Shown one piece after another: positions 1 through 64,000 of a stretch of DNA of 64,000 nt (position 1 is its first letter; each line of letters opens with the position of its first letter). Below the pieces are notes generated by a model. The model was not told where the DNA came from, ran no database searches, and saw only the letters and a program-made list of their open reading frames with translations. Made by a program: the position numbers and the translations under genes. Location: positions 62,001-126,000 of the forward strand of contig JADFDO010000006.1 of the NCBI GenBank assembly GCA_018262855.1, given 5' to 3'. Source of the stretch: Methanolinea sp. GTDB lineage: Archaea > Halobacteriota > Methanomicrobia > Methanomicrobiales > Methanospirillaceae.

Positions 1-202
1 TATATAGCACTCCGCTTCTGGGGAACCAGTACGCAGCAATTACAATAGGGATGTAAAAAAGCTGGGGGGTGATGAGGTTGAACCCGCGGTCAAGACTGAA
101 GAGGTTCAAAAGAAATGCAAAGAACGTGCTGAAGAGAAGGATCACCATCCAGAAATCTTTCTCTTCGAGAATCGCCGGGATCCGGTTCTTCAGCATTCCC
201 AT
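1..202 (-). CDS. N-terminus of a membrane sensor-type protein (truncated by window edge)
   Basis: Reading the minus strand from ATG at 202 gives an open frame of 67 residues that runs off the left edge. It starts MGMLKNRIPAILEEKDFW, then has a hydrophobic span (about residues 19-37), a short loop with DRGFNLITPQLFYIP and a second hydrophobic span ending AAYWFPR. This two-helix start is the kind seen before PAS/histidine-kinase modules in Methanomicrobia (family knowledge), so a membrane sensor is likely. The catalytic part lies outside the window. A second in-frame ATG two codons on (196) is equally possible; an AGAGGA stretch lies just upstream. Confidence 0.55.
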   Translation of the reverse strand, partial: MGMLKNRIPAILEEKDFWMVILLFSTFFAFLLNLFSLDRGFNLITPQLFYIPIVIAAYWFPRSGVLY

Positions 203-247
203 GGTCCTCTTAACCCCTTCCTTCTCTCAACCGGTTGATGCCTGTGC

Positions 248-931
248 TCATAAATGATCCCATAAAGGACTTTTCCCCCGGCTGGTATCCTTCCCGTCTT
301 CCGTGTTGCGGGCATCCTGGGGTGTGTTCATCCCCGATCCTTCCCCAGATCCCTCTTCTCTCTTCACCAGAATTTCCGTTGCTGCATCATCCGGGGTCAC
401 ACCGCAATCAAGGTAATAACGGTCCATGAAATGGTGAAAAGAACGGTTTTTCCTGCATGCAGAGGAGATTGAAAACCGGGACAGGATCTCGATCATGTAC
501 GCGATCCGGGAGGTATACTGGGGCGGGATGCTCGTGTTGAAGATCTCTTTGGTGACCTGATCGGTGGAATGCAGGGGGCGGACACCGAGCCTCTGTGCAT
601 CCTCAAGTTCGAGCCCGGCAAGGTACCAGCTCTCGATCTCCTGGATAATGACCATAATCTCGCCTTGCTGTATGACGCCAAACCTCTCCATAATAATGTG
701 TTTTTTTGCCGCCACACCGGGTGCCTTGTCGATGTCCGTGACCAGAAGGAGTTCGTCCCCTGCCCGGTGAATGCTGCGGATAAACCGGCATACCCTGTTG
801 CTCCTCATGCAGGCATACTTAATCAGCCTGACAGCCCTGTATCTTGGGGAGAGCAGTGGGATTATGATGCTTGTGAAGAACCGTTCGTCGTCGTTTCCTT
901 CCACAAGGATAAATAGCCGCCGTTCGCTCAT
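248..931 (-). CDS. TOPRIM-like (DUF4276/OLD-type) protein paired with an AAA ATPase
   Basis: 227 residues. The first strand carries LFILVEGNDDERFF with a candidate catalytic Glu (E11), and about 55 residues later LLLVTDIDKAP supplies the DxD pair (D66, D68). This E...DxD spacing is the TOPRIM signature of OLD nucleases, DUF4276 and AriB-type effectors. A later EIESWYLAG segment resembles the 'ESW' strand of DUF4276 proteins. The C-terminal 40 residues are low-complexity and polar. The start ATG overlaps the stop of the upstream ATPase gene (ATGA), so the two are translationally coupled. I infer the nuclease or effector half of a two-gene ATPase/TOPRIM defence-like module. The exact family is uncertain. 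Confidence 0.7.
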   Translation of the reverse strand: MSERRLFILVEGNDDERFFTSIIIPLLSPRYRAVRLIKYACMRSNRVCRFIRSIHRAGDELLLVTDIDKAPGVAAKKHIIMERFGVIQQGEIMVIIQEIESWYLAGLELEDAQRLGVRPLHSTDQVTKEIFNTSIPPQYTSRIAYMIEILSRFSISSACRKNRSFHHFMDRYYLDCGVTPDDAATEILVKREEGSGEGSGMNTPQDARNTEDGKDTSRGKSPLWDHL

Positions 932-2181
932 TCAATCCCTAAAAAATTCTGGATGAATAGTTCTTCGATTCCAATCTCATCCTCAAGGAACTCCCTGATC
1001 TCCTTCTCATCGGAGGGGAGTCTTAACCGGGAGAATCCGTCATTATCCCTTGTAATGAGGATGATGTCACTGAGGTCCACGTGCTTGACCATCTCGGGGT
1101 TGTGGGTTGTGACAATGACCTGTTTCGAACGTGCAGCATCCTTGAGCATCTCCACCAGCCGGGAGATCAGAAACGGATGGATGTTTCGTTCAGGTTCCTC
1201 GATGATGGTCACGGGCCTTTCTTCAAAGTAGAGCGCGATCACAAGGGCACAGATATTGATGGTCCCGTCGGAGATCATCGATGCGGGGAGATATTTCTCC
1301 TTGCTGTACACCTCCTTTAATTTCAGGAACATTGAGAGGTCCATGAACTTTTCGACCGCAACATCATCGATGAAAGGAAGCACGTCCCTGAGCAACCTCG
1401 TGAAATTCTCTTTCCTTGCCGGATCCTCGATGATATTCTTGATCACGATGGCGAGGTTACTCCCATCTTTCTCAAGATCTGTCTTTCCCATGATCGGGAC
1501 CGCTCTTTTGAGGAGGCGTGGGTCGAAATCGTATACCTTCATCCCCCTGAAGACCCACTCCAGGGAAGGGATGCCCGGGACAAAGACCGGAAGCGTCATG
1601 ATCAGGGTTCCTGCGGGTATGTCCTTCTTCTGGAAATAATAGGGAAAGAGATCATCCTCCTTCAAATTGAGTCCCTCTGGGGGACAGATGCAGTACTGGA
1701 TAGGGCCACCGGTTCTGACGAGCGCTATGGTCCCTTCGCCCATATTCTTCTGGCTGGCGCCTTCCTGGCAGAGGAAATGGCCCTTCACTTCGAGTGTATC
1801 GGACGCAATATCGTAACTCTCTCCCGTCTCCGCGAATGAGAGGGAGAACGAGTAACAGACCTCCTCCGGATGGAAATATACGGCGATTCCCCCCCTCATC
1901 CCCACGATATCCGTCTTTTCCTCTTCAAGCACGTATGCGATCCTGATCGAGAACGGTTCTTTCGGGCCAATGATGGTATTCCGGAGATACTCGACTCCTC
2001 CCTGGAGGGAGATGGCATTCGAGAGGCCATACTTGGCGATGTCGCGGAGGAACTTGATGACCTGGATGAAATTTGATTTCCCGGATGCATTCGATCCTAT
2101 GATGATATTGAAGTTATCCGGCTGGAACTCAAGGTGTCGGAAACTTTTGAAGTTCGAGACTGCAATCTCCCGGATTGGCAT
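928..2181 (-). CDS. AAA/ABC-type ATPase (RecF/OLD-like), partner of TOPRIM protein
   Basis: 417 residues. Walker A GSNASGKSN is at about residues 29-37, right after an 'IREIAVSNFKSF' first strand typical of RecF/SMC/OLD-like AAA_15/AAA_21 ATPases. The signature-like ASMISDGTI and Walker B VTIIEEPERNIHP sit near residues 305-335, followed by a His-switch TTHNPEMV. There is no fused TOPRIM domain. That role is supplied by the next gene, which overlaps by 4 nt. The architecture matches the ATPase half of two-gene systems such as class 2 OLD/Gabija or PARIS (family knowledge), though which is not decidable by eye. A TATA-like AATATATCA lies close upstream of the ATG, and no good ribosome site is visible. 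Confidence 0.75.
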   Translation of the reverse strand: MPIREIAVSNFKSFRHLEFQPDNFNIIIGSNASGKSNFIQVIKFLRDIAKYGLSNAISLQGGVEYLRNTIIGPKEPFSIRIAYVLEEEKTDIVGMRGGIAVYFHPEEVCYSFSLSFAETGESYDIASDTLEVKGHFLCQEGASQKNMGEGTIALVRTGGPIQYCICPPEGLNLKEDDLFPYYFQKKDIPAGTLIMTLPVFVPGIPSLEWVFRGMKVYDFDPRLLKRAVPIMGKTDLEKDGSNLAIVIKNIIEDPARKENFTRLLRDVLPFIDDVAVEKFMDLSMFLKLKEVYSKEKYLPASMISDGTINICALVIALYFEERPVTIIEEPERNIHPFLISRLVEMLKDAARSKQVIVTTHNPEMVKHVDLSDIILITRDNDGFSRLRLPSDEKEIREFLEDEIGIEELFIQNFLGIE

Positions 2182-2263
2182 GAGTTATGATATATTCCCC
2201 ATCCTTATGGTGTTTTTCCATGGGACCATTGAGAGGATAGTATGATGGTGACCGCCATTTCAT

Positions 2264-3796
2264 CTACAGCCAGGACGGCCACGGGATGCCCAGGTGCTTC
2301 GCAAGCTCAGAAATCTCATCGTGAATCTCCCGGTCCAGCCTGAAAAGGACCAGGAAATAGACCAGTGCACCTGCACCAATAATCAGGATGAGGACTGCTA
2401 CGTGAAAGACCGGAATGAGTATCCGGGTCGCGGAGAGGACTGCTGCCATCACCACTGTTGCTGTGAGGATATTCCGGATAGTCCTCCTCTCAACACCGAT
2501 ATACATGCTCCGTGAGAGTGCCCACCTTGCACCCGCAGCCCGGACGATGCAGGTAATGAGGAGCGCCAAGGCCGCACCCGTGATCCCGAAGAGCGGTATC
2601 ATAATCAGTTCAAGGAGAACAAGGAGGGCTGCTGAGATCGCGTTCAGGATGAACACTGGCCGGGGCCGTCCGAGTGCCCCAAGTACCATGGTGTCAAGGG
2701 AGAAGAGAATCATCCCGGCCTGAGATAAGAGGATGAGCGAGAATGCTGACGTGGCAATGACAAACGGTGAGCCGTACAGGAAGAAGAGGAGCCTTTCAGC
2801 GAGAATTAAACCCCCTGCAATGAGCGGGACCGCAAGCACCAGGGAATACGACAGCGCTCTTCCTGCCGCATGGCGAATGGATTCCTCTTCGTGCTCCTCG
2901 TTCCACCGGCTTATTTTCGGGAACAGGGATGTAGAGAGTGACGTTGAGACGAAGAGGGCGAGGGTTGCGAGCTGCATCGGCGCCCGGTAATACCCGACTT
3001 CCGTGCTGTTGAGAAAATACCCGACAAGAACCGTATCAGCATATCCCGCAAGGATGCCGGAAAGCCCGGTGAGAAAGCCCCATGCCGCATAAGGGACCAT
3101 TGCCCGTAGGTGCCTCCAGCCGAACGCTGCCGGACGGAAATGCAGGAAGCGCACGTTGATGGCAACCGCAGTACATAGCCCCGCGACAAATCCTCCAGCC
3201 ATCCCGGCAATTGAAAACCCCGCATACACCGCAGCGATCTGCACCATGACCCGGACGATATGGCCCGCAAGTTCTGATACCTGAAGAGCGCCGACACTTC
3301 CTCCCCCGTAGACTCCTGTCGAGATCACCCCCGCGATCGATCCTGCTGCCAGCGCCAGGAGAAGCCATGGAATGAGCCCCGCTCCAGCAAAATCCCTCAT
3401 GAATGGGGAGAGGAGGAGAACGATGAGACCGGTGCACACAACAAGGAGGATTATCCTTGTTGCCGCCTGGGCAGAAAAATAGGCATCCTGGTCCCTTCCC
3501 TCACTGATCTTCTTGACAGCCGCGCCACCCATCCCCCCGTCAGTCCCGAGAATCGCAAGGCTGTAGTATGCGAGAAAGAGGTAATATGCACCGAGAACCT
3601 CTGCCCCCGCAACATGTGCGATGTACACTGTTGCCAGGTATCCAACGAGGGTTACACCAACATTTGTGCCGAGCGAAATGAGCGCCTGCCGTCTGACGGT
3701 ATCGATCCCGAGCATCTGCCGGACGATAGAGCGGGGGTCCACAACACCTGTATTGGGTCCTGACAATATATGCCCCTCCATGGATCCCCGGTGCAC
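2264..3796 (-). CDS. Oligosaccharide flippase family membrane protein (Wzx/MATE-like)
   Basis: About 505-510 residues with some 12-14 hydrophobic segments and short loops, the layout of polysaccharide biosynthesis/flippase proteins. The N-terminal half has RQALISLGTNVGVTLVGY and GAYYLFLAYYSLAILGTDGG, the typical flippase entry helices. The family moves lipid-linked oligosaccharides across the membrane for surface glycans or protein N-glycosylation; the substrate here is unknown and no glycosyltransferases are adjacent. The longest frame starts at GTG 3796. ATG at 3781, preceded by GGGGA, is the more likely start. The AAA/TOPRIM pair follows on the same strand after 82 nt. Confidence 0.8.
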   Translation of the reverse strand: MHRGSMEGHILSGPNTGVVDPRSIVRQMLGIDTVRRQALISLGTNVGVTLVGYLATVYIAHVAGAEVLGAYYLFLAYYSLAILGTDGGMGGAAVKKISEGRDQDAYFSAQAATRIILLVVCTGLIVLLLSPFMRDFAGAGLIPWLLLALAAGSIAGVISTGVYGGGSVGALQVSELAGHIVRVMVQIAAVYAGFSIAGMAGGFVAGLCTAVAINVRFLHFRPAAFGWRHLRAMVPYAAWGFLTGLSGILAGYADTVLVGYFLNSTEVGYYRAPMQLATLALFVSTSLSTSLFPKISRWNEEHEEESIRHAAGRALSYSLVLAVPLIAGGLILAERLLFFLYGSPFVIATSAFSLILLSQAGMILFSLDTMVLGALGRPRPVFILNAISAALLVLLELIMIPLFGITGAALALLITCIVRAAGARWALSRSMYIGVERRTIRNILTATVVMAAVLSATRILIPVFHVAVLILIIGAGALVYFLVLFRLDREIHDEISELAKHLGIPWPSWL

Positions 3797-3862
3797 TTCA
3801 TGAGTGCAAATGTACCGAAAAGGTGTTGTTCCCGGTGGTCAACCATATTCTAGAGTGTGCTG

Positions 3863-4777
3863 ATGGCAGTGGAGCCAATCATCGAAGCGCACGATCTCCG
3901 GAAGGATTTTGGTGCGCTCAGGGCCGTCGACGGTGTCAATTTTTCGGTGATGCCGGGAGAGGTCTTCGGGTTCCTTGGACCGAACGGGGCCGGAAAGACC
4001 ACCACCATGAAGATGATCGAGTGCGTCTCTCCAAGGAGTGAAGGTGATCTCAGTGTCTTCGGCCTCGATATAGGCAGCCATCCAAGGGAGATCAAGCGCT
4101 GGCTTGGGGTCGTACCCCAGGAAACCAACCTTGACACCGATCTTACCTGCCTCGAAAACCTGGTCACGTTTGCCAGTTACTTTGACATCCGGAAAGAAGA
4201 CGCCCGTGCAAGGGCGGCCGAACTCCTCGATTTCGTGCAGCTCTCCGAAAAGAGCGATGTTCTCATCGAGAAACTCTCTGGGGGGATGAAACGAAGGCTC
4301 ATCCTCGCAAGGGCACTCGTGAACAGCCCCAGACTCCTCATCCTCGACGAACCGACGATTGGACTCGATCCCCAGGCACGACACCTTATGTGGGAGAAAC
4401 TTAAAGCCCTCCAGTCGGCAGGAAATACCATCGTCCTTACAACTCATTACCTCGAGGAAGCCGAGCGACTCTGCAACCGCCTCGTGATCATGGACCACGG
4501 GAAGATCCTGGTCGAGGGTGCTCCCGCAGACCTGGTCCGCCAGTATGCTGGAGGTGACGTTGTCGAGGTGAACCACACCCCCGAAGTGACAGCCTGCCTC
4601 GAGGAGATGGGCGCCCGCTTCGAGGTGTTTGGGGACATGGTCCAGGTCTTTTCAGATCACCCGAAAGAGGTTGCAACCCGTCTTTTATCGACCTGCAATC
4701 CTGGGAAAATTTTTGTGCGTCGTGGATCGCTCGAAGATGTATTCCTCTCCCTCACCGGGAGGGCACTCAGGGAGTGA
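3863..4777 (+). CDS. ABC-2 transporter ATP-binding protein
   Basis: About 304 residues. Walker A GPNGAGKTTT, Q-loop VVPQE, signature LSGGMKRR, Walker B LLILDEPTIGLD and H-loop TTHYLEEAE are all present and in order, so the ATPase should be active. The C-terminal 80 residues form the accessory domain of the NodI/CcmA/DrrA group, which energises export through an ABC-2 permease. The permease follows with a GTGA overlap, giving a two-gene exporter operon. ATG 3863 is taken as start; an in-frame GTG lies two codons earlier. The substrate cannot be deduced; drug, lipid or polysaccharide export are all known for the group. Confidence 0.88.
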   Translation: MAVEPIIEAHDLRKDFGALRAVDGVNFSVMPGEVFGFLGPNGAGKTTTMKMIECVSPRSEGDLSVFGLDIGSHPREIKRWLGVVPQETNLDTDLTCLENLVTFASYFDIRKEDARARAAELLDFVQLSEKSDVLIEKLSGGMKRRLILARALVNSPRLLILDEPTIGLDPQARHLMWEKLKALQSAGNTIVLTTHYLEEAERLCNRLVIMDHGKILVEGAPADLVRQYAGGDVVEVNHTPEVTACLEEMGARFEVFGDMVQVFSDHPKEVATRLLSTCNPGKIFVRRGSLEDVFLSLTGRALRE

Positions 4778-5556
4778 CAGGGACTATGATACCCCGCCCC
4801 ACCATGTCATCCTGGAAAGTATGGCGAAGGAACGCTGCCGTCTTCTTCAAGACGTACACGGTGAATTTCCTCCCTCCCTTCATCGAGCCTGTCCTCTACC
4901 TCCTTGCGATGGGTTATGGCCTGGGAATGTTCATCGGCGAGATCGATGGAATACCTTATGTGCATTTCATTGCCCCGGCACTCCTTGCAGTATCGATGAT
5001 GAACTCCTCGTTCTTCGAATGTACCTACTCGTCATTTGTGCGGATGTACTACCAGAAAGCCTTCGATGCCATGATCTCAACTCCCCTCTCAATCGACGAT
5101 GTTATCGCCGGGGAACTTTTATGGGGTGCAACCCGGAGCCTCATCTACTCGTCCGCGATGCTGATCGTCCTCATCATATTCGGGGTCGTATCGCTGCCCT
5201 CATCCCTTCTCATAATACCATTCTCGTTCCTGGCGGGGCTCCTTTTTTCAGGCATCGCGATGTGTTTCACTGCGATCAGCCCAGGCATCGATACCCTCAA
5301 CTACCCTTCCTTCCTCTTCATCACACCCATGCTCCTCTTCTCAGGGACTTTCTTCCCCCTCTCCATGCTGCCCCCTGTTCTGCAGACAGTCGCGCTCACA
5401 TGCTTACCCCTCGCCCAGGTGGTCATCATCGCAAGGTCACTGACCCTTACCACATTATCCCCGTTCTTCATCTACAGCCTGATGTGGATCGCCTTCTTCA
5501 CGGCGGTCTTCTTCTTCCTCTCCATCCACCTGATGAAGAGAAGGCTCGTCGTATAG
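4774..5556 (+). CDS. ABC-2 type transporter permease
   Basis: 260 residues with six predicted membrane spans and the ABC-2 pattern: an amphipathic N-terminus (SSWKVWRRNAAVFFKTY), then MGYGLGMFIGEI, and the late loop FLFITPMLLFSGTFFPLSML, a hallmark of NodJ/DrrB-type permeases. It forms the channel for the ATPase encoded immediately upstream; the genes overlap (GTGA at 4774-4777). An ATG at 4786 is an alternative start. The product acts in the cytoplasmic membrane as a dimer with two ATPase subunits; the substrate is unknown. Confidence 0.87.
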   Translation: MTGTMIPRPTMSSWKVWRRNAAVFFKTYTVNFLPPFIEPVLYLLAMGYGLGMFIGEIDGIPYVHFIAPALLAVSMMNSSFFECTYSSFVRMYYQKAFDAMISTPLSIDDVIAGELLWGATRSLIYSSAMLIVLIIFGVVSLPSSLLIIPFSFLAGLLFSGIAMCFTAISPGIDTLNYPSFLFITPMLLFSGTFFPLSMLPPVLQTVALTCLPLAQVVIIARSLTLTTLSPFFIYSLMWIAFFTAVFFFLSIHLMKRRLVV

Positions 5557-5606
5557 AACCACTATTAAATGGTACCACCGCGTTGTATACAGGAATAGGA
5601 GCGAGC

Positions 5607-6032
5607 ATGAGCATCTATACCGTCTGCCAGACTGCCGTCGTCAGCGTCACCCCTGACACCACTCTCAAATTCGTTGCCGAATTGATGAAGAACAAGAACC
5701 TTGGATGCGTGGTGATTGCAGAGGAGCAGAAACCCGTCGGAATAGTCACAGACCGTGATATTGCCTTGAGGGGAGGACCCCTCTGCGGCGAGGATTGGGA
5801 TATGGCCCCCATCTCGAGCATCATGACCCGGGAGGTCTGTACCATACGGAAAGACACCGGGATCTTTGATGCCATCCAGGAGATGAAATCGTCCAATGTG
5901 CGAAGGCTTCCCGTTGTTGATGCCGGTGGCCGCCTGGTAGGCCTGATCACCCTTGATGATATCATCAGGCTGCTTGCACGAGAACTCGGTGAGATCGCGA
6001 GGATCATCGGGAAGGAAAGTCCGAAGATCTGA
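5607..6032 (+). CDS. CBS-domain pair protein
   Basis: 141 residues forming two CBS motifs and little else. The first runs from TVCQTAVVSVTPDTTL to GIVTDRDIALRG, the second from IMTREVCTIRKDTGIFDA to LVGLITLDDIIRLL. Such stand-alone CBS proteins bind adenine nucleotides as homodimers and act as energy or ligand sensors. The start is ATG 5607, with GGAG seven bases upstream and a TATA-like ACTATTAAATGG about 40 bases upstream, so the gene likely has its own promoter rather than being read with the ABC genes. No partner is evident. Confidence 0.85.
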   Translation: MSIYTVCQTAVVSVTPDTTLKFVAELMKNKNLGCVVIAEEQKPVGIVTDRDIALRGGPLCGEDWDMAPISSIMTREVCTIRKDTGIFDAIQEMKSSNVRRLPVVDAGGRLVGLITLDDIIRLLARELGEIARIIGKESPKI

Positions 6033-6164
6033 CCTGTATCACCCCTCTCTCTTCTTTTCCAGTTACGCTCAAACGACCGAATAGGTTCATGGTAAAACCC
6101 TTCTATAGTAATCAGGGTGGACCGGAAGATGCAATATTTTCCGGAATGCAGGTGAATTGAGCCA

Positions 6165-7565
6165 ATGCAGGACCAGGTGAGGAGGATCGAACCCGGCATA
6201 AGGACGATTATTCTTGCTGTGGTCACCATCGCCACCTTCCTCAATCCGTTCACGGGATCAAGCATCAATCTTGCATTACCCCTGATTGGTGAGGAGTTCG
6301 GGATCGATGCGGTCATTCTCTCCTGGGTTCCCGCGTCATACCTCCTCTCCATGGCGATCTTCCTTCTCCCGGCCGGCAGGCTGGGTGATCTCCTGGGCAG
6401 GGGACGTGTTTTTACCCTGGGCACACTCATCTATACAACCGGATCGGTGCTTTCCTATTTTGCCCCTGGTATCGAAATCTTTCTTGGATGCCGGTTCCTC
6501 CAGGGACTGGGAAGCGCCATGGTCTTCTCCAACTCTGTAGCCATCATCGCCGAGATCTATCCCCCGGGTGAACGGGGAATGGCACTCGGATTGAACACAA
6601 TGGCGGTATATGGGGGCCTCACACTCGGTCCCTTTCTGGGAGGACTTCTTGCCCAGTATCTGGGGTGGAGGAGTATCTTCGGGATCACTGTTGTGCTTGG
6701 AGGGCTGGTGCTCGCATCGGTCCGCCTGCTTCCTGCATCACTGTCGGAGAAAAGGTACGAACCTTTCGATATTCGCGGTGCTGCCTTCTCCGCGATGATC
6801 ATTGTGCTTTTCTTCCTTGGGGTCTCCACTATCCCACAAATCTCCGGGTTCGCCGCAATCGTGTGTTCCCTCGTGCTCTTCGTGGTCTTTCTGAAGGTGG
6901 AGGAGGCGACAGGCTCCCCGCTCTTTCCAGTCAGGCTCTTTCGCGAGAACAGGCCCTTCAGCTACTCAAACGCCGCAGCCCTCATCAACTACTGTGCCAC
7001 CTTTGCAGTCACTTTCCTGATGAGCCTCTATCTCCAGGTCGTCAAGGGATACAGCCCGGCCTTTGCGGGACTCGTGCTCCTCGTCCAGCCCCTGGTCCAG
7101 ATGATCTTCTCCCCCTTCGCCGGCCGGCTCTCTGACCGGGCTCCTCCCGAAAACCTTGCCTCCCTTGGCCTGATCGCATCGGCAGTGAGCCTCTTCGGGT
7201 TCTCGTTCCTTGGCCCGGAGACTGAGCTCCTTCCCGTGATCCTTCTCCTTGTCATCCTTGGCATCGGCCTCGCCCTGTTCTCTGCACCGAACACCAATGC
7301 CATCATGAGTTCGGTATCCCGCCACCACTATGGTGTCGCGTCGGCAATGCTCGCGACCATGCGATCGCTCGGGATGATGATGAGCATGGGACTCGTGATG
7401 ATTGCATTTGCCCTCATCCTCGGAAGCACTCCAATCTCGCCGGCCTCCGCAGGAGCATTCCTCCACAGTATGCGGGTGGTTTTCTTTATCCTCTTCCTCG
7501 TAAGTATCCTTGGCGCCCTGGTCTCCAGGAGAAGGAGGGGTATGCAGGGGATGAAGGTCGCATGA
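6165..7565 (+). CDS. MFS efflux transporter (EmrB/QacA-type)
   Basis: 466 residues with about 14 hydrophobic segments. The N-terminal half shows the MFS motif A region as PAGRLGDLLGRGRVF and the DHA2-type helix 5 pattern AVYGGLTLGPFLGGLLAQYLGWRSIFGI. The family exports drugs or other hydrophobic compounds with proton antiport. A TATA-like TTCTATAGT lies about 65 bases upstream. The gene appears monocistronic and no adjacent regulator is seen. The substrate is unknown. Confidence 0.87.
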   Translation: MQDQVRRIEPGIRTIILAVVTIATFLNPFTGSSINLALPLIGEEFGIDAVILSWVPASYLLSMAIFLLPAGRLGDLLGRGRVFTLGTLIYTTGSVLSYFAPGIEIFLGCRFLQGLGSAMVFSNSVAIIAEIYPPGERGMALGLNTMAVYGGLTLGPFLGGLLAQYLGWRSIFGITVVLGGLVLASVRLLPASLSEKRYEPFDIRGAAFSAMIIVLFFLGVSTIPQISGFAAIVCSLVLFVVFLKVEEATGSPLFPVRLFRENRPFSYSNAAALINYCATFAVTFLMSLYLQVVKGYSPAFAGLVLLVQPLVQMIFSPFAGRLSDRAPPENLASLGLIASAVSLFGFSFLGPETELLPVILLLVILGIGLALFSAPNTNAIMSSVSRHHYGVASAMLATMRSLGMMMSMGLVMIAFALILGSTPISPASAGAFLHSMRVVFFILFLVSILGALVSRRRRGMQGMKVA

Positions 7566-7638
7566 CATCACACGGAAAGGAAAAATACGAGCCTATTTCT
7601 CCTCCTTTCACCATCACTCTAGACAGCAGGATGATGCA

Positions 7639-7923
7639 ATGGATGTGTGGCTTCTGATAGGAGGACTGGCTGCCCTCCTCACGACTTTTGGCTTTCTGCC
7701 CCAGATCCTCAAGATGTACAGGACCCGGTCTGTCAAGGACATAAGCCCAATCACCTTCGTCCAGTTCCTTGTCGGCGTGGGGCTCTGGGCTTTCTACGGG
7801 ATGCATATCGGTGACTCAATCGTCACTGCAGCAAATATCATTACCTTCGGAACACTCGTCGTTGCCCTTGGCCTCTACGTCCATTTCGGCGGTTATCTCA
7901 TGAAGAGTCCCCAAAGTGCATGA
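7639..7923 (+). CDS. SemiSWEET-family (PQ-loop) transporter
   Basis: 94 residues in three hydrophobic segments, the size of a SemiSWEET half-transporter. Helix 1 contains GFLPQILKMYRTRSVKDIS, the PQ-loop motif, followed by a second helix with FVQFLVGVGLWAFYG. The family forms homodimers for facilitated sugar movement across the membrane. AGGATG five bases before ATG 7639 supports the start. Whether sugars are the substrate here is inferred only from the family. Confidence 0.85.
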   Translation: MDVWLLIGGLAALLTTFGFLPQILKMYRTRSVKDISPITFVQFLVGVGLWAFYGMHIGDSIVTAANIITFGTLVVALGLYVHFGGYLMKSPQSA

Positions 7924-7960
7924 ATATTCAGATCCGATAATATCCTGAAGAGGTATCCCT

Positions 7961-9034
7961 GTGCACACCAGAGACCCGAATGACAATCCCTTCTTCCCCG
8001 GTCCTGCAGACATCCGGAACTGCGTCCTGTCATCTGCAATCCTGGCCCCAAGCCCACATAATACCCAGCCCTGGAAGATCAAACTGGAGCGTACTGAAAG
8101 GATCCTCATCTCAATTGACAGGGACAGGCTCATCCCGGGATGTGATCCCATAGGAAGGCAGACATTCATTTCAACAGGGGCATTCCTTGAAAACCTGGAT
8201 ATTACTGCAGGATCGCTTGGATACCGGGCCGATCTCGATCTTTTTCCGGAGGGATGGCCAGATCCCAGGACTGTACCGGATACCCCCATCGCACGTATCG
8301 ATCTCGTCAGGGACGGCCGCTGCATCCCGGATCCTCTCTCCACCCAGATCCCGATCCGGCATACGAACCGAAGGGTATTCAGCACACGGGAGGTCTCCCT
8401 TCATTCGACGGGGCAGATCACCGAATCATACGAATATTCACTGGTCCCGTTCGGATTTTCCAATGACAGGGATTTCATTCGTACAACCGCGGGTTTTGCA
8501 GCGGATGCGATGGATATAGAACTTGCAGATAAGACAAGGAGGAACGAGACCCTGCAGTATTTCAGGTTCACCGATGAAGAAGTCCTGAAATCCGCTGACG
8601 GTATCGGGCTTGCCCAATCAGGATATGGACGGATATCGCGGTTTCTCATCGGAAAATTTTTCCTTTCCAGGAAAAAAGCAACAACATCTCCATCCCTGTT
8701 TTCGGGTATGGCCACAAAGAAGACCCGGGCACAGGTAGAAGGTTCCGGAGGAATTGGCTGGCTCTCCACCAAGAGCGACCACCGTGTCGACCAGGTACGG
8801 GCCGGAAGGGCATTCCAGAGGATCCATCTCAAGGCAACGTCGCTGGGAATCGCCCTCCAACCCATCACCCAGCCTCTGGCAGACTACGCGGAGATGTCAG
8901 ATCTCCGTTCAGCGTTGTATGAGTACCTTGGTATCCCTGACACCCATACCGTCCAGATGCTCTTCAGGCTTGGGTATGCCCCGACCGTTCCCCCCTCCCC
9001 AAGGAGGAATCTGCAAATGTTCCTGAAATTGTGA
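7961..9034 (+). CDS. Acg-family nitroreductase-like flavoprotein
   Basis: 357 residues. The N-terminus AILAPSPHNTQPWKI is the FMN-site motif of the nitroreductase superfamily, and RHTNRRVFSTREVS after residue 125 with a second nitroreductase-like half gives the pseudo-dimeric Acg (Rv2032-like) layout. The C-terminal GIALQPITQPLADY is also typical. Acg proteins bind FMN with a lid and lack clear oxidoreductase activity, perhaps acting in flavin storage or stress (family knowledge). GTG start with GAGG about eight bases before. It lies 9 nt from the convergent permease stop. Confidence 0.8.
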   Translation: MHTRDPNDNPFFPGPADIRNCVLSSAILAPSPHNTQPWKIKLERTERILISIDRDRLIPGCDPIGRQTFISTGAFLENLDITAGSLGYRADLDLFPEGWPDPRTVPDTPIARIDLVRDGRCIPDPLSTQIPIRHTNRRVFSTREVSLHSTGQITESYEYSLVPFGFSNDRDFIRTTAGFAADAMDIELADKTRRNETLQYFRFTDEEVLKSADGIGLAQSGYGRISRFLIGKFFLSRKKATTSPSLFSGMATKKTRAQVEGSGGIGWLSTKSDHRVDQVRAGRAFQRIHLKATSLGIALQPITQPLADYAEMSDLRSALYEYLGIPDTHTVQMLFRLGYAPTVPPSPRRNLQMFLKL

Positions 9035-9042
9035 AAGTCCTC

Positions 9043-10314
9043 TCATGCAGGGGCACCGAGAGCGATATGGAGCACCAGTGCTGCTGAAAAGGTTGCAAGA
9101 CCGCAGATGAACAGGGGGAGTGAGTAGTGCTTCATCACCTTGCTGACACTGTCTCCCGTGGCCCTCTGCAACAGCCAGAAGAACGGGTCAGAAAGGTAGG
9201 ATATGACACATGTCCCGGCCGCAACCGAGAGGATCAATGGGAGGGGATGCATGGAGGCGGCGATCGCTGTCCCTGAAATGACCTCTGATGAGATCACCGC
9301 GCTCACCACCCTGGAACCCTGGGCAGCCTGGACGAGTGCGGTGAATACAAACGGTATCAGGACAAGCGGGAAAGCCTCCGTGACTGCAGGGAATACCTGG
9401 TTCAGAAAACCGCTGGCCGCGATCACATTCCCGAGGGCTCCCGCCCCGCAGATATCAAACATGATCACCCCGGCATGCTTCGTCCCGCTGCTGATTCCCG
9501 AAACCCTTGCTGAAGGCGTGGCGAGCAGGAGGGCAACCACAAGGCCTGCGATCATGATACACTGGATGAGGCTTTCATGGGATAGGGGAATTCCAAACGA
9601 GAACACCGGTATCGCCAGGAGTATTGCCAGGAATGGAGCCCACGCCTTCCAGTGAATGCCTGCAGGATCCCCCGCACAATCCCCTTCAAACACCGTTCCC
9701 TCTCTGCCACTCTGTCCAGACCCGGACCGGAATACGAGGATGACCGCGACAAGGAGGAGGAGGGAGAGGGGGATCGCAACCAGGTTATAGATGAGGGGTG
9801 AGAGCCCTCCTCCAAGGCCGGTGAACAGGGGAATGACCACAGGTGTCGGGTAGATCAGGGTGTAGGAGAGTACGCTCCCCACTGCGGCCAGGTAGAGGAA
9901 AGGCCGGCTGTCTGAAGTCTCCCTGCCAAGTCGTTCGAGCACCGGCGTGAGCATCATGAATGCGGTGATGCAGCAGGTCGTTGGTATTGCAAAGAGATAG
10001 CCCCCTGTCCCGGCGAGGGTATGCCTGTCCCGTGCTCTTGTCTGCAGGTCACCGAGAAGGTCCTCAATCATCCCCTGGCCCTGGAGGATCTTTGCGATGA
10101 TAGCGCCACAGAGGATTATGATGGCAAACATGGCAAAGACCCGTCCGAGTCCGCCGAGTATTGCTACGACCGTCTGATCAAGGTTCATCCCTGATGCCAG
10201 TCCAAAGAACAATGCCCCGGCAAGGAGCGAAAAAAAAGGTGGCGCCTTGAACCTGATGCTCAAGAGGGTAACCAGGAGCAGGGTTAAAAGAAAGATACCA
10301 AAGATGAATGCCAT
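9043..10314 (-). CDS. GntP-family permease (gluconate/anion:H+ symporter-like)
   Basis: 423 residues, almost entirely hydrophobic, with about 12 spans. The start LLAGALFFGLASGMNLDQTV, the central AIPTTCCITAFMMLTPV and the second-half VVSAVISSEVISGTAIAAS follow the repeat pattern of GntP/DsdX permeases, which import gluconate, D-serine or related organic anions with protons. No sugar-acid kinase or catabolic gene is nearby, so the substrate is open. It may be transcribed upstream of nothing else on this strand, since the next gene (9034) is convergent. Confidence 0.78.
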   Translation of the reverse strand: MAFIFGIFLLTLLLVTLLSIRFKAPPFFSLLAGALFFGLASGMNLDQTVVAILGGLGRVFAMFAIIILCGAIIAKILQGQGMIEDLLGDLQTRARDRHTLAGTGGYLFAIPTTCCITAFMMLTPVLERLGRETSDSRPFLYLAAVGSVLSYTLIYPTPVVIPLFTGLGGGLSPLIYNLVAIPLSLLLLVAVILVFRSGSGQSGREGTVFEGDCAGDPAGIHWKAWAPFLAILLAIPVFSFGIPLSHESLIQCIMIAGLVVALLLATPSARVSGISSGTKHAGVIMFDICGAGALGNVIAASGFLNQVFPAVTEAFPLVLIPFVFTALVQAAQGSRVVSAVISSEVISGTAIAASMHPLPLILSVAAGTCVISYLSDPFFWLLQRATGDSVSKVMKHYSLPLFICGLATFSAALVLHIALGAPA

Positions 10315-10341
10315 AGAGAATACCCTGATCCAGTGAGTGTA

Positions 10342-10617
10342 TTATCTCCGTATCTCAAATCCTTCTCCGGGATTGTCCGCATCATGCCATTCTGTGTGCA
10401 TGGCATTGACCCGTATGATCGGATCATCCTTCGCCCAGAGGTCTTGTAAAAAATCCCGGAGAATTCCTTCTTCACCTGAGGCGGCCACGCTCACACTCCC
10501 GTCGGGATTGTTCTTAACCCACCCTGTTACTCCATGGATCATGGCTGCGTCCCTTACGAAATAGCGAAACCCCACACCCTGGACGCGTCCCCTCACGCGA
10601 ACCAGCACTTTTTTCAT
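10342..10617 (-). CDS. acyP: Acylphosphatase
   Basis: 91 residues, the normal length. The phosphate-binding loop GRVQGVGFRYFVR contains the catalytic Arg, and GWVKNNPDGSV contains the catalytic Asn. The enzyme hydrolyses acyl phosphates such as acetyl or carbamoyl phosphate in the cytosol. The gene lies 27 nt upstream of the GntP permease and 64 nt downstream of a YkgJ-like gene, all on the minus strand, so a loose operon is possible. Confidence 0.93.
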   Translation of the reverse strand: MKKVLVRVRGRVQGVGFRYFVRDAAMIHGVTGWVKNNPDGSVSVAASGEEGILRDFLQDLWAKDDPIIRVNAMHTEWHDADNPGEGFEIRR

Positions 10618-10681
10618 GGCATCCCTACAGAGACGCGAGGGTATCTCGAGGTATATCCATGTTTCTGAGTCGACCGGGAGG

Positions 10682-11146
10682 TCAATCCGGGAATTTCGAC
10701 CATGGTGACCTGCCCTCTTTTTCCTTGAGTGACCTGCACCGGTTGAAATACGTCTCTCCCCAGATCCAGGGCTGGTAATTCCTGCACATCTCGGGTTTCA
10801 TGGTATGAATCCCGCACAGGTACCGGTTTTTAGAGACACGGCGGAGGAATGGGCAGACAGTGAGATAGCCCCCGGTATCAGGATCGCGAATCTCCACCGC
10901 GTGGATCTCCCCGAGATCAGGAATCGCAAGGTCGGCGCAGGGAACCCAGTTTCCATCCTCACGGCATGCCATGAAGAACCGGAGTATATTATACCTCCCG
11001 CCTTCAAGCCATGCGTAGAGGTTTTCGACCGTGGGTGCTATCCTGTCACCGAAAATCTTGCAGCAGAGCCCGCACTGGAGGCAGTCTTCAGGGTCCTGTT
11101 CTACATGGCTGATACTACCATCCCCTGGTGATATTGGAGTATACAA
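10682..11146 (-). CDS. YkgJ-family cysteine-cluster protein
   Basis: About 154 residues. CLQCGLCCKIF near the N-terminus and the later CPFLRR...CGIHTMKPEMCRNYQPW form the 8-Cys pattern of YkgJ/UPF0153 proteins, which bind zinc or an Fe-S centre. Their function is not established. No ATG is available in frame before the first Cys motif; a TTG at 11146 follows an in-frame stop and is the likely start. It is divergent from a second YkgJ-like gene about 150 nt away. Confidence 0.75.
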   Translation of the reverse strand: MYTPISPGDGSISHVEQDPEDCLQCGLCCKIFGDRIAPTVENLYAWLEGGRYNILRFFMACREDGNWVPCADLAIPDLGEIHAVEIRDPDTGGYLTVCPFLRRVSKNRYLCGIHTMKPEMCRNYQPWIWGETYFNRCRSLKEKEGRSPWSKFPD

Positions 11147-11302
11147 TCATACATCGGGTTGTATGGTATCACAACCTCATTATTTGATTCACTATATCGG
11201 ATTGATCTATTCTCACTGTCAGTTGTTCCAGATAGAATTCGTACTTCTGGACCGGCCCCTCATACCGTTCTTAATGTATACGGCAGGAGATACATTCCTG
11301 GT

Positions 11303-11773
11303 ATGTCGTTTGAGTGCAGGCAATGCGGGAGATGCTGCATGTATATGGGGGATTATATCGTCATTGAACGACAAGTAGGGCCGTACGAGTACAGGGGATG
11401 CTCAGTGTCCACAGGCACTCCTTTCCTGGCAGAAATTGACAGGGACAAAAGGCACCTTTTCGCCGATCAGTCATGGATTAGAAAACATCCCTCAGCCTGC
11501 CCGTTCCTCCGCCCTTCGGGCAACCGGATTGTCTGCACCATCCATGAGACAAGCCCGGTCCAGTGCAAGGCATACCGATGCGCGATCATCCGGATACGCT
11601 CGCACGATGGGAAAGAACTGGGGTATGTGACCGGGACCCTTTCCCTCCACAGTGACGATCCAACCCTCATGGAAGACTGGAGATGTATCGAGCCTCTCCT
11701 CTCTGCATTTCCGGGTAATGCGGAAGAACGTATCACATCGGTCCTCATCAAGAAAGGCTATTCATGCACCTGA
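11303..11773 (+). CDS. YkgJ-family cysteine-cluster protein (second copy)
   Basis: 156 residues from ATG 11303; the frame is open further upstream to 11159, but that part looks non-coding. MSFECRQCGRCCMYMGDYI opens the Cys cluster, and CPFLRPSGNRIVCTIHETSPVQC closes it, matching the YkgJ/UPF0153 pattern. A C-terminal 60-residue helix-rich tail is present. It shares the fold with the divergent neighbour at 10682-11146 but is not a close copy. Its metal is unknown. Confidence 0.75.
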   Translation: MSFECRQCGRCCMYMGDYIVIERQVGPYEYRGCSVSTGTPFLAEIDRDKRHLFADQSWIRKHPSACPFLRPSGNRIVCTIHETSPVQCKAYRCAIIRIRSHDGKELGYVTGTLSLHSDDPTLMEDWRCIEPLLSAFPGNAEERITSVLIKKGYSCT

Positions 11774-11850
11774 TATAATGACCCCCTCCGAGGGTTCTTT
11801 TCGGATGGAAAGACACGAACATTCATCTGTCTGCCCGGATACTCATCACT

Positions 11851-12327
11851 ATGAATATCCTCAAGATTCCAAAGCTGGAGAGGAGAGAATACGACAGGAT
11901 CATCGAAGAAGGCTATATAAGCCGGATTGCGTTCAGGGGAGACGAATTTCCCTATATCGCTCCTTTCCTGTACGTGTTCGATGGCAAATATCTCCATTTT
12001 TTATCCACGAAGTATGGAAGGAAGATCGAATACTTCCGGGCAAATCCTTCGGTATCAGTTGAGATCGAGCAGTACGCACAGGATCTCTCCGCCTTCCAGT
12101 TCATCAGCCTCCAGGGAAGGCTCGAGGAGATCGGTGACCCGACCCTCACCCGGGAGATCCGGAAGAAGTTCGTGGATATGATCCGATCAAAGCGCCTCTC
12201 GCCGGTGATCCTGTCTGCACTCGGTCATTCTCCCAGTGATACCCCCGACGTGATTGCCCGGGAGGAACGGACGCTTGTCTGGAGACTTGTTGGTGTAAAG
12301 GACATCGTGGCTCTCAGGAACGCCTGA
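11851..12327 (+). CDS. Pyridoxamine 5'-phosphate oxidase-like flavin-binding protein
   Basis: 158 residues. Starting with LERREYDRIIEEGYISRIAF, then PYIAPFLYVFDGKYLHFLS and a KIEYFRANPSVSVEI strand, this is the split-barrel FMN-binding fold of the pyridox_oxidase / nitroimidazole-resistance group common in methanogens. Members bind FMN or F420 and reduce small molecules; true PNPOx activity is unlikely given the short C-terminus. No strong ribosome site is seen. The downstream trmO gene is on the same strand after 89 nt. Confidence 0.8.
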   Translation: MNILKIPKLERREYDRIIEEGYISRIAFRGDEFPYIAPFLYVFDGKYLHFLSTKYGRKIEYFRANPSVSVEIEQYAQDLSAFQFISLQGRLEEIGDPTLTREIRKKFVDMIRSKRLSPVILSALGHSPSDTPDVIAREERTLVWRLVGVKDIVALRNA

Positions 12328-12380
12328 GAACCATCCTGGCATCCTCCCTGTCAGGTCTCCTCTTTGAAGTGAAGAACCAT

Positions 12381-12398
12381 TCATCCTTTTTAGGATGA
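12381..12398. other. Perfect 7-bp hairpin upstream of trmO
   Basis: TCATCCT and AGGATGA are perfect inverted arms separated by TTTT. The hairpin lies 53 nt after one stop codon and 18 nt before the trmO ATG. It could end the upstream transcript, bind a regulator, or shape the trmO leader. The position alone does not decide. Confidence 0.45.
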
Positions 12399-12416
12399 CA
12401 GATTCCATCAGTAGAT

Positions 12417-12842
12417 ATGATCACGCTCGAACCGGTGGGGATTGTGCATTCCCCCTATAAAAGACAGGGAGAGGCACCCCGACAGGGAAGAGACTCCCCG
12501 GCCATCTCGACGCTTGAGATATTCCCCCCCTATATCCCTGCCCTCGGCACCATGGAGGGAATCAGCCACATCTGGGTGCTGTACTGGATGGACAGGGCGG
12601 AGCGCGATCTTCTCCTTGCCAGGAGATCTGACTGGAAAGAGCCACGACCGGTTTTTTCGATACGATCGCCCGCCCGCCCCAACCCGATAGCCCTTTCGAT
12701 AGGCACCATCCAGTCCGTCTCCGGCGGAACCATCACGGTCAGCGGGCTCGAGGCTCTTGACGGTTCGCCAATCCTGGATATCAAACCATATATCCATTCT
12801 CTCGACTGCATCCCAACAGCGAAGGATACGCACGACCTGTAA
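12417..12842 (+). CDS. trmO: tRNA t6A37 methyltransferase TrmO (TsaA family)
   Basis: 141 residues with the whole TsaA/UPF0066 barrel: PVGIVHSPYK at the N-terminus, the SAM-site SPARPNPIALS near residue 85 and LDGSPILDIKPY near the C-terminus. TrmO methylates N6 of threonylcarbamoyladenosine 37 in tRNA using SAM. The length equals the minimal family domain. A perfect hairpin precedes the ATG. Confidence 0.88.
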   Translation: MITLEPVGIVHSPYKRQGEAPRQGRDSPAISTLEIFPPYIPALGTMEGISHIWVLYWMDRAERDLLLARRSDWKEPRPVFSIRSPARPNPIALSIGTIQSVSGGTITVSGLEALDGSPILDIKPYIHSLDCIPTAKDTHDL

Positions 12843-12981
12843 CTGGTGATATGGCTCATCAGCAGGGTTCGCCCGCTTGCTTGATCTCAGGTGCGGGATG
12901 CGTTGCTGGACCAGCGGCAAGGGCTGACTCATACGATGCCACCAGGACTCAAACCTGCCCGTGGCTGGTCCCGGGATAGAC

Positions 12982-12990
12982 ATTTTATGT
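12982..12990 (+). promoter_or_regulatory. TATA-like box of the thioesterase gene
   Basis: ATTTTATGT is centred about 30 bases before ATG 13016, the distance expected if transcription starts at or very near the start codon. No Shine-Dalgarno sequence precedes this ATG, so a leaderless message is likely. Confidence 0.4.
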
Positions 12991-13015
12991 AACGCGAATA
13001 CCAGACTTACTTCCC

Positions 13016-13405
13016 ATGGAAGACCAGAGCGGTTTTTTTTCAAAAGATACCTTTGCACGCGGTGCAGGGATCGAACTCCTTGAGGTGTCACCAGGAAGAG
13101 CCAGGGTGAAGATGGAAGTGAGAGATATGCACCTGAACAGCCACGGGACAGTGCACGGCGGTGCCATCTTCACTCTTGCCGATGCGGCATTTGCCCTTGC
13201 ATCAAATTCCCACGGGATTCCTGCCGCGGCGATCAATGCCAGTATCTCATACATGAAATCTGCCCGGTCGGGGACACTTTTTGCAGATGCCGTGGAGTAT
13301 TCGAAGAATCCCAAGCTTGCCACGTATACCGTTGATGTCACGGATGAGCGCGGTGAGAAGATTGCGATATTCCAGGGAATGGTCTACAGGAAAACACCCC
13401 GGTGA
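13016..13405 (+). CDS. PaaI-family hotdog thioesterase
   Basis: 129 residues. LNSHGTVHGGAIFTLADAAF is the catalytic 'HGG...LAD' segment of PaaI/YbgC-type acyl-CoA thioesterases, and YMKSARSG followed by the C-terminal strand MVYRK completes the hotdog fold. It would hydrolyse an acyl-CoA, possibly a phenylacetyl or other aromatic one, in the cytosol; the substrate is not visible from the sequence. The neighbours give no pathway clue. Confidence 0.87.
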   Translation: MEDQSGFFSKDTFARGAGIELLEVSPGRARVKMEVRDMHLNSHGTVHGGAIFTLADAAFALASNSHGIPAAAINASISYMKSARSGTLFADAVEYSKNPKLATYTVDVTDERGEKIAIFQGMVYRKTPR

Positions 13406-13505
13406 ACCTCTTTTCCCCGGATCCCGGTCGATATGTGAATCATCCGTTCACCCTACTCGGATATCGTTCATATTCACCCCTTCTCCTCTGCTGCGGGGAT
13501 AGCAG

Positions 13506-14186
13506 TCAGTGAGATATCCATGAATGCCCGTGTGCAGGCGCATGGAAAAACAGTTCAGACATTACCCTGCAAAGACGGGCTGATTCCTGCAGGTGATGGG
13601 TCGTATCCCTCATTATCACGGATTGCCTCTCTTCCGGGAGGTGGGATATCCAGTGTTCGATCATCCCGGCTGTCACTTCGACGTGGAATTGGACGCCGAG
13701 GGCACTTCCCGAGACAAAGGCCTGGTTTTCAACGTCTTGTCCACTGCATATTCTCTCTCCACCCGGGGGTATTGTAAACGTCTCGCCATGGAACTGGAAT
13801 GCATTGAATAAGGGTGGAAAAACGGGGCACTGCGCTGATCCGGTCGACTTCACGCAGTGCCACCCGATCTCCTCCGTGCAGGGGAACACTCTGCCGCCGC
13901 ATGCACTCGCAATAAGCTGGGCCCCCAGGCATACGCCAAGTACAGGACGGCCCGCAGCAACAAAGGAGCGGATCAGTCTCTTCTCATCCACAAGGTACGG
14001 GAAGAGATCCTCCTGGTTCACACTCATCGGTCCCCCCAGGATCAGGAGATGGGTAGCGTTGAGCGGCGGGACCTCCGTGGTTGTATAAAGGGGTATGATC
14101 TCACACGGAACTCCCGCCTGCCTTGCATATGACTCAAAGAGTCCTGCTGGCTCGTCTTTCGTGTGCTGGAGTATCGCAAGATTCAT
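13506..14186 (-). CDS. Class I glutamine amidotransferase-like protein
   Basis: 226 residues from ATG 14186; a TTG at 14198 also lies in frame. LGVCLGAQLIASACGG has the nucleophile elbow Cys, and LGVQFHVEV has the His and Glu of the triad. HLLILGGPMSV forms the oxyanion-loop strand. This places it with stand-alone GMP-synthase-like amidotransferases (YfeJ-type) that transfer or release ammonia. The acceptor is unknown. It has no synthetase domain and no partner gene next to it. Confidence 0.83.
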   Translation of the reverse strand: MNLAILQHTKDEPAGLFESYARQAGVPCEIIPLYTTTEVPPLNATHLLILGGPMSVNQEDLFPYLVDEKRLIRSFVAAGRPVLGVCLGAQLIASACGGRVFPCTEEIGWHCVKSTGSAQCPVFPPLFNAFQFHGETFTIPPGGERICSGQDVENQAFVSGSALGVQFHVEVTAGMIEHWISHLPEERQSVIMRDTTHHLQESARLCRVMSELFFHAPAHGHSWISH

Positions 14187-14323
14187 GGGACAGTACAAAA
14201 TATTAGGGAAAATGGGCCTTCATCGTTTCCATCAGATCCGGATCAGGGGTATCTGTTCTGGCGAAGTACCCTTTGGGAGATTCTGATCAGGATGACGATG
14301 AGGACTTCTTTTCCCTGTCTGAT

Positions 14324-14974
14324 CTACTCCACGGTTGGGGGGTTTTGGCAATGTTTTCCTCTCATACCTCCTTCAGGTGGTGAAGGCAGCTCGTCCCTGT
14401 GCTCTTCCATGAACTGGCGCAACAGTTCCCGGGCTGCCTCCATATCGCCATTCTCGACCGCTGCCCGGATGGCGCTCACATCGTATCCCTGATCTTCCAG
14501 CTTCTCAAGGTGCTTTAATATCCGGTCGCTTTTCCCGGAAGAGTTCGGCAGCTCGTCCCTGTGCTCTTCCATGAACTGGCGCAACAGTTCCCGGGCTGCC
14601 TCCATATCGCCATTCTCGACCGCTGCCCGGATGGCGCTCACATCGTATCCCTGATCTTCCAGCTTCTCAAGGTGCTTTAATATCCGGTCGCTTTTCCCGG
14701 AAGAGTTCGGCAGCTCGTCCCTGTGCTCTTCCATGAACTGGCGCAACAGTTCCCGGGCTGTTTCCATATCGCCATTCTCGACTGCTGCCCGGATGGCGCT
14801 CACATCGTATCCCTGCTCTTCCAGATTCTCAAGGTGCTTTAGTATCCGGGTATTCGGATCTCCAGGGGCATGACCCGAATATGTTGAATTCTCAGCGAGT
14901 ACCGCCTGCACCGGCACCAGTATCAGGAATCCAAGTACTGCTGAAACTGCAATGAATTTTGACAGATTTTTCAT
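14324..14974 (-). CDS. Secreted protein of three 54-residue helical repeats
   Basis: 216 residues. The signal peptide (KNLSKFIAVSAVLGFLILV, cleavage near AVLA-EN) is followed by three tandem 54-residue units. Each starts RILKHLE, contains QGYDVSAIRAAVENGDME and ends EEHRDELP. Charge pattern and heptads suggest helical hairpins. The short C-terminal tail is Pro/Gly-rich. The function is unknown; similar GYDVS..AV..GD repeats occur in other exported methanogen proteins. GGAGGAG before the ATG gives a strong ribosome site. Its promoter region carries two palindromes. Confidence 0.85.
   Translation of the reverse strand: MKNLSKFIAVSAVLGFLILVPVQAVLAENSTYSGHAPGDPNTRILKHLENLEEQGYDVSAIRAAVENGDMETARELLRQFMEEHRDELPNSSGKSDRILKHLEKLEDQGYDVSAIRAAVENGDMEAARELLRQFMEEHRDELPNSSGKSDRILKHLEKLEDQGYDVSAIRAAVENGDMEAARELLRQFMEEHRDELPSPPEGGMRGKHCQNPPTVE
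14385..14870. repeat. Three tandem 162-bp coding repeats
   Basis: GGCAGC boundaries occur at 14385, 14547 and 14709, exactly 162 bp apart. The first two units look identical base for base, while the third (N-terminal in the protein) has a handful of substitutions. The unit is 54 codons, so copy-number change keeps the frame. This indicates recent unequal duplication inside the secreted-protein gene. Confidence 0.93.
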
Positions 14975-15000
14975 ATCTCCTCCATGTGGGTTCCTCAGGT

Positions 15001-15045
15001 GTCAGCGTAACACTGACGTAAAATATATTTTACATTATGTTATAT
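15001..15045 (-). promoter_or_regulatory. Promoter/operator region of the repeat-protein gene
   Basis: GTCAG-7-CTGAC (15001-15017) and the perfect 16-bp palindrome GTAAAATATATTTTAC (15018-15033) sit side by side. They are followed by TTATATAA (15039-15046), which can serve as the TATA box of the minus-strand gene starting at 14974. The palindrome downstream of a TATA element is the usual place of an archaeal repressor site. No direct evidence identifies the regulator; the HTH gene at 15159-15365 is next door. Confidence 0.45.
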
Positions 15046-15158
15046 AATACTTACTAAAAGTAAAATCTAACCTGCTGAACCTAAAAGGGCCTAGAGTAGA
15101 TCGGGAATTACAGGTTGAAGAAAAAACAGGTAGCCAAAAAAACGGAACAGTCGTGGTT

Positions 15159-15365
15159 CTATGATGGCTTTGCCTCATCATACACAAAGACTTCTTCGAT
15201 GGTGACCCCGAAAAATCCGGCGATCTTGAAGGCGAGTTCCAGAGACGGATCATACTTTCCCTTCTCGATCGCGAGAATGGTCTGCCGGGTCACCTTGAGT
15301 TGTTGTGCAAGTGCTTCCTGGGTCATGTCGTGCATGGCACGGAAGACCTTGATCTTATTCTTCAT
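15159..15365 (-). CDS. XRE-family HTH regulator (small, YozG/archaeal type)
   Basis: 68 residues from ATG 15365. The whole protein is one helix-turn-helix: FRAMHDMTQEALAQQLKVTRQTILAIEKGKYDPSLELAFKIAGFF, ending IEEVFVYDE. The ATG overlaps the stop of the DUF2178 membrane gene by 11 nt, which favours this start over the longer frame from 15395. HTH plus small membrane protein pairs of this kind are common in archaea and Firmicutes. The target may be its own promoter. Confidence 0.88.
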   Translation of the reverse strand: MKNKIKVFRAMHDMTQEALAQQLKVTRQTILAIEKGKYDPSLELAFKIAGFFGVTIEEVFVYDEAKPS

Positions 15366-15810
15366 CTGAATCCCACTCCCCGTATTTTCGTGCATAGTAT
15401 ACCCGGAATCCGATGTAGAGGAATGCGATGCAGCAGAGAAGGATCATCTGGAGGATTCCAAAATATCCGAGATGCGGCTCATCCCTTGGAAACCCTGGCG
15501 GCAGGTTCTTTCCGGGAGGAATACCAAGGGGCGTGCTGAACCCGATGACAGCACTGCCGAGGCTGACCGCAAAAAAGAGCACCCAGAAGACCTCAAGGGT
15601 CCGGAAACCCGCTTTCTGGGTTATCATGACGGAGCGTTCATCCTCCTTGAGATCGGTGATGGTCATCCTGGCAATGTAGAGGAGGCCTACACCCATGATG
15701 AATCCAACAGTGATAATAAGCGGATTTCTCAACAGAACAGAAATTACAAAGAGACCGACTTCGAGGAGCCCAATCAGCCCGAGCAACAAATAAAAGGTAT
15801 TCTGTTTCAT
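15355..15810 (-). CDS. DUF2178-like integral membrane protein
   Basis: 151 residues with four hydrophobic spans. LKEDERSVMITQKAGFRT, a charged loop between spans 2 and 3, is typical of DUF2178 proteins ('DER' loop). The gene is upstream of, and overlaps, the small HTH regulator, so the two should be co-expressed. The function is unknown; the pairing suggests the membrane protein modulates the regulator or is its target. Confidence 0.72.
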   Translation of the reverse strand: MKQNTFYLLLGLIGLLEVGLFVISVLLRNPLIITVGFIMGVGLLYIARMTITDLKEDERSVMITQKAGFRTLEVFWVLFFAVSLGSAVIGFSTPLGIPPGKNLPPGFPRDEPHLGYFGILQMILLCCIAFLYIGFRVYYARKYGEWDSDEE

Positions 15811-15900
15811 ACCAGTCAGATATCAGGTATATTCACCATTTCGGATCATTAAGTATTCCCTTTCCCGGGGTTCATTTACCTGCACTCCAGATCCTGCACC

Positions 15901-16689
15901 ATGTGTGCAGAAGACCGATGTGTGCTGTGGATACGATCACCCAGCATACTGAAATTCTGCAAAAATTACAAGAACATGCCCGGTCCTTACCTGTATGGAA
16001 TGCCATACCTCCAGGGATCACTCTCTGCGTACTGGGGAAAAGAGCACTCTCCAGCAGCCATCATCATCCGGCTTCTTATCCCAGTAGCACTCGCATTTAC
16101 GTATTTTTTCATGACATTTCTCATCCTTCCCTACCACGAGTCCCTCATCCTCGGTGGTCTGATGCTGGTGTATTACATCCCGCCTGCGGGAAAGGAGTCC
16201 ATCATCCCGATCGGGATCGGCCTTGGAATCCCGTGGTGGATCATGGCAATCTCACTCGCCCTTTTGGATATCCTCACCGGCCTCTTCATGATCCTCAACT
16301 TCAATATCGCACTCAGGATCCCTGTCCTTGGACCCTGGATTTCGCGTTTTTTGTCTTCAGGAGACGAATTCATCACACAGCACTCCTGGATCTCCCGGTG
16401 GTCAATCATTGGAGTGGCGCTGTTTGTGCTCCTCCCGCTCCAGGGTACCGGAGGGGTTGGTGCAACGGTTGTCGGGATCATCACTGGCCTCTCGCCGCCA
16501 AAGATACTCCTTGCCATAGGATGCGGAGCAATAGCGGAATGCCTTATCTTTGCACTTGGATCTGAGCTGATCTGGCGGCTTATTAAAGAAAACCTCTTCC
16601 TGGGGCTTGGTGTCGCCGCACTCGTGGCATCCACAGCGGTTGGGTTCTATATCCTCTCACGCCACCGGCACCTTGTTTTAAAAGAATGA
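15901..16689 (+). CDS. Small multidrug-export family (DUF2391/PF06695-like) membrane protein
   Basis: 262 residues with about six hydrophobic segments. LPLQGTGGVGATVVGIITGL resembles the conserved P-x-P-G-T-G-x-x-G helix of the 'putative small multi-drug export' family, and ESIIPIGIGLGIPWW precedes it. The N-terminal 45 residues are not hydrophobic and a later start (ATG 15976 or 16000) is possible. The function is tentative, because the family name rests on weak evidence. Confidence 0.6.
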   Translation: MCAEDRCVLWIRSPSILKFCKNYKNMPGPYLYGMPYLQGSLSAYWGKEHSPAAIIIRLLIPVALAFTYFFMTFLILPYHESLILGGLMLVYYIPPAGKESIIPIGIGLGIPWWIMAISLALLDILTGLFMILNFNIALRIPVLGPWISRFLSSGDEFITQHSWISRWSIIGVALFVLLPLQGTGGVGATVVGIITGLSPPKILLAIGCGAIAECLIFALGSELIWRLIKENLFLGLGVAALVASTAVGFYILSRHRHLVLKE

Positions 16690-16791
16690 AGCGGCTTGCC
16701 TGATCCCGGATATCCGTATCAGGCCCTTTCCGTTGGGAGAGATGAACCTTACCCTGTTTGCTTACCAGCCCTCTTCGATTTCCTGTGTGAA

Positions 16792-17289
16792 TCAGCCTCT
16801 CTTTTTCTCAATGACCATCTCGCAGTACGAGTCTCGCCCGCAGCGGGCCCGTGAAATAGAGATCGTGTAGCGGGGATTCAGTGCTTCAATCGCGCTCTTC
16901 ACGTATGCCAGGCATACCCGGTTCACCTGGAGTGGATCCCTTCTCTTCTCACGCTCCGGCCGGTACATTGCGCATTCCGAAAGGCGTATCACCGACTCAT
17001 CAGGACTCCCTTCGATGTAAGGGGTCTCAAAGGTCGGACCGAAGAGAATCACCGAGATTGCCCCGAGAGTCTGGACGAGATCGCGGGCGTTTTCCCTCGG
17101 CATCCTGTATCTTTCGGCAATACCTGCAATCTCCCTTCCCAGTTCATCAAACAGGTAGGCAGGGGTCTCCCGGCACTGTTGCGGATCCGCAACCACAACA
17201 AGGTGGGTGAGAACCTGGGTGGCGATAGCCCATCTGGTGGCCATGGGAATATCCTTCACGCGACCCATCGTTGTATCCTCGTGCACCAT
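16792..17289 (-). CDS. Uncharacterised Cys-containing cytosolic protein
   Basis: 165 residues, no membrane segment. The N-terminal part is helical; the second half has SECAMYRP, RVCLAYVKSAIEALNPRY and ends SRARCGRDSYCEMVIEKK. This C-x-n-C...G-D-x-x-C-E layout recalls small sensor or hydrolase domains (4-vinyl-reductase-like or ATC-hydrolase-like) found in methanogens, but I cannot assign it. A TATA-like CTTTATATC lies about 48-56 bases upstream of the ATG. Confidence 0.65.
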   Translation of the reverse strand: MVHEDTTMGRVKDIPMATRWAIATQVLTHLVVVADPQQCRETPAYLFDELGREIAGIAERYRMPRENARDLVQTLGAISVILFGPTFETPYIEGSPDESVIRLSECAMYRPEREKRRDPLQVNRVCLAYVKSAIEALNPRYTISISRARCGRDSYCEMVIEKKRG

Positions 17290-17583
17290 CAGTCAATCAC
17301 CGCTCTTATTTCCTACCAGCATTATTGCGCGGTTGATATAAAGCACTTCTCCGGAGGATTTTTTTTTTTTTGAAATTTCTTCTATCCTGTTCCCATCCAT
17401 CCTGTTTTTTTATATCATCGCAAGGTTCCTGCGGCAACCGGGCAATCCTGGTCAACCCACATGCTTTTGTTCCTTTCCTGAAGACCTTTTATAGAATTCC
17501 TCCAATCATTACTTAGAATACCCGCGGTGTGCTGATTATCTCATCAGTGCACCGCGTTCATTTCGGGCCCGGGAAGCCACATC
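17290..17583. promoter_or_regulatory. Divergent promoter region with poly-T tract
   Basis: 294 bases between divergent genes. GATATAAAG (17335-17343), read on the minus strand as CTTTATATC, serves the minus-strand gene. CTTTTATAG (17486-17494) can serve the antiporter gene, giving a leader of roughly 65-70 nt. A run of 14 T residues near 17358-17371 lies between them. No coding frame is convincing. Confidence 0.45.
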
Positions 17584-19560
17584 ATGGAGATCGCGATACT
17601 CTACGACGTCCTCATCATATTCGGCCTCTCACTCCTTGTAGGCCTCCTCTTCAACCGCATCCGTATCCCTCCGATGATAGGATTCATTGTTGCGGGTGTC
17701 ATCGCAGGCCCTTATGCCCTCTCGCTGATTCACAGCCCCGAACAGGTCGACGTGCTCGCGGAAATTGGGATCATCCTGCTCCTTTTCTCTATCGGCCTTG
17801 AGTTCTCTTTCCGGCAACTATGGGAGATCAAGGAGATGGTCCTGAGAGGCGGGGCCATTCAGGTGTTCCTTGCAGCGATCCTCACCATTGCCGCCACCTA
17901 CCTTGCCGGATGCACGTGGAACGAGGCTGTGGTCCTCGGATTCGTGGTCTCCCTGTCCAGTACCGCGGTAGTCCTCAAGATTCTCTATGACAGGGGGGAG
18001 CTGGACAGTCCCCATGGAAAGCTGGCACTCGGGATTCTGATCTTCCAGGATCTCATCGCGATCCCCATGATGATGGCTATTCCCTTCCTGGCCAGCATGG
18101 GAGTGACGGGCGGTGATCCCCTTTACCTGGTACTTGTAAAGGACCTGTTCCTTGTTGCAGTCCTCGTCGCAGTGGCCAAGTGGGTCATGCCATGGCTCCT
18201 CTTCCAGGTCGCAAGGACCCGGAGCAGCGAGCTCTTCCTCCTTTTCGTGATCTCTGTCTGCTTCAGCGTGGCATGGCTTGCCTCCTTCGCCGGGCTCTCG
18301 CTCGCAATGGGTGCGCTTCTTGCCGGGCTTATCATCTCCGAGTCCGAGTTCAGTCACCAGGCTATCGGCAGGATCGTGCCCTTCCGTGACATCTTCACGG
18401 CATTCTTTTTCGTCTCCATTGGGATGCTTCTCGATGTCGGGTTTTTCCTCGGGCATATATGGATCGTCCTCTTTTTCCTCGCGATCATCCTTCTGCTCAA
18501 GTTTGTCACCTCTGCAACTGCTGCTGCGATTCTCGGGTACCAGATGCGCACGATCATCCTTTCGGGAATCGCCCTTGCACAGATTGGGGAGTTCTCCTTC
18601 ATCATCAGCCGGAGCGCCCTCGAATTCGGCATCCTCTCTCACGATGTGTACCAGACGTTCCTGATTGTTGCACTCTCCACGATGGCGATCACGCCCTTTT
18701 TCATCGCAAGCGGCCCTGGAATTGCCGGTTATATCTGCTCCCATGGCCTCTTCCAGAGGCTCTTCCCTGCAAGGTGCCAGTGGATTCCTTCCGAACGCAA
18801 GCTCGCCCGGTCAGGACACCTTGTGATCATCGGGTACGGGGTGAACGGCCAGAACCTTGTAAAAGCTGCGAAGCTGGGAGGAATCAGCTATACGATCATT
18901 GACATGAATCCGGACTCTGTCCGAAAGGCGAAGCGAGAGGGGGAACCGATCATCTATGGCGATGCCACCACAGAGGGTGTGCTTGACCACGCAGGGATAG
19001 ACACTGCCCGAATCGCGGTGGTCGCAATCAATGATCCGGTTGCCACCCGCCGGATCATCGGATTGTGCCGCCAGAAAAATCCAGGGATCACGCTGATCGC
19101 CCGCACCCGCTACCTCATCGAAGTTCCAGTCCTCAGGGATATCGGGGCTGACGAGGTCATCCCTGAGGAGTTCGAGACATCGATCGAGATCTTCACGAGG
19201 GTACTGCAAGCATACTCAGTGCCATCTGATACTGTTCAAAAACTGGTGGGGGAGATACGTTCAGGCAGTTACGAAGCACTCCGCAGCACCAGTACATCCC
19301 CTCCCGGCCCGAGTCTTGATATTCCTGGGATGGAGGTGAGGGAATTAACAGTAGGAGATGGTGCCCCTATCGCCGGGAAGACCCTGGGCGATATCCTGCT
19401 GAAGAAGCGGTACGGGGTAACGGTCCTCGCCATCCGGAGGGGGGGTGCGATAATCCCTCATCCTGACGGGCTCTGTGCGCTCCACCCGGGCGATGAGGTG
19501 GTGTTGACCGGAACAATTGAGAAGATCGAAGCATCGCTCCACCTCTTTTTATCACAGTGA
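17584..19560 (+). CDS. KefB-type CPA2 cation:proton antiporter with TrkA-N/TrkA-C
   Basis: 658 residues. Residues 1-385 hold about 12 membrane spans, with IGFIVAGVIAGPYALSLI, LLLFSIGLEFS and GILIFQDLIAIPMM (the ion-site Asp) of CPA2 exchangers. A Rossmann TrkA-N domain begins near residue 410 (VIIGYGVNGQNLVKAAK) and a TrkA-C domain covers the last 85 residues. It exports K+ or Na+ against H+, gated by nucleotide or other ligands on TrkA-N. It is a paralogue of the gene at 20964-22967; no KefF-type ancillary subunit is present. Confidence 0.9.
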   Translation: MEIAILYDVLIIFGLSLLVGLLFNRIRIPPMIGFIVAGVIAGPYALSLIHSPEQVDVLAEIGIILLLFSIGLEFSFRQLWEIKEMVLRGGAIQVFLAAILTIAATYLAGCTWNEAVVLGFVVSLSSTAVVLKILYDRGELDSPHGKLALGILIFQDLIAIPMMMAIPFLASMGVTGGDPLYLVLVKDLFLVAVLVAVAKWVMPWLLFQVARTRSSELFLLFVISVCFSVAWLASFAGLSLAMGALLAGLIISESEFSHQAIGRIVPFRDIFTAFFFVSIGMLLDVGFFLGHIWIVLFFLAIILLLKFVTSATAAAILGYQMRTIILSGIALAQIGEFSFIISRSALEFGILSHDVYQTFLIVALSTMAITPFFIASGPGIAGYICSHGLFQRLFPARCQWIPSERKLARSGHLVIIGYGVNGQNLVKAAKLGGISYTIIDMNPDSVRKAKREGEPIIYGDATTEGVLDHAGIDTARIAVVAINDPVATRRIIGLCRQKNPGITLIARTRYLIEVPVLRDIGADEVIPEEFETSIEIFTRVLQAYSVPSDTVQKLVGEIRSGSYEALRSTSTSPPGPSLDIPGMEVRELTVGDGAPIAGKTLGDILLKKRYGVTVLAIRRGGAIIPHPDGLCALHPGDEVVLTGTIEKIEASLHLFLSQ

Positions 19561-19669
19561 CCAGGTCCCTGGCGAATCAGTCGGACTCAAATACTCTCTG
19601 GTATTTCGTCTTTCGGTGGTGAAACGCTCCAGAAGGGTTTTCTGACACTGCTCCCAATACACATGGAAC

Positions 19670-20863
19670 ATGCTGGAGATCGTTGCCACGCCGGAGTTCC
19701 AGGTCAGTCTCCTTCTCTTTGCAGCGCTTGGGGGATACCTGCTCGCATCCCGGATCAACCAGTCTGCGGTGGTGGGAATCATACTCGTGGGTCTTATCAT
19801 CGGCCCGAGTATTCTCGGTCTTGTGTCATACAACGAGTTCGTGAAGGGGATAGCGCACCTCGGGGCCGTGGTACTCTTATTTGTCATCGGGTTTGAATTC
19901 AAGCTCCAGGATATCCTGAAGCCGGCCTATGCCCTCATCGCACTTATAGGTGTCATCATCCCCTGGATTGGGGGTTATGCTACGGCGGTCTGGAGCGGGA
20001 TGGACTTTTCCAGCGCCCTCTTTATCGGCACGGCGCTGACCGCGACAAGTATCGCGATCACCGCGAATGTCCTCGCCGAGATGAACAAACTCCAAACCGG
20101 ACCTGCACGGGCGATTATCGGGGCAGCGGTGATCGATGATATACTCAGCCTCATTGCGCTCGCTATCACTGGTGATGTGGTGGCTGGTGCGTTTTCACCG
20201 TCGGTCATCCTCTTCATTCTCATCAAGGTCATCGTATTCCTGGTTGCAGCCGGGATTATCGGGATATTTATCGTGAGCAGATTCCTGGTTAAACTGGACA
20301 GGACATCTCTTGTAGCCAAGTACCCGGAGTTTATCTTTATATTCGCGATGATGTTTGCATTCCTGTATGCCATGATCGCTGAACTTGTCGGGTTGTCTGC
20401 GATTGTTGGTGCATTTGTTGCCGGGATCTGCTTCGAGAGGTTGTCACTGAAAACGAGCCTTGACGTCAAAGAGGGCGCCGAGTTCCTGAAAATAATATTC
20501 TCCTCGATCTTCTTTGTATCACTCGGAGTTGTCGCTGACCTGAAAGCCCTTACCCCCGAAATCCTGCCTTTCCTCGTTGTATTGACCGTGGTAGCAATTA
20601 TCACCAAGGTCGTTGGCTGCGCCATTCCTGCCCTTGCCACGGGGATGTGCACAAAAGATGCCCTGATCGTTGGTTTTGGAATGGCGCCCAGGGGGGAGGT
20701 GGCGATGATCGTCGCACTCATCGGGTTAGAACAGGGTTATATCGGCCAGACGGTATTCGTGACAGTCATCCTTATGAGCCTTATCACCACCCTGATAACT
20801 CCCATCGTGTACCGGAACTGGTTCTTTAAGGGAGAGAATTGCGATCCTGAACCCGGGATTTGA
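19670..20863 (+). CDS. NapA/GerN-type CPA2 sodium:proton antiporter
   Basis: 397 residues, about 12 spans and no cytosolic regulatory domain. GLIIGPSILGLV, LLFVIGFEFKL and the paired aspartates in VIDDILSLIALAI (near residue 155) mark the electrogenic NapA-like branch, which uses two Asp residues to exchange Na+ (or K+) for H+. APRGEVAMIVALIGLEQGYI is the usual closing helix. The gene follows a KefB-like antiporter by 109 nt on the same strand and could be co-transcribed. Confidence 0.9.
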   Translation: MLEIVATPEFQVSLLLFAALGGYLLASRINQSAVVGIILVGLIIGPSILGLVSYNEFVKGIAHLGAVVLLFVIGFEFKLQDILKPAYALIALIGVIIPWIGGYATAVWSGMDFSSALFIGTALTATSIAITANVLAEMNKLQTGPARAIIGAAVIDDILSLIALAITGDVVAGAFSPSVILFILIKVIVFLVAAGIIGIFIVSRFLVKLDRTSLVAKYPEFIFIFAMMFAFLYAMIAELVGLSAIVGAFVAGICFERLSLKTSLDVKEGAEFLKIIFSSIFFVSLGVVADLKALTPEILPFLVVLTVVAIITKVVGCAIPALATGMCTKDALIVGFGMAPRGEVAMIVALIGLEQGYIGQTVFVTVILMSLITTLITPIVYRNWFFKGENCDPEPGI

Positions 20864-20963
20864 TCCTCCTCTTCACATTAAGGGGTGAAATCTCATCCGA
20901 ATCGTGTTCAATAAACTCCCAATTCTCAAAAATATCCTGCTGCAGCGTATACTTTGGGAGAAC

Positions 20964-22967
20964 TCACGAATCCTTTTTTCCGGGACCCTCCACCACTGCA
21001 GCAAATCCGGCAAGCTGGTCGGACCTCCCGATCACCACCAGGCGATCCCCTGGCTCGAGAATGAATTCCCCGGCGGGATTAGGAATGACCTCTTCACCCC
21101 TGTCGATCGCGATCACCGATACCCCGTACCTGGTCCGAACTTCCAGTTCGCGGAGGTTTTTCCCCTTCACAAGGGAGTCCGGGGCAACTTGGAGGGTTTC
21201 TACCTCGACCTGCGGGATACGGATTGCAATCTCGGAGAGGATACCCCCGACCGAGAGAGGCTGCCTGAATATTTTATACATATCTTCCCGTATCAGGGAG
21301 TTTACCCTGTCAATTGCCATCCGGGGAGCGAGGTATTTCCTCATTACTCGTGAGATTACTTCGATGGATGACTCGAACTCGTCCACGATGACCTCGTCAG
21401 CCCCGATCTCCCGCAACTGGTCGATATCACGGAGGAAACGGGTCCTGATCAGGATATAGATGCCGGGATTCATCTTCCTGGCCATGGCGGTGATTGTCCG
21501 GCTTGAGAATGGATCATTTGTGACGATTGCGAGGATCCTGGCACCCTCAATTCCTGCATGGCTGAGGATGGACGGGTTCGCAGCATCACCGAAGAATATC
21601 GGCTGGCCCTTCTTTCGTTCCTCTGCGACGGTATCGGGATTCATGTCAATGATGATATAGGGGATCCCCTCCATTCCTGCCACCCTGGCAAGGTTCCTGC
21701 CGTTCGGCCCGTATCCCACGATGATCAGGTGGTCCGTGAGGGCAATGGGGGCAGATACCATTTCCGGTTCGGATCCCACCTTGAGTTTGTGCGGAAGCGG
21801 AAGGCCGCAGAACCGGTCGGCGATTCTGGGACTTGCATTAATAAGGAAGGGAGAGATTGCCATTGTCCAGACTGCGACGGTGAGGAAGACCTGTGTGGTG
21901 AATTCGGAGAGGAATGCAAATTCCTGCCCCGCCAGGATGAGCACAAATGAGAACTCACCGATGTTCGAGAGGGCAATCCCTGCGAGGACTGAAGTGCGGA
22001 GAGACTGGTGGAGGGCGAGTGAAGAGAACCCTGCGATGACCGACTTGAGGAGAATAGCCCCTGCAATCAATCCAAGGATCAGGAGGGGATTATTCATAAG
22101 GATGTGTGCATTCAGGAGCATCCCGATGGAGATGAAGAAAAAGCTCGTGAAAATATCCCGGAACGGGAGGATGGTGGCAAACGCCTGGTGGAAGTAGGGG
22201 GTCTCTGCGAGGAGCAGCCCGGCAAGGAAGGCGCCAAGCGCAAGCGAGAGCCCGATACTCGATGTGATCCAGGTGATTGCCAGGCAGACAAACAGGATGG
22301 TCAGGAGAAAGAGTTCCTGGCTCCTTGTCCTTGTGATCGTGTCCATCAGGCGGGGGAGGAGGTAGAAGAGGAGGACAAGCATCAGGACAAAGACTGCAAC
22401 CAGTGCCGTCTCGAGGGTAATCGCATACTGCCCCGGCTGGATCTCCTGGCCGGACAGCGCCGGGAGGATGAGGATCATCGGGACACTCATGAGATCCTGG
22501 AAGAGAGAGATTCCGAGTGTCGTCCTGCTCTGGGGGCTGTCGACTTCGCCGCGGTCCTGGAAGACACGCAGGGTGATGGTGGTACTCGTGTGGCAGACGA
22601 GGAAACCTAGAAAGATCGCTGAAGGCAGGGGAAAGCCGATCCAGTATGCCAGGGCTGCTGCAACAAGAACAGTAACCCCGACCTGGATGGCGCCTCCGAG
22701 AAGGACTATTTTCTTCATCTGGAAGAGCGTGCGGAAAGAGAACTGCATCCCGATCGAGAAGAGCAGGAAGATCACTCCAATCTCGGATAAAAACTGGATG
22801 ATCTCCTGGTCCTGGATGAGCCCGAGACCATACGGTCCTGCCAGCATGCCGGTGATGATAAACCCGACAATTCCCGGAACACGGAACTTCTGCCCGAGAA
22901 ATATGACAAGGACCGAAAGACCGAGGACAATCAGGATATTCAGGAGGAAGGCGTCAACCTCGATCAT
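20964..22967 (-). CDS. KefB-type CPA2 cation:proton antiporter with TrkA domains (paralogue)
   Basis: 667 residues with the same plan as the gene at 17584: CPA2 membrane domain (IGMQFSFRTLFQMKKIVLLG; LGISLFQDLMSVPM), TrkA-N from about residue 410 (IIVGYGPNGRNLARVAG) and TrkA-C at the end (LEPGDRLVVIGRSDQLAG). Similarity between the two is strongest in TrkA-N, including a shared IIDMNPD and ADEVI..EFE. It converges on the NapA-type gene. A TATA-like box about 28 bases before ATG 22967 implies a very short or absent leader. Confidence 0.9.
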   Translation of the reverse strand: MIEVDAFLLNILIVLGLSVLVIFLGQKFRVPGIVGFIITGMLAGPYGLGLIQDQEIIQFLSEIGVIFLLFSIGMQFSFRTLFQMKKIVLLGGAIQVGVTVLVAAALAYWIGFPLPSAIFLGFLVCHTSTTITLRVFQDRGEVDSPQSRTTLGISLFQDLMSVPMILILPALSGQEIQPGQYAITLETALVAVFVLMLVLLFYLLPRLMDTITRTRSQELFLLTILFVCLAITWITSSIGLSLALGAFLAGLLLAETPYFHQAFATILPFRDIFTSFFFISIGMLLNAHILMNNPLLILGLIAGAILLKSVIAGFSSLALHQSLRTSVLAGIALSNIGEFSFVLILAGQEFAFLSEFTTQVFLTVAVWTMAISPFLINASPRIADRFCGLPLPHKLKVGSEPEMVSAPIALTDHLIIVGYGPNGRNLARVAGMEGIPYIIIDMNPDTVAEERKKGQPIFFGDAANPSILSHAGIEGARILAIVTNDPFSSRTITAMARKMNPGIYILIRTRFLRDIDQLREIGADEVIVDEFESSIEVISRVMRKYLAPRMAIDRVNSLIREDMYKIFRQPLSVGGILSEIAIRIPQVEVETLQVAPDSLVKGKNLRELEVRTRYGVSVIAIDRGEEVIPNPAGEFILEPGDRLVVIGRSDQLAGFAAVVEGPGKKDS

Positions 22968-22990
22968 GCTATCAGTAGAATGCTATCCTG

Positions 22991-23000
22991 TATATAGTGC
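22991..23000 (-). promoter_or_regulatory. TATA box of the KefB-type gene
   Basis: On the minus strand ACTATATACAGG is centred about 28 bases before ATG 22967. This spacing predicts transcription starting at or next to the start codon (leaderless message), consistent with the absence of a Shine-Dalgarno sequence. Confidence 0.5.
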
Positions 23001-23072
23001 CGGGGAGGTTATGAGACTGCCTGTCGGAGGGGTTCCAGACATTTCCCAACGTATTAATACAGCATATGTGGT

Positions 23073-23087
23073 AATTGAGACTCAATT
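23073..23087 (+). promoter_or_regulatory. 15-bp palindrome before polyferredoxin gene
   Basis: AATTGAG-A-CTCAATT is a perfect 7-1-7 inverted repeat lying 14-28 bases before ATG 23101. A TATA-like GTATTAATAC is about 50 bases upstream of the ATG, so the palindrome overlaps the likely transcription start, the usual place for a repressor operator. The binding protein is unknown. Confidence 0.45.
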
Positions 23088-23100
23088 GAGGTGACTACAC

Positions 23101-23910
23101 ATGCCAGGTCCAGGTCCCAATACTATCCAGCTCGCAGGTATTGCATACGGAATACTCTTTGTGGTGATAGGGGCATTCCTCTGGAAGACAGGAAGGTTCA
23201 CGAAGACTGTGAAATATATATTCCTCCTTGTTACAACCCTCCTCGGTTTTGCCATCTTCTCTCCCATGCTTCCCCATAATTTCCAGCAGCTTGTCCTCAG
23301 GGCGGATGGGTACGTGGGATTCGCCCTCCTGGGAGCAGCGGTCGGGATGACAGTCTTTTTCCTCCTTACATTCTTGTTCGGGCGCCACTTCTGCGGGTAC
23401 CTCTGCCCGATTGGGGCCGTCCAGGAACTGGCACACCTTGTCCCCGGACCCAAAGTAAAGCTTCCATGGAAAGCCGGCCTTTCGGTGATCAGGGGTCTCA
23501 TATTCATCGGGATTCTCATCGCCGGTCTCGGGTTCTCCGTCTCGGTCCTCGCGTTCTTCGGAATCCAGGAGTTCTTCAGGCTGATCTTCTCACTCGGTTT
23601 CCTGGTTTTCCTGGCTCTCATTTTGATCTCGATCGTCGTTTACAGGCCATTCTGCAGGCTCATCTGCCCTGTTGGTGCTATCTTCGCGATCGTTGCGACA
23701 CCGGCAAGATGGAAGATCCGGAGGACAGACACCTGCATCGAATGCAAAAAGTGCGAGAGGGCCTGCCCGACCAGCGAGGCGGGCCGCAACGATTCGAAAA
23801 GCGAATGCTATCTCTGCAGGAGGTGTATCGATTCATGTCCGGTGGAGGGAGCCCTTCAATACGGGGGAGAGATGCACGCCACAACGCAAGGCAGGGAGGA
23901 ATCATCATGA
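23101..23910 (+). CDS. NapH-like membrane polyferredoxin
   Basis: 269 residues. Four to five membrane spans carry two CxxxCP motifs (HFCGYLCPIGAVQ and FCRLICPVGAIF), followed by a cytoplasmic two-cluster ferredoxin domain with CIECKKCERACPTS and CYLCRRCIDSCPVEGAL. This is the NapH/NosR/RdxA layout, an electron conduit between membrane and soluble proteins. It overlaps the cupin gene by 4 nt (ATGA). Expression is probably controlled by the palindrome just upstream. The electron acceptor is not identifiable. Confidence 0.88.
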   Translation: MPGPGPNTIQLAGIAYGILFVVIGAFLWKTGRFTKTVKYIFLLVTTLLGFAIFSPMLPHNFQQLVLRADGYVGFALLGAAVGMTVFFLLTFLFGRHFCGYLCPIGAVQELAHLVPGPKVKLPWKAGLSVIRGLIFIGILIAGLGFSVSVLAFFGIQEFFRLIFSLGFLVFLALILISIVVYRPFCRLICPVGAIFAIVATPARWKIRRTDTCIECKKCERACPTSEAGRNDSKSECYLCRRCIDSCPVEGALQYGGEMHATTQGREESS

Positions 23911-24257
23911 CGAAAAAGAGCAGGCAGGACCTTCTTGGGAAAGTCTTCGATTTGAAGGATCTTGTTGAGTATCAGAGCGCAACCATCGCAAGCAGGATGA
24001 TCATCAACAACAAGGCAGGGAACATCACCATCTTCTCGTTCGACAAGGACGAAGGGCTCTCGGAACATACCGCTCCCTATGAAGCCGTGGTGATGATTCT
24101 TGACGGAGAATGCAGGGTCCGGGTGGACGGCGTGACCTACGACATGAGAGAAGGACAGACCATTATCTTTCCCGCCAACTCCCGCCATGCAGTCTCTGCA
24201 ACCTCACGGTTCAAGATGGCGCTTGTCATGATCAAGGGAAACGGTGATACTGCATGA
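23907..24257 (+). CDS. Small cupin-domain protein
   Basis: 116 residues forming a single cupin barrel. EHTAPYEAVVMILDGECRV supplies motif 1 (with His and Glu) and REGQTIIFPANSRHAV motif 2 (with His). The metal site HxxxxxE...H looks complete. It is ATGA-coupled to the polyferredoxin, suggesting a joint redox or metal-related role. In many methanogens such cupins accompany electron carriers; its ligand is unknown. Confidence 0.87.
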   Translation: MTKKSRQDLLGKVFDLKDLVEYQSATIASRMIINNKAGNITIFSFDKDEGLSEHTAPYEAVVMILDGECRVRVDGVTYDMREGQTIIFPANSRHAVSATSRFKMALVMIKGNGDTA

Positions 24258-24293
24258 GGGAGAGATGAGGTGAAAATTCCCTGGCTTTTCCCC

Positions 24294-25472
24294 TCACCCG
24301 ATAAAACAGAAGGGATCCGACCCTGATATATCCCCGGTCTCTGCATGTGCCCTTACCCGGCACCCCCCGCCGCAGAGGGTGAAATAACCGCATTCCCGGC
24401 ACCTGCCTGAAACATGGGTTTTTTCCGCGCGGAACTGGCGGAGGACGGGATGGTCATCGTCCGCCCATATCTCTGAGAAAGGCCTCTCGCGGACGTTTCC
24501 GGCAAGGAACTCCTTACTCCTTGCGAACTGGCATGGGTAGACATTTCCCCAGGGGTCGATGTTCGCGACCCGGTCGCCGGCGCTGCATCCGCCCTTCATG
24601 GACTCTATCAGCGTTCGTGCACCGGAGAGATCTGGCGACTGATCGCGCTCCATCGACCTGATGAGATGAATACAATCCTGGGGAGCGTCGACTGTAAGAA
24701 ACTCCATCCTGGATGGATCGATCTCCTGTGCTCTCCGGTACAAGAGGGCGAGGGCGTCTTCTACCTCCTTTCCCCCCAACTGAAGCCTCCGGTACGAATC
24801 GATCCCGCGACCGCATGGCACCAGCCAGTACAGGCAGAACCGTGACGCTCCCACGTTACGTGCGAGGTCGACAAGGGGGTCGAGTTCCCCAAAATTTTCC
24901 CTCGTCAGGGTGACCCGGACACCGGTCCGGATGCCCGCCTCCCTGCACCGGGAAAACGCTGCAACTGCCCTTTTAAACGCTCCGGGGGAGTTCCTGAAAC
25001 GGTCATGGATCTCCGCACTCGCACCATCAAGAGAGATCCCGGCGTATTCTATCCCGGAGTTCCTGATCTTTACGGCAATATCAGATGTAATCAGCGTACC
25101 ATTGGTGCTGAGTGCGGTCTTTATCCCTTGGGCCCTCGCTTGTCCCGCGAGGTTCCAGAGATCGCTCCTCACGAGAGGTTCCCCCCCCGTGAAGATGATG
25201 AGGGGAATTTTTATCCTGGCAAGATCGTCGATGAGCGCGAGCGCTTCATCAGTCGTCAGTTCTCCCTCTGCACTGACACCGGGGCCGGACCGGCTGTAAC
25301 AGTGTTCACATGCAAGGTTGCACCTGTTCGTGATGTTCCAGAATATCACAGGCCGCCTCATGCCTGAAAATGCGAGGAGCCTGCTGGGTATATGTCCTTC
25401 CGCTCTTCCACGGTGCTTCATCAAGTCGCTCACCGTTCCCCTGCCGTGGATGCACTGGGTAATCCTGTTCAT
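24294..25472 (-). CDS. ahbC: 12,18-didecarboxysiroheme deacetylase AhbC (radical SAM)
   Basis: 392 residues. The radical SAM motif CNLACEHCYS lies at about residue 52, followed by FTGGEPL. The C-terminal SPASM-like region has CSAGDRVANIDPWG, CQFARS and CRECGYFTLCGGGC for auxiliary clusters. AhbC removes the two acetate side chains of didecarboxysiroheme to give Fe-coproporphyrin III. It is the last gene of the ahbD-A-B-C operon, overlapping ahbB by ATGA. Operon context separates it from the related NirJ. Confidence 0.87.
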   Translation of the reverse strand: MNRITQCIHGRGTVSDLMKHRGRAEGHIPSRLLAFSGMRRPVIFWNITNRCNLACEHCYSRSGPGVSAEGELTTDEALALIDDLARIKIPLIIFTGGEPLVRSDLWNLAGQARAQGIKTALSTNGTLITSDIAVKIRNSGIEYAGISLDGASAEIHDRFRNSPGAFKRAVAAFSRCREAGIRTGVRVTLTRENFGELDPLVDLARNVGASRFCLYWLVPCGRGIDSYRRLQLGGKEVEDALALLYRRAQEIDPSRMEFLTVDAPQDCIHLIRSMERDQSPDLSGARTLIESMKGGCSAGDRVANIDPWGNVYPCQFARSKEFLAGNVRERPFSEIWADDDHPVLRQFRAEKTHVSGRCRECGYFTLCGGGCRVRAHAETGDISGSDPFCFIG

Positions 25473-25957
25473 CGCTTCAATCCCCCATATTCGCGGACAC
25501 GGACATTTGGGACACGCTTGAATTCCTCCGTGCTGAACAACACGACGTAATCATCCGCACCGACCTGGTCCGAGAGTGCCTTGATCTCGCCAAGTACGTC
25601 CTCGCAGCTGCACCCGTGATGGACTGTATAGATCGTATAGTCCCATTTACCAGGCACAGGGAGGCGTTCGTAGCAGTGCGTAACGGAGGGGAATGCAGAG
25701 AGACATGCCTCCATGTCGCCGTTCAAGGATTTTTTGCGTTTCCACGCCACCAGTGCATTCGCGGTGATGCCCACTTTTCTCTGGTTGAGGCGGGCCCGGA
25801 ATTTCCGGATCGCACGTTTTTCGATGAGTCTCCTGATTCTCGCAATGACTTCGCTTCCGCTCATACCCAGGTTCCGCCCGATCTCATCAAATGGTTCAGG
25901 TACAAGGGGAAGCCCATCTTCGAGGAGGGCGAGCAGTTCTATGTCAACCGGGTCCAC
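25469..25957 (-). CDS. ahbB: Siroheme decarboxylase subunit beta AhbB (Lrp/AsnC-like)
   Basis: About 162 residues from GTG 25957, preceded by GGGGAG; a frame from 26002 is open but overlaps ahbA more. The Lrp-like fold carries THCYERLPVPGKWDYTIYT, matching the AhbB 'CYER...W.YN..T..HG' substrate region. The C-terminus YVVLFSTEEFKRV is the AhbB-type tail. With AhbA it decarboxylates siroheme at C12 and C18. It is not a transcription factor despite its fold. Confidence 0.87.
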   Translation of the reverse strand: MDPVDIELLALLEDGLPLVPEPFDEIGRNLGMSGSEVIARIRRLIEKRAIRKFRARLNQRKVGITANALVAWKRKKSLNGDMEACLSAFPSVTHCYERLPVPGKWDYTIYTVHHGCSCEDVLGEIKALSDQVGADDYVVLFSTEEFKRVPNVRVREYGGLKR

Positions 25958-26456
25958 TGATCTCCCCTTCCCCTTCACGCCCGGGAATTGAGAACCGGAC
26001 ATCGACTTTAAGCCTCTTCACCGTGGGCAGGTCCAAAAGATCATCCTCCCCGATTCCGGTCCGTTGCTGGATCTCCCCGATGATTTCTTTGAGGTGTTCA
26101 CGATCTCTTCCCGCAACCGTGAACCAGATCTGGTAGTGGTGATCACGCTGGAAATTATGGGAGACCTCCGGGTAGCTGCTGATGATGGTTGCGACCTCCC
26201 GGATCCTCTCAGGATGGACATGGAGGGCAATGAGCGTTGCTGCGGTAAGACCGCACGTGGAAGATTCAATGATGGGCGAGATCCCCCGGAGGATTCCGCA
26301 ATCCCTGAGCCGTTCCATCCTGACAAGGATCTCCTCCTCAGAGATCCCAACCTTTTCGGCGATGGAAAGATAGGGGCGAAGAACCATCGGGATATCTTCC
26401 TGAAGGGAGTTCAGGATCGCGATGTCCGTCCCGTCAAGATGAGACAGCCTGCTCAT
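25944..26456 (-). CDS. ahbA: Siroheme decarboxylase subunit alpha AhbA (Lrp/AsnC-like)
   Basis: 170 residues. An N-terminal HTH-like segment (DIAILNSLQEDIP) is followed by a ferredoxin-like fold with SHNFQRDHHYQIWFTV, the AhbA substrate strand, and the tail DLPTVKRLKVDVRF. It is the first of the two siroheme decarboxylase subunits and overlaps ahbD by ATGA. The alpha/beta assignment follows these tails and is inferred from known AhbA/AhbB patterns. Confidence 0.86.
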   Translation of the reverse strand: MSRLSHLDGTDIAILNSLQEDIPMVLRPYLSIAEKVGISEEEILVRMERLRDCGILRGISPIIESSTCGLTAATLIALHVHPERIREVATIISSYPEVSHNFQRDHHYQIWFTVAGRDREHLKEIIGEIQQRTGIGEDDLLDLPTVKRLKVDVRFSIPGREGEGEISGPG

Positions 26457-27532
26457 CCCGCTGTCTCCTCAGGGTGATAGGTACAGAAAGGGTCCTCGCC
26501 AGAGAGATCAGCCCCGGGATCTCCCGGATGAACGAGACCGTCGCACCAGCCGGACGTGAGTGCGCCGGCTCCGCGATATGCTCTCGCCCTGCATCCCCCG
26601 CACATAGTGCTGTACCGGCATACTCTGCATTTTCCCCTGACCTCTTCAGGATCACGGAGTCTCGTGAAAACCTCTGAATGGTTCCAGATCTCCTTAAACG
26701 GTATTTCACGAATGTTCCCTGCACTGACCGGGAGATACGGGCAGGGAGTTACGTCCCCGTTGGCGAAGATCCGGCAGTACGTGATGCCTGCAATGCATCC
26801 CTTCCCCCAAGAATTGTTCCGGATCCCAAGTTCATCAGCAATGCGGCGGAACTGCGGGGCACATGTGGGACGAATATTCAGCGGTGCATCACGGTATCTC
26901 ACAAGAACTTCGCGGATAAGTTCCTCATATTGAGCCGGGCCGGCGAACAGGGATAAATGGGCCCTTCCAGTCGGCACAGGGAAGAAGATCTGGTAGTCGT
27001 TCACACCGAGATCGCGCCCGAACCTGATCACGCCGTCCACCTCACTGATGTCAGGGTGCATCACTGACATGTTGATCTGGACATGGATTCCTTCAGCATG
27101 GCAGAATTGGATCGCCTGGACTGCTCTTTCCCACACTCCGGGGATACCTCGGAATGAATCGTGCAGGACAGGGTTTGCCGAATCGAGGCTTACTGCCACG
27201 GCTTGTATCCCTGAATCCCGCAGGCATCCTGCCGTGATTGCATCGAGGAGGTATCCACTCGATCCCATCACCATCCTGAGTCCCCGGCCCGTTCCGTACC
27301 GTGCAACCTCGAAGATATCCTTGCGGAGGAGGGGTTCTCCCCCACTCAGTACAACGATCGGTTTCCCGGTTTCGCAGATCTGGTCTATGACCGCGAACGC
27401 TTCACTGGTTGACAGGACACCGCTCGCCTCCTTTTCACCTGCGTCCACGTAGCAATGGGCACATTTCAGCGGACACCTCAGGGTAATATTCCAAGAGATG
27501 ATTCGTGGCGCTCCGCTAGGTATATCCTTCAC
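26453..27532 (-). CDS. ahbD: Haem b synthase AhbD (radical SAM Fe-coproporphyrin III decarboxylase)
   Basis: 359 residues. CPLKCAHCYV (radical SAM cluster) is near residue 20, with LSGGEPLL after it. The C-terminal CRVCRYSTMCGGCRARAYR forms the second Fe-S site. AhbD oxidatively decarboxylates two propionates of Fe-coproporphyrin III to vinyls, giving haem b. GTG 27532 follows AAGGA and is the likely start. katG ends 76 nt upstream on the same strand, so read-through from the catalase promoter could feed haem synthesis. Confidence 0.88.
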   Translation of the reverse strand: MKDIPSGAPRIISWNITLRCPLKCAHCYVDAGEKEASGVLSTSEAFAVIDQICETGKPIVVLSGGEPLLRKDIFEVARYGTGRGLRMVMGSSGYLLDAITAGCLRDSGIQAVAVSLDSANPVLHDSFRGIPGVWERAVQAIQFCHAEGIHVQINMSVMHPDISEVDGVIRFGRDLGVNDYQIFFPVPTGRAHLSLFAGPAQYEELIREVLVRYRDAPLNIRPTCAPQFRRIADELGIRNNSWGKGCIAGITYCRIFANGDVTPCPYLPVSAGNIREIPFKEIWNHSEVFTRLRDPEEVRGKCRVCRYSTMCGGCRARAYRGAGALTSGWCDGLVHPGDPGADLSGEDPFCTYHPEETAG

Positions 27533-27608
27533 ACCCTCATCCTTCTCAGCACCACGATCTATGATCCATCCCTTCTCTTTTGGAGGTCGCCATCATTGGA
27601 ACCTCGCA

Positions 27609-30372
<2,764 letters not shown>

Positions 30373-31206
30373 ATGACAGGCATATCACAAGACAGATCCA
30401 GTTCCTCATATCCTGACCCGGAAAAAAGGTGGAGATGCACGGTGTGTGGTTTTCTGTATTCCGGGGATAAGCCTCCAAAAGGATGTCCCCGGTGCGGCAG
30501 CCCTGGTGCAGAGTTCAGGCCGGCAACCGAAAAAATCCAGTTCAGGTACGAAGGGGAACCATTCGATGTTCTCCTTATCAACGGAAGCACCCACAGGGCA
30601 GGCAACACCGGATTCCTGGTTGACCTCGCGGAGGAGGAACTCAATGCAAGGGGCGTGAGTTATCGCCGGTTCAACCTGAGCGAGTATTCGATCGAACACT
30701 GCTGGTGCTGTTATAGCGTCAAGGCCGAGTACTGCACCTATCCCTGCCGGAACTGGCAGGACGACATGCCTGGGTTCCATGCAATGCTCGGCTCTGCGAA
30801 GGCCGTGATTGTGGCTTCACCGATCAACTGGAACGGCATGTCGGGAAGACTCAAGGATTTTCTTGACCGGACAACGTGCTTTCAGAATCTCTTTCATCTC
30901 GACAAGCCGGGCCTGACGGATGGGAAGGTGGTCGGGATACTCATCTGCGGCCACGAGGATGGTGCTCTCAAGACGGCCATGGATATTTTTCTTTACTTCG
31001 AGCAGATGGGATACCTCCTTGCCCCGTTCGGTATCGCATACAGGACTCACGGGGCACAGTACAACAGCAGCACCGATGCAGAGTTCTTCAGGGATGACAA
31101 GAGGATAAGGGATGATGTAAAGGGAGTCGTTTCGAACGTTGTGGAACTGATGCAGCTTGATATTGAATCACGGCTGAAAGGCAGGCTCACACCGGTATCT
31201 GAGTAA
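30373..31206 (+). CDS. Rubredoxin domain fused to iron-sulfur flavoprotein (NADPH-dependent FMN reductase-like)
   Basis: 277 residues. The N-terminus has WRCTVCGFLYSGDKPPKGC with PRCGSP (residues about 20-45), a rubredoxin centre of the rubrerythrin type. From about residue 60 follows a flavodoxin-like fold (VLLINGSTHRAGNTGFL, the FMN phosphate loop) containing the Cys cluster HCWCCYSVKAEYC. This resembles archaeal iron-sulfur flavoproteins with an added rubredoxin. A role in electron transfer to O2 or peroxide is likely given katG nearby, but is inference. Confidence 0.85.
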   Translation: MTGISQDRSSSSYPDPEKRWRCTVCGFLYSGDKPPKGCPRCGSPGAEFRPATEKIQFRYEGEPFDVLLINGSTHRAGNTGFLVDLAEEELNARGVSYRRFNLSEYSIEHCWCCYSVKAEYCTYPCRNWQDDMPGFHAMLGSAKAVIVASPINWNGMSGRLKDFLDRTTCFQNLFHLDKPGLTDGKVVGILICGHEDGALKTAMDIFLYFEQMGYLLAPFGIAYRTHGAQYNSSTDAEFFRDDKRIRDDVKGVVSNVVELMQLDIESRLKGRLTPVSE

Positions 31207-31354
31207 GTGGTTTCCCGTCCCTCATTTCCCCAGTCTGCCAGGCGGAGAACCGGTTCAGGTTCCTGGCCATTTCATCCGGGAATACCATGTATAATCTATC
31301 ATAGTCATGGATTACAAACCCCATTTTAGGATAACTTACCTGATCCCGCGCTTT

Positions 31355-34300
31355 TTATGATATCGGGCGATATTTTCCCCTCGGGATACTCATCTCAAAT
31401 CGGGCCCCTTTACCCGGCACGCCCGTTTCGTGGAGGGATATCCCCGTGATTACAAGGATCTCCCGGGATAAAAAGAGGCCAAAACCCGTATTCTTGCCAA
31501 ATCCCTTCTGGAAGATCTGCTCTTTCTTGTCATAGGGAATTCCTATCCCGTTGTCCTGGACAAGAAGGGACAAACCCTCGGGGTTTTCAGTGCATCGGAT
31601 GTTGATCTCCGTGACCCGTTCGCCATGCCGTACGGCATTGTCAATGATGTTTGAGAAGACTTTCTCAACCATTGGATCAGCATAGATCTCTGCGTTACAG
31701 GTGCAGGAGAGGGCAATACTCGCCAGTTCAAACCGGCTCACGATATCTTTGATCCTGAACCACCCGGGCTCTTTCATACCGAGGTCCTGGTAATCTCTTG
31801 TGAAATTGATCTGCCGGGAGATTGCGGCCCCGGCGGCATCGATCTTTTTGAGAAGGTCCGCGATGACAGGATCCGGGTTGTTCATCAGCGCTATCTGGGT
31901 ATATCCCTGGAGAATGGTAACCTGGTTCACCACATCGTGCCGGGTGATGCTGTTAAGGAGGTTGAGCTTTGCACCGGTTTCCCTGATCGTTTTTTCCGCT
32001 TCCCTGCGTTCGGTGATGTCAATGATGTACATATTGATGTGGTTCTCTCCATCCGGCCTGACAGCGGTGATCTGGTATATTCGACCGGATTCAGCCTCCG
32101 ATTCTGTTTTAAACGTTCCTTCGTTCTCCAGAACATTCCTGATAAGATCACGAATAAATCCATGCATCTGCTCCCCTTCATGTTCCTCGAACGAAGCTAA
32201 CCATTGCTTTCCAGAATCGTTTGCGTAGAGGAGTGTACTGTCGAGGGCATACCTGATCACTGGAAAGGGATTTTCGCCTGGGAACTGTGCAAGTATCCTT
32301 ATCCTCTCCTCGTTCTCTTTTTGATCCGTGATATCTCGCGATGTACCCATCACCTGGACGATGGTCCCAGATTCATCCCTGACCGGGATGAGCGAGTGGT
32401 CGAACCATCGGAGGTTCCCCTCCGGTCCCATCCTGCCGACACTCCGTGCGGGCATTCCCGTGGTAAACACATGATCGATTGCCTTTCTCTGATGCATGGA
32501 GAGATCATCCGGGAAAAAAGTGCCCCGTTCGTGCCCGATAATCTCGCTGGCAGGCCGACCAAGGATGCGTGCTGCGGCATCATTGACATAAACAACATGG
32601 TCATCCCGGTCTATCATGAAGATCATATCCGGAGATACTTCAGAGAGACTGCGGAACCATGACTCTTTCTCATGCAGTGCCTGTTCTGCTTCTATTATAT
32701 CAGTGATGTCCCGGCCTACTGACTGGTACTCAACAAGGGTCCCGTCGTGATCAAAAATTGCCCGGTCGCTCCACTGCTGCCAGTGAACCTTGCCATCCGG
32801 GAAGACAATCCGGTGCCTGATGGTATCGACAGGGTGTTCCGGCGTCAGGGATTTGAAAAATTGATTGACACGCTTCCTGTCTTCATCCGGGATCACAGGT
32901 TTGAACGTATGGCCCAGGATCTCCTCACGGGTGAGACCAAAATACCTGCAATAGGCCTCGTTGACAAAGACATGGGTACCGTCGGGTAAAAACCGTGAGA
33001 TAAATTCCGTCTGGTCTTCAACCACGTTCCTGTATCGCTGTTCGCCCTCCTCAAGCGCTTCTTCGGTCTTTACCCTCTCGATTGCAACCCCAATCTGGGT
33101 TGCGATTGTTTCGAGGGCAACGCGGCTGCTTTCCTGTACCGAGATGTCGGTGTGCGAAGAGACGTTCAGGCATGCGATACCCCTGCCATTTGAAATGACC
33201 GGGATGATACATGCAGACTGTACTCCTTCCTGTGTCTGGGAGGAGGTAAATTGAAATTCAAGACCGGGAGAGGGTATGCAGACTGAATTTTTTTCACGGA
33301 CCATGTGTGCCAGCCTGGATCCGGGCTTGAGATGGAGGACACTTCTGAGAAATGGATCCCCGAGATTCTTCGACACGACAAGATCGGCCGATTCGTCGTT
33401 CTCATCCAGCAGGTACACAGCCCCGGAATCCATCCCCGATATATCAATCGCGGTATCCAGGCAGATTTTAAGGATCTCAGGCATTCCATGGGCCTTCTGG
33501 AGTGCAAGGCCAAGTCCGAGCTGGGCACGAAGTATTGCCTCCTGGTTTTTCCTTTCTGTGATGTCCCGGAATGTCCCTTCGATTCCGAGGATGTTGCCTG
33601 CGTCATCGTAATAATAATGGCTGCTCGTTTCGACAGGAACCGGGGTACCATCCCTTCTCTTGAGATTCACGGGATAACTGGTGACTTTCCCTTCATGCTG
33701 TACATCAGCAAGGAATTTTTCCCTGTCATCGGGATTGAAATAGAAGTCGTCTGCAATACTCCGGCCAAGGCACTCATCGAGGGTTTCATAGCCGAGAAGC
33801 GTAGCCCATGAACGGCTGGCCTTGATCAGCCTCCCTTTGTTGTCACTACGGTAATATACGTCCTGGATCTGATCGAGAAGGTTGGCATACTCCTGGTTTG
33901 CGGAGACCAGCTGCTGCTCAGCTTTTTTCTGCTCGGTCATGTCAGTCAGGAAAGAGAGGGATGCAGGATTTCCCGACCATTGAATGAGGGTTGAATTGAT
34001 CCAGACCCACCTCTCGTCGCCATCTCCCCTGATGATCCTGAACATGTATCCTGTGGGAGGAATCTCTCCTTTCATCCGCTGGAGATGCCGGCTCATCACC
34101 AGTGCCCGGTCATCAGGATGAACAAAATCTGTGAAAGGCCGGGATGTTATCTCATCCTCCGTATATCCAAGGAGCCTGACGAGTGCCGGATTGACAAGCA
34201 CCAACCGATCCCCCTGGGCTATGAGGATACCTTCGGTCGCGGTTTCAAAGAGGGCCCGGTAATTCTGTTCGCTCTCGCGAACCTGTTCTTCTGCTTTTAT

Positions 34301-35479
34301 CCTGTCGGTGATATCAACGATGATGCCCCGCACGCCAACAATGGCACCTTCCCGGACAACCGGGGACGAAAATATTGATACGGGGAATGTGCTGCCATCT
34401 CTCCTGATCGCTCTGTATTCCCTGGTTTTTTCAAGGGGGGTTCCCTTATCCATCACCTGCTGCAACGCCAACCCGGCCCTTTCCCGGTCTTCAGGGGCGA
34501 TCATCGTGAGAGCAGGTATACCTCTCCCGAGATCCTTCTCAGTATACCCAAATACCTTGAATGCAAGGCGGTTTGCATAGGTTACGGTGCCCGCCGTATC
34601 GGTTTCATAGATGACCTGAGGTAAGAGGTCTGCAAGTTCCCTGAAACGCCGCTCGCTCTCGTTCAGCGCCTCCAGAACCTTTTTCCGCTCGGTAATCTCC
34701 CTGATCGATTCGATCGCTCCGATCACCTCACCTCTGGTATTGTAGAGCGGGGAGGCGGTAAACCAGAGGGCTGCTCCCAATCCTGCATTGAAATGGGGAA
34801 TGGTGATTTCGGAGAAGAGATTATTTCCTTCGCGCTGTATCATGGGATACCTTGCAACGGTTGCGGGATCATCGGTGAGGACAAGGTCTATCAGGATCGG
34901 TCTTCGCTGATGATAAAACGGGATAGCATATTCGTAATTTCCCTTTCCGACGATATCTTCCGCCCTCACCCCTGTCATCCGCTCAATAGCCCTGTTCCAG
35001 GCAATCACTACCCCGTTCCTGTCGATCGCAAAGGTCGCGTCCGGGAGGAAGTTTAAGATGTCCGATTCGCGCCTTTCATGGTCACGGATACTCGCCTCTG
35101 CTCTTTTCTGCTGGACGGCCTGCCTCACCTTATGGATGAGTTCGGCGAACTGTGAGCCCGGGTCCCCGCCTTTCTGGAGGTAGAAATCGGCGCCCTCGTT
35201 CAGTGCCTGGATGACCACCTCCTCACGACCTCGTCCGGTGAAGATGATGAACGGGATGGGATTGCCGGAGGCACGGACCTTCTTCAGGAAATCGATCCCG
35301 TTCATGCCCGGCATCTGATAGTCTGATATGATGGCATCGTAGCTGCCCTTCTCAATCAGGATCAGGGCTTCTTTCGCCGATGTCGACGTGTCAACGATGA
35401 ACTCGCCTTTCCTCTCAATGAAGATCTTCCCAACCTCGAGAAGTCCGGGTTCGTCATCGACATAAAGAACAGAGATCAT
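31355..35479 (-). CDS. Hybrid sensor: REC, seven PAS, GAF, histidine kinase
   Basis: 1374 residues, no membrane span. An N-terminal REC domain (residues 1-125, YVDDEPG and ISDYQMPGMNG with phospho-Asp) precedes PAS domains near 140-270, 285-395, 405-525 and 530-650, a GAF domain at about 660-800, and three more PAS (to about 1160). The H-box NSITRHDVVNQ lies near residue 1180 and the HATPase (DNGIGIP, FGLFLSREI) ends the protein. It likely integrates several ligand or redox inputs. AAGGA lies before the ATG. Its N-terminal 270 residues are paralogous to the frameshifted gene at 50069. Confidence 0.92.
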   Translation of the reverse strand: MISVLYVDDEPGLLEVGKIFIERKGEFIVDTSTSAKEALILIEKGSYDAIISDYQMPGMNGIDFLKKVRASGNPIPFIIFTGRGREEVVIQALNEGADFYLQKGGDPGSQFAELIHKVRQAVQQKRAEASIRDHERRESDILNFLPDATFAIDRNGVVIAWNRAIERMTGVRAEDIVGKGNYEYAIPFYHQRRPILIDLVLTDDPATVARYPMIQREGNNLFSEITIPHFNAGLGAALWFTASPLYNTRGEVIGAIESIREITERKKVLEALNESERRFRELADLLPQVIYETDTAGTVTYANRLAFKVFGYTEKDLGRGIPALTMIAPEDRERAGLALQQVMDKGTPLEKTREYRAIRRDGSTFPVSIFSSPVVREGAIVGVRGIIVDITDRIKAEEQVRESEQNYRALFETATEGILIAQGDRLVLVNPALVRLLGYTEDEITSRPFTDFVHPDDRALVMSRHLQRMKGEIPPTGYMFRIIRGDGDERWVWINSTLIQWSGNPASLSFLTDMTEQKKAEQQLVSANQEYANLLDQIQDVYYRSDNKGRLIKASRSWATLLGYETLDECLGRSIADDFYFNPDDREKFLADVQHEGKVTSYPVNLKRRDGTPVPVETSSHYYYDDAGNILGIEGTFRDITERKNQEAILRAQLGLGLALQKAHGMPEILKICLDTAIDISGMDSGAVYLLDENDESADLVVSKNLGDPFLRSVLHLKPGSRLAHMVREKNSVCIPSPGLEFQFTSSQTQEGVQSACIIPVISNGRGIACLNVSSHTDISVQESSRVALETIATQIGVAIERVKTEEALEEGEQRYRNVVEDQTEFISRFLPDGTHVFVNEAYCRYFGLTREEILGHTFKPVIPDEDRKRVNQFFKSLTPEHPVDTIRHRIVFPDGKVHWQQWSDRAIFDHDGTLVEYQSVGRDITDIIEAEQALHEKESWFRSLSEVSPDMIFMIDRDDHVVYVNDAAARILGRPASEIIGHERGTFFPDDLSMHQRKAIDHVFTTGMPARSVGRMGPEGNLRWFDHSLIPVRDESGTIVQVMGTSRDITDQKENEERIRILAQFPGENPFPVIRYALDSTLLYANDSGKQWLASFEEHEGEQMHGFIRDLIRNVLENEGTFKTESEAESGRIYQITAVRPDGENHINMYIIDITERREAEKTIRETGAKLNLLNSITRHDVVNQVTILQGYTQIALMNNPDPVIADLLKKIDAAGAAISRQINFTRDYQDLGMKEPGWFRIKDIVSRFELASIALSCTCNAEIYADPMVEKVFSNIIDNAVRHGERVTEINIRCTENPEGLSLLVQDNGIGIPYDKKEQIFQKGFGKNTGFGLFLSREILVITGISLHETGVPGKGARFEMSIPRGKYRPIS

Positions 35480-35704
35480 GAGTGTCCTTTACTTCTGAAC
35501 ATGAATGTTTGGGGTTATGATAGTTACCATTCGGATACCTCATACTGGCAGTGCTCACTGGAATGGCAGCATTCTCCGGCGCAATGCTGCGCAGTTAACC
35601 CTCCTTATTTGCTCAAGCGTGAAACAAGTTCGGGAGTCTCTCTAAAAAGGTCCCCTGTCGATTTCGTGCATGGAGATCTCATTCGGTCATTCCTGGTTTT
35701 TTTC

Positions 35705-36469
35705 TCAGTGCCCCGGAAATGCAACCTTCGGCCTCTTTATTACAAACGAGTCGTCAAGGTTCCTTGCCATTGCCTGGGCAACTTCAACCGGGATTCCAAG
35801 TGCCATGGTATCCGGGGGCAGGCTGTAATTCTGGGTGGGATCCTGGGGACCCATGAACGCAGCATCCCGTGGTGCATGCTCCGCGAGCCGGGCAGGATAT
35901 GTGATGAAGGTTGAGCACGACGGCCCCCAGGGTACGATGACAGGAGAGAAAGGGTCTTCCCGATCGAAATGAACAAGTGCAGCGAGGTTCCTCACCTGTT
36001 CCGCGTTCCCGAAACAGCAGATGGAGCGAATAGCAGGTTCAGGTTCGGGCAGTGTCTCGCAGCCCTGCACCACGAGATATTTCCCGGGGATTGTGATGGT
36101 GCCGAGCGCCTTGAAGCTGCGGTCCACAAGATCGGGCGAAGCCTTGAGGTATTCCGCAGCACCTCCCCGGACATCCTTCCTCCCGGTGGAGACAAAAAAC
36201 CGGATATAGTCAGGTTTCTTTGTAAATCCGGTATGCGAAAGGCCCCCCGGGCAGCACCCCTCGGTATTATCCCCTGAAATGAAGAATGCATCAGGCGAGC
36301 CCAACACCGCCATCCTGTACATCGAGAATGCGAGACATCGGTGGATTTCGGAGAGGTGAACAGCATTTTCAGGGCGTTGGTCGGTTCCAAAGACCGCGAG
36401 CGGCCGGGTCTTGAGATGGAATGCCGATGAGAGCTTCCTGGCAATTTCCTTAACACTTGTATCTCCCAT
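35705..36469 (-). CDS. DUF169 family protein
   Basis: 254 residues with conserved DUF169 features: KTRPLAVFG near the start, a CLAFSMYRMAVLGSPDAFF segment, CCPGG, and the closing LPPDTMALGIPVEVAQAMARNL. DUF169 proteins are common in methanogens and anaerobes; the biochemical role is unknown, perhaps in cofactor handling since several Cys residues are conserved. It stands alone between convergent and divergent neighbours. Confidence 0.8.
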   Translation of the reverse strand: MGDTSVKEIARKLSSAFHLKTRPLAVFGTDQRPENAVHLSEIHRCLAFSMYRMAVLGSPDAFFISGDNTEGCCPGGLSHTGFTKKPDYIRFFVSTGRKDVRGGAAEYLKASPDLVDRSFKALGTITIPGKYLVVQGCETLPEPEPAIRSICCFGNAEQVRNLAALVHFDREDPFSPVIVPWGPSCSTFITYPARLAEHAPRDAAFMGPQDPTQNYSLPPDTMALGIPVEVAQAMARNLDDSFVIKRPKVAFPGH

Positions 36470-36583
36470 GGGAAGGATCTTTACCTTTTCACCTCATGAG
36501 AGTGATTGTTCCCATGACCATCAACTTTCCCGGGAACCACAACTGCTATCGGCCGGGAACTCAGACACATTATTGAGGATCGT

Positions 36584-37225
36584 ATGAAAAATCCGTGGTT
36601 TTTTCTCCTCATTGCAGCCCTCGCGGCAATAATCCTGGCAGCTGGCTGTGCATCCCAGACGGGAGGACCATCTGCACCGTCAGGTGATACCTCCCAGGCA
36701 GGAACCCCTGCAGCAACAGCCTCGCCTGAAGACGTGGCGGCACTCGCCCTGGACCTCTCCGATTTTCCCCAGGGCTATGAACTGATATTCGAGGGGGAGA
36801 TCCTTCCACCCGATGAAAGCCCGCTCCTCGGGGATCGGGATTTTGTTGGGAGTTACTCGTTCGCAGCGAGCAATGAGAGTGGAGAACTTGCAGCAGGGGA
36901 GCTTGTTGAGCAAATCATTATCCTGTATCATAAGCCTCCGTCCCGGGAGAACCTGGACATCCTCGTGAAAGCATTTTACCCCGAATTCTCCTCATGGTCG
37001 CTCTCACCTCTCCCGGACCCCGGGATCGGCGATGTGAGTTCCGCGTATCATTTTTCTGACTCAAGCACCACGCTTTCAGGCCACCTGGTCGCATTCGGAG
37101 AGAGTGAAGTGTATTGCGTTATCATGACCATGCGGGGGGATGGGACTGCTGATTATGCCCTTACGAAGGAGATAGCGGAAAAAGCCGCTGAAAAGATCAG
37201 ATCGGCGGGATTTACAGTAAGATAA
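36584..37225 (+). CDS. Predicted lipoprotein, unknown
   Basis: 213 residues. A hydrophobic signal ends in the lipobox IILAAGC (Cys at residue 22), followed by a Ser/Thr/Pro/Gly linker and an acidic domain from residue 50 that contains VAALALDLSDFPQGYEL. The mature part is predicted to sit outside the membrane, anchored by a lipid. GAGGATC before the ATG supports the start. Its stop lies one base before the methanogenesis marker 8 start, so the two may be co-translated, but no shared role is known. Confidence 0.72.
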   Translation: MKNPWFFLLIAALAAIILAAGCASQTGGPSAPSGDTSQAGTPAATASPEDVAALALDLSDFPQGYELIFEGEILPPDESPLLGDRDFVGSYSFAASNESGELAAGELVEQIIILYHKPPSRENLDILVKAFYPEFSSWSLSPLPDPGIGDVSSAYHFSDSSTTLSGHLVAFGESEVYCVIMTMRGDGTADYALTKEIAEKAAEKIRSAGFTVR

Positions 37226-37226
37226 C

Positions 37227-38111
37227 ATGTACATCCGGGCATTCACGGCGAGGGATGATATGGGGGATGAACATGTGATCGAGGCAATCGGGCGATGCAG
37301 GGTAGTGATACGGAATGGGAGAGTCATTGAAGTAGGCGAGCCTGTGATACGGGAATGCCCCCTCGCGAGAAGATTTGCCTTTCCTATCCCTTCAATCGAC
37401 AGGGAGTCTGTCAGGGCAAATATCGAGCATCGGATCGCAGCATTCGGAATGTGCACCCCGGGACGGGTTGTCCATGAGACCAGGGAATTCGTGGGATTCG
37501 GGGCATCGGAATTGCTGAGTTTTGGCCTTGAAGCCGGGCTGATAGATGCTGTCGTGCTTGCCTGTGACGGTGCCGGAACTGTTGTGGTCAATACCCCTGC
37601 CCTCGTCCAGGGCATCGGGGGGAGGATGTCGGGGCTGGTAAAGACTGTCCCCTATCCAGAGGTAATTCACAGGATAACGGACGCAGGGGGTATTGTGATC
37701 GATCCAGATCATGCACGTCTCGACCAGGTCGCCGGAGTCGGGCACGCCTGCGAGTCTGGATATCACCGTATCGCAGTAACGGTAACTCTGCCTGACGACG
37801 CAAAGAGGATACGCCACCAGTATCCTGATTCGTTCATCGTCGCGGTGCACACCACTGGATTGACCGATGAAGAGGCAGCGCTCATCACATCCTCATCAGA
37901 TCTCGTCACATCGTGTGCCTCCCGGCCGATCAGGGAAATTGCAGGGAGATCTGCCCTTATCCAGGCAGGTGTGGCCATCCCTGTCTTTGCAATGACGGAA
38001 AAGGGAAAAGCACTCATTATCGAGAAGATACACCGGGGATCCGAGCAGGTGCTGGTGAAGACGACCCGGCTTCCCTCTCCCGGCAGCGATCAGCCTGAAC
38101 CACTCATCTGA
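37227..38111 (+). CDS. Methanogenesis marker protein 8 (DUF2099)
   Basis: 294 residues. The N-terminal segment VIEAIGRCRVVIRNGRV, the glycine-rich ACDGAGTVVVNTPALVQG, and the C-terminal VHTTGLTDEEAAL and SCASRPIREI match the DUF2099 / methan_mark_8 family found in essentially all methanogens. Its biochemical role is unknown. This is the strongest taxonomic marker in the window. It starts one base after the upstream lipoprotein stop. Confidence 0.82.
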   Translation: MYIRAFTARDDMGDEHVIEAIGRCRVVIRNGRVIEVGEPVIRECPLARRFAFPIPSIDRESVRANIEHRIAAFGMCTPGRVVHETREFVGFGASELLSFGLEAGLIDAVVLACDGAGTVVVNTPALVQGIGGRMSGLVKTVPYPEVIHRITDAGGIVIDPDHARLDQVAGVGHACESGYHRIAVTVTLPDDAKRIRHQYPDSFIVAVHTTGLTDEEAALITSSSDLVTSCASRPIREIAGRSALIQAGVAIPVFAMTEKGKALIIEKIHRGSEQVLVKTTRLPSPGSDQPEPLI

Positions 38112-38237
38112 CGTATTAGGAAAAGGGGAAGCACAGTATTCCCGCGGGGTTCTACCCAGTAGACTCCTTTTCTTCCTGGATGCATGTCTATCGAGCAGGG
38201 TATCATGTGGCCTTTAGGCTTCCCGGGATGCACATCT

Positions 38238-38897
38238 TCATACTGGCATGATGCTGTCGGGGAACGTCTGGGATTTCTCAACTGACGTGGCCCTTGTCTT
38301 CAGGATCAGCGTATGGCCGACGCATTTGCCCGCCAGGAACCCGCAGTCCGCGTTGATCGTGATGATCTCGCTCCTCGAAGATTCACCCTCGATATCGCCA
38401 AGACATCGCTCGAGTGACGGGGCGGAATTGATGGAGATCCTCTCCCCCACCTCATTGAACACTTCCAGTATTACGCATACAGAATGAGCGGTCTCGTCCC
38501 CGGTATTTGTGATAGTCGCCGTGGTCTCCCGGCACGTGAGCCCGCAACTGGATGGCGTACCTGAATCCAGGGTGAACTCAACAGGTCTCCTCACCTGAGT
38601 GGGAACTGGAGTGGGGGCAGTGGTTGGCAGAAGGGTTCTCTCAGTGGTGGTTGCAGTTCCAGTCACTGATGTCGTGGATATTCCCATTGTCGTCGCTCCC
38701 GTGGTGATGGTGGGTCTCGTGGTGATAGTAAGGGAGGGAGTCGGGGTTGCAGACACGGTGTTCTGCTCGTCGGTGAGATCGGGGATCTTTTCTTCGTCTC
38801 CGGGCCGTTCCTGGAAGACGACAAAAATCCCGACAATGAGAATTATAGCGAGTACGATGATGAGCGTGGCCGTGCCAGGATTTTTCATGCAGGCCAT
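38238..38897 (-). CDS. Membrane-anchored Thr-rich protein with Ig-like domain
   Basis: 219 residues. One N-terminal membrane span (TLIIVLAIILIVGIFVVF), a Thr/Pro-rich linker of about 60 residues, then a beta-sandwich-like domain with ATITNTGDETAHSVCVILEV, the pattern of CARDB/FxLyD-type extracellular Ig folds. Several Cys may form disulfides. It probably projects from the cell surface. ATG 38897 or 38888 could start it. The function is unknown. Confidence 0.65.
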   Translation of the reverse strand: MACMKNPGTATLIIVLAIILIVGIFVVFQERPGDEEKIPDLTDEQNTVSATPTPSLTITTRPTITTGATTMGISTTSVTGTATTTERTLLPTTAPTPVPTQVRRPVEFTLDSGTPSSCGLTCRETTATITNTGDETAHSVCVILEVFNEVGERISINSAPSLERCLGDIEGESSRSEIITINADCGFLAGKCVGHTLILKTRATSVEKSQTFPDSIMPV

Positions 38898-39050
38898 ATG
38901 GGCACTTGGTGGGCATGAAGATTCTTATCGTACCATTCGTATACCCCGCCATGGAAAGGAACATGGGTATTATAGTTGAGAAACGTGAACCATTCCTCAT
39001 TGAGAGATTCCTCCGGATTTTTCCTGGACGGAGGGGTCCGGGGTGAGAGA

Positions 39051-39776
39051 ATGTCGCCTGTCCTTGAAGTTGCAGACCTTTCAAAGGCTTATGGAGATGT
39101 AACCGCGGTTGATCATGTCTCCCTCTCTGTTGATGAGGGGGCGCTCTTTGGCCTCCTTGGTCCGAACGGTTCCGGGAAGACCACCATGATCAAGGTCCTG
39201 ACAGGACAGATACGCCCGACAGGCGGGTCGGCACGAGTGCTCGGGCTCGATGTTGAGCGGGAAGGCCTGAAAGTCCGTGAAAGGGTAGGGATCATCCCGG
39301 AGCAGGAATCACCCCCGAGTTTCCTGACCGCAATGGAGTATCTAGAATTTGTAGGTGCCGTGCGGAAGTTACAGGATATTGGCGAAAAGGCGGAATACTG
39401 GTTCGATCTCCTCGAATTTGGTGACAAGAAGCATGTGCTCTGCAAGGACCTCTCCCGGGGTACCCGGCAGAAACTGATGTTTGCCCAGGCATTCATCCAT
39501 GAACCGGTCCTTGCCCTGATCGACGAACCCCTGATCAACTTCGACCCTGTCATGCAGGATGTGGTCAAAGGGTACCTGTCAGAGTATGTCAGGAAAGGAA
39601 AGACGATCTTCCTCTCTACCCACATCCTCGAGGTCGCCGAGGAGATCTGTTCCTCGTTTGCGATCCTACATTCGGGGAAACTGCTCCATGCAGGACCTGT
39701 TGCCGATCTGACTGCCAGGGGAACGCACCTCCCCGAGTTCTTCCTCTCCCTCGTCAGGAAGGATCATCATGCCTGA
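39051..39776 (+). CDS. ABC-2 transporter ATP-binding protein (second system)
   Basis: About 241 residues from ATG 39051, preceded by GGTGAGAGA. Walker A LLGPNGSGKTTM, signature DLSRGTRQK (a degenerate LSGGQ with R at position 3), Walker B VLALIDEPLINFDP and H-loop LSTHILEVAE are visible. The variant signature suggests reduced but likely working hydrolysis. The permease gene overlaps by 8 nt. Substrate unknown; it is a separate system from the exporter at 3.9-5.6 kb. Confidence 0.85.
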   Translation: MSPVLEVADLSKAYGDVTAVDHVSLSVDEGALFGLLGPNGSGKTTMIKVLTGQIRPTGGSARVLGLDVEREGLKVRERVGIIPEQESPPSFLTAMEYLEFVGAVRKLQDIGEKAEYWFDLLEFGDKKHVLCKDLSRGTRQKLMFAQAFIHEPVLALIDEPLINFDPVMQDVVKGYLSEYVRKGKTIFLSTHILEVAEEICSSFAILHSGKLLHAGPVADLTARGTHLPEFFLSLVRKDHHA

Positions 39777-41175
39777 ACTCTTCATGCGCATGATGAAGGA
39801 GGAATGGCGGCTCCACTCAACCATGTTCGGGCAGATCTCCTTTGCGCTCTTTCCCGTCATGATATTTGGCATCGTCTTCATGGGATCGTTTCTCCTCCCC
39901 CTTATGCATTCTGCGTTACCTCTCGGAAATATCACTCTCATCACCCACGCGATGTTCCTTGTCCTTGGCATCATGGTCGGGGGTTTCGGGCTCCTTGGAA
40001 ACGAGATGATGAACCGGAGGTTTGGCCAGGCGAGCTTCCTCGCATACTCCGCACGGAGCCTTCCGCTCTCCGAGCGGTTCATCTTTGCAAATTTTGTCAT
40101 CAAGGACACGGTCTATTATTTCTTTCTCTGGGTCCTCCCGTTCGGGGCAGGGTATATCGCCGCAGCTCCATTCACGGAAACGCCGCTTCAGCGTGCATTC
40201 CTCCTCCTCCTCACGCTCTCTCTCTCGTTCATGGCAGGACTCTGCACGGTATTCCTTCTCTCTTCTCTCTATGTCCGGTCAAAGCTGGCACTGGTGCTCC
40301 TTGGTGCTGCGGTAGGGGCCGGGTTCTTTGCCATCTTCCTCGCAACAGGGATAAATCCCGCCCTCTACTTTCCCCCTTACCTGCTCTACCACAGCTTTTC
40401 CCTGCCCGGACTGATCGCTTCATGTGCAGTGCTTGCGGGCCTTTTCATCATCTCCGTGATTCTTTTTTCCCCTGAACAGACGGGAAGGACCGCAACCCAC
40501 AAGGACCTTTTTTTACCTGTCCAGAAGCGGCTTGCCGGTCTCCCGAATCCCCCCCTCGTCGCAAAGGATTTCGTCGATCTGCACAGGAGTGGCATCGGAA
40601 TCGGGCAGACGCTCTTCTCTTTTGTGGCTCCCCTGATCGTGATCTGGTTCTTCCTCTCACTGGTGAGATCCTATCTCCCCCCGCACGGCCTGCTCTTCCT
40701 GTTCGCGATGATCTCCGGGGTGATCGCGTCGACCATCTACACCTGGGTGACCGAGTTTGACAATTTCAGCCACTATTCCTGCCTCCCGGTGGCGGTAAGC
40801 ACCCTTATCGGGAGCAAGATGACCACATTTGCGATCCTGCAGGTCATCCCGGCAGTATTCATCAGCCTTGCTGCAGCCTTTTCCGGTGAAGCAGCCCTTA
40901 TCCTGCCGGCTGTCGTTCTCTGCATCTCCTTCTCGTTCTATGCTGCGGGTGTCATGGCGTTCCTCTGCGGGCTTTCGCCGAGCGTGCTTGTCTACGATGT
41001 GAAAGTGCTCTTCACCTATCTCGTGCTCGACGGGCTGGTATTTGCAGTATTTTCCGCACTTGCATTCGCAAATCCATGGTACGCACTGGCATCCCTGCTC
41101 CTCTTCATTCCGGCATTGCTCATGGTAAAGGCCGCAAAGCGTCGCTGGGATACAGTCGACCCAACCGGGTTTTAA
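39769..41175 (+). CDS. Large ABC-2-like permease
   Basis: 468 residues with about 10-12 hydrophobic spans, larger than the common 260-residue ABC-2 permease. It begins RMMKEEWRLHSTMFGQISFALFP, an amphipathic entry helix. The overlap with the ATPase gene and strand arrangement identify it as its membrane partner. Span order suggests a duplicated or extended permease module. Substrate unknown. Confidence 0.78.
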   Translation: MPELFMRMMKEEWRLHSTMFGQISFALFPVMIFGIVFMGSFLLPLMHSALPLGNITLITHAMFLVLGIMVGGFGLLGNEMMNRRFGQASFLAYSARSLPLSERFIFANFVIKDTVYYFFLWVLPFGAGYIAAAPFTETPLQRAFLLLLTLSLSFMAGLCTVFLLSSLYVRSKLALVLLGAAVGAGFFAIFLATGINPALYFPPYLLYHSFSLPGLIASCAVLAGLFIISVILFSPEQTGRTATHKDLFLPVQKRLAGLPNPPLVAKDFVDLHRSGIGIGQTLFSFVAPLIVIWFFLSLVRSYLPPHGLLFLFAMISGVIASTIYTWVTEFDNFSHYSCLPVAVSTLIGSKMTTFAILQVIPAVFISLAAAFSGEAALILPAVVLCISFSFYAAGVMAFLCGLSPSVLVYDVKVLFTYLVLDGLVFAVFSALAFANPWYALASLLLFIPALLMVKAAKRRWDTVDPTGF

Positions 41176-41257
41176 AATACCTTTTTTTGATAATTCCGGT
41201 GGCACTCTTTCGATCGAAAACAGTATTCCTATATTTTTTAACATCCAATTGTCCTGC

Positions 41258-41839
41258 ATGAATATGAACTCAGGACTGAAAGTGGGAGCCCTTCTCCTCG
41301 CACTCACCGCGATTCTGATCTTCGCGGGATGTACCCAGCCAGCAACCACGACCAACCCGACCCCGCATCCCACCGCGACCACCCCTGTATCCAGCACCGC
41401 GGTCCCGACTGTTGCCGTTGATAACCAGACCCTGAAGACAGAACTCGCCCTGTACGCGGGCGCTTTTGCTGAAGGCATCGATGGAAATGCACTCGCAACC
41501 GCTCTTAGGGAAGGGCCGAATTCCACGGCATTTGCAACAGTACTCGACGATCTCAGGGCCTTCAAGGAAGCTGACCCCCGTATCAAGTACGTCTACACGC
41601 TCGAACAGCGGAACGGCAGGGTATTCTTCATCGTTGATGCGAACTACGGTCTCCCTGACGGTTCAAACTACATGGATGAATACAAAGACGCCCCACTCGA
41701 ACTCTCAACTCCTGTGACTGCACCGATAGGCGTGGGCCCGTATACAGACCAGTGGGGAACATTCTACTCCGGATATGCCCCGGTCAGCACCACCCCGGGA
41801 GGCCCGGCAATCCTGATGGGTGTCGATATCAAGGCTTAA
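41258..41839 (+). CDS. Lipoprotein with PDC/Cache-like domain
   Basis: About 193 residues. The signal peptide ends in the lipobox LIFAGC, followed by a Thr/Pro/Ala linker to about residue 65. The mature domain LKEADPRIKYVYTLEQRNGRV...FFIVDA, with a tail of GTFYSGYAPV, resembles the sensing half of PDC (Cache) domains in chemoreceptors and kinases. It may bind a ligand outside the cell. The signalling genes at 41972-44057 lie just downstream, though not clearly in the same transcript. Confidence 0.68.
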   Translation: MNMNSGLKVGALLLALTAILIFAGCTQPATTTNPTPHPTATTPVSSTAVPTVAVDNQTLKTELALYAGAFAEGIDGNALATALREGPNSTAFATVLDDLRAFKEADPRIKYVYTLEQRNGRVFFIVDANYGLPDGSNYMDEYKDAPLELSTPVTAPIGVGPYTDQWGTFYSGYAPVSTTPGGPAILMGVDIKA

Positions 41840-41920
41840 TCCCCTTCTCTCTTTCTATTTCCCTGTTCGGGAATCATTATCCGGCAGCCTCAAACCCTAC
41901 CATGCGCGAGATTCGTAGAA

Positions 41921-41930
41921 TGATATATAG
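41921..41930 (+). promoter_or_regulatory. TATA box of the REC-CheC-kinase operon
   Basis: TGATATATAG is 28 bases upstream of ATG 41954 and 46 bases upstream of ATG 41972. Transcription should start near 41950, giving a very short leader to the second ATG. This is the only clear TATA element ahead of the three-gene operon. Confidence 0.5.
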
Positions 41931-41971
41931 AAGAAGGTGCTACTATCTCTGAAATGGTGGTGCGTCCGGGA

Positions 41972-42337
41972 ATGCCCAAGATACTGACTATCGATGATTC
42001 CGGCTTTCAGCGTAAGATCATCACCTCAATCCTGGAACAGGAAGGATATACTGTCTTTTCCGCAGAGAATGGAAAGACCGGGTTTTCCCTTGCATCAACG
42101 GAATCTCCCGACCTCATCATCTGCGACCTCCTGATGCCAGAGATGGATGGGTATGCATTCTTGCGACTGGTGAAGGAGCGGAACCTCGCTATCCCCGTAT
42201 TAATTCTCACGTCTGACATCCAGAAGACCACGCGGGAGGAATGCCTCTCCCTCGGGGCGGTAGATGTCCTGAACAAGCCTGTTACAAAAGTGATGCTGAT
42301 CCCAAGAGTGAAAGCCGTGCTTGGTGGTGGGCGCTGA
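41972..42337 (+). CDS. Stand-alone response regulator (CheY-like)
   Basis: About 121 residues from ATG 41972 (a start at 41954 adds MVVRPG). One REC domain: ILTIDDSGFQR with acidic pair, IICDLLMPEMDGYAF with phospho-Asp, LILTSD with the switch Thr/Ser, and VLNKPVTK with the conserved Lys. There is no output domain, so it must act through a partner. It is followed after 2 nt by a CheC-like phosphatase gene and then a histidine kinase. Confidence 0.88.
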   Translation: MPKILTIDDSGFQRKIITSILEQEGYTVFSAENGKTGFSLASTESPDLIICDLLMPEMDGYAFLRLVKERNLAIPVLILTSDIQKTTREECLSLGAVDVLNKPVTKVMLIPRVKAVLGGGR

Positions 42338-42339
42338 TC

Positions 42340-42948
42340 ATGGACATTGACGATGATTCCGTCGATGCCATAAGGGAGCTGATCAACATCGGCGTCGGCA
42401 GGGCTGCGGGACTGCTCAACGAGATGACCGGGACCCACATCCAGCTGAAGGTGCCGGAGGTGAAAATCCTCGAGTATTCTGATCTGACCGGAGAAAAGCA
42501 CGTGCTTGATCATGATCACCTCTCTGCCGTCATGCTCAGGTTCGAGGGATCGTTCTCCGGGATCAGCATGCTCGTTTTTCCTCCTGAGAGTGCCGCCATT
42601 CTCATCACCGCTCTCACAGGCGAGAAGATCGAGGCGCCCGACCTCGATGCACTCCGGGTCGAGACTCTGAATGAAGTCGGGAATATCGTGAACAATGCAG
42701 TGATGGGATCCATCACAAACGTGCTGCAGGAGAGGCTCACCTACAGCATGCCAACCTACCACGAGGGCAGTATCGGGGAGATCCTCAATAGCGGGAGAGG
42801 AGGCAGGTATGAATGGGTTATCCTTGCCATATCCCAGTTCAATATCTCCGACCTGCACGTCGTCGGGAACATCCTCATGATATTCGAGATCGGATCGCTC
42901 GACAGCCTTCTACGGAAGCTTCGTGATTCTGCAGGATGCGCAGAATGA
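42340..42948 (+). CDS. CheC-type phosphatase
   Basis: 202 residues. The N-terminal motif AIRELINIGVG, an Asp then E-x2-N with a Pro 22 residues later, is the CheC/FliY/CheX active-site pattern. A second copy is near residue 105 (TLNEVGNIVNN, again with Pro 22 residues on, but Glu in place of the first Asp/Ser). CheC dephosphorylates CheY-P and in Bacillus also binds CheD. No che operon is nearby. Its target is likely the REC protein encoded 2 nt upstream. Confidence 0.85.
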   Translation: MDIDDDSVDAIRELINIGVGRAAGLLNEMTGTHIQLKVPEVKILEYSDLTGEKHVLDHDHLSAVMLRFEGSFSGISMLVFPPESAAILITALTGEKIEAPDLDALRVETLNEVGNIVNNAVMGSITNVLQERLTYSMPTYHEGSIGEILNSGRGGRYEWVILAISQFNISDLHVVGNILMIFEIGSLDSLLRKLRDSAGCAE

Positions 42949-44057
42949 ACATCTCCTCGTCTCTCCCGACGGTAGAATACCTGGATATCCTGCCATTGGG
43001 CGTGGTTGTCCTGGCGAACGATTACTCAGTGGTTTCATGGAACAGGACGATATCAGAATGGACCGGGATCCCCGCAGAAGAGATTGCTGGCAGGGATATC
43101 AGGGAACGGTTCCCGCATTTGAGAGATACACGATATGCGCTGCGTATCCAGCAGGTTCTTGAAGGGGGGCCTGCTGCATTATTCTCCACCCAGTTCCACC
43201 CCCATTTCATACCTGCTCCTCTGCCAGACGGGACACTTCGCTTCCAGAAGACCTCCGTACATTCCTCTCATACCGGAGGGAAGAACTATGCAATATTCTT
43301 CATCGATGATGTGACCGAACTTGTCGCCCAGGTCCATGCGTTTCGAAAGATGAAGGATATGGCGTATGCCGAAGTCGAGGAGCGGAAGAGAAAAGAAGAG
43401 GCACTTGCACTTGCAAACAAAAAGATCAATCTTCTCTCCAGCATTACACGACATGATATCCTGAACCAGATCATGGCGCTTAAATTTTATATCGAACTGA
43501 TGCGGGAAGAGAAGGATCCCGCTGTCATATCTGAAATCCTCCAGAAGGAAGAGAGCCTCGCGGGTGTCATCGAGCACCAGGTCAATTTTGCCCGCGATTA
43601 CCAGGAGATGGGAATCCACGCTCCTGCCTGGCAGCAGGTGAACGAGAGTATCGAGAATGCCATTGCATCCCTGCCCACCAAAGGGATCGACATCATCAAG
43701 GATCTCGATTCTCTTGAAGTGTTTGCCGATCCGCTTCTTGAAAAGGTATTCTATAACCTGATCGACAATGCCCTCAACTATGGTGGCCCCACGATGACCT
43801 CTATTAGGGTGACGTCAGAAAAGACCACTGAAGGTCTTGTACTCTCCCTGGAAGACAACGGGACCGGAATTGAGGCAAAGGACAGGGAATACCTGTTCAC
43901 ACATGGCTTTGGGAAACACACGGGACTTGGATTATTCCTCATCCGTGAGATCCTCTCCATTACGGGAATAGGGATAAGGGAAGCAGGATCCCCGGGTAAA
44001 GGGGCACGGTTCGAGATAGTGGTCCCGGAAGGAAAGTATCGGTATAAAAGAGAATGA
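42945..44057 (+). CDS. Soluble PAS-domain histidine kinase
   Basis: About 370 residues from ATG 42945, which forms an ATGA overlap with cheC; ATG 42936 is alternative. One PAS domain (LDILPLGVVVLANDYSVVSW) fills residues 10-130, then a coiled segment, the H-box SSITRHDILNQIM near residue 165 and an HATPase domain (DNALNYGG, DNGTGIEAKD, GLGLFLIREI). It probably phosphorylates the adjacent REC protein. It is of the same SITRHD class as the 1374-residue kinase. Confidence 0.88.
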   Translation: MNISSSLPTVEYLDILPLGVVVLANDYSVVSWNRTISEWTGIPAEEIAGRDIRERFPHLRDTRYALRIQQVLEGGPAALFSTQFHPHFIPAPLPDGTLRFQKTSVHSSHTGGKNYAIFFIDDVTELVAQVHAFRKMKDMAYAEVEERKRKEEALALANKKINLLSSITRHDILNQIMALKFYIELMREEKDPAVISEILQKEESLAGVIEHQVNFARDYQEMGIHAPAWQQVNESIENAIASLPTKGIDIIKDLDSLEVFADPLLEKVFYNLIDNALNYGGPTMTSIRVTSEKTTEGLVLSLEDNGTGIEAKDREYLFTHGFGKHTGLGLFLIREILSITGIGIREAGSPGKGARFEIVVPEGKYRYKRE

Positions 44058-44179
44058 AGGGCCTTATCTCGAAAAAAGAAATTCACTTCCTGGTCGTATC
44101 ATGAAGAAATGGTTGGGAGGACAACCCGTATTTTACACATCATGACCCCATCTCCAGGCGGTATCTGATGAAGTCCCTT

Positions 44180-44620
44180 TCAGAGAATATCTTCAAGTAT
44201 GCCTGCAGCATCGCGGACGCATTCAAAACATTTCGTAGTGAAAAGTCCACTCTCCCTTGCTTTTTGGTACTCAACAGGATCGTTCAGGTTATACCCGAGT
44301 ATCGCGGTGCAGTTGACCGAACCCTGCCGGGCAGAAAACTCCTCCATGAACTTCCGCGTGAGTGCCCGGGTCCTCTCGGTCGCATTCTCATCACCGGGAG
44401 TCCCCTTCCCATAGCGAAGCCCGATGACAAGGATCGCTCCTGATACCGCCCCGCAGATATTCCCCGTTCTTGATATCCCCGCACCAAATCCACAGGCAAT
44501 CTTCCGTGCTGTCTCCTCGTCAAGCCCGAGATCTCTAGAGAATGCCGAGAATACTGCTGCCGAACAGGTGAACCCGTTCCTGAATGCAGCCAAGGCGCTG
44601 TCCGTCCCTTTCATCATCAC
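44180..44620 (-). CDS. C_GCAxxG_C_C family redox protein
   Basis: 146 residues. CSAAVFSAFSRDLGL, ACGFGAGISRTGNICGAVSGAI and the late CTAILGYN and KCFECVRDAAG give the Cys/Gly signature of the C_GCAxxG_C_C family (PF09719), cysteine proteins of anaerobes probably involved in redox or metal binding. Function otherwise unknown. The gene is alone, facing the kinase operon. Confidence 0.85.
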   Translation of the reverse strand: MMMKGTDSALAAFRNGFTCSAAVFSAFSRDLGLDEETARKIACGFGAGISRTGNICGAVSGAILVIGLRYGKGTPGDENATERTRALTRKFMEEFSARQGSVNCTAILGYNLNDPVEYQKARESGLFTTKCFECVRDAAGILEDIL

Positions 44621-44776
44621 ACTCCTGGATTGTTGTGATATTCATTTGAACCGGGATACATCTATGGGAGGATAGGGGATTTCTCTGAATGGAATGCTGC
44701 CAAAGGCCTCCATTCCTGTCGTCAACACACTTCGTTCACCGAAGAAAAAGAGTTACATTTGAAAGGTTGAGGGGAA

Positions 44777-45355
44777 TCAGCTTCCGAATAACTTTTTGAG
44801 CATGCCCATGATCCCGGCCGCTTCCTCTTTTTTCCCGAGGAACTGGCTTGCAAGGGCAGCTGCATCCGGCGATGCCTGCATTGCCATCTTGGACTGCTCG
44901 CCGAGGAGGCCGGAGAGACTATTCTGGTCAGTCTTACCCCCCATCATCTTTCCGACGTACCCCATCACCATGGGGGTTGCGATGGTCAGAACCTTCCCGA
45001 CGATTTCAGGCGGAAGGCCTGTCTTCTTTGCAATGGCGTTCTGGATATTGCCCATCTGGCTCCCAAGGAGCATGCCTGCCATGCCCGACATCGCGGATGA
45101 TCCACCCGAGCCACCGAGCATATTCGCAATGCTGTCCATCCCCGTGCTGCCACCCATCTGCCCCATCATCTTGGTGATCATGTCAGCACCACCTGACGTT
45201 GATGCACTGTTTGCCATGGAGCCCATCACCATGGGAAGTGCCATTGAGAGGGCAGACTGCACACCTTTCTCGTCTCCTCCCACTGACTTTACTATGGATG
45301 CGAGATTGTCCCCCGTCCCCACCTGCTTCATCAGATCTGCAACAATAGAGTCCAT
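44777..45355 (-). CDS. DUF937-like Met/Gly-rich protein
   Basis: 192 residues, rich in Met, Gly and Ala. ALSMALPMVMGSMANSAS and LTIATPMVMGYVGKMM are the two repeated DUF937 helices ('P-x-x-x-G') separated by a Gly/Ser/Met linker. Such proteins are small cytosolic proteins of unknown function. A TATA-like AGTATTAAAAGC about 30 bases upstream of the ATG suggests a near-leaderless message. Confidence 0.78.
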   Translation of the reverse strand: MDSIVADLMKQVGTGDNLASIVKSVGGDEKGVQSALSMALPMVMGSMANSASTSGGADMITKMMGQMGGSTGMDSIANMLGGSGGSSAMSGMAGMLLGSQMGNIQNAIAKKTGLPPEIVGKVLTIATPMVMGYVGKMMGGKTDQNSLSGLLGEQSKMAMQASPDAAALASQFLGKKEEAAGIMGMLKKLFGS

Positions 45356-45375
45356 ACTGAAGAATAACAGATAAT

Positions 45376-45390
45376 GCTTTTAATACTATG
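45376..45390 (-). promoter_or_regulatory. TATA box of the DUF937 gene
   Basis: On the minus strand AGTATTAAAAGC is centred about 28 bases before ATG 45355. The 246 bases from here to htpX hold no other convincing feature. Confidence 0.45.
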
Positions 45391-45601
45391 GATCATAGCA
45401 GGAAGATACGGCGAATCATTCGTCATTGTTCGATCGGACTTTCCCATTCCGGGCCGTACAGTATTGCGGGGGAAGAATGTTTTTCTCGTCCGTGAACTAT
45501 GTGGTACGTAGCAAAGAAGGCGAATTATTCTGCCTTTATGGCTCTTCCTGCACAGGCTGGCAGATTTCTGAACGTATGGAATGACAGGACGCTGACCCGG
45601 T

Positions 45602-46492
45602 ATGGTTCGATGGCCCCATGAACTTGGATTGCAGATGCGGATGATAGGAACGCTCTTTCTCCTTGCGCTCCTCTATTTTATCTTCATCGCGGTACTCGCA
45701 TATCTCGGAGTCGATGCAATCCTCCTCCTCGGGATTGTGCTCTTCATGATGCTGATCCAGTATTTCTTCTCCGACAAGATTGCCCTCATGTCCATGGGTG
45801 CCCGTGAAGTCACCGAACAGGAAGAGCCCCGGCTCTACGAGACCCTGACACGCCTCTGTGCCATTGCTGGTATCAGCCGCCCGAGGCTTGCCATCGTGGA
45901 CAAGAATATCCCGAACGCTTTTGCGACCGGGCGGAACCAGAAGAACTCGGTGATCGCGGTTACGACCGGTCTCCGCAATCTGCTCAGCCAGGATGAACTC
46001 GAAGCAGTGATCGCCCATGAACTCAGCCATGTCAAGAACCGGGACGTGATGGTCATCACGCTCGCAAGTTTCATATCGACCGCAGCATTCTTCATCTTCA
46101 GGAGTTTCCTCCTTTCAGGGCAGCAGTCCGGAGGGCGTGGGAGGCAGAACCTCTGGTTCATAGTCCCTATCCTCGCTGCGGTAGTCTGGGTAATCAGTTA
46201 CCTGCTGATAAAAGCCCTCTCCCGCTACCGTGAATTTGCGGCCGACAGAGGATCAGCGATCCTCACGGGCCGGCCATCACACCTTGCATCGGCCTTAATG
46301 AAGATCAGCGGGCTTATGGAGCGGGTTCCCACGAACGACCTCCGGAAAGTCGAGGGCATGAATGCATTCTTCATCATCCCTGCCATCTCCGGGTCCTCGA
46401 TCTTTAACCTCTTCTCCACCCACCCGACCGTGGAGCAGCGGATCGCGGCGCTTGAGCGGATAGAGAGGGAGCTGGGAAGCCATGGGATTTAA
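45602..46492 (+). CDS. htpX: Zinc metalloprotease HtpX (M48B)
   Basis: 296 residues. Two N-terminal spans, then VIAHELSHVKNRDV with the HExxH zinc motif (about residue 140), two further hydrophobic stretches, and SRYREFAADRGSAIL with the third zinc ligand Glu. This membrane protease cleaves misfolded membrane proteins. The start ATG fits the usual family N-terminus. The stop overlaps pspAB by 11 nt, linking the protease with phage-shock proteins. Confidence 0.93.
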   Translation: MVRWPHELGLQMRMIGTLFLLALLYFIFIAVLAYLGVDAILLLGIVLFMMLIQYFFSDKIALMSMGAREVTEQEEPRLYETLTRLCAIAGISRPRLAIVDKNIPNAFATGRNQKNSVIAVTTGLRNLLSQDELEAVIAHELSHVKNRDVMVITLASFISTAAFFIFRSFLLSGQQSGGRGRQNLWFIVPILAAVVWVISYLLIKALSRYREFAADRGSAILTGRPSHLASALMKISGLMERVPTNDLRKVEGMNAFFIIPAISGSSIFNLFSTHPTVEQRIAALERIERELGSHGI

Positions 46493-47054
46493 GGAGACCC
46501 TGAGCGCAATCCTTGGCACCACAAGGCTCCCCAGGGCAAAACTCGACACGCTCTTTGCAATCTCCGCGGCGAGCGTCACGATGCAGACCGAGTTCTCTTT
46601 AAAGCCCTCTTCATCAGCAGGCATCTGTTTCAAGCCCATCGAGTCATCCGGGTATGATGAAGCCCGGAAAGAGATTGAAGAACTTCTCCAGTTCAGTGCC
46701 AGGGAGACAGAGAGCAGGTTCAGGCAGGTGACCGATGAATACAGGTTCACCTGGGTGATCCTGGAGGACCCGGACTTCGAGGACCTGGTAACAGGAATCC
46801 ACCTCGTGAGCCAGACCCTCATCGAGAAGGGGTTTGGCGCGTATATACTCTGTGCTGTCTTCAGGTTCGAGAAGGAGAAACCGTTCTACTGGATTTACAA
46901 TTTCAAGCAGGGGAAGTATTATCCATTCATCCCTGACGGGAACAAGATGCGTGACCATGCCCTCGAGTTCAGGATACGGTCGCTCCTCGAGCGTGAACTC
47001 CCTATCGAAAATGACGTGGGGAAGTGGTATCCACTCTGGGGCATTCCCCTGTAA
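46482..47054 (+). CDS. pspAB: PspA-associated protein PspAB
   Basis: 190 residues. The start LGTTRLPRAKLDTLFAISAA and central WVILEDPDFEDLVTGIHLVS match PspAB, a family coded next to htpX in archaea and actinobacteria. It overlaps htpX and faces pspAA-pspA. PspAB is thought to support the PspA membrane-stress response through HtpX (family knowledge); the mechanism is not known. Confidence 0.87.
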   Translation: MGFKETLSAILGTTRLPRAKLDTLFAISAASVTMQTEFSLKPSSSAGICFKPIESSGYDEARKEIEELLQFSARETESRFRQVTDEYRFTWVILEDPDFEDLVTGIHLVSQTLIEKGFGAYILCAVFRFEKEKPFYWIYNFKQGKYYPFIPDGNKMRDHALEFRIRSLLERELPIENDVGKWYPLWGIPL

Positions 47055-47117
47055 GAATCTGTTCCTGGATTGTTGAAAAGATACTGGAGGGTTTTCCTCC
47101 GGTGTTCTCTGTATGGA

Positions 47118-47396
47118 TTAATCCTTGAAGATCCCTGATCCCTTGAATATGTCCCTTGCCTCTTCGATGGTCATATCTGCAGGAGGCACTATGATATCCG
47201 ACTCAACAATCTCCTTTGCGGTAACTTTCTTCCCTTCACGGATGACCATGCCGATCAGCTCATCGAGGCTTTTCTTGTACGCTTTTTTATTTCCCTTCTC
47301 CACATACCCAACGATCTTGTTGTCAACCTTATTCAGGTCATCAAAGAGGCTGCTGTTGACACGGTATTGCCCCTGACCCATAATGCGGATGATCAT
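47118..47396 (-). CDS. pspAA: PspA-associated protein PspAA
   Basis: 92 residues. MGQGQYRVNSSLFDDLNKVD and EIVESDIIVPPADMTIEEAR identify the PspAA domain, always found with PspA in archaea. It follows pspA with an ATGA overlap, so the two proteins are made together. It probably acts with PspA in sensing or protecting the membrane. Confidence 0.88.
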   Translation of the reverse strand: MIIRIMGQGQYRVNSSLFDDLNKVDNKIVGYVEKGNKKAYKKSLDELIGMVIREGKKVTAKEIVESDIIVPPADMTIEEARDIFKGSGIFKD

Positions 47397-48091
47397 CTCC
47401 CCACCTCTGCCTTGAGTTTCTCAAGCTCTGCGTCGACACCGCTCTTCTGGCTGATCTTTGCAAGCTCCCGCTCGATATCGTCTTCACCCGCGGTGAAATC
47501 TACAAGCGTCCCTTCGGCAATGAGTTCGTCGAGAGCGGCAGAGCGCGCTTTCATCTCTTCAGTCTTGTTTTCAGCCCGCTCGATCGAGACACCGATATCC
47601 GCCATCTCTTCGCTGATTCCAGAGACAGATTCACTGATCTTGACTTGAGCCTCCGCCGCAGAATATTGGGCCTTGATCGTCTCCTTCCTTGTCCTGAACA
47701 CCTCGATCTTGGTCGAGAGCCGCTTCTCCGCTTCCACAAGCTTCTCCTGCTCTGCTTCCAGCGTTGCAATCTCCTTGTCAAGGTTCGAGATCTGGGAGGT
47801 GAGCGCGGCTTTTCGTTCGAGTGCAAGTCGTGCGAGATCGTCGCGCTGTGCCTTGAGGGCATCGCGTGCCTGGGCATCGAGCTTCTCGCTGTTCTGGACG
47901 ACCTTTGCCTTCTGCAGCTGCAAGCGTTTTTTGGAGGTGGCAACCTCCGCGACGCCTCTCTTGACGTTCTGCAGGAGTTCCAGCTGCTTCTCGTACGAGT
48001 AATCGAGAGTCTCCCTTGGATCCTCCATCTTGCCGATCAGCTTGTCCATTTTCGCCTTGATTACGGTCCCCATCCTGTTTAAAAGACCCAT
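47393..48091 (-). CDS. pspA: Phage shock protein A / IM30 family
   Basis: 232 residues, nearly all coiled coil (residues about 25-190), starting MGLLNRMGTVIKAKMDKLIG, the amphipathic membrane-binding helix of PspA/Vipp1. RETLDYSYEKQLELLQNVKRG is the next conserved helix. The family (ESCRT-III-like) forms rods that protect membranes. AAGGAG before the ATG gives a good ribosome site. It is overlapped by pspAA downstream. Confidence 0.93.
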   Translation of the reverse strand: MGLLNRMGTVIKAKMDKLIGKMEDPRETLDYSYEKQLELLQNVKRGVAEVATSKKRLQLQKAKVVQNSEKLDAQARDALKAQRDDLARLALERKAALTSQISNLDKEIATLEAEQEKLVEAEKRLSTKIEVFRTRKETIKAQYSAAEAQVKISESVSGISEEMADIGVSIERAENKTEEMKARSAALDELIAEGTLVDFTAGEDDIERELAKISQKSGVDAELEKLKAEVGR

Positions 48092-48353
48092 TTTTTTTCT
48101 CCTTATTCACGTGACTTCATGCCACGCGGATACTTGTTATGAGGTACCAGATTGTCCATATACTTTGTGACCCCTGCATTCCGGAACCCTCTGCAGATCT
48201 GAAACTTTCGTCAGGATACGAGGGAGAATGTGTTTACGGGAATTTTTTTTCTGGTTCGGAGGGAAGAAGAAGTGCCCGGGTGGGTTCCCAGGGCCCGGGA
48301 GTGTCGAAACTATCAAATGGAGGTTCTCTCTATGCTATGTTGGAGAACAGATT

Positions 48354-48581
48354 ATGGCAAAAAAGAATGATGCGACCGTAGTCAAGGTCATAGAACTGAT
48401 AGGAAGCTCCCCCAAGAACTGGGAGGAAGCCGTCCAGAATGCTGTCAAGGAAGCCTCAAAGTCCGTCAGGAATATCAAGGGAGTCGACCTGAAGCGCTGC
48501 ACCGCAAAAGTAGCCAACGGAAAAATAGTTGAATACCGGGCAGTGGTGAAAGTCGCATTCATTGTCGAAAGGGAGATTTGA
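48354..48581 (+). CDS. Dodecin
   Basis: 75 residues from ATG 48354, with GGAG about eight bases before. TVVKVIELIGSSPKNWEEAVQNA then KGVDLKRCTAKVANGKI and YRAVVKVAFIVE match dodecin. Dodecins form 12-mers that store flavins or CoA. The length equals the family. The frame upstream is open to 48228 but not coding. Confidence 0.92.
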   Translation: MAKKNDATVVKVIELIGSSPKNWEEAVQNAVKEASKSVRNIKGVDLKRCTAKVANGKIVEYRAVVKVAFIVEREI

Positions 48582-48820
48582 CCTCTCTTTTTCACAGTAC
48601 TTTTTTAGTCTGAGCATTTCCTGATGCGATCTTTCCGTTCCCCCCGTTATGGAAGAATCCTCAGCGCATCATCGTGAATGACCACTTGATCTGAGAATGT
48701 TCAGCCTGGTTTTTACTTCGGTATTCCTGAACGAATGATCCCATTTACCAAAAAAATATTTTTCATCTTTGGGCAGAGAGCATATACCCTGCACTGAATC
48801 ATAGATGGGTGTGAAGAACC

Positions 48821-49696
48821 ATGAGAAGAGACGGACGAAGAAGTACGAATGTCGAGGATAAACGTGGGATAGGGGGGAGCAAGGGAGTTATCGGTGGCGG
48901 GATTGGCGTGATTGTCGTCGTTGTGATTGCCCTTCTGCTCGGAGCCGACCCGAGCGCGGTGCTGAGCTCGGTCACCGAGCAGGGAGGCTATCCTTCTGAT
49001 GGAACCGTCCCTACCGCTACATTCTCTGCAGAAGAGAACGAGATGGCTGATTTTGTCTCGATCGTCCTTGCCGACACCGAGGATACCTGGAATCCTATCT
49101 TCAGGTCACAAAAAAGGAACTATACAGAACCTAAACTGGTCCTGTTCTCAGGAGGTGTCCAGTCTGCATGCGGCTATGCACAGTCGGCCATGGGACCTTT
49201 CTACTGCCCTGCTGACCAGAAGGTCTACATCGATCTCTCGTTCTACCAGTCGCTGAAGGACCAGTACGGGGCCCCGGGCGATTTCGCCCAGGCGTACGTT
49301 ATCGCCCACGAGGTCGGCCACCACATCCAGAACCTTGATGGAAAGTTATCCCAGATCCAGCGACTCCAGGGTCAGACCGATGAAACCACCGCGAACAGGC
49401 TTTCCGTCATGCTCGAACTGCAGGCTGACTGCTATGCAGGACTCTGGGCGCACCATGCGAACCGGGCCCGCGGGGTCGTGGAGCCGGGAGATATTGACGA
49501 AGCACTGAATGCCGCATCGAAGATCGGTGACGATACCCTCCAGAAACAGGCACAGGGGTATGTGGTCCCGGACTCCTTCACCCACGGTTCATCTGCCCAG
49601 CGGAAGCAGGCCTTCATGACCGGGTACCAGAGCGGGGATGTTGCGGCGTGCGCAATATGCACCTCGGATACCTCTTGCCTGGCTGCTGCACAATAA
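48821..49696 (+). CDS. YpfJ-type neutral zinc metallopeptidase
   Basis: 291 residues. A cytosolic basic start with RSTNVEDKRGIGG, one membrane span (GVIVVVVIALLLG), then an extracellular domain with VIAHEVGHHIQ (HExxH) and ELQADCYAGLW (third ligand). The end FMTGYQSGDVAACA also matches YpfJ/KPN_02809 proteins. Its substrate is unknown. A terminator-like hairpin follows. The family is bacterial in the main, so acquisition by transfer is possible. Confidence 0.88.
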   Translation: MRRDGRRSTNVEDKRGIGGSKGVIGGGIGVIVVVVIALLLGADPSAVLSSVTEQGGYPSDGTVPTATFSAEENEMADFVSIVLADTEDTWNPIFRSQKRNYTEPKLVLFSGGVQSACGYAQSAMGPFYCPADQKVYIDLSFYQSLKDQYGAPGDFAQAYVIAHEVGHHIQNLDGKLSQIQRLQGQTDETTANRLSVMLELQADCYAGLWAHHANRARGVVEPGDIDEALNAASKIGDDTLQKQAQGYVVPDSFTHGSSAQRKQAFMTGYQSGDVAACAICTSDTSCLAAAQ

Positions 49697-50068
49697 GTGC
49701 CGGACCACGATATCCCGGTGCCTGGCTGCCAGTCGGTATCCTGGCAGACCGATCTTCCTTTTTTCTACCGAATCGTATCGCTACTGAATTGGCGATTCGT
49801 CGGAGATACCGGGGGTGGAATAGCTACGAAAAATTGTACGGCCCCGTCTTTTTAAAGATCAGAACCCTTCCTTTCGTTTCATCTGAAGGGGTATATCAGA
49901 AATTTCCCACCTGAACCGGCTATCCATGTGGCCACGGATTGATCCTGCAGTTGCAACGAACCATACCTATTTCCCCATCCGGTGCCGTGTAATTACTACC
50001 AAGAAGATGTGATGGGAGGGATCGCATTGAATCCCTGACCCTGCATGTTTCACTTTCCATGATTGGGC
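49697..50068. other. Intergenic region between zinc peptidase and REC-PAS gene
   Basis: 371 bases, no gene recognised. The left end holds a terminator-like hairpin. The AT-rich stretch near 49840-49905 includes TTTTTAAAG and TATATCAG, candidate TATA elements for the downstream gene, but neither is at the expected distance from ATG 50069. Confidence 0.4.
49726..49763 (+). terminator. Terminator-like hairpin after zinc peptidase
   Basis: CTGCCAG (49726-49732) pairs with CTGGCAG (49741-49747), followed within ten bases by a T-rich run. It lies 30 bases after the stop codon of the YpfJ-type gene. Confidence 0.5.
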
Positions 50069-51303
50069 ATGATCTCGGTACTGTATGTCGATGATGAACG
50101 CGATCTCTGCGAGATCTCACGTGTATTCCTGGAAAGAGAGGGGGAGTTCCAGGTCGGCACCGCAACTTCAGCGCAGGAAGCCCTGCGCCTGCTCAATCTC
50201 ACTTCATATAACGTCATCATCTCCGATTACAGCATGCCGGGCATGGACGGGCTTGACTTCCTCAAGACGGTGCGGGAATGTCATGGGGATCTCCCGTTAT
50301 CCTCTTTTCCGGGCGGGCCAGAGAAGATGTCGTGATCGAAGCCATCAACAGGGGAGTCGATTTCTATCTCCAGAAAGGAGGTGATCCGAAGACCCAGTTC
50401 GCCGAACTCACGCACAAGATCAGGCAGGCAGTCCGAAGGAAACAGGCAGAACGTTTTCTTCGTGAATCCGAGAGGATGCTCACTGATATCATCAATTTCC
50501 TCCCGGATGCCACGTTTGCCATCGACAAGGAAGGACGCGTGATTGCATGGAACCATGCGATCGAAGAGATGACCGGCATTTCCGCAGAACAGATGCTCGG
50601 CCGGGGAGATTATGCCTATTCCATACCGTTTTATGGCTCAAAACGCCCCCTGCTTATCGATCTCATTCAAGAACCTGAAGAGCACTACTCCCACCTCTAT
50701 TCACTCATCCGCCGGAACGGGTCATCCCTCACTGCAGAGACCGATCTTGCCCATCCCCAAGGGTCCAGGATATCGGTGCTCGCCAAGGCATGTCCCCTCT
50801 GCAACGAGAAGGGAGAGGTGAGCGGGGCGATCGAATCTATCCGGGACATCACAGAGAGAAAAAGGATGGAAGACTCACTCCGTGCCAGCGAGGAGAAGTT
50901 CCGGGCACTTGTCAACCTATCCCTTGAGGGTATCGTGATCACTGACTTTTCGGGAACACTGCTCTTTGTGAACCGGGCGGCAGGCATGACCGTTGACATT
51001 CCTGACTACGAACGGTTGATTGGCACAAGAAATGTGATGGAATTCATCGCTCCGGAATCACGGGACGAGGTTCTGAGGGATTTTCACAAGGTTTCGCAGG
51101 GAACTGACGCATACCTGGTGTGCTATAAACTTCTCACGGAGAAAAAGAGGGAGGTCTTGGTCGAGTGCATTGGAAAGAAGATCCAGTTCGGGGACATCCC
51201 CGCGATGCTGGTCAGCATGCGTGACGTGACCGGGAGGCAGCAGGCCGAACAGGCACCCCTGAACGTACCCGGGACACCTGACAAATCTTATCATCTGGAA
51301 TAA
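50069..51303 (+). pseudogene. Frameshifted REC-PAS-PAS signalling protein
   Basis: The first frame encodes REC from ISVLYVDDERDL to FLKTVRECHGDLP; the second continues ...VILFSGRAREDVVIEAINRG and carries PAS domains (ILINFLPD-like FLPDATFAIDKEGRV; LSLEGIVITDFSGTLL) to residue 340. One base is missing near 50292-50296 (CTCCCG), because the paralogue at 31355-35479 keeps REC and PAS in one frame. The upstream GTG/ATG set is in place. It has no kinase domain. It is a real recent mutation or a sequencing error. Confidence 0.85.
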
Positions 51304-51412
51304 TCCTGTTCTTTCCTTACCCTATCACTGATGTCACATCCCTCTCCTTTAGAGGTATTCCAATCCAGGGTATCTCATAACCCTTATCCAGCTGGTGCTC
51401 CCACATTGCTCC

Positions 51413-52000
51413 ATGAGTCCGGCTGAACAGATCGCTCACCACCAGCACGAGGTCTTCTCTGCATCCCGTGCCGCTCATCTTGATACCCCGCTGCGAAGGA
51501 TCCTCTATCGCCCCGACCGATTGGCTGAAAGGTTCGTGAAACCTGGCGACACGGTACTTGACTTCGGCTGCGGCCCGGGCTTTTTCACCCGTGCATTCGC
51601 AAAGCGGGTTGGGGAGCAGGGAAGAGTCTATGCGGTGGATCTCCAGGACGAGATGCTCGGGATAGTCAGGGGGAAGATGGAGTCCGGGCGACTCCAGTCA
51701 CGGGTTGTGACGCATCAGTGCAGGTCCGAATCAATCAATCTTCCCGACCATCTGGCAGGCACCTTCGATGCCGTGTTTACCATCTTCGTTGTCCACGAAG
51801 TCCCCGATCCGGAGAAGCTCTTCTCGGAGATTAACGTCCTTCTCAAACCCGGCGGGATCCTGTTCTTCTCGGAACCTCCTATCCTTGTTTCTGGAAGTGA
51901 GTTCCGGGGCAAGATTGCCCTTCTGGAGAAAATGGGATTTGAGCTCGTCGGGAGGTCACTGTTCTTCGTAAACCGTGCAGCGGTGCTGAAGAAAAAGTGA
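51413..52000 (+). CDS. Class I SAM-dependent methyltransferase
   Basis: 195 residues from ATG 51413. TVLDFGCGPGFFTRAFAKR is motif I, VYAVDLQDEM motif post-I, and LLKPGGILFFSEP the motif III strand. It belongs to the Methyltransf_11/25 group with an N-terminal helical cap. The substrate is unknown; the proteins of this size act on small molecules or lipids. A frame from 51395 is also open. Confidence 0.85.
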   Translation: MSPAEQIAHHQHEVFSASRAAHLDTPLRRILYRPDRLAERFVKPGDTVLDFGCGPGFFTRAFAKRVGEQGRVYAVDLQDEMLGIVRGKMESGRLQSRVVTHQCRSESINLPDHLAGTFDAVFTIFVVHEVPDPEKLFSEINVLLKPGGILFFSEPPILVSGSEFRGKIALLEKMGFELVGRSLFFVNRAAVLKKK

Positions 52001-52037
52001 GATACGAGGTCAGGGGGTTTCCCTGATCTCCCATTGA

Positions 52038-53624
52038 TCAATAGTATTCGTAGATAAACCCTGCAATACTTCCAATGTCTTCTCCGACGGCCATCATGTC
52101 ATCCAGTGAAGAGATCGGCACATTGTTGGCGTATACTGCAAATACAAGGCGCTTCCCGCTCTTTGCATCCAGATATCCCGCTAGGGATTTTGCAAGCAGG
52201 ATTGCCCTGTCGTTCATAGAATCGTAATTGATGCTTGTACCGGTTTTTGCGTAGACCTTCCCGCAGGCCGGGTTGTCCGCTTTGCAGGACATCGCAAGAG
52301 AACCGTCGACGCCGAGTATCGGCTGAGCCCTGACGAACTTCTCCGCATAGGGACGCGTATGTATGATGGTGAGCAGGTGTGCCGCTGCTCTCGGCGAGAT
52401 CCGGTCTTCACTCACACCCCCGGCACCATCCCCAAGGGAGACGGCCGTCGTATCGAGTCCCAGCGATGAGAGGATCCTGCCCTCTTCTTTCATGCCATCA
52501 TAGAATCCGGTTCCGTTCGACGCAGTGGCAAGCAGCATGATATATGAGTTGGCATGCATATTCTGCGAGACTTTCAATGTCAGTTTCACGTCCTCGATGA
52601 GTGGTGGTGATATGAGCTCTGCCACCTTCTGGGATCCGGCATACCCATTCATTACCGGAAGTTTTTCTCCGGGATTGTCCCCTGTCGCCTGTGCGATCAC
52701 GTCAATCCCCTGCCGTTCCAGGGCCTCGATGAAGAGTGTTCGGGCATACACTGCAGGATCCCGCACGGAGTATGTCTGGTTCACCTGCCCTGCATCAGCA
52801 GCGACGATGCCCGAGACCACGATTGTATGCCCGGGTCCTTCTGTTATCGCGATTGAGAGGGGCGAACCTGCCGGACCGGTCGTCACCCTGTTGTCGAGAA
52901 GATATGCAGAAGTCTCAGGGCGCATTGCCAGGGTCGGTGGAGTCCCAGGTACCCCAGGTGTGATCATAATATCAAGAAGATTGTCATTGATGACAATTGG
53001 TGAGAGAACCGGGTCCCACTGGTTCGCTGTCTCAAATAACCGGTCGTCAATGACCACATCGGAGACCTTGCGAATCCCGGATCCTTTTACCTGCGATGCA
53101 AGTGCATCAAGGCCTGCGCAGGGGTAGGTTGCTGTGAGGATTGCCCCCTCCAGCGCATTCGCATCACCATGATCGATATTGGTGAACTCGATCGTATCGT
53201 CAGGCAGTGTGCGGCCACCCATGGTCAGGTCGCCGCGTGCTACGAGGACAAGGATTCCATCGAGTTCTCCGGAACTGCCTAAAGCTCCCACTGCATAGAC
53301 CGGTGTCACGAACCGGTGGTCAGGGCCAAGTGCTTCCAGTATCGCGGCTGATGAGAAGAGCTTGGCCGTAGATCCAGGGAGAAAGAGTTCGTCGGCATTG
53401 CGCTCATAGAGTGGAATCCCTGATGACGGATCGACGACGATGATTCCCCAGCTGGTATGTGCATACTGCGGAGCGCTTGTAATGGCTGACACTTTCTCTT
53501 CGAACCGTGAGGGCGTGGAAGAGAGCGGAGGACCATTCGTGCATCCCGCAGCAACGAGGAGGAGGATCAGAAGGGCGATTGGAATGCATTGTGCATAGGT
53601 CCGGAATCGAGAGCATGGAGACAT
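52038..53624 (-). CDS. PBP4/DacB-like D-Ala-D-Ala carboxypeptidase (S13), lipoprotein
   Basis: 528 residues from ATG 53624. The signal ends in lipobox LLVAAGC. The S13 motifs are present: PGSTAKLFSS (SxxK, S85), SQNMHANSY (SxN) and YAKTGTSINYD (KTG). The insertion domain between motifs 1 and 2 is that of DacB. All catalytic residues are in place, so it could be an active serine hydrolase. Methanogens of this class lack murein, so the substrate is unlikely to be peptidoglycan of its own wall. Gene transfer from bacteria is likely. Confidence 0.87.
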   Translation of the reverse strand: MSPCSRFRTYAQCIPIALLILLLVAAGCTNGPPLSSTPSRFEEKVSAITSAPQYAHTSWGIIVVDPSSGIPLYERNADELFLPGSTAKLFSSAAILEALGPDHRFVTPVYAVGALGSSGELDGILVLVARGDLTMGGRTLPDDTIEFTNIDHGDANALEGAILTATYPCAGLDALASQVKGSGIRKVSDVVIDDRLFETANQWDPVLSPIVINDNLLDIMITPGVPGTPPTLAMRPETSAYLLDNRVTTGPAGSPLSIAITEGPGHTIVVSGIVAADAGQVNQTYSVRDPAVYARTLFIEALERQGIDVIAQATGDNPGEKLPVMNGYAGSQKVAELISPPLIEDVKLTLKVSQNMHANSYIMLLATASNGTGFYDGMKEEGRILSSLGLDTTAVSLGDGAGGVSEDRISPRAAAHLLTIIHTRPYAEKFVRAQPILGVDGSLAMSCKADNPACGKVYAKTGTSINYDSMNDRAILLAKSLAGYLDAKSGKRLVFAVYANNVPISSLDDMMAVGEDIGSIAGFIYEYY

Positions 53625-54164
53625 GAGTATCCTGTGGGTATTTCCGAACTGATCCCTCATAAACAGACTGTGCCTGAATACCGCACACAGCGACATCACG
53701 GGTATCCCGCAATCCAGTTGTATTGAAAAGAACAGAACAGGGTGGAGAGCGACAAGGAATGCCTTCCAGGCCAAGGTCTTTTCAAATCCTCGTCCTTGTC
53801 TGGATATCCGGTGCTGGAAGCGGAATCGGTCTTTCCGGCCACATATTTATCCTACCAGAAAAAAGTGTCCTTTTCTGAGCAGGACCGGTCACTGAAAAAG
53901 AAGGAGTTCTGATTCCGGCAGCACCCCTGCAAAATATCCTTAATGAGCGGCGAGGGGAAAGTCACGCCCACCAAAGATGCTCCTCTCGCCCCTGGTAGGC
54001 TGAGTATGACCAACCAGACCATATCTGCGATGAACATACCACCTTCCCATGCACCCAAGAGGCGTTCGAACCACACCCGTTTTCCAGCGTGAATGAGAAC
54101 GCGATAAGAAGGATCGCTATTGCCGAAAGCGAAAATCAAAAAAGGGGATATGGACCCAAGATAC
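53625..54164. other. 540-bp region with no convincing gene
   Basis: The region upstream of the S13 peptidase is open in part but lacks recognisable coding. A minus frame (53852-54139) has no strong start or domain. AAATATGTG on the minus strand near 53840-53848 could be a TATA element for a long leader. Nothing else is evident. Confidence 0.35.
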
Positions 54165-54326
54165 CTATTTCCTTCTCTTGTTTTTCTGGTTTGCCGCGAT
54201 CTTCTCTTTTGCGGTCAATGGCGCAGGTTTTGAACTAACGGCCCCGGCCACTGTACCCGTGACTGATTTTGTTTCTTCATTATCAGGCTTTTTACCCTTG
54301 CCTTTCTGGTTGCCGCTATCTCTCAT
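54165..54326 (-). CDS. 53-residue Lys-rich small protein (copy A)
   Basis: ATG 54326 to TAG 54165, 53 residues: starts MRDSGNQKGKGKKPDNEE and ends KEKIAANQKNKRRK. About 28% Lys/Arg; no membrane span. The same length and a shared QK-x-KG-x-K start and K[ED]K-x-AA-x-x-K-x-K[R] end tie it to the gene at 54560-54721. No Shine-Dalgarno is seen. It could bind nucleic acid or be an intrinsically disordered stress protein; the function is unknown. Confidence 0.6.
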   Translation of the reverse strand: MRDSGNQKGKGKKPDNEETKSVTGTVAGAVSSKPAPLTAKEKIAANQKNKRRK

Positions 54327-54559
54327 GAAGGATCATGCAGTGCGAAAGATGATATATTTTGGCTGTAAAATCCTGTTTTAAGAAGAAATTGCAGATAATT
54401 CTCACAATACGCAGTGTTTTCCAAGAGAGATCATGGAAACCCGATGCAGGGATCGATTAAATCCTTATAGAAAGATTCCCTCTTCTTCATCCTGGCATCC
54501 ACTCTCCTGTCAAAAGAGTCTAGAATTCATAACGAAAGTTATGTGTGAAAATGAAAAGA

Positions 54560-54721
54560 TCAGTGCCTTTTTTTCTTCATTTTTGCGGCGTTTTTGTCCT
54601 TCAGGGACGCGATTTTCTGCGCATCAAGTGACTCTTCAGTCTTCTTCCCAACAGGGGCTGCAGTTGCCAGATTCTCTGGTGCCTTGTGTCCCTTTGTCTT
54701 TTGTTCATGCTGCTTCTTCAT
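54560..54721 (-). CDS. 53-residue Lys-rich small protein (copy B)
   Basis: ATG 54721 to stop at 54560, 53 residues: MKKQHEQKTKGHKAPENL ... ASLKDKNAAKMKKKRH. It matches copy A (54165-54326) in length, in the QKxKGxK start and in the KDKxAAxxKxKxR end, separated by 233 bases in the same orientation. Low-complexity and basic; no domain recognised. The frame is open further to 54778 but that part does not match copy A. Confidence 0.62.
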   Translation of the reverse strand: MKKQHEQKTKGHKAPENLATAAPVGKKTEESLDAQKIASLKDKNAAKMKKKRH

Positions 54722-54958
54722 GGCGGGGTACTCTGGCGGCCGGGTATAAAGAGGTACGCGAGGTGCTGATTTAAACAAGAGCGTGGAAATGTTGGACTTT
54801 AGAGAGAACGGGTATTACCGGTGGGATTTCAAATCGACAGAAGCCGGGATAACGACATTAAACAGGATTTTTTTCCCTTAACGGATGCAATACCCAGGAT
54901 GCAAAGCGGTTCAAACTCACAGTACATGTGACCGAGTGACCGTGTATCTGGCATGTGC

Positions 54959-55462
54959 TCAAATCCCCATTTTTGCGGGCAATTCCCGCGCCCAGGCCGA
55001 GATAGCGCCCCAGTCCCGGAAATCACCTTCCGGGATCTTCATCATTTTCCCGAGTGATCGTACCAGAAAACCCTGCTGTTCGGATTGAAAACTCCCTGCA
55101 AACATGGTGATGGCGACTGCCTTTGCAGGCGCTACCGCACTTGCCAGCTTCCCTGTAAATACGTGAACATCCCCTGCTTTCGGGTACACCGGGGCTATGC
55201 CCACCACGAATCCTGCAACTGGAATATGTGCGATCCTGTCCCTGTGCCGGGCGGCAAACCCTGCGATGTCTCCCAGGAACTTCCCCGAATACACGGGGGT
55301 CCCGATCACCAGGGCGTCATACTCTTCAAGCGAATGAACTGATTCTATCTCCTTGACATCGGTCCCATATCCCGCCTTCCTGAATTCATCTGCAATAGCC
55401 CCTGCAATCCCAGATGTCGATCCTTCCCTTGATGCATATGCGACAAGAATCCGTGACGGCAT
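54959..55462 (-). CDS. Flavodoxin-domain protein (HemG/Flavodoxin_5-like)
   Basis: 167 residues from ATG 55462. ILVAYASREGSTSGIAGAIA is the FMN phosphate loop, and EYDALVIGTPVYSGKFLGD the second FMN loop. These match Flavodoxin_5, the family of protoporphyrinogen oxidase HemG. Since haem here is made by the Ahb route, a HemG role is not needed and a general electron-transfer or stress function is more likely. Confidence 0.82.
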   Translation of the reverse strand: MPSRILVAYASREGSTSGIAGAIADEFRKAGYGTDVKEIESVHSLEEYDALVIGTPVYSGKFLGDIAGFAARHRDRIAHIPVAGFVVGIAPVYPKAGDVHVFTGKLASAVAPAKAVAITMFAGSFQSEQQGFLVRSLGKMMKIPEGDFRDWGAISAWARELPAKMGI

Positions 55463-55629
55463 GATCCTCAGTGAAGACTGGATCCAGGTCACATATAAAA
55501 AAGGGTCCACCGGGCCTGCAGAAAATTCACTCCGGAAAGACAGCAGTACCGATCAGGCACAGGGGATTGCGGTCCGGGAGTTCATAGGGTCAAGATGCTG
55601 CATGAAAAGAAAAGAGTGTGATGGAACGG

Positions 55630-55767
55630 TCACGGGGGTGTCATGACGGTGAAATGCTTCCTGCATCGCCCGCATGTTGCATCCCTTGACTCTTTGTAAA
55701 AGGCTTTCGGCATGTTATATACAATCGAGTTCTCTTTCGAACAATTGGGACAGGTATACCTGATCAT
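55630..55767 (-). CDS. Small zinc-ribbon protein (45 residues)
   Basis: 45 residues from ATG 55767. YTCPNCSKENS and TCGRCRKHF give two CxxC knuckles, a zinc ribbon, on a lysine-containing scaffold. Such small zinc-ribbon proteins are frequent in archaea and may bind RNA or protein. GGGATAT precedes the ATG. The frame extends to 55815 without support. Confidence 0.6.
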   Translation of the reverse strand: MIRYTCPNCSKENSIVYNMPKAFYKESRDATCGRCRKHFTVMTPP

Positions 55768-56270
55768 ATATCCCGATCTTGTCCCGATTACTATTGGTCT
55801 CTCAGTTGTTTTCATCGTGATCTGTCATCTGCATGTGGTATACTCAACAGGAAATACCACATGTCCCAGTCTGAGTTCTCTTACCCTCAACCCGCTGAAT
55901 ACGCAGGGCATACCTCGCCGGATGGAACAGTCTTCTCCATCAAAATACGCGTGTATCATGGTCCAGATTATTCTGGCTACAGTAGTATTGGATGTGTATG
56001 GGTAAATAGTCATAGCACGGTTTTGATTTACCGGGTCTTGATACCCGGATGTTACAGAATCATATCATGCCAGGAGTATCAGCATCCTGGGGGCATGCTG
56101 ATTGAAAAGAATACCAGTTATTTCTCTTTCCTTTCGATACCATGCTGTTACACGCAAACATAACACCTCAACCCGCGTAACCTGCTGTGCCCAATCCTTG
56201 ACGTGTGCGAGGATTGGTTGAATAAGAACCTGTCGCCATTAAGGGCGACCTGACGAAAAAAAGAAATAGG
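55768..56270. other. 503-bp region between two small zinc genes, with hairpins
   Basis: No convincing gene. An open plus frame (55861-56163, 100 codons) has AGGA before its ATG but no recognisable domain. Hairpins are CCGGGT/ACCCGG (56031-56048), CCAATCCT/AGGATTGG (56191-56217) and GTCGCC/GGCGAC (56232-56249). The last two follow the minus-strand zinc gene stop at 56271. Confidence 0.4.
56232..56249 (-). terminator. Terminator-like hairpin after small zinc gene
   Basis: GTCGCC (56232-56237) pairs with GGCGAC (56244-56249). It lies 21-38 bases after the minus-strand stop at 56271, with a moderately T-rich stretch (minus strand) just downstream. A second, longer hairpin follows at 56191-56217. 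Confidence 0.4.
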
Positions 56271-56438
56271 TTAAAACCGGGGTCGCCTGTGGTTAGGAAG
56301 GCATTCCTGGCAATAGACAGGCCTGCCCTCTGTTGGCTTGAACGGTACTTCACACTCTTTGCCGCAGTCTGAACAGACTACTTTGGTCATTTCACGGGGT
56401 CCGAAATTTCTCGGGCCGCCAAAATTTGATTTGAACAT
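56271..56438 (-). CDS. Small CxxC...CxxC zinc-binding protein (55 residues)
   Basis: 55 residues: ATG 56438, TAA at 56271. KVVCSDCGKECEVPFKP and RPVYCQECLPNHR give the two CxxC knuckles of a family of short archaeal zinc-ribbon proteins ('CxxC-x17-CxxC type'). The N-terminal 17 residues are Gly/Asn/Arg/Phe-rich (FGGPRNFGPRE), suggesting a nucleic-acid or flexible tail. Function unknown. This gene is easily missed because of its size. Confidence 0.78.
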   Translation of the reverse strand: MFKSNFGGPRNFGPREMTKVVCSDCGKECEVPFKPTEGRPVYCQECLPNHRRPRF

Positions 56439-56646
56439 ATTGCTACTCGCACAGTTGGAAAACTGTAGTTACATCTTTTGTGCATCGGATGATAAAAGGC
56501 AGTATCGTTTCAGTCAAAAATCGCGGTATTCTGCGATATTTTCAATAATTTTGTCTTTCCGCGCCCTTTTTTAGATATGATTGACTGCAGCCCCGGATAT
56601 TGTTACGGGCAAATTATTATTGTCCCATTCAGGGAATGGGGATCGT

Positions 56647-57879
56647 ATGCATAGAATATACCGGGTGACGTATCCGGTCCCTGCGTTGTTTCTCCTGTTC
56701 CTCATCCTGGTCTCGCCTGGCTGCCTTTCCAGTATACAATCAGATACGAACCTGACCGAAGATGAACTCGCCGACCTGTACCTTGCTCAATCGGCTGCAA
56801 TCATGGATTACCGTTCGGAATACCTCGTGGATTCGGGGATGGGAACGGGAAACCTCAATAAGGAAAGGATCAGGTTCGACTACAAATCGCCATCTTTTGC
56901 CCGCTTCGAGATTATTGAGTCTTCGTGGCACTCCCCAGGAACATGTGCGACCACCACCGGTATTTCCACATCCTGGTATGACTCCGGAACCCGGACCTAT
57001 GATCTCTCTTCCGGGATGAACCTCTCCCGCGAGTACGATTACCAGAGGATTGTCCGGCAGGTAGTCGCAGACCGGGACTTCGCCATCCTGGAACGGAACG
57101 TGACCGGAGGAACGGTCCGCTACCTCATCGAAGTCGAGACCCACCCCTATTCCGACAAGTACACCCCTTACATCAGCTCGAGGGTCAGGGCTTCTATAGA
57201 TCCATATGCAGGTCTTGCATGGAAGGTTACCACCTACTATGACCCAGGCGTCGTACCGGGGCCGACTCTTGCTCCGGGATTGATGCTGCCGACCCCCACT
57301 CCCCCTATGCCGGATTCGATCACTCCCGGGCACATCAGCATATCAGAAGTGCCGAACGGGGAGGTTATCTATGAGTCTATCCACGTCAACACAGGCATCC
57401 CTGATTCGTATTTCACGTTCATTCCACCGGAAGGATCGGGCCCTCGCTGCATCCCGAAATACCAGAACTACGTCGAGCCTCCAAGGATGGAACCGTCGGT
57501 TCCCATCAGCGAGCCCTATCCCGGCGGGGTGCAGTATTCCCTCAACGAGAGCGATTCCGGGAGATTCATCTCGCTGAACAATGGTGAAATTCTCGAGATC
57601 ACACTCCGGATCAGCCCGGGACTTGCGTACCGGTGGCTGATGCCCACTGAGGGGTCCGGACTTTCGCTTATAAATTCTGGATCGTATATCGAAATGCCAG
57701 AGGATTACGATTTCAACAGTAGTGACACGTATTTCTTCTTCAGGAGGAGCGGATATTACCGTTGGCGTTTCAAGGCGGTGGAACCCGGAACGACTATTTT
57801 CGATGGGATCTTTTCGTTGAACGGCTGCGATATCCAGGGCGCGAAAAGGTTCAATCTCACGGTTCAGGTGGGGCATTGA
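56647..57879 (+). CDS. Lipoprotein: LolA-like N-domain and chagasin-like C-domain
   Basis: 410 residues from ATG 56647. A signal ending LVSPGC is the lipobox. Residues about 30-210 (ELADLYLAQSAAIMDYRSEY) look like the LolA/LppX fold of methanogen 'outer-membrane lipoprotein-sorting' proteins. A Pro-rich linker leads to a C-terminal segment with ISPGLAYRWLMP and SGYYRWRFKAVEPG, the two hallmarks of chagasin-type (I42) cysteine-protease inhibitors. The fusion is unusual; function would be outside the membrane. Confidence 0.7.
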   Translation: MHRIYRVTYPVPALFLLFLILVSPGCLSSIQSDTNLTEDELADLYLAQSAAIMDYRSEYLVDSGMGTGNLNKERIRFDYKSPSFARFEIIESSWHSPGTCATTTGISTSWYDSGTRTYDLSSGMNLSREYDYQRIVRQVVADRDFAILERNVTGGTVRYLIEVETHPYSDKYTPYISSRVRASIDPYAGLAWKVTTYYDPGVVPGPTLAPGLMLPTPTPPMPDSITPGHISISEVPNGEVIYESIHVNTGIPDSYFTFIPPEGSGPRCIPKYQNYVEPPRMEPSVPISEPYPGGVQYSLNESDSGRFISLNNGEILEITLRISPGLAYRWLMPTEGSGLSLINSGSYIEMPEDYDFNSSDTYFFFRRSGYYRWRFKAVEPGTTIFDGIFSLNGCDIQGAKRFNLTVQVGH

Positions 57880-58102
57880 GTGATCCTGTAACCGTGAGGC
57901 TGACACTAAACCTCATGCAAGGGCCAGGTGAATTCCCACCTTTTTCATGCAGGATATGAACGATAAGCCCTTCTTATGTGAGTGAATCGACGCAGGGATT
58001 CCATTGATTCACAGGATAGGAGTGTAATCCTGATTCCGAATACCGTGATTTGACCAGCAAGGTTCATGCTGTACCACAGTTGAATCATGAATGAGGTTTT
58101 CC

Positions 58103-58678
58103 ATGTCAGATGAATCATCATGTTGTCCTATGGCAATCATCCCGGGCACCCATGTCTTCCCGTGGTGGCTTGTCCTCGTCCATGGTATCGTCACTCTCCT
58201 TCTCGGGATACTGTTCCTTGCATATCCCCTTGGCACGCTCTTTGTGCTTGTCACCCTGCTCGGTGCATACTGGTTCGTGAGCGGGATCTTCGGCCTCGTA
58301 AGCCTTGCACACGACAGGACGAACCTGGGGTGGAAACTGGTATTCGGTATCCTGGGACTGATCGCAGGGATCGCGATCCTTGCCTATCCACTGTACAGCA
58401 CAATCATCGTGCCCACCATCTTCGTCATATTTGTCGGGTTCTGGGGAATGGTGATGGGATTTACCGGCCTCTTTGCAGCGTTCAGGGGTGGGGGATGGGG
58501 TGCCGGGATCACCGGGGCGATCCTGATCATTTTCGGGTTCCTCGTGCTTCTCCACCCTGTAATCACCGCGGTCCTCCTCCCGTTTGTGCTGGGTATCTTT
58601 GGGATTATCGGCGGGATCGCTGCGATTGTCACAGCGTTCATGCTCAAATCAAGAACGGCTGACACCGCTGGAACCTGA
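58103..58678 (+). CDS. HdeD-family (DUF308) membrane protein
   Basis: 191 residues with six hydrophobic spans in two repeats, for example VLVHGIVTLLLGILFLAYP and VFGILGLIAGIAILAYP, the DUF308 pattern. HdeD is tied to acid resistance in E. coli; the archaeal role is unknown. GAGG eight bases before ATG 58103 supports this start over 58091. Confidence 0.83.
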   Translation: MSDESSCCPMAIIPGTHVFPWWLVLVHGIVTLLLGILFLAYPLGTLFVLVTLLGAYWFVSGIFGLVSLAHDRTNLGWKLVFGILGLIAGIAILAYPLYSTIIVPTIFVIFVGFWGMVMGFTGLFAAFRGGGWGAGITGAILIIFGFLVLLHPVITAVLLPFVLGIFGIIGGIAAIVTAFMLKSRTADTAGT

Positions 58679-59201
58679 TATTTCAACATTTTTTTTGGTT
58701 ATAGTGACATTATTTCCAGCAGCATAAATCAAAAGTTAGGACGAAGACGTTAAGAAAAATTCTGACAAAAAAGGTGAAAAAAGCCGTGTCATGGATTTCA
58801 CATCTCATATGCGGTTGACCCCGCCGCCCCCGAAAATACCGCGGGACTTCCGCCCTCGACCCGGGGCGACCTGCGGTCACCTCCATATCTTCAGAAATTG
58901 CTGAATAATTCTGGTAGGAGTGATGTGAAGAAGTGCGGCGGCGATTCAAATTCAAATTACATAACCCTATTGAACCAAATTGTCATTTGAAATTCATAAA
59001 CGAGTAAGGAAACCAACTTCAAACACCAGTATTATTCACACCATCGGATAAAATATTTGGTGGCTAGATTGCTACTATATCCTTCTTTTTTAAGAGGATA
59101 TGGCAGCAATGCAGGGACTCTTGGAAATTTCCTTCATTGTTCCCTCTCGAAGGGTCACTTCCCGTGGATGAATTCGAGATACTCGTGCATACCTGTCTTC
59201 A
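58679..59201. other. 523-bp AT-richer region, no gene recognised
   Basis: Convergent genes (HdeD and macro protein) flank a region with lower G+C from about 58930 to 59110. No coding frame has a domain or a good start. ATTCAAATTCAAATTA near 58944 is a short direct repeat. The lower G+C could mark foreign or decayed DNA, but nothing specific is visible. Confidence 0.35.
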
Positions 59202-59990
59202 TCAGACGGTTGATGAGGGTCCGAGTGATTCACGAATCCTGTCGAGTATCTCCCGTGGGACCGTGACCTCCCCCTGCACCCCTGCCATCGCAACCCATGT
59301 GTTCAGCGAGATTCCCGCTGAAAGCGCATAAGTGTCATTCTTTACAGCGGGAGCAAGGGCTTTCACAATCTCAATCCGGTTCCTGAACCTGATGCTATGA
59401 GTCATCTCAATCATGGAAAGATGCGAGAAGAGTGCCTGGGCCATCCCGTAATCCCTATTGGATGATATTTCGCCTTCCATGATGTCCCGATAGAGATCAT
59501 ACGCGGCATTCCCGTGGCAGACAAGGACCACCTTCTCAATGGCTGGGTGATAGGTTATGAATCTGAGAACGGTGGTGATCGCGATGCGGGCAGCCCTCTC
59601 TAACGGGAACCCATACGCACCGGTACTGATCGCGGGAAACGCAATAGTGTGGAGGTTGCCCAGTTCCGCGAGGGCGAGCGAGTTCCGGTAGCAGGACTCC
59701 AGGAGTTCGTCCTCTCCTGCATTGCCACCCTTCCAGACCGGACCAACCGTGTGAATCACGAAGCGGGCAAACAGCCTGTATCCCCAGGTGATCTTCGCCT
59801 CGCCCGTCCTGCACCCCCCGAGACCCCTGCATTCTTTTAAGAGTTCCGGACCTGCAGCACGATGGATTGCGCCATCGACACCTCCGCCCCCCATGAGGGA
59901 GGGATTAGCGGCATTGACGATCGCATCCATCTTCTGTTTCGTGATATCCCCCTCGATCACCACGATTCGATCCGCGATTCCCGGTGGCAT
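59202..59990 (-). CDS. Macro-domain protein with C-terminal extension
   Basis: 262 residues from ATG 59990. Residues 1-175 are a macro domain: [21 protein letters not shown], then [16 protein letters not shown], and [20 protein letters not shown], the ADP-ribose-binding loops of YmdB/TARG-type O-acetyl-ADP-ribose hydrolases. The last about 85 residues (with [16 protein letters not shown]) are not part of the standard domain. It diverges from catalase, with 157 bases between the starts. Confidence 0.86.
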
Positions 59991-60147
59991 TATAGTGAGA
60001 GGGGGTGGATGGAGAGATATGGGTTTTGGCTCACTGCAGCACTGTTCCTGTCGGCAAAGTTGATGCAGGGTGGGCAACAAGACTACCCTATCGGCTCTGC
60101 CCGGATGGTGCATCTCACCCGGCAGAGAGAAGAAAGGAGCTCATATA

Positions 60148-61617
60148 ATGGAAGAAAAGAAGAAACTGACCACCGCTGCGGGAGCACCTGTAGCTGACAA
60201 CCAGAATGCCGTCACTGCCGGACCCCGCGGGCCCATGCTGATGCAGGATGTCTGGTTCCAGGAGAAACTTGCACACTTCGACCGCGAGGTGATCCCGGAA
60301 CGGCGCATGCATGCGAAGGGGTCCGGTGCATTTGGCACGTTCACGGTCACCAACGACATCACCCGGTATTCGAAGGCAAAGATCTTCTCTAAAATCGGAA
60401 AGAAGACCGAGGTGTTCGCCCGATTCTCAACCGTTGCCGGCGAGCGCGGGGCAGCCGATGCGGAGCGCGATATCCGCGGCTTTGCCCTCAAGTTCTACAC
60501 CGAGGAGGGGAACTGGGACCTTGTCGGGAACAATACTCCGGTCTTCTTCCTGCGGGACCCCCACAAGTTCCCCGATCTCAACCGGGCTGTCAAGCGCGAC
60601 CCCCACACCAACATGCGTTCTGCAAAGAACAACTGGGACTTCTGGACGTCGCTTCCAGAGGCGCTGCACCAGGTGACCATCACTATGAGCGACCGCGGAA
60701 TCCCCCTCTCCTACCGCCACATGCACGGGTTTAGCAGCCACGCTTACAGCATGATCAATGCAAAGAACGAACGGGTGTGGGTCAAGTTCCACTTCACCAC
60801 CCAGCAGGGGATAAAGAACCTGACCGATGAGGAGGCCGAGGCAATCATTGCAAAGGACCGGGAGAGCCACCAGCGCGACCTGCTCACGAGCATCGAGAAG
60901 GGTGACTTCCCACGCTGGAAGATGTACATCCAGGTGATGACCGAGGAGCAGGCAAAACAGATGCCCTATAACCCCTTCGATCTCACCAAGGTGTGGTACA
61001 AGAAGGAGTATCCCCTGATTGAGGTGGGGGTGCTCGAGCTGAACCGGAATCCCGCTAATTACTTCCAGGACGTGGAGCAGGCGGCGTTCAACCCTGCCGC
61101 AGTGGTGCCGGGCATCGGCTTTTCGCCCGACAAGATGCTGCAGGGCCGCCTCTTCTCATATGGCGATGCCCAGCGATACCGCCTCGGGGTCAACCACCAC
61201 CAGATCCCGGTCAACCGCCCGAAATATGCACCGGCACACCCGTCACACCGCGACGGCCATATGCGGGTCGACGGGAACTACGGCGCAACAATCGCGTACG
61301 AACCGAACAGCTACGGCGAATGGCAGGAGCAGCCAGGGTACCGCGAACCTCCGCTTGAGATCTCCGGTGCGGCAGCTGCCTGGAACTTCCGGGAGGATGA
61401 TTCCGATTATTATACCCAGCCCGGCAAGCTCTTCCGCCTGATGAGCCCTGCCCAGCAGAAGGTCCTCTTCGAGAACACCGCACGGGCTATAGGAGATGCG
61501 CCGGAGTTCATAAAGATACGGCATATCCAAAACTGCCTGAAGGCAGATCCATCCTACGGAAAAGGTGTCGCGGATGCATGCGGCATCGCGATGGATGCCG
61601 TGATGAAACACTCCTGA
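60148..61617 (+). CDS. Monofunctional haem catalase (clade 3)
   Basis: 489 residues. The distal His lies in [14 protein letters not shown], Asn in [12 protein letters not shown], and the proximal Tyr ligand in [14 protein letters not shown]. The length equals small-subunit clade 3 catalases. AAGGAGC before ATG 60148 is a strong ribosome site. It breaks down peroxide and needs haem b, supplied in this cell by the Ahb route 33 kb away. Two different catalases in one window suggest aerotolerance. Confidence 0.95.
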
Positions 61618-61694
61618 AGAGACTTTTTAATTCCGTCCATTTTTAAAAAAAATGCTGGACTTGTCGCATTCCCCCTCCTGCACACCCGTTCGTG

Positions 61695-62510
61695 TTATAC
61701 GGGGATTGGTTCTTTTGCGCGGTAACACGGCTCGACTGACGATGCCATTGCCACGAAGTCTTCCTTACTCAGGTCTCCAAGGAGCCAGTACGACCCATGC
61801 GAATCAGCCCATGCGAGCTGGTTTTGCCCGATCCCCTCCACAAATTCCCCGCAAAACCCACGGATGGCAACATCGTCGGCCCCCTTTCCTGTGATGGCAA
61901 AGGCATACGGAGGGTGCCCGAGGCAGACCTGAACCAGGTGCAACTCATCGCTCCCACTGGTATACACGATATCCCTCCGGGGACAGGGATCGCCATAGAT
62001 TCGCACCATGGAGAAGGAGTATGCGGCCGGAATGTTCGAGGGGACTGCGAGCGGACACCCTGGTACAAGTGCTACGGATGCGTCTTCAAGAGTGGAATAC
62101 TCAACCGGAGGTTCCCCGCCACTGCACGGCATGGGTTCTATCACCCAATGCCAGTATCTGCCAACAATGGTTTCATCTGCATCATCGATGATGACATGGT
62201 AGAGCGATCTCTGGCCGCCGCAACGGAATGTCACTGCCGTGAACGTTCCCGAAAAGATGCCTTTTGGCCCGGTCTGTTCGTACTGTACCGGTCCCGCGTC
62301 AACAATCTCGTACTCTCCGCTCGCGATGGGGATCTGTTCCCTGACAATGGTGTCGCGCAAGGCGATCGCGATGGCTGCCTCGGTCCTGTTCTCCAGATCC
62401 CCGTAGCCTGCATGCTTCATGCACCCGGCACATGACATCGCGGTGAGACATATGAGAAAAAGTATGGCGATGATGATATGAGAGGGAGGTGGTTCTTTCA
62501 TTCCATTCAT
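61695..62510 (-). CDS. Predicted lipoprotein, DUF4367-like, unknown
   Basis: 271 residues. A hydrophobic start ends in AMSCAGC (lipobox). The mature part has acidic and Cys-containing strands and near the end SYWLLGDLSKEDFVAMASSV, a pattern shared with DUF4367-type domains. Probably an extracellular lipoprotein. Function unknown. It lies 77 nt from the convergent catalase gene. Confidence 0.65.
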   Translation of the reverse strand: MNGMKEPPPSHIIIAILFLICLTAMSCAGCMKHAGYGDLENRTEAAIAIALRDTIVREQIPIASGEYEIVDAGPVQYEQTGPKGIFSGTFTAVTFRCGGQRSLYHVIIDDADETIVGRYWHWVIEPMPCSGGEPPVEYSTLEDASVALVPGCPLAVPSNIPAAYSFSMVRIYGDPCPRRDIVYTSGSDELHLVQVCLGHPPYAFAITGKGADDVAIRGFCGEFVEGIGQNQLAWADSHGSYWLLGDLSKEDFVAMASSVEPCYRAKEPIPV

Positions 62511-62620
62511 AAGTCATTCCCGCCGATACTAAAGCAAGTACGGGATGTGATACTCTCCATCCAGTCCTATTCTTTTTTGTGCTAAAAGGAATGAATCACC
62601 ATTGGGGCGGATCATCAGTC

Positions 62621-63412
62621 ATGGTGTCGGAATCGTGGAAAAAAGGACTCAAATATTTCTTTATCGCGGTGATCATCATCCTTCTTATCGTATTTGGCAC
62701 CATCTTCTACCTCTTCGACCAGAATTCCCGGCAGAGCGAACGGCATAATTTCGATTATTCCATCCAGCTCTCGTATGCCCGCACAATCGAGAATGTCACC
62801 ATACTTATTCCGATTCCTCTCCTGAACGGGACATCGGTGCTCGCAGAACCATTCCTGAACAGGACCGTGCATGGCATCCCGGATGACTGGAACCTCTCGA
62901 TAGAGAGAGTGAATGGTATGCCGATGCTTGCAATCCGTGCGGTGAGGATGGTCCCGGAGTACCATGGTTTCCCTATTGCAATCGAACCCGGACAGAGTCC
63001 CCTTCCCACTACCCTTGCTCCAGGCACTGAATATTCGTCCGATACCCCGATACTCCAGCCGATCTCCATTGGCACTATGCATTCAGTACAACGGACTATC
63101 GATACGCATAATCCGGTGGGGAATGAGCCAGTTTTTGTTCCGGATGGAGAATTCATCCTTCTTACCAGCACACCGAAAACACCACGGCTGGGAAAAGAGT
63201 ATTCCCATTCTGTCCCGGCATACCTCTCCTTCACGACCGACCGTCCTGCAGAAGTGCATATCGCTACCAGCATCCAGGGAACCAATTCGATCTGGTGGGG
63301 TGGCTGGGTGTACAACAGTTACGCGGATACTGTTACCTTGGATTCGGATCATTCAATCGGATGGACCAATGCAACCGCGAGCCTGTACACCGAGGAAGGA
63401 ATCTATTATTGA
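62621..63412 (+). CDS. Membrane-anchored extracellular protein, unknown
   Basis: About 263 residues from ATG 62621 (GTG 62579 and ATG 62591 also in frame). One span near the N-terminus (YFFIAVIIILLIVFGTIFYL) anchors a large, beta-rich extracellular part with no recognisable domain. NSIWWGGWVYNSYADTVT near the C-terminus is a distinctive aromatic stretch. Its function is unknown. Confidence 0.65.
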   Translation: MVSESWKKGLKYFFIAVIIILLIVFGTIFYLFDQNSRQSERHNFDYSIQLSYARTIENVTILIPIPLLNGTSVLAEPFLNRTVHGIPDDWNLSIERVNGMPMLAIRAVRMVPEYHGFPIAIEPGQSPLPTTLAPGTEYSSDTPILQPISIGTMHSVQRTIDTHNPVGNEPVFVPDGEFILLTSTPKTPRLGKEYSHSVPAYLSFTTDRPAEVHIATSIQGTNSIWWGGWVYNSYADTVTLDSDHSIGWTNATASLYTEEGIYY

Positions 63413-63678
63413 TCCCGGGAAAATTCGGAGGATGGCCCCGGCAGGAAGATGGGAAGGATCAGTTAGATTACTCCTCTGGAAACAACTGAGTTATCAGTGG
63501 TGTAATCAACGACAGGGAGTCTCTCACAGGGGTGTATCCCTGGTGAAAGTATCAGGAAAGGATCACCTGTGGGTTGTCACCCCCCAAAAAAAACACGTGA
63601 TTCCCATCGAGACATACACCGATAAAATGAAAATCTCGGATGCGTTTTTTATATGAAAAAGGGAGTTGGGTATCCCAT

Positions 63679-64000
63679 TCACAATACAGTAATTATGTCC
63701 GTATGCGTGGTGGTATTGGTGATCAGTCTCCTGTCCGGACCGAATGCCCATACCGTCAGTGATACCGTGTAGGTCCCGGGTTTCCGGAATATATGGCTCG
63801 GGTTCTGGCTGCTCGAGCGGTACCCGTCGCCAAAATCGTATCTCCACATGATCGGACTCATGGTCGATGTACCTGAGAACACCACCTGGAGTGGTGCGGA
63901 TCCTGTGGCAGGGGTTGCGGTAAAGTCTGCCCGGATATCAGGCCCGGGCGTACCTTCAACCCTTATATAGGCCTCCTTCGTCATGGTCTTCGAGACGAGA
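63679..64000 (-). CDS. PKD-domain surface protein (C-terminal part, truncated by edge)
   Basis: The frame stays open through the right edge: ...LVSKTMTKEAYIRVEG ends one PKD repeat, and another follows with FTATPATGSAPLQVVFSG, WRYDFGDGYRSSSQNP and GTYTVSLTVW, the typical PKD pattern. No C-terminal anchor is visible before the stop at 63679. This is the end of a larger surface protein of methanogen type. The rest lies outside. Confidence 0.82.
   Translation of the reverse strand, partial: LVSKTMTKEAYIRVEGTPGPDIRADFTATPATGSAPLQVVFSGTSTMSPIMWRYDFGDGYRSSSQNPSHIFRKPGTYTVSLTVWAFGPDRRLITNTTTHTDIITVL

Follow-up and report, generated by a model that had tools for sequence, protein, structure and literature searches.

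A secreted tandem-repeat protein gene of Methanolinea sp. shares a putative operator with an ABC exporter operon

RESULTS

The repeat gene and its product

The window, that is, the whole stretch of 64,000 nucleotides of Methanolinea sp. DNA that was analysed, carries on its minus strand a gene for a secreted repeat protein, preceded by genes for an XRE protein and a DUF2178 membrane protein (Table 1). The repeat gene is single-copy in its own 2.29-Mb genome. Hydropathy analysis of the 216-residue product gave a single peak, at residue 17, with no hydrophobic segment beyond residue 40, which indicates that the protein, 188 residues long when mature, is secreted; no surface anchor is visible. 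The term 'surface protein', used in the earlier note on this DNA, is supported as far as secretion is concerned, but no anchor was seen that would attach the protein to the cell.

Over positions 14385-14849, Tandem Repeats Finder reported a period of 162, 2.9 copies and 98% matches (score 888). The two DNA copies listed in Table 1 are 100% identical, as against 86% for 14709-14870 in the same register, and the exact self-match at a shift of 162 covers 214 bp (14385-14598 = 14547-14760). At the level of units, 2 and 3 are identical up to the C-terminal linker, and 1 and 2 differ at six bases, three of the differences being silent and three replacing. Over a 41-codon core, units 2 and 3 showed no synonymous divergence (dS = 0) and units 1 and 2 gave a dS of 0.08, and in a tree of units the three formed a clade of their own (support 100/96). 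The array is real, and chance is no issue at such length and identity. The claims that the gene contains three tandem 54-residue units, two of them identical in DNA, and that they arose by a very recent expansion, made previously from the letters alone, are borne out by the open reading frame, the direct repeats and these distances.

Table 1. Features of the repeat-gene locus (positions within the window)
Feature	Position	Strand	Basis
Secreted helical-repeat protein gene	14324-14974	-	ORF with ATG, 216 aa, mature pI ~4.9; homologues
Signal peptide, residues 1-28	14891-14974	-	Hydropathy peak; cleavage after VLA guessed by eye
Unit 1, residues 43-96	14687-14848	-	Protein register
Unit 2, residues 97-150	14525-14686	-	Protein register
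Unit 3, residues 151-204; end linker differs	14363-14524	-	Protein register
Identical 162-bp DNA copy, first	14385-14546	.	Direct-repeat comparison
Identical 162-bp DNA copy, second; exact match extends to 14760, total 214 bp	14547-14708	.	
Candidate ribosome-binding site GGAGGAG	14977-14983	-	By eye
5'-leader stem-loop GTCAGTGTTACGCTGAC	15001-15017	-	Position kept, stem sequence changes in relatives
16-bp palindrome GTAAAATATATTTTAC, proposed XRE operator	15018-15033	-	Promoter alignment, matrix scan, element search
TATA box TTATATAAC	15039-15047	-	Promoter alignment
XRE/HTH_3 regulator, 78 aa, proposed repressor	15159-15395	-	PF01381 E=2.5e-15; conserved neighbour
DUF2178 membrane protein, 151 aa, proposed sensor	15355-15810	-	PF09946 E=1.8e-9; hydropathy; synteny

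Reliability of the repeat count

Most short reads do not reach the 214 bp of the exact self-match, which makes the figure of three units provisional. Among relatives, 8 of 67 repeat rows begin no more than 100 bp from the start of a contig, in comparison to 1 of about 140-150 DUF2178 rows (Fisher p about 5e-4; the test was run with 8/68 and 1/148, the DUF2178 rows being counted by eye), and gaps of 97 and 68 N are present inside the arrays of genomes G011 and G107, respectively. Many assemblies thus break within the array, and unit numbers from draft genomes are lower bounds. On the other hand, unit 1 is unlike units 2 and 3, which requires that at least two units be real, and near-identical arrays occur in G032 (three units, in an assembly of 2 contigs) and in G095 (about 20 contigs). 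The suspicion of an assembly artefact, voiced in the earlier note, therefore does not extend to the array as such, while the exact count may be affected; that the figure of three results from collapsed or expanded identical copies seems to us unlikely, though worth keeping in mind.

Fold and identity of the unit

The unit has a consensus of approximately xLxxLExxGxDVSAIxAAxxxGDxxTAxTLLxxFxxxHxxx and was modelled by AlphaFold2 as three helices with a mean pLDDT of 81.5, in line with the helical product expected previously. The model of the whole chain gave a low pTM of 0.30, as would be the case for beads on a string.

A single unit compared with Pfam matched nine families at E values up to 0.1 (the best 0.014), all below cut-off and the Spy/LTXXQ family not among them. 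With 62 units the best E was 0.0014, no family appeared in more than 15 units, and none exceeded its cut-off. The whole protein matched 112 Pfam families at E up to 10, with scores above cut-off that came from summed copies. Naming the unit from whole-protein Pfam or NCBIfam matches was rejected, because such scores add up three near-identical copies, and single units stay below all cut-offs. For UBA (PF00627), the first member scored 13.4 bits where the cut-off is 22.4, and 4 of the 62 units matched Pfam UBA with E values no better than 0.056. Searches of solved structures by sequence returned only short helix or designed-protein matches, together with weak phmmer matches (E 0.037 to 0.86, below cut-offs) to chains from the UBA region of CBL. 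Fold searches with Foldseek and VIA-align, run on the unit as well as on the whole-chain model (pTM 0.30), yielded a best Z of 3.9 and no clear match; no UBA chain was among the matches, an absence which proves nothing. Judged by the familiar layout of UBA helices, the unit is similar in length and helix order to the three-helix domains of UBA and CBL, but it differs from them in falling below every cut-off and in its secreted archaeal setting. As modelled, it is best described as a three-helix domain without a family name.

Distribution and turnover of units

A profile built from 62 units, picked from 90, matches 81 of 232 Methanomicrobiales genomes and 21 of 40 genera of this order. Within the family, 54 of 108 genomes contain a relative, and within the genus 9 of 13 do; the named ones are Methanolinea sp. 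SDB (L036) and a MAG of the Methanomicrobiaceae (L035). The phylum was sampled with 392 genomes, of which 30 had matches, all within the window's order, and no unit was found outside Methanomicrobiales in this sample. Matches in Oscillospiraceae (L037, L038) were discarded as a chance resemblance of one short stretch in another protein.

The comparison of copy number, based on one genome per species and thus valid between species only, gave 0, 1, 2 or 3 units per genome in the genus, with none in four genomes (G003, G004, G008 and G012), three in the window's genome, and a family maximum of four (G015). Constancy of copy number among relatives, which the earlier note had considered, is refuted at the species level. 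In 13 of 33 multi-unit proteins the units resemble one another more than they do the units from any other genome. A unit tree, which covered 64 of 88 full-length units over 41 columns only and left many forks open, placed the units of G000, L035, G032, G015, G011 and G037 each in a supported clade of their own, whereas those of G069-G071 and of G051/G053/G062/G064 clustered by position. These patterns support separate expansions in several lineages, others having kept fixed, distinct units. The units evolve under constraint, the median dN/dS over 552 unit pairs being 0.37, which denotes purifying selection.

The DUF2178-XRE neighbours

The two neighbouring products belong to recognised families: the XRE protein scored 56.7 bits with PF01381 (cut-off 23), and its partner 38 bits with PF09946 (cut-off 22.8), which makes it a member of DUF2178. 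Their genes overlap by 41 bp. DUF2178 proteins are present in 91 of 108 family genomes; no description of their function was found in the literature searched.

Of 30 related loci, 20 have DUF2178 and a same-strand XRE gene ahead of the repeat gene. Two of the remaining ten (L029, L030) start inside the array, one (L032) has the pair about 2.6 kb away, as seen in L077, and L025 and L028 were viewed with flanks of 1.5 kb only. At L049, L050 and L056-L058 no pair was found within 5-6 kb, L050 having an XRE gene on the opposite strand only. Across the family, DUF2178 is located within 3 kb of a repeat match in 30 of 54 genomes.

Two further loci deserve separate mention. The third DUF2178-XRE pair of the window's genome (L065, G000:C3:24000-28500) has no palindrome downstream and reads TRNTIMSLE where the others read TRQTILAIE; a different specificity would fit. 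At L080 (G008:C31, ~2630-3200), a non-coding tandem array of ~70-bp units with GAAAACCGC..GCGGTTTTC hairpins occupies the place after XRE where the repeat gene would be expected.

Promoter, palindrome and leader

The TATA box and the palindrome align as one block, their spacing unchanged, in 15 promoters that belong to several genera. An operator matrix was trained on 15 repeat-gene promoters, which score high partly by construction, and compared with a background of 125,740 positions, in which the highest score was 11.9; 35 of 40 loci gave a row in the scan. Downstream of XRE, 14 of 15 first-group loci, most of them training loci, outscored all background, L034 being the exception. Among promoters not used for training, those of repeat genes at L074, L075, L076, L070-L073 and L077 and those of CARDB genes at L064, L078, L082 and L083 also exceeded background. 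The divergent repeat-gene loci L066-L069 matched the operator poorly (scores 1.9-7.9), and none was detected at L056, L057 and L058 (about 6-kb flanks), at L028 (1.5-kb flanks) or at L026 and L027. With neither operator nor detected DUF2178-XRE genes at L056-L058 and L028, the repeat protein must be controlled otherwise there. L049 and L050 have the operator and no DUF2178-XRE cassette within 5-6 kb.

At L079, L080 and L081 the palindrome is missing together with the repeat gene. G004 (L095) has kept the element along with a perfect stem, but no repeat gene was found there, and in G007 a stop in the repeat-gene frame stands alongside a degenerate operator and a broken stem, an instance of co-decay. 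The palindrome preceding the window's own DUF2178 gene, where a site for autoregulation of the pair would be expected, is weak (p=1.3e-3 per position); weak palindromes are located at -27 of many DUF2178 starts, and strong ones in L035, L040, L075 and L082.

A stem in the leader directly follows the palindrome in most promoters, its sequence differing between lineages. In the genus, 92.6% of cells pair, in comparison to at most 51.9% when the stem is slid. The mean z was -2.35, with 21 of 29 leaders below -1.5 (mononucleotide shuffles), and a plain stem search succeeded in 25 of 29 leaders versus 54% of 87 downstream control windows. The covariation score was reached by 30 of 500 shuffles, and Rfam gave no match at E 1. 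With moderate evidence and mixed controls, the stem-loop is likely to be a genuine element.

An element shared with an exporter operon

A search for the 26-nt element with up to two mismatches revealed 25 sites in the 13 genus genomes, 1-3 per genome, and none for the reversed pattern. Eight lie in repeat-gene promoters, nine in promoters of a gene for a CARDB-domain secreted protein, three beside XRE-DUF2178 without recognised cargo, and five represent a variant element. Four of the nine CARDB sites (L100, L102, L110, L113) have no XRE gene within 1.5 kb, and in G005, G009 and G010 the genome's sole DUF2178 gene adjoins the repeat gene, the operator-bearing CARDB-ABC operon being located on another contig. 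The CARDB gene is followed by one for an ABC ATPase of the LolD/MacB class and in L082 also by a MacB_PCD permease gene. The assignment of the exporter to the MacB type is based on ABC_tran in L064 and L141 and on MacB_PCD in L082, the one locus in which the permease was checked.

In the family, 60 sites were found in 44 of 108 genomes (control, 0), 39 of them no more than 1.5 kb from a repeat or DUF2178 match and 10 more before CARDB genes. Of the other 11, three (G016:C54:8290, G017:C69 and G043:C164) are counted from the scan alone; those inspected stand at other genes, among them two that are permease-like, one for a small lipoprotein, and some without identification. The repeat gene, DUF2178, XRE and a CARDB-like gene occur together at L067, L068, L069 and L075; the CARDB-like gene was judged by eye in L067 and L069, and the one in L068 had no match in Pfam. 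Co-regulation of the repeat gene and the CARDB-ABC exporter operon is well supported by these comparisons of promoter sequence.

Several observations were made in passing. The variant element, TTAACATATTGTTAAATATACTTTAC, is conserved in five genus genomes (L115, L093, L116, L092, L094) and adjoins a CotH-domain gene in three of the five; it is possibly another operator, and the CotH locus might be a third target. Small lipoproteins that look alike by eye are encoded behind the operator at L132 and beside the repeat gene at L071 (about 3709-4263), and might add to the outputs of the module. The element also precedes a gene that by eye appears to encode a multi-spanning permease-like protein, at L129 and L148 in G034 and G061.

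DISCUSSION

The secretion signal, the repeated units and their recurrent expansion, the linkage to DUF2178-XRE and the shared putative operator are established as features of the sequence, and a single scheme could accommodate them. We favour, with modest confidence, the view that the repeat gene is among the targets of a small regulon for envelope protection in Methanomicrobiales, which would comprise an XRE repressor, a DUF2178 sensor and an exporter. We infer that the XRE protein would bind the 16-bp palindrome, which follows the TATA box and precedes the start codon, and would block transcription, and that DUF2178, as its membrane partner, would sense envelope trouble and cause release of the repressor. 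The same putative operator before the operon of the CARDB protein and the MacB/LolD-type ABC exporter would allow both to be switched together. Outside the membrane, the secreted string of acidic three-helix beads would most likely hold or mask damaged or foreign material, which the exporter would remove; such a protective, chaperone-like role rests on analogy. A larger number of units would offer more binding sites, and recombination or slippage between identical units could lead to gain or loss of copies.

The earlier note, which did not take in the regulator pair, the operator or the exporter link, pictured a surface protein of variable length. Taken further, this view would make copy number the point of the array, altering the reach or the antigenic face of a structural or adhesive protein. 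The secretion signal agrees with this picture, as do the 0-4 units found between species and their recurrent homogenisation. However, no anchor was seen in a mature protein of only 188 residues, and tight linkage, together with an operator common with the exporter, fits a response system better. Moreover, the stable position-specific units of G069-G071 and G051-G064 indicate that variability is not needed for function. We find this explanation quite unlikely.

One could also imagine a signalling or toxin-immunity circuit similar to SdpC-SdpI-SdpR, in which the repeat protein would be a ligand sensed by DUF2178 and the exporter would provide immunity. One point against it is that the XRE regulator is of the HTH_3 type, SdpR belonging to another family. 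Parts like those of the Sdp system, the mechanism of which is described in PMC1626106, are indeed encoded here, namely a secreted protein, a polytopic membrane protein and a DNA-binding protein, and lineage-specific unit sequences would suit self/non-self signalling. Nevertheless, selection on the units is purifying (dN/dS 0.37) and not diversifying, Pfam searches of the repeat protein and its neighbours found no toxin-like domain, and an operator on the repeat gene itself would create a positive loop. Such a circuit seems improbable to a similar degree.

It is very unlikely that the palindrome, in spite of its position downstream of the TATA box where the transcription start is expected, is merely part of a strong general archaeal promoter (the initiator region), with linkage as mere synteny, since only 1-3 sites per genome were found in 13 genomes (control, 0), it is missing after XRE in L079-L081, which have lost the repeat gene, and it is present at CARDB operons unlinked to XRE.

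An envelope-protection regulon would, if true, give a handle on how methanogens of the order Methanomicrobiales sense and survive envelope damage, by way of a regulon that is conserved, has two targets and bears an operator that can be read. It would also provide roles for DUF2178 and for a repeat family present in roughly one in three genomes sampled from the order (81/232), and account for the frequent change of unit number. In the literature searched, nothing was found on Methanomicrobiales tandem-repeat secreted proteins or on XRE proteins in archaeal envelope stress, nor any description of a dedicated archaeal envelope-stress regulon of such make-up. More tentatively, and with rather less assurance than for the regulon itself, we suggest that DUF2178-XRE could be an undescribed archaeal envelope-stress switch, whose regulon of a length-variable bead string and a MacB-type exporter would be a counterpart, by convergence, of Spy plus efflux, array length being tuned by gain and loss of units.

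Spy, like the unit modelled here, has a helical fold. Our protein is nevertheless a tandem repeat of an unrelated unit, and its chaperone activity is putative. The core BaeSR regulon of Escherichia coli and Salmonella consists of spy, mdtA and acrD (PMC3160322). The BaeSR/Cpx arrangement with Spy and the present one have in common a small soluble secreted helical protein and an efflux system under one envelope-linked regulator, in a very small regulon; they differ in that an XRE protein and a DUF2178 membrane protein here replace the two-component system, and an ABC pump of the MacB type replaces an RND pump. In the Sdp circuit of Bacillus subtilis, the membrane protein SdpI sequesters the repressor SdpR (PMC1626106). 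The methanogen locus resembles it in that polytopic membrane and DNA-binding proteins are encoded together beside a secreted protein, and this likeness suggests that the repressor might be sequestered at the membrane here as well. In contrast to that circuit, XRE stands for SdpR and DUF2178 for SdpI, there is no known toxin, and the putative operator is found also on a distant exporter operon. The module of Methanomicrobiales thus resembles both systems, by analogy and with no claim of membership in either: BaeSR in the pairing of a small secreted helical protein with efflux, and Sdp in the joint encoding of a membrane protein and a DNA-binding partner.
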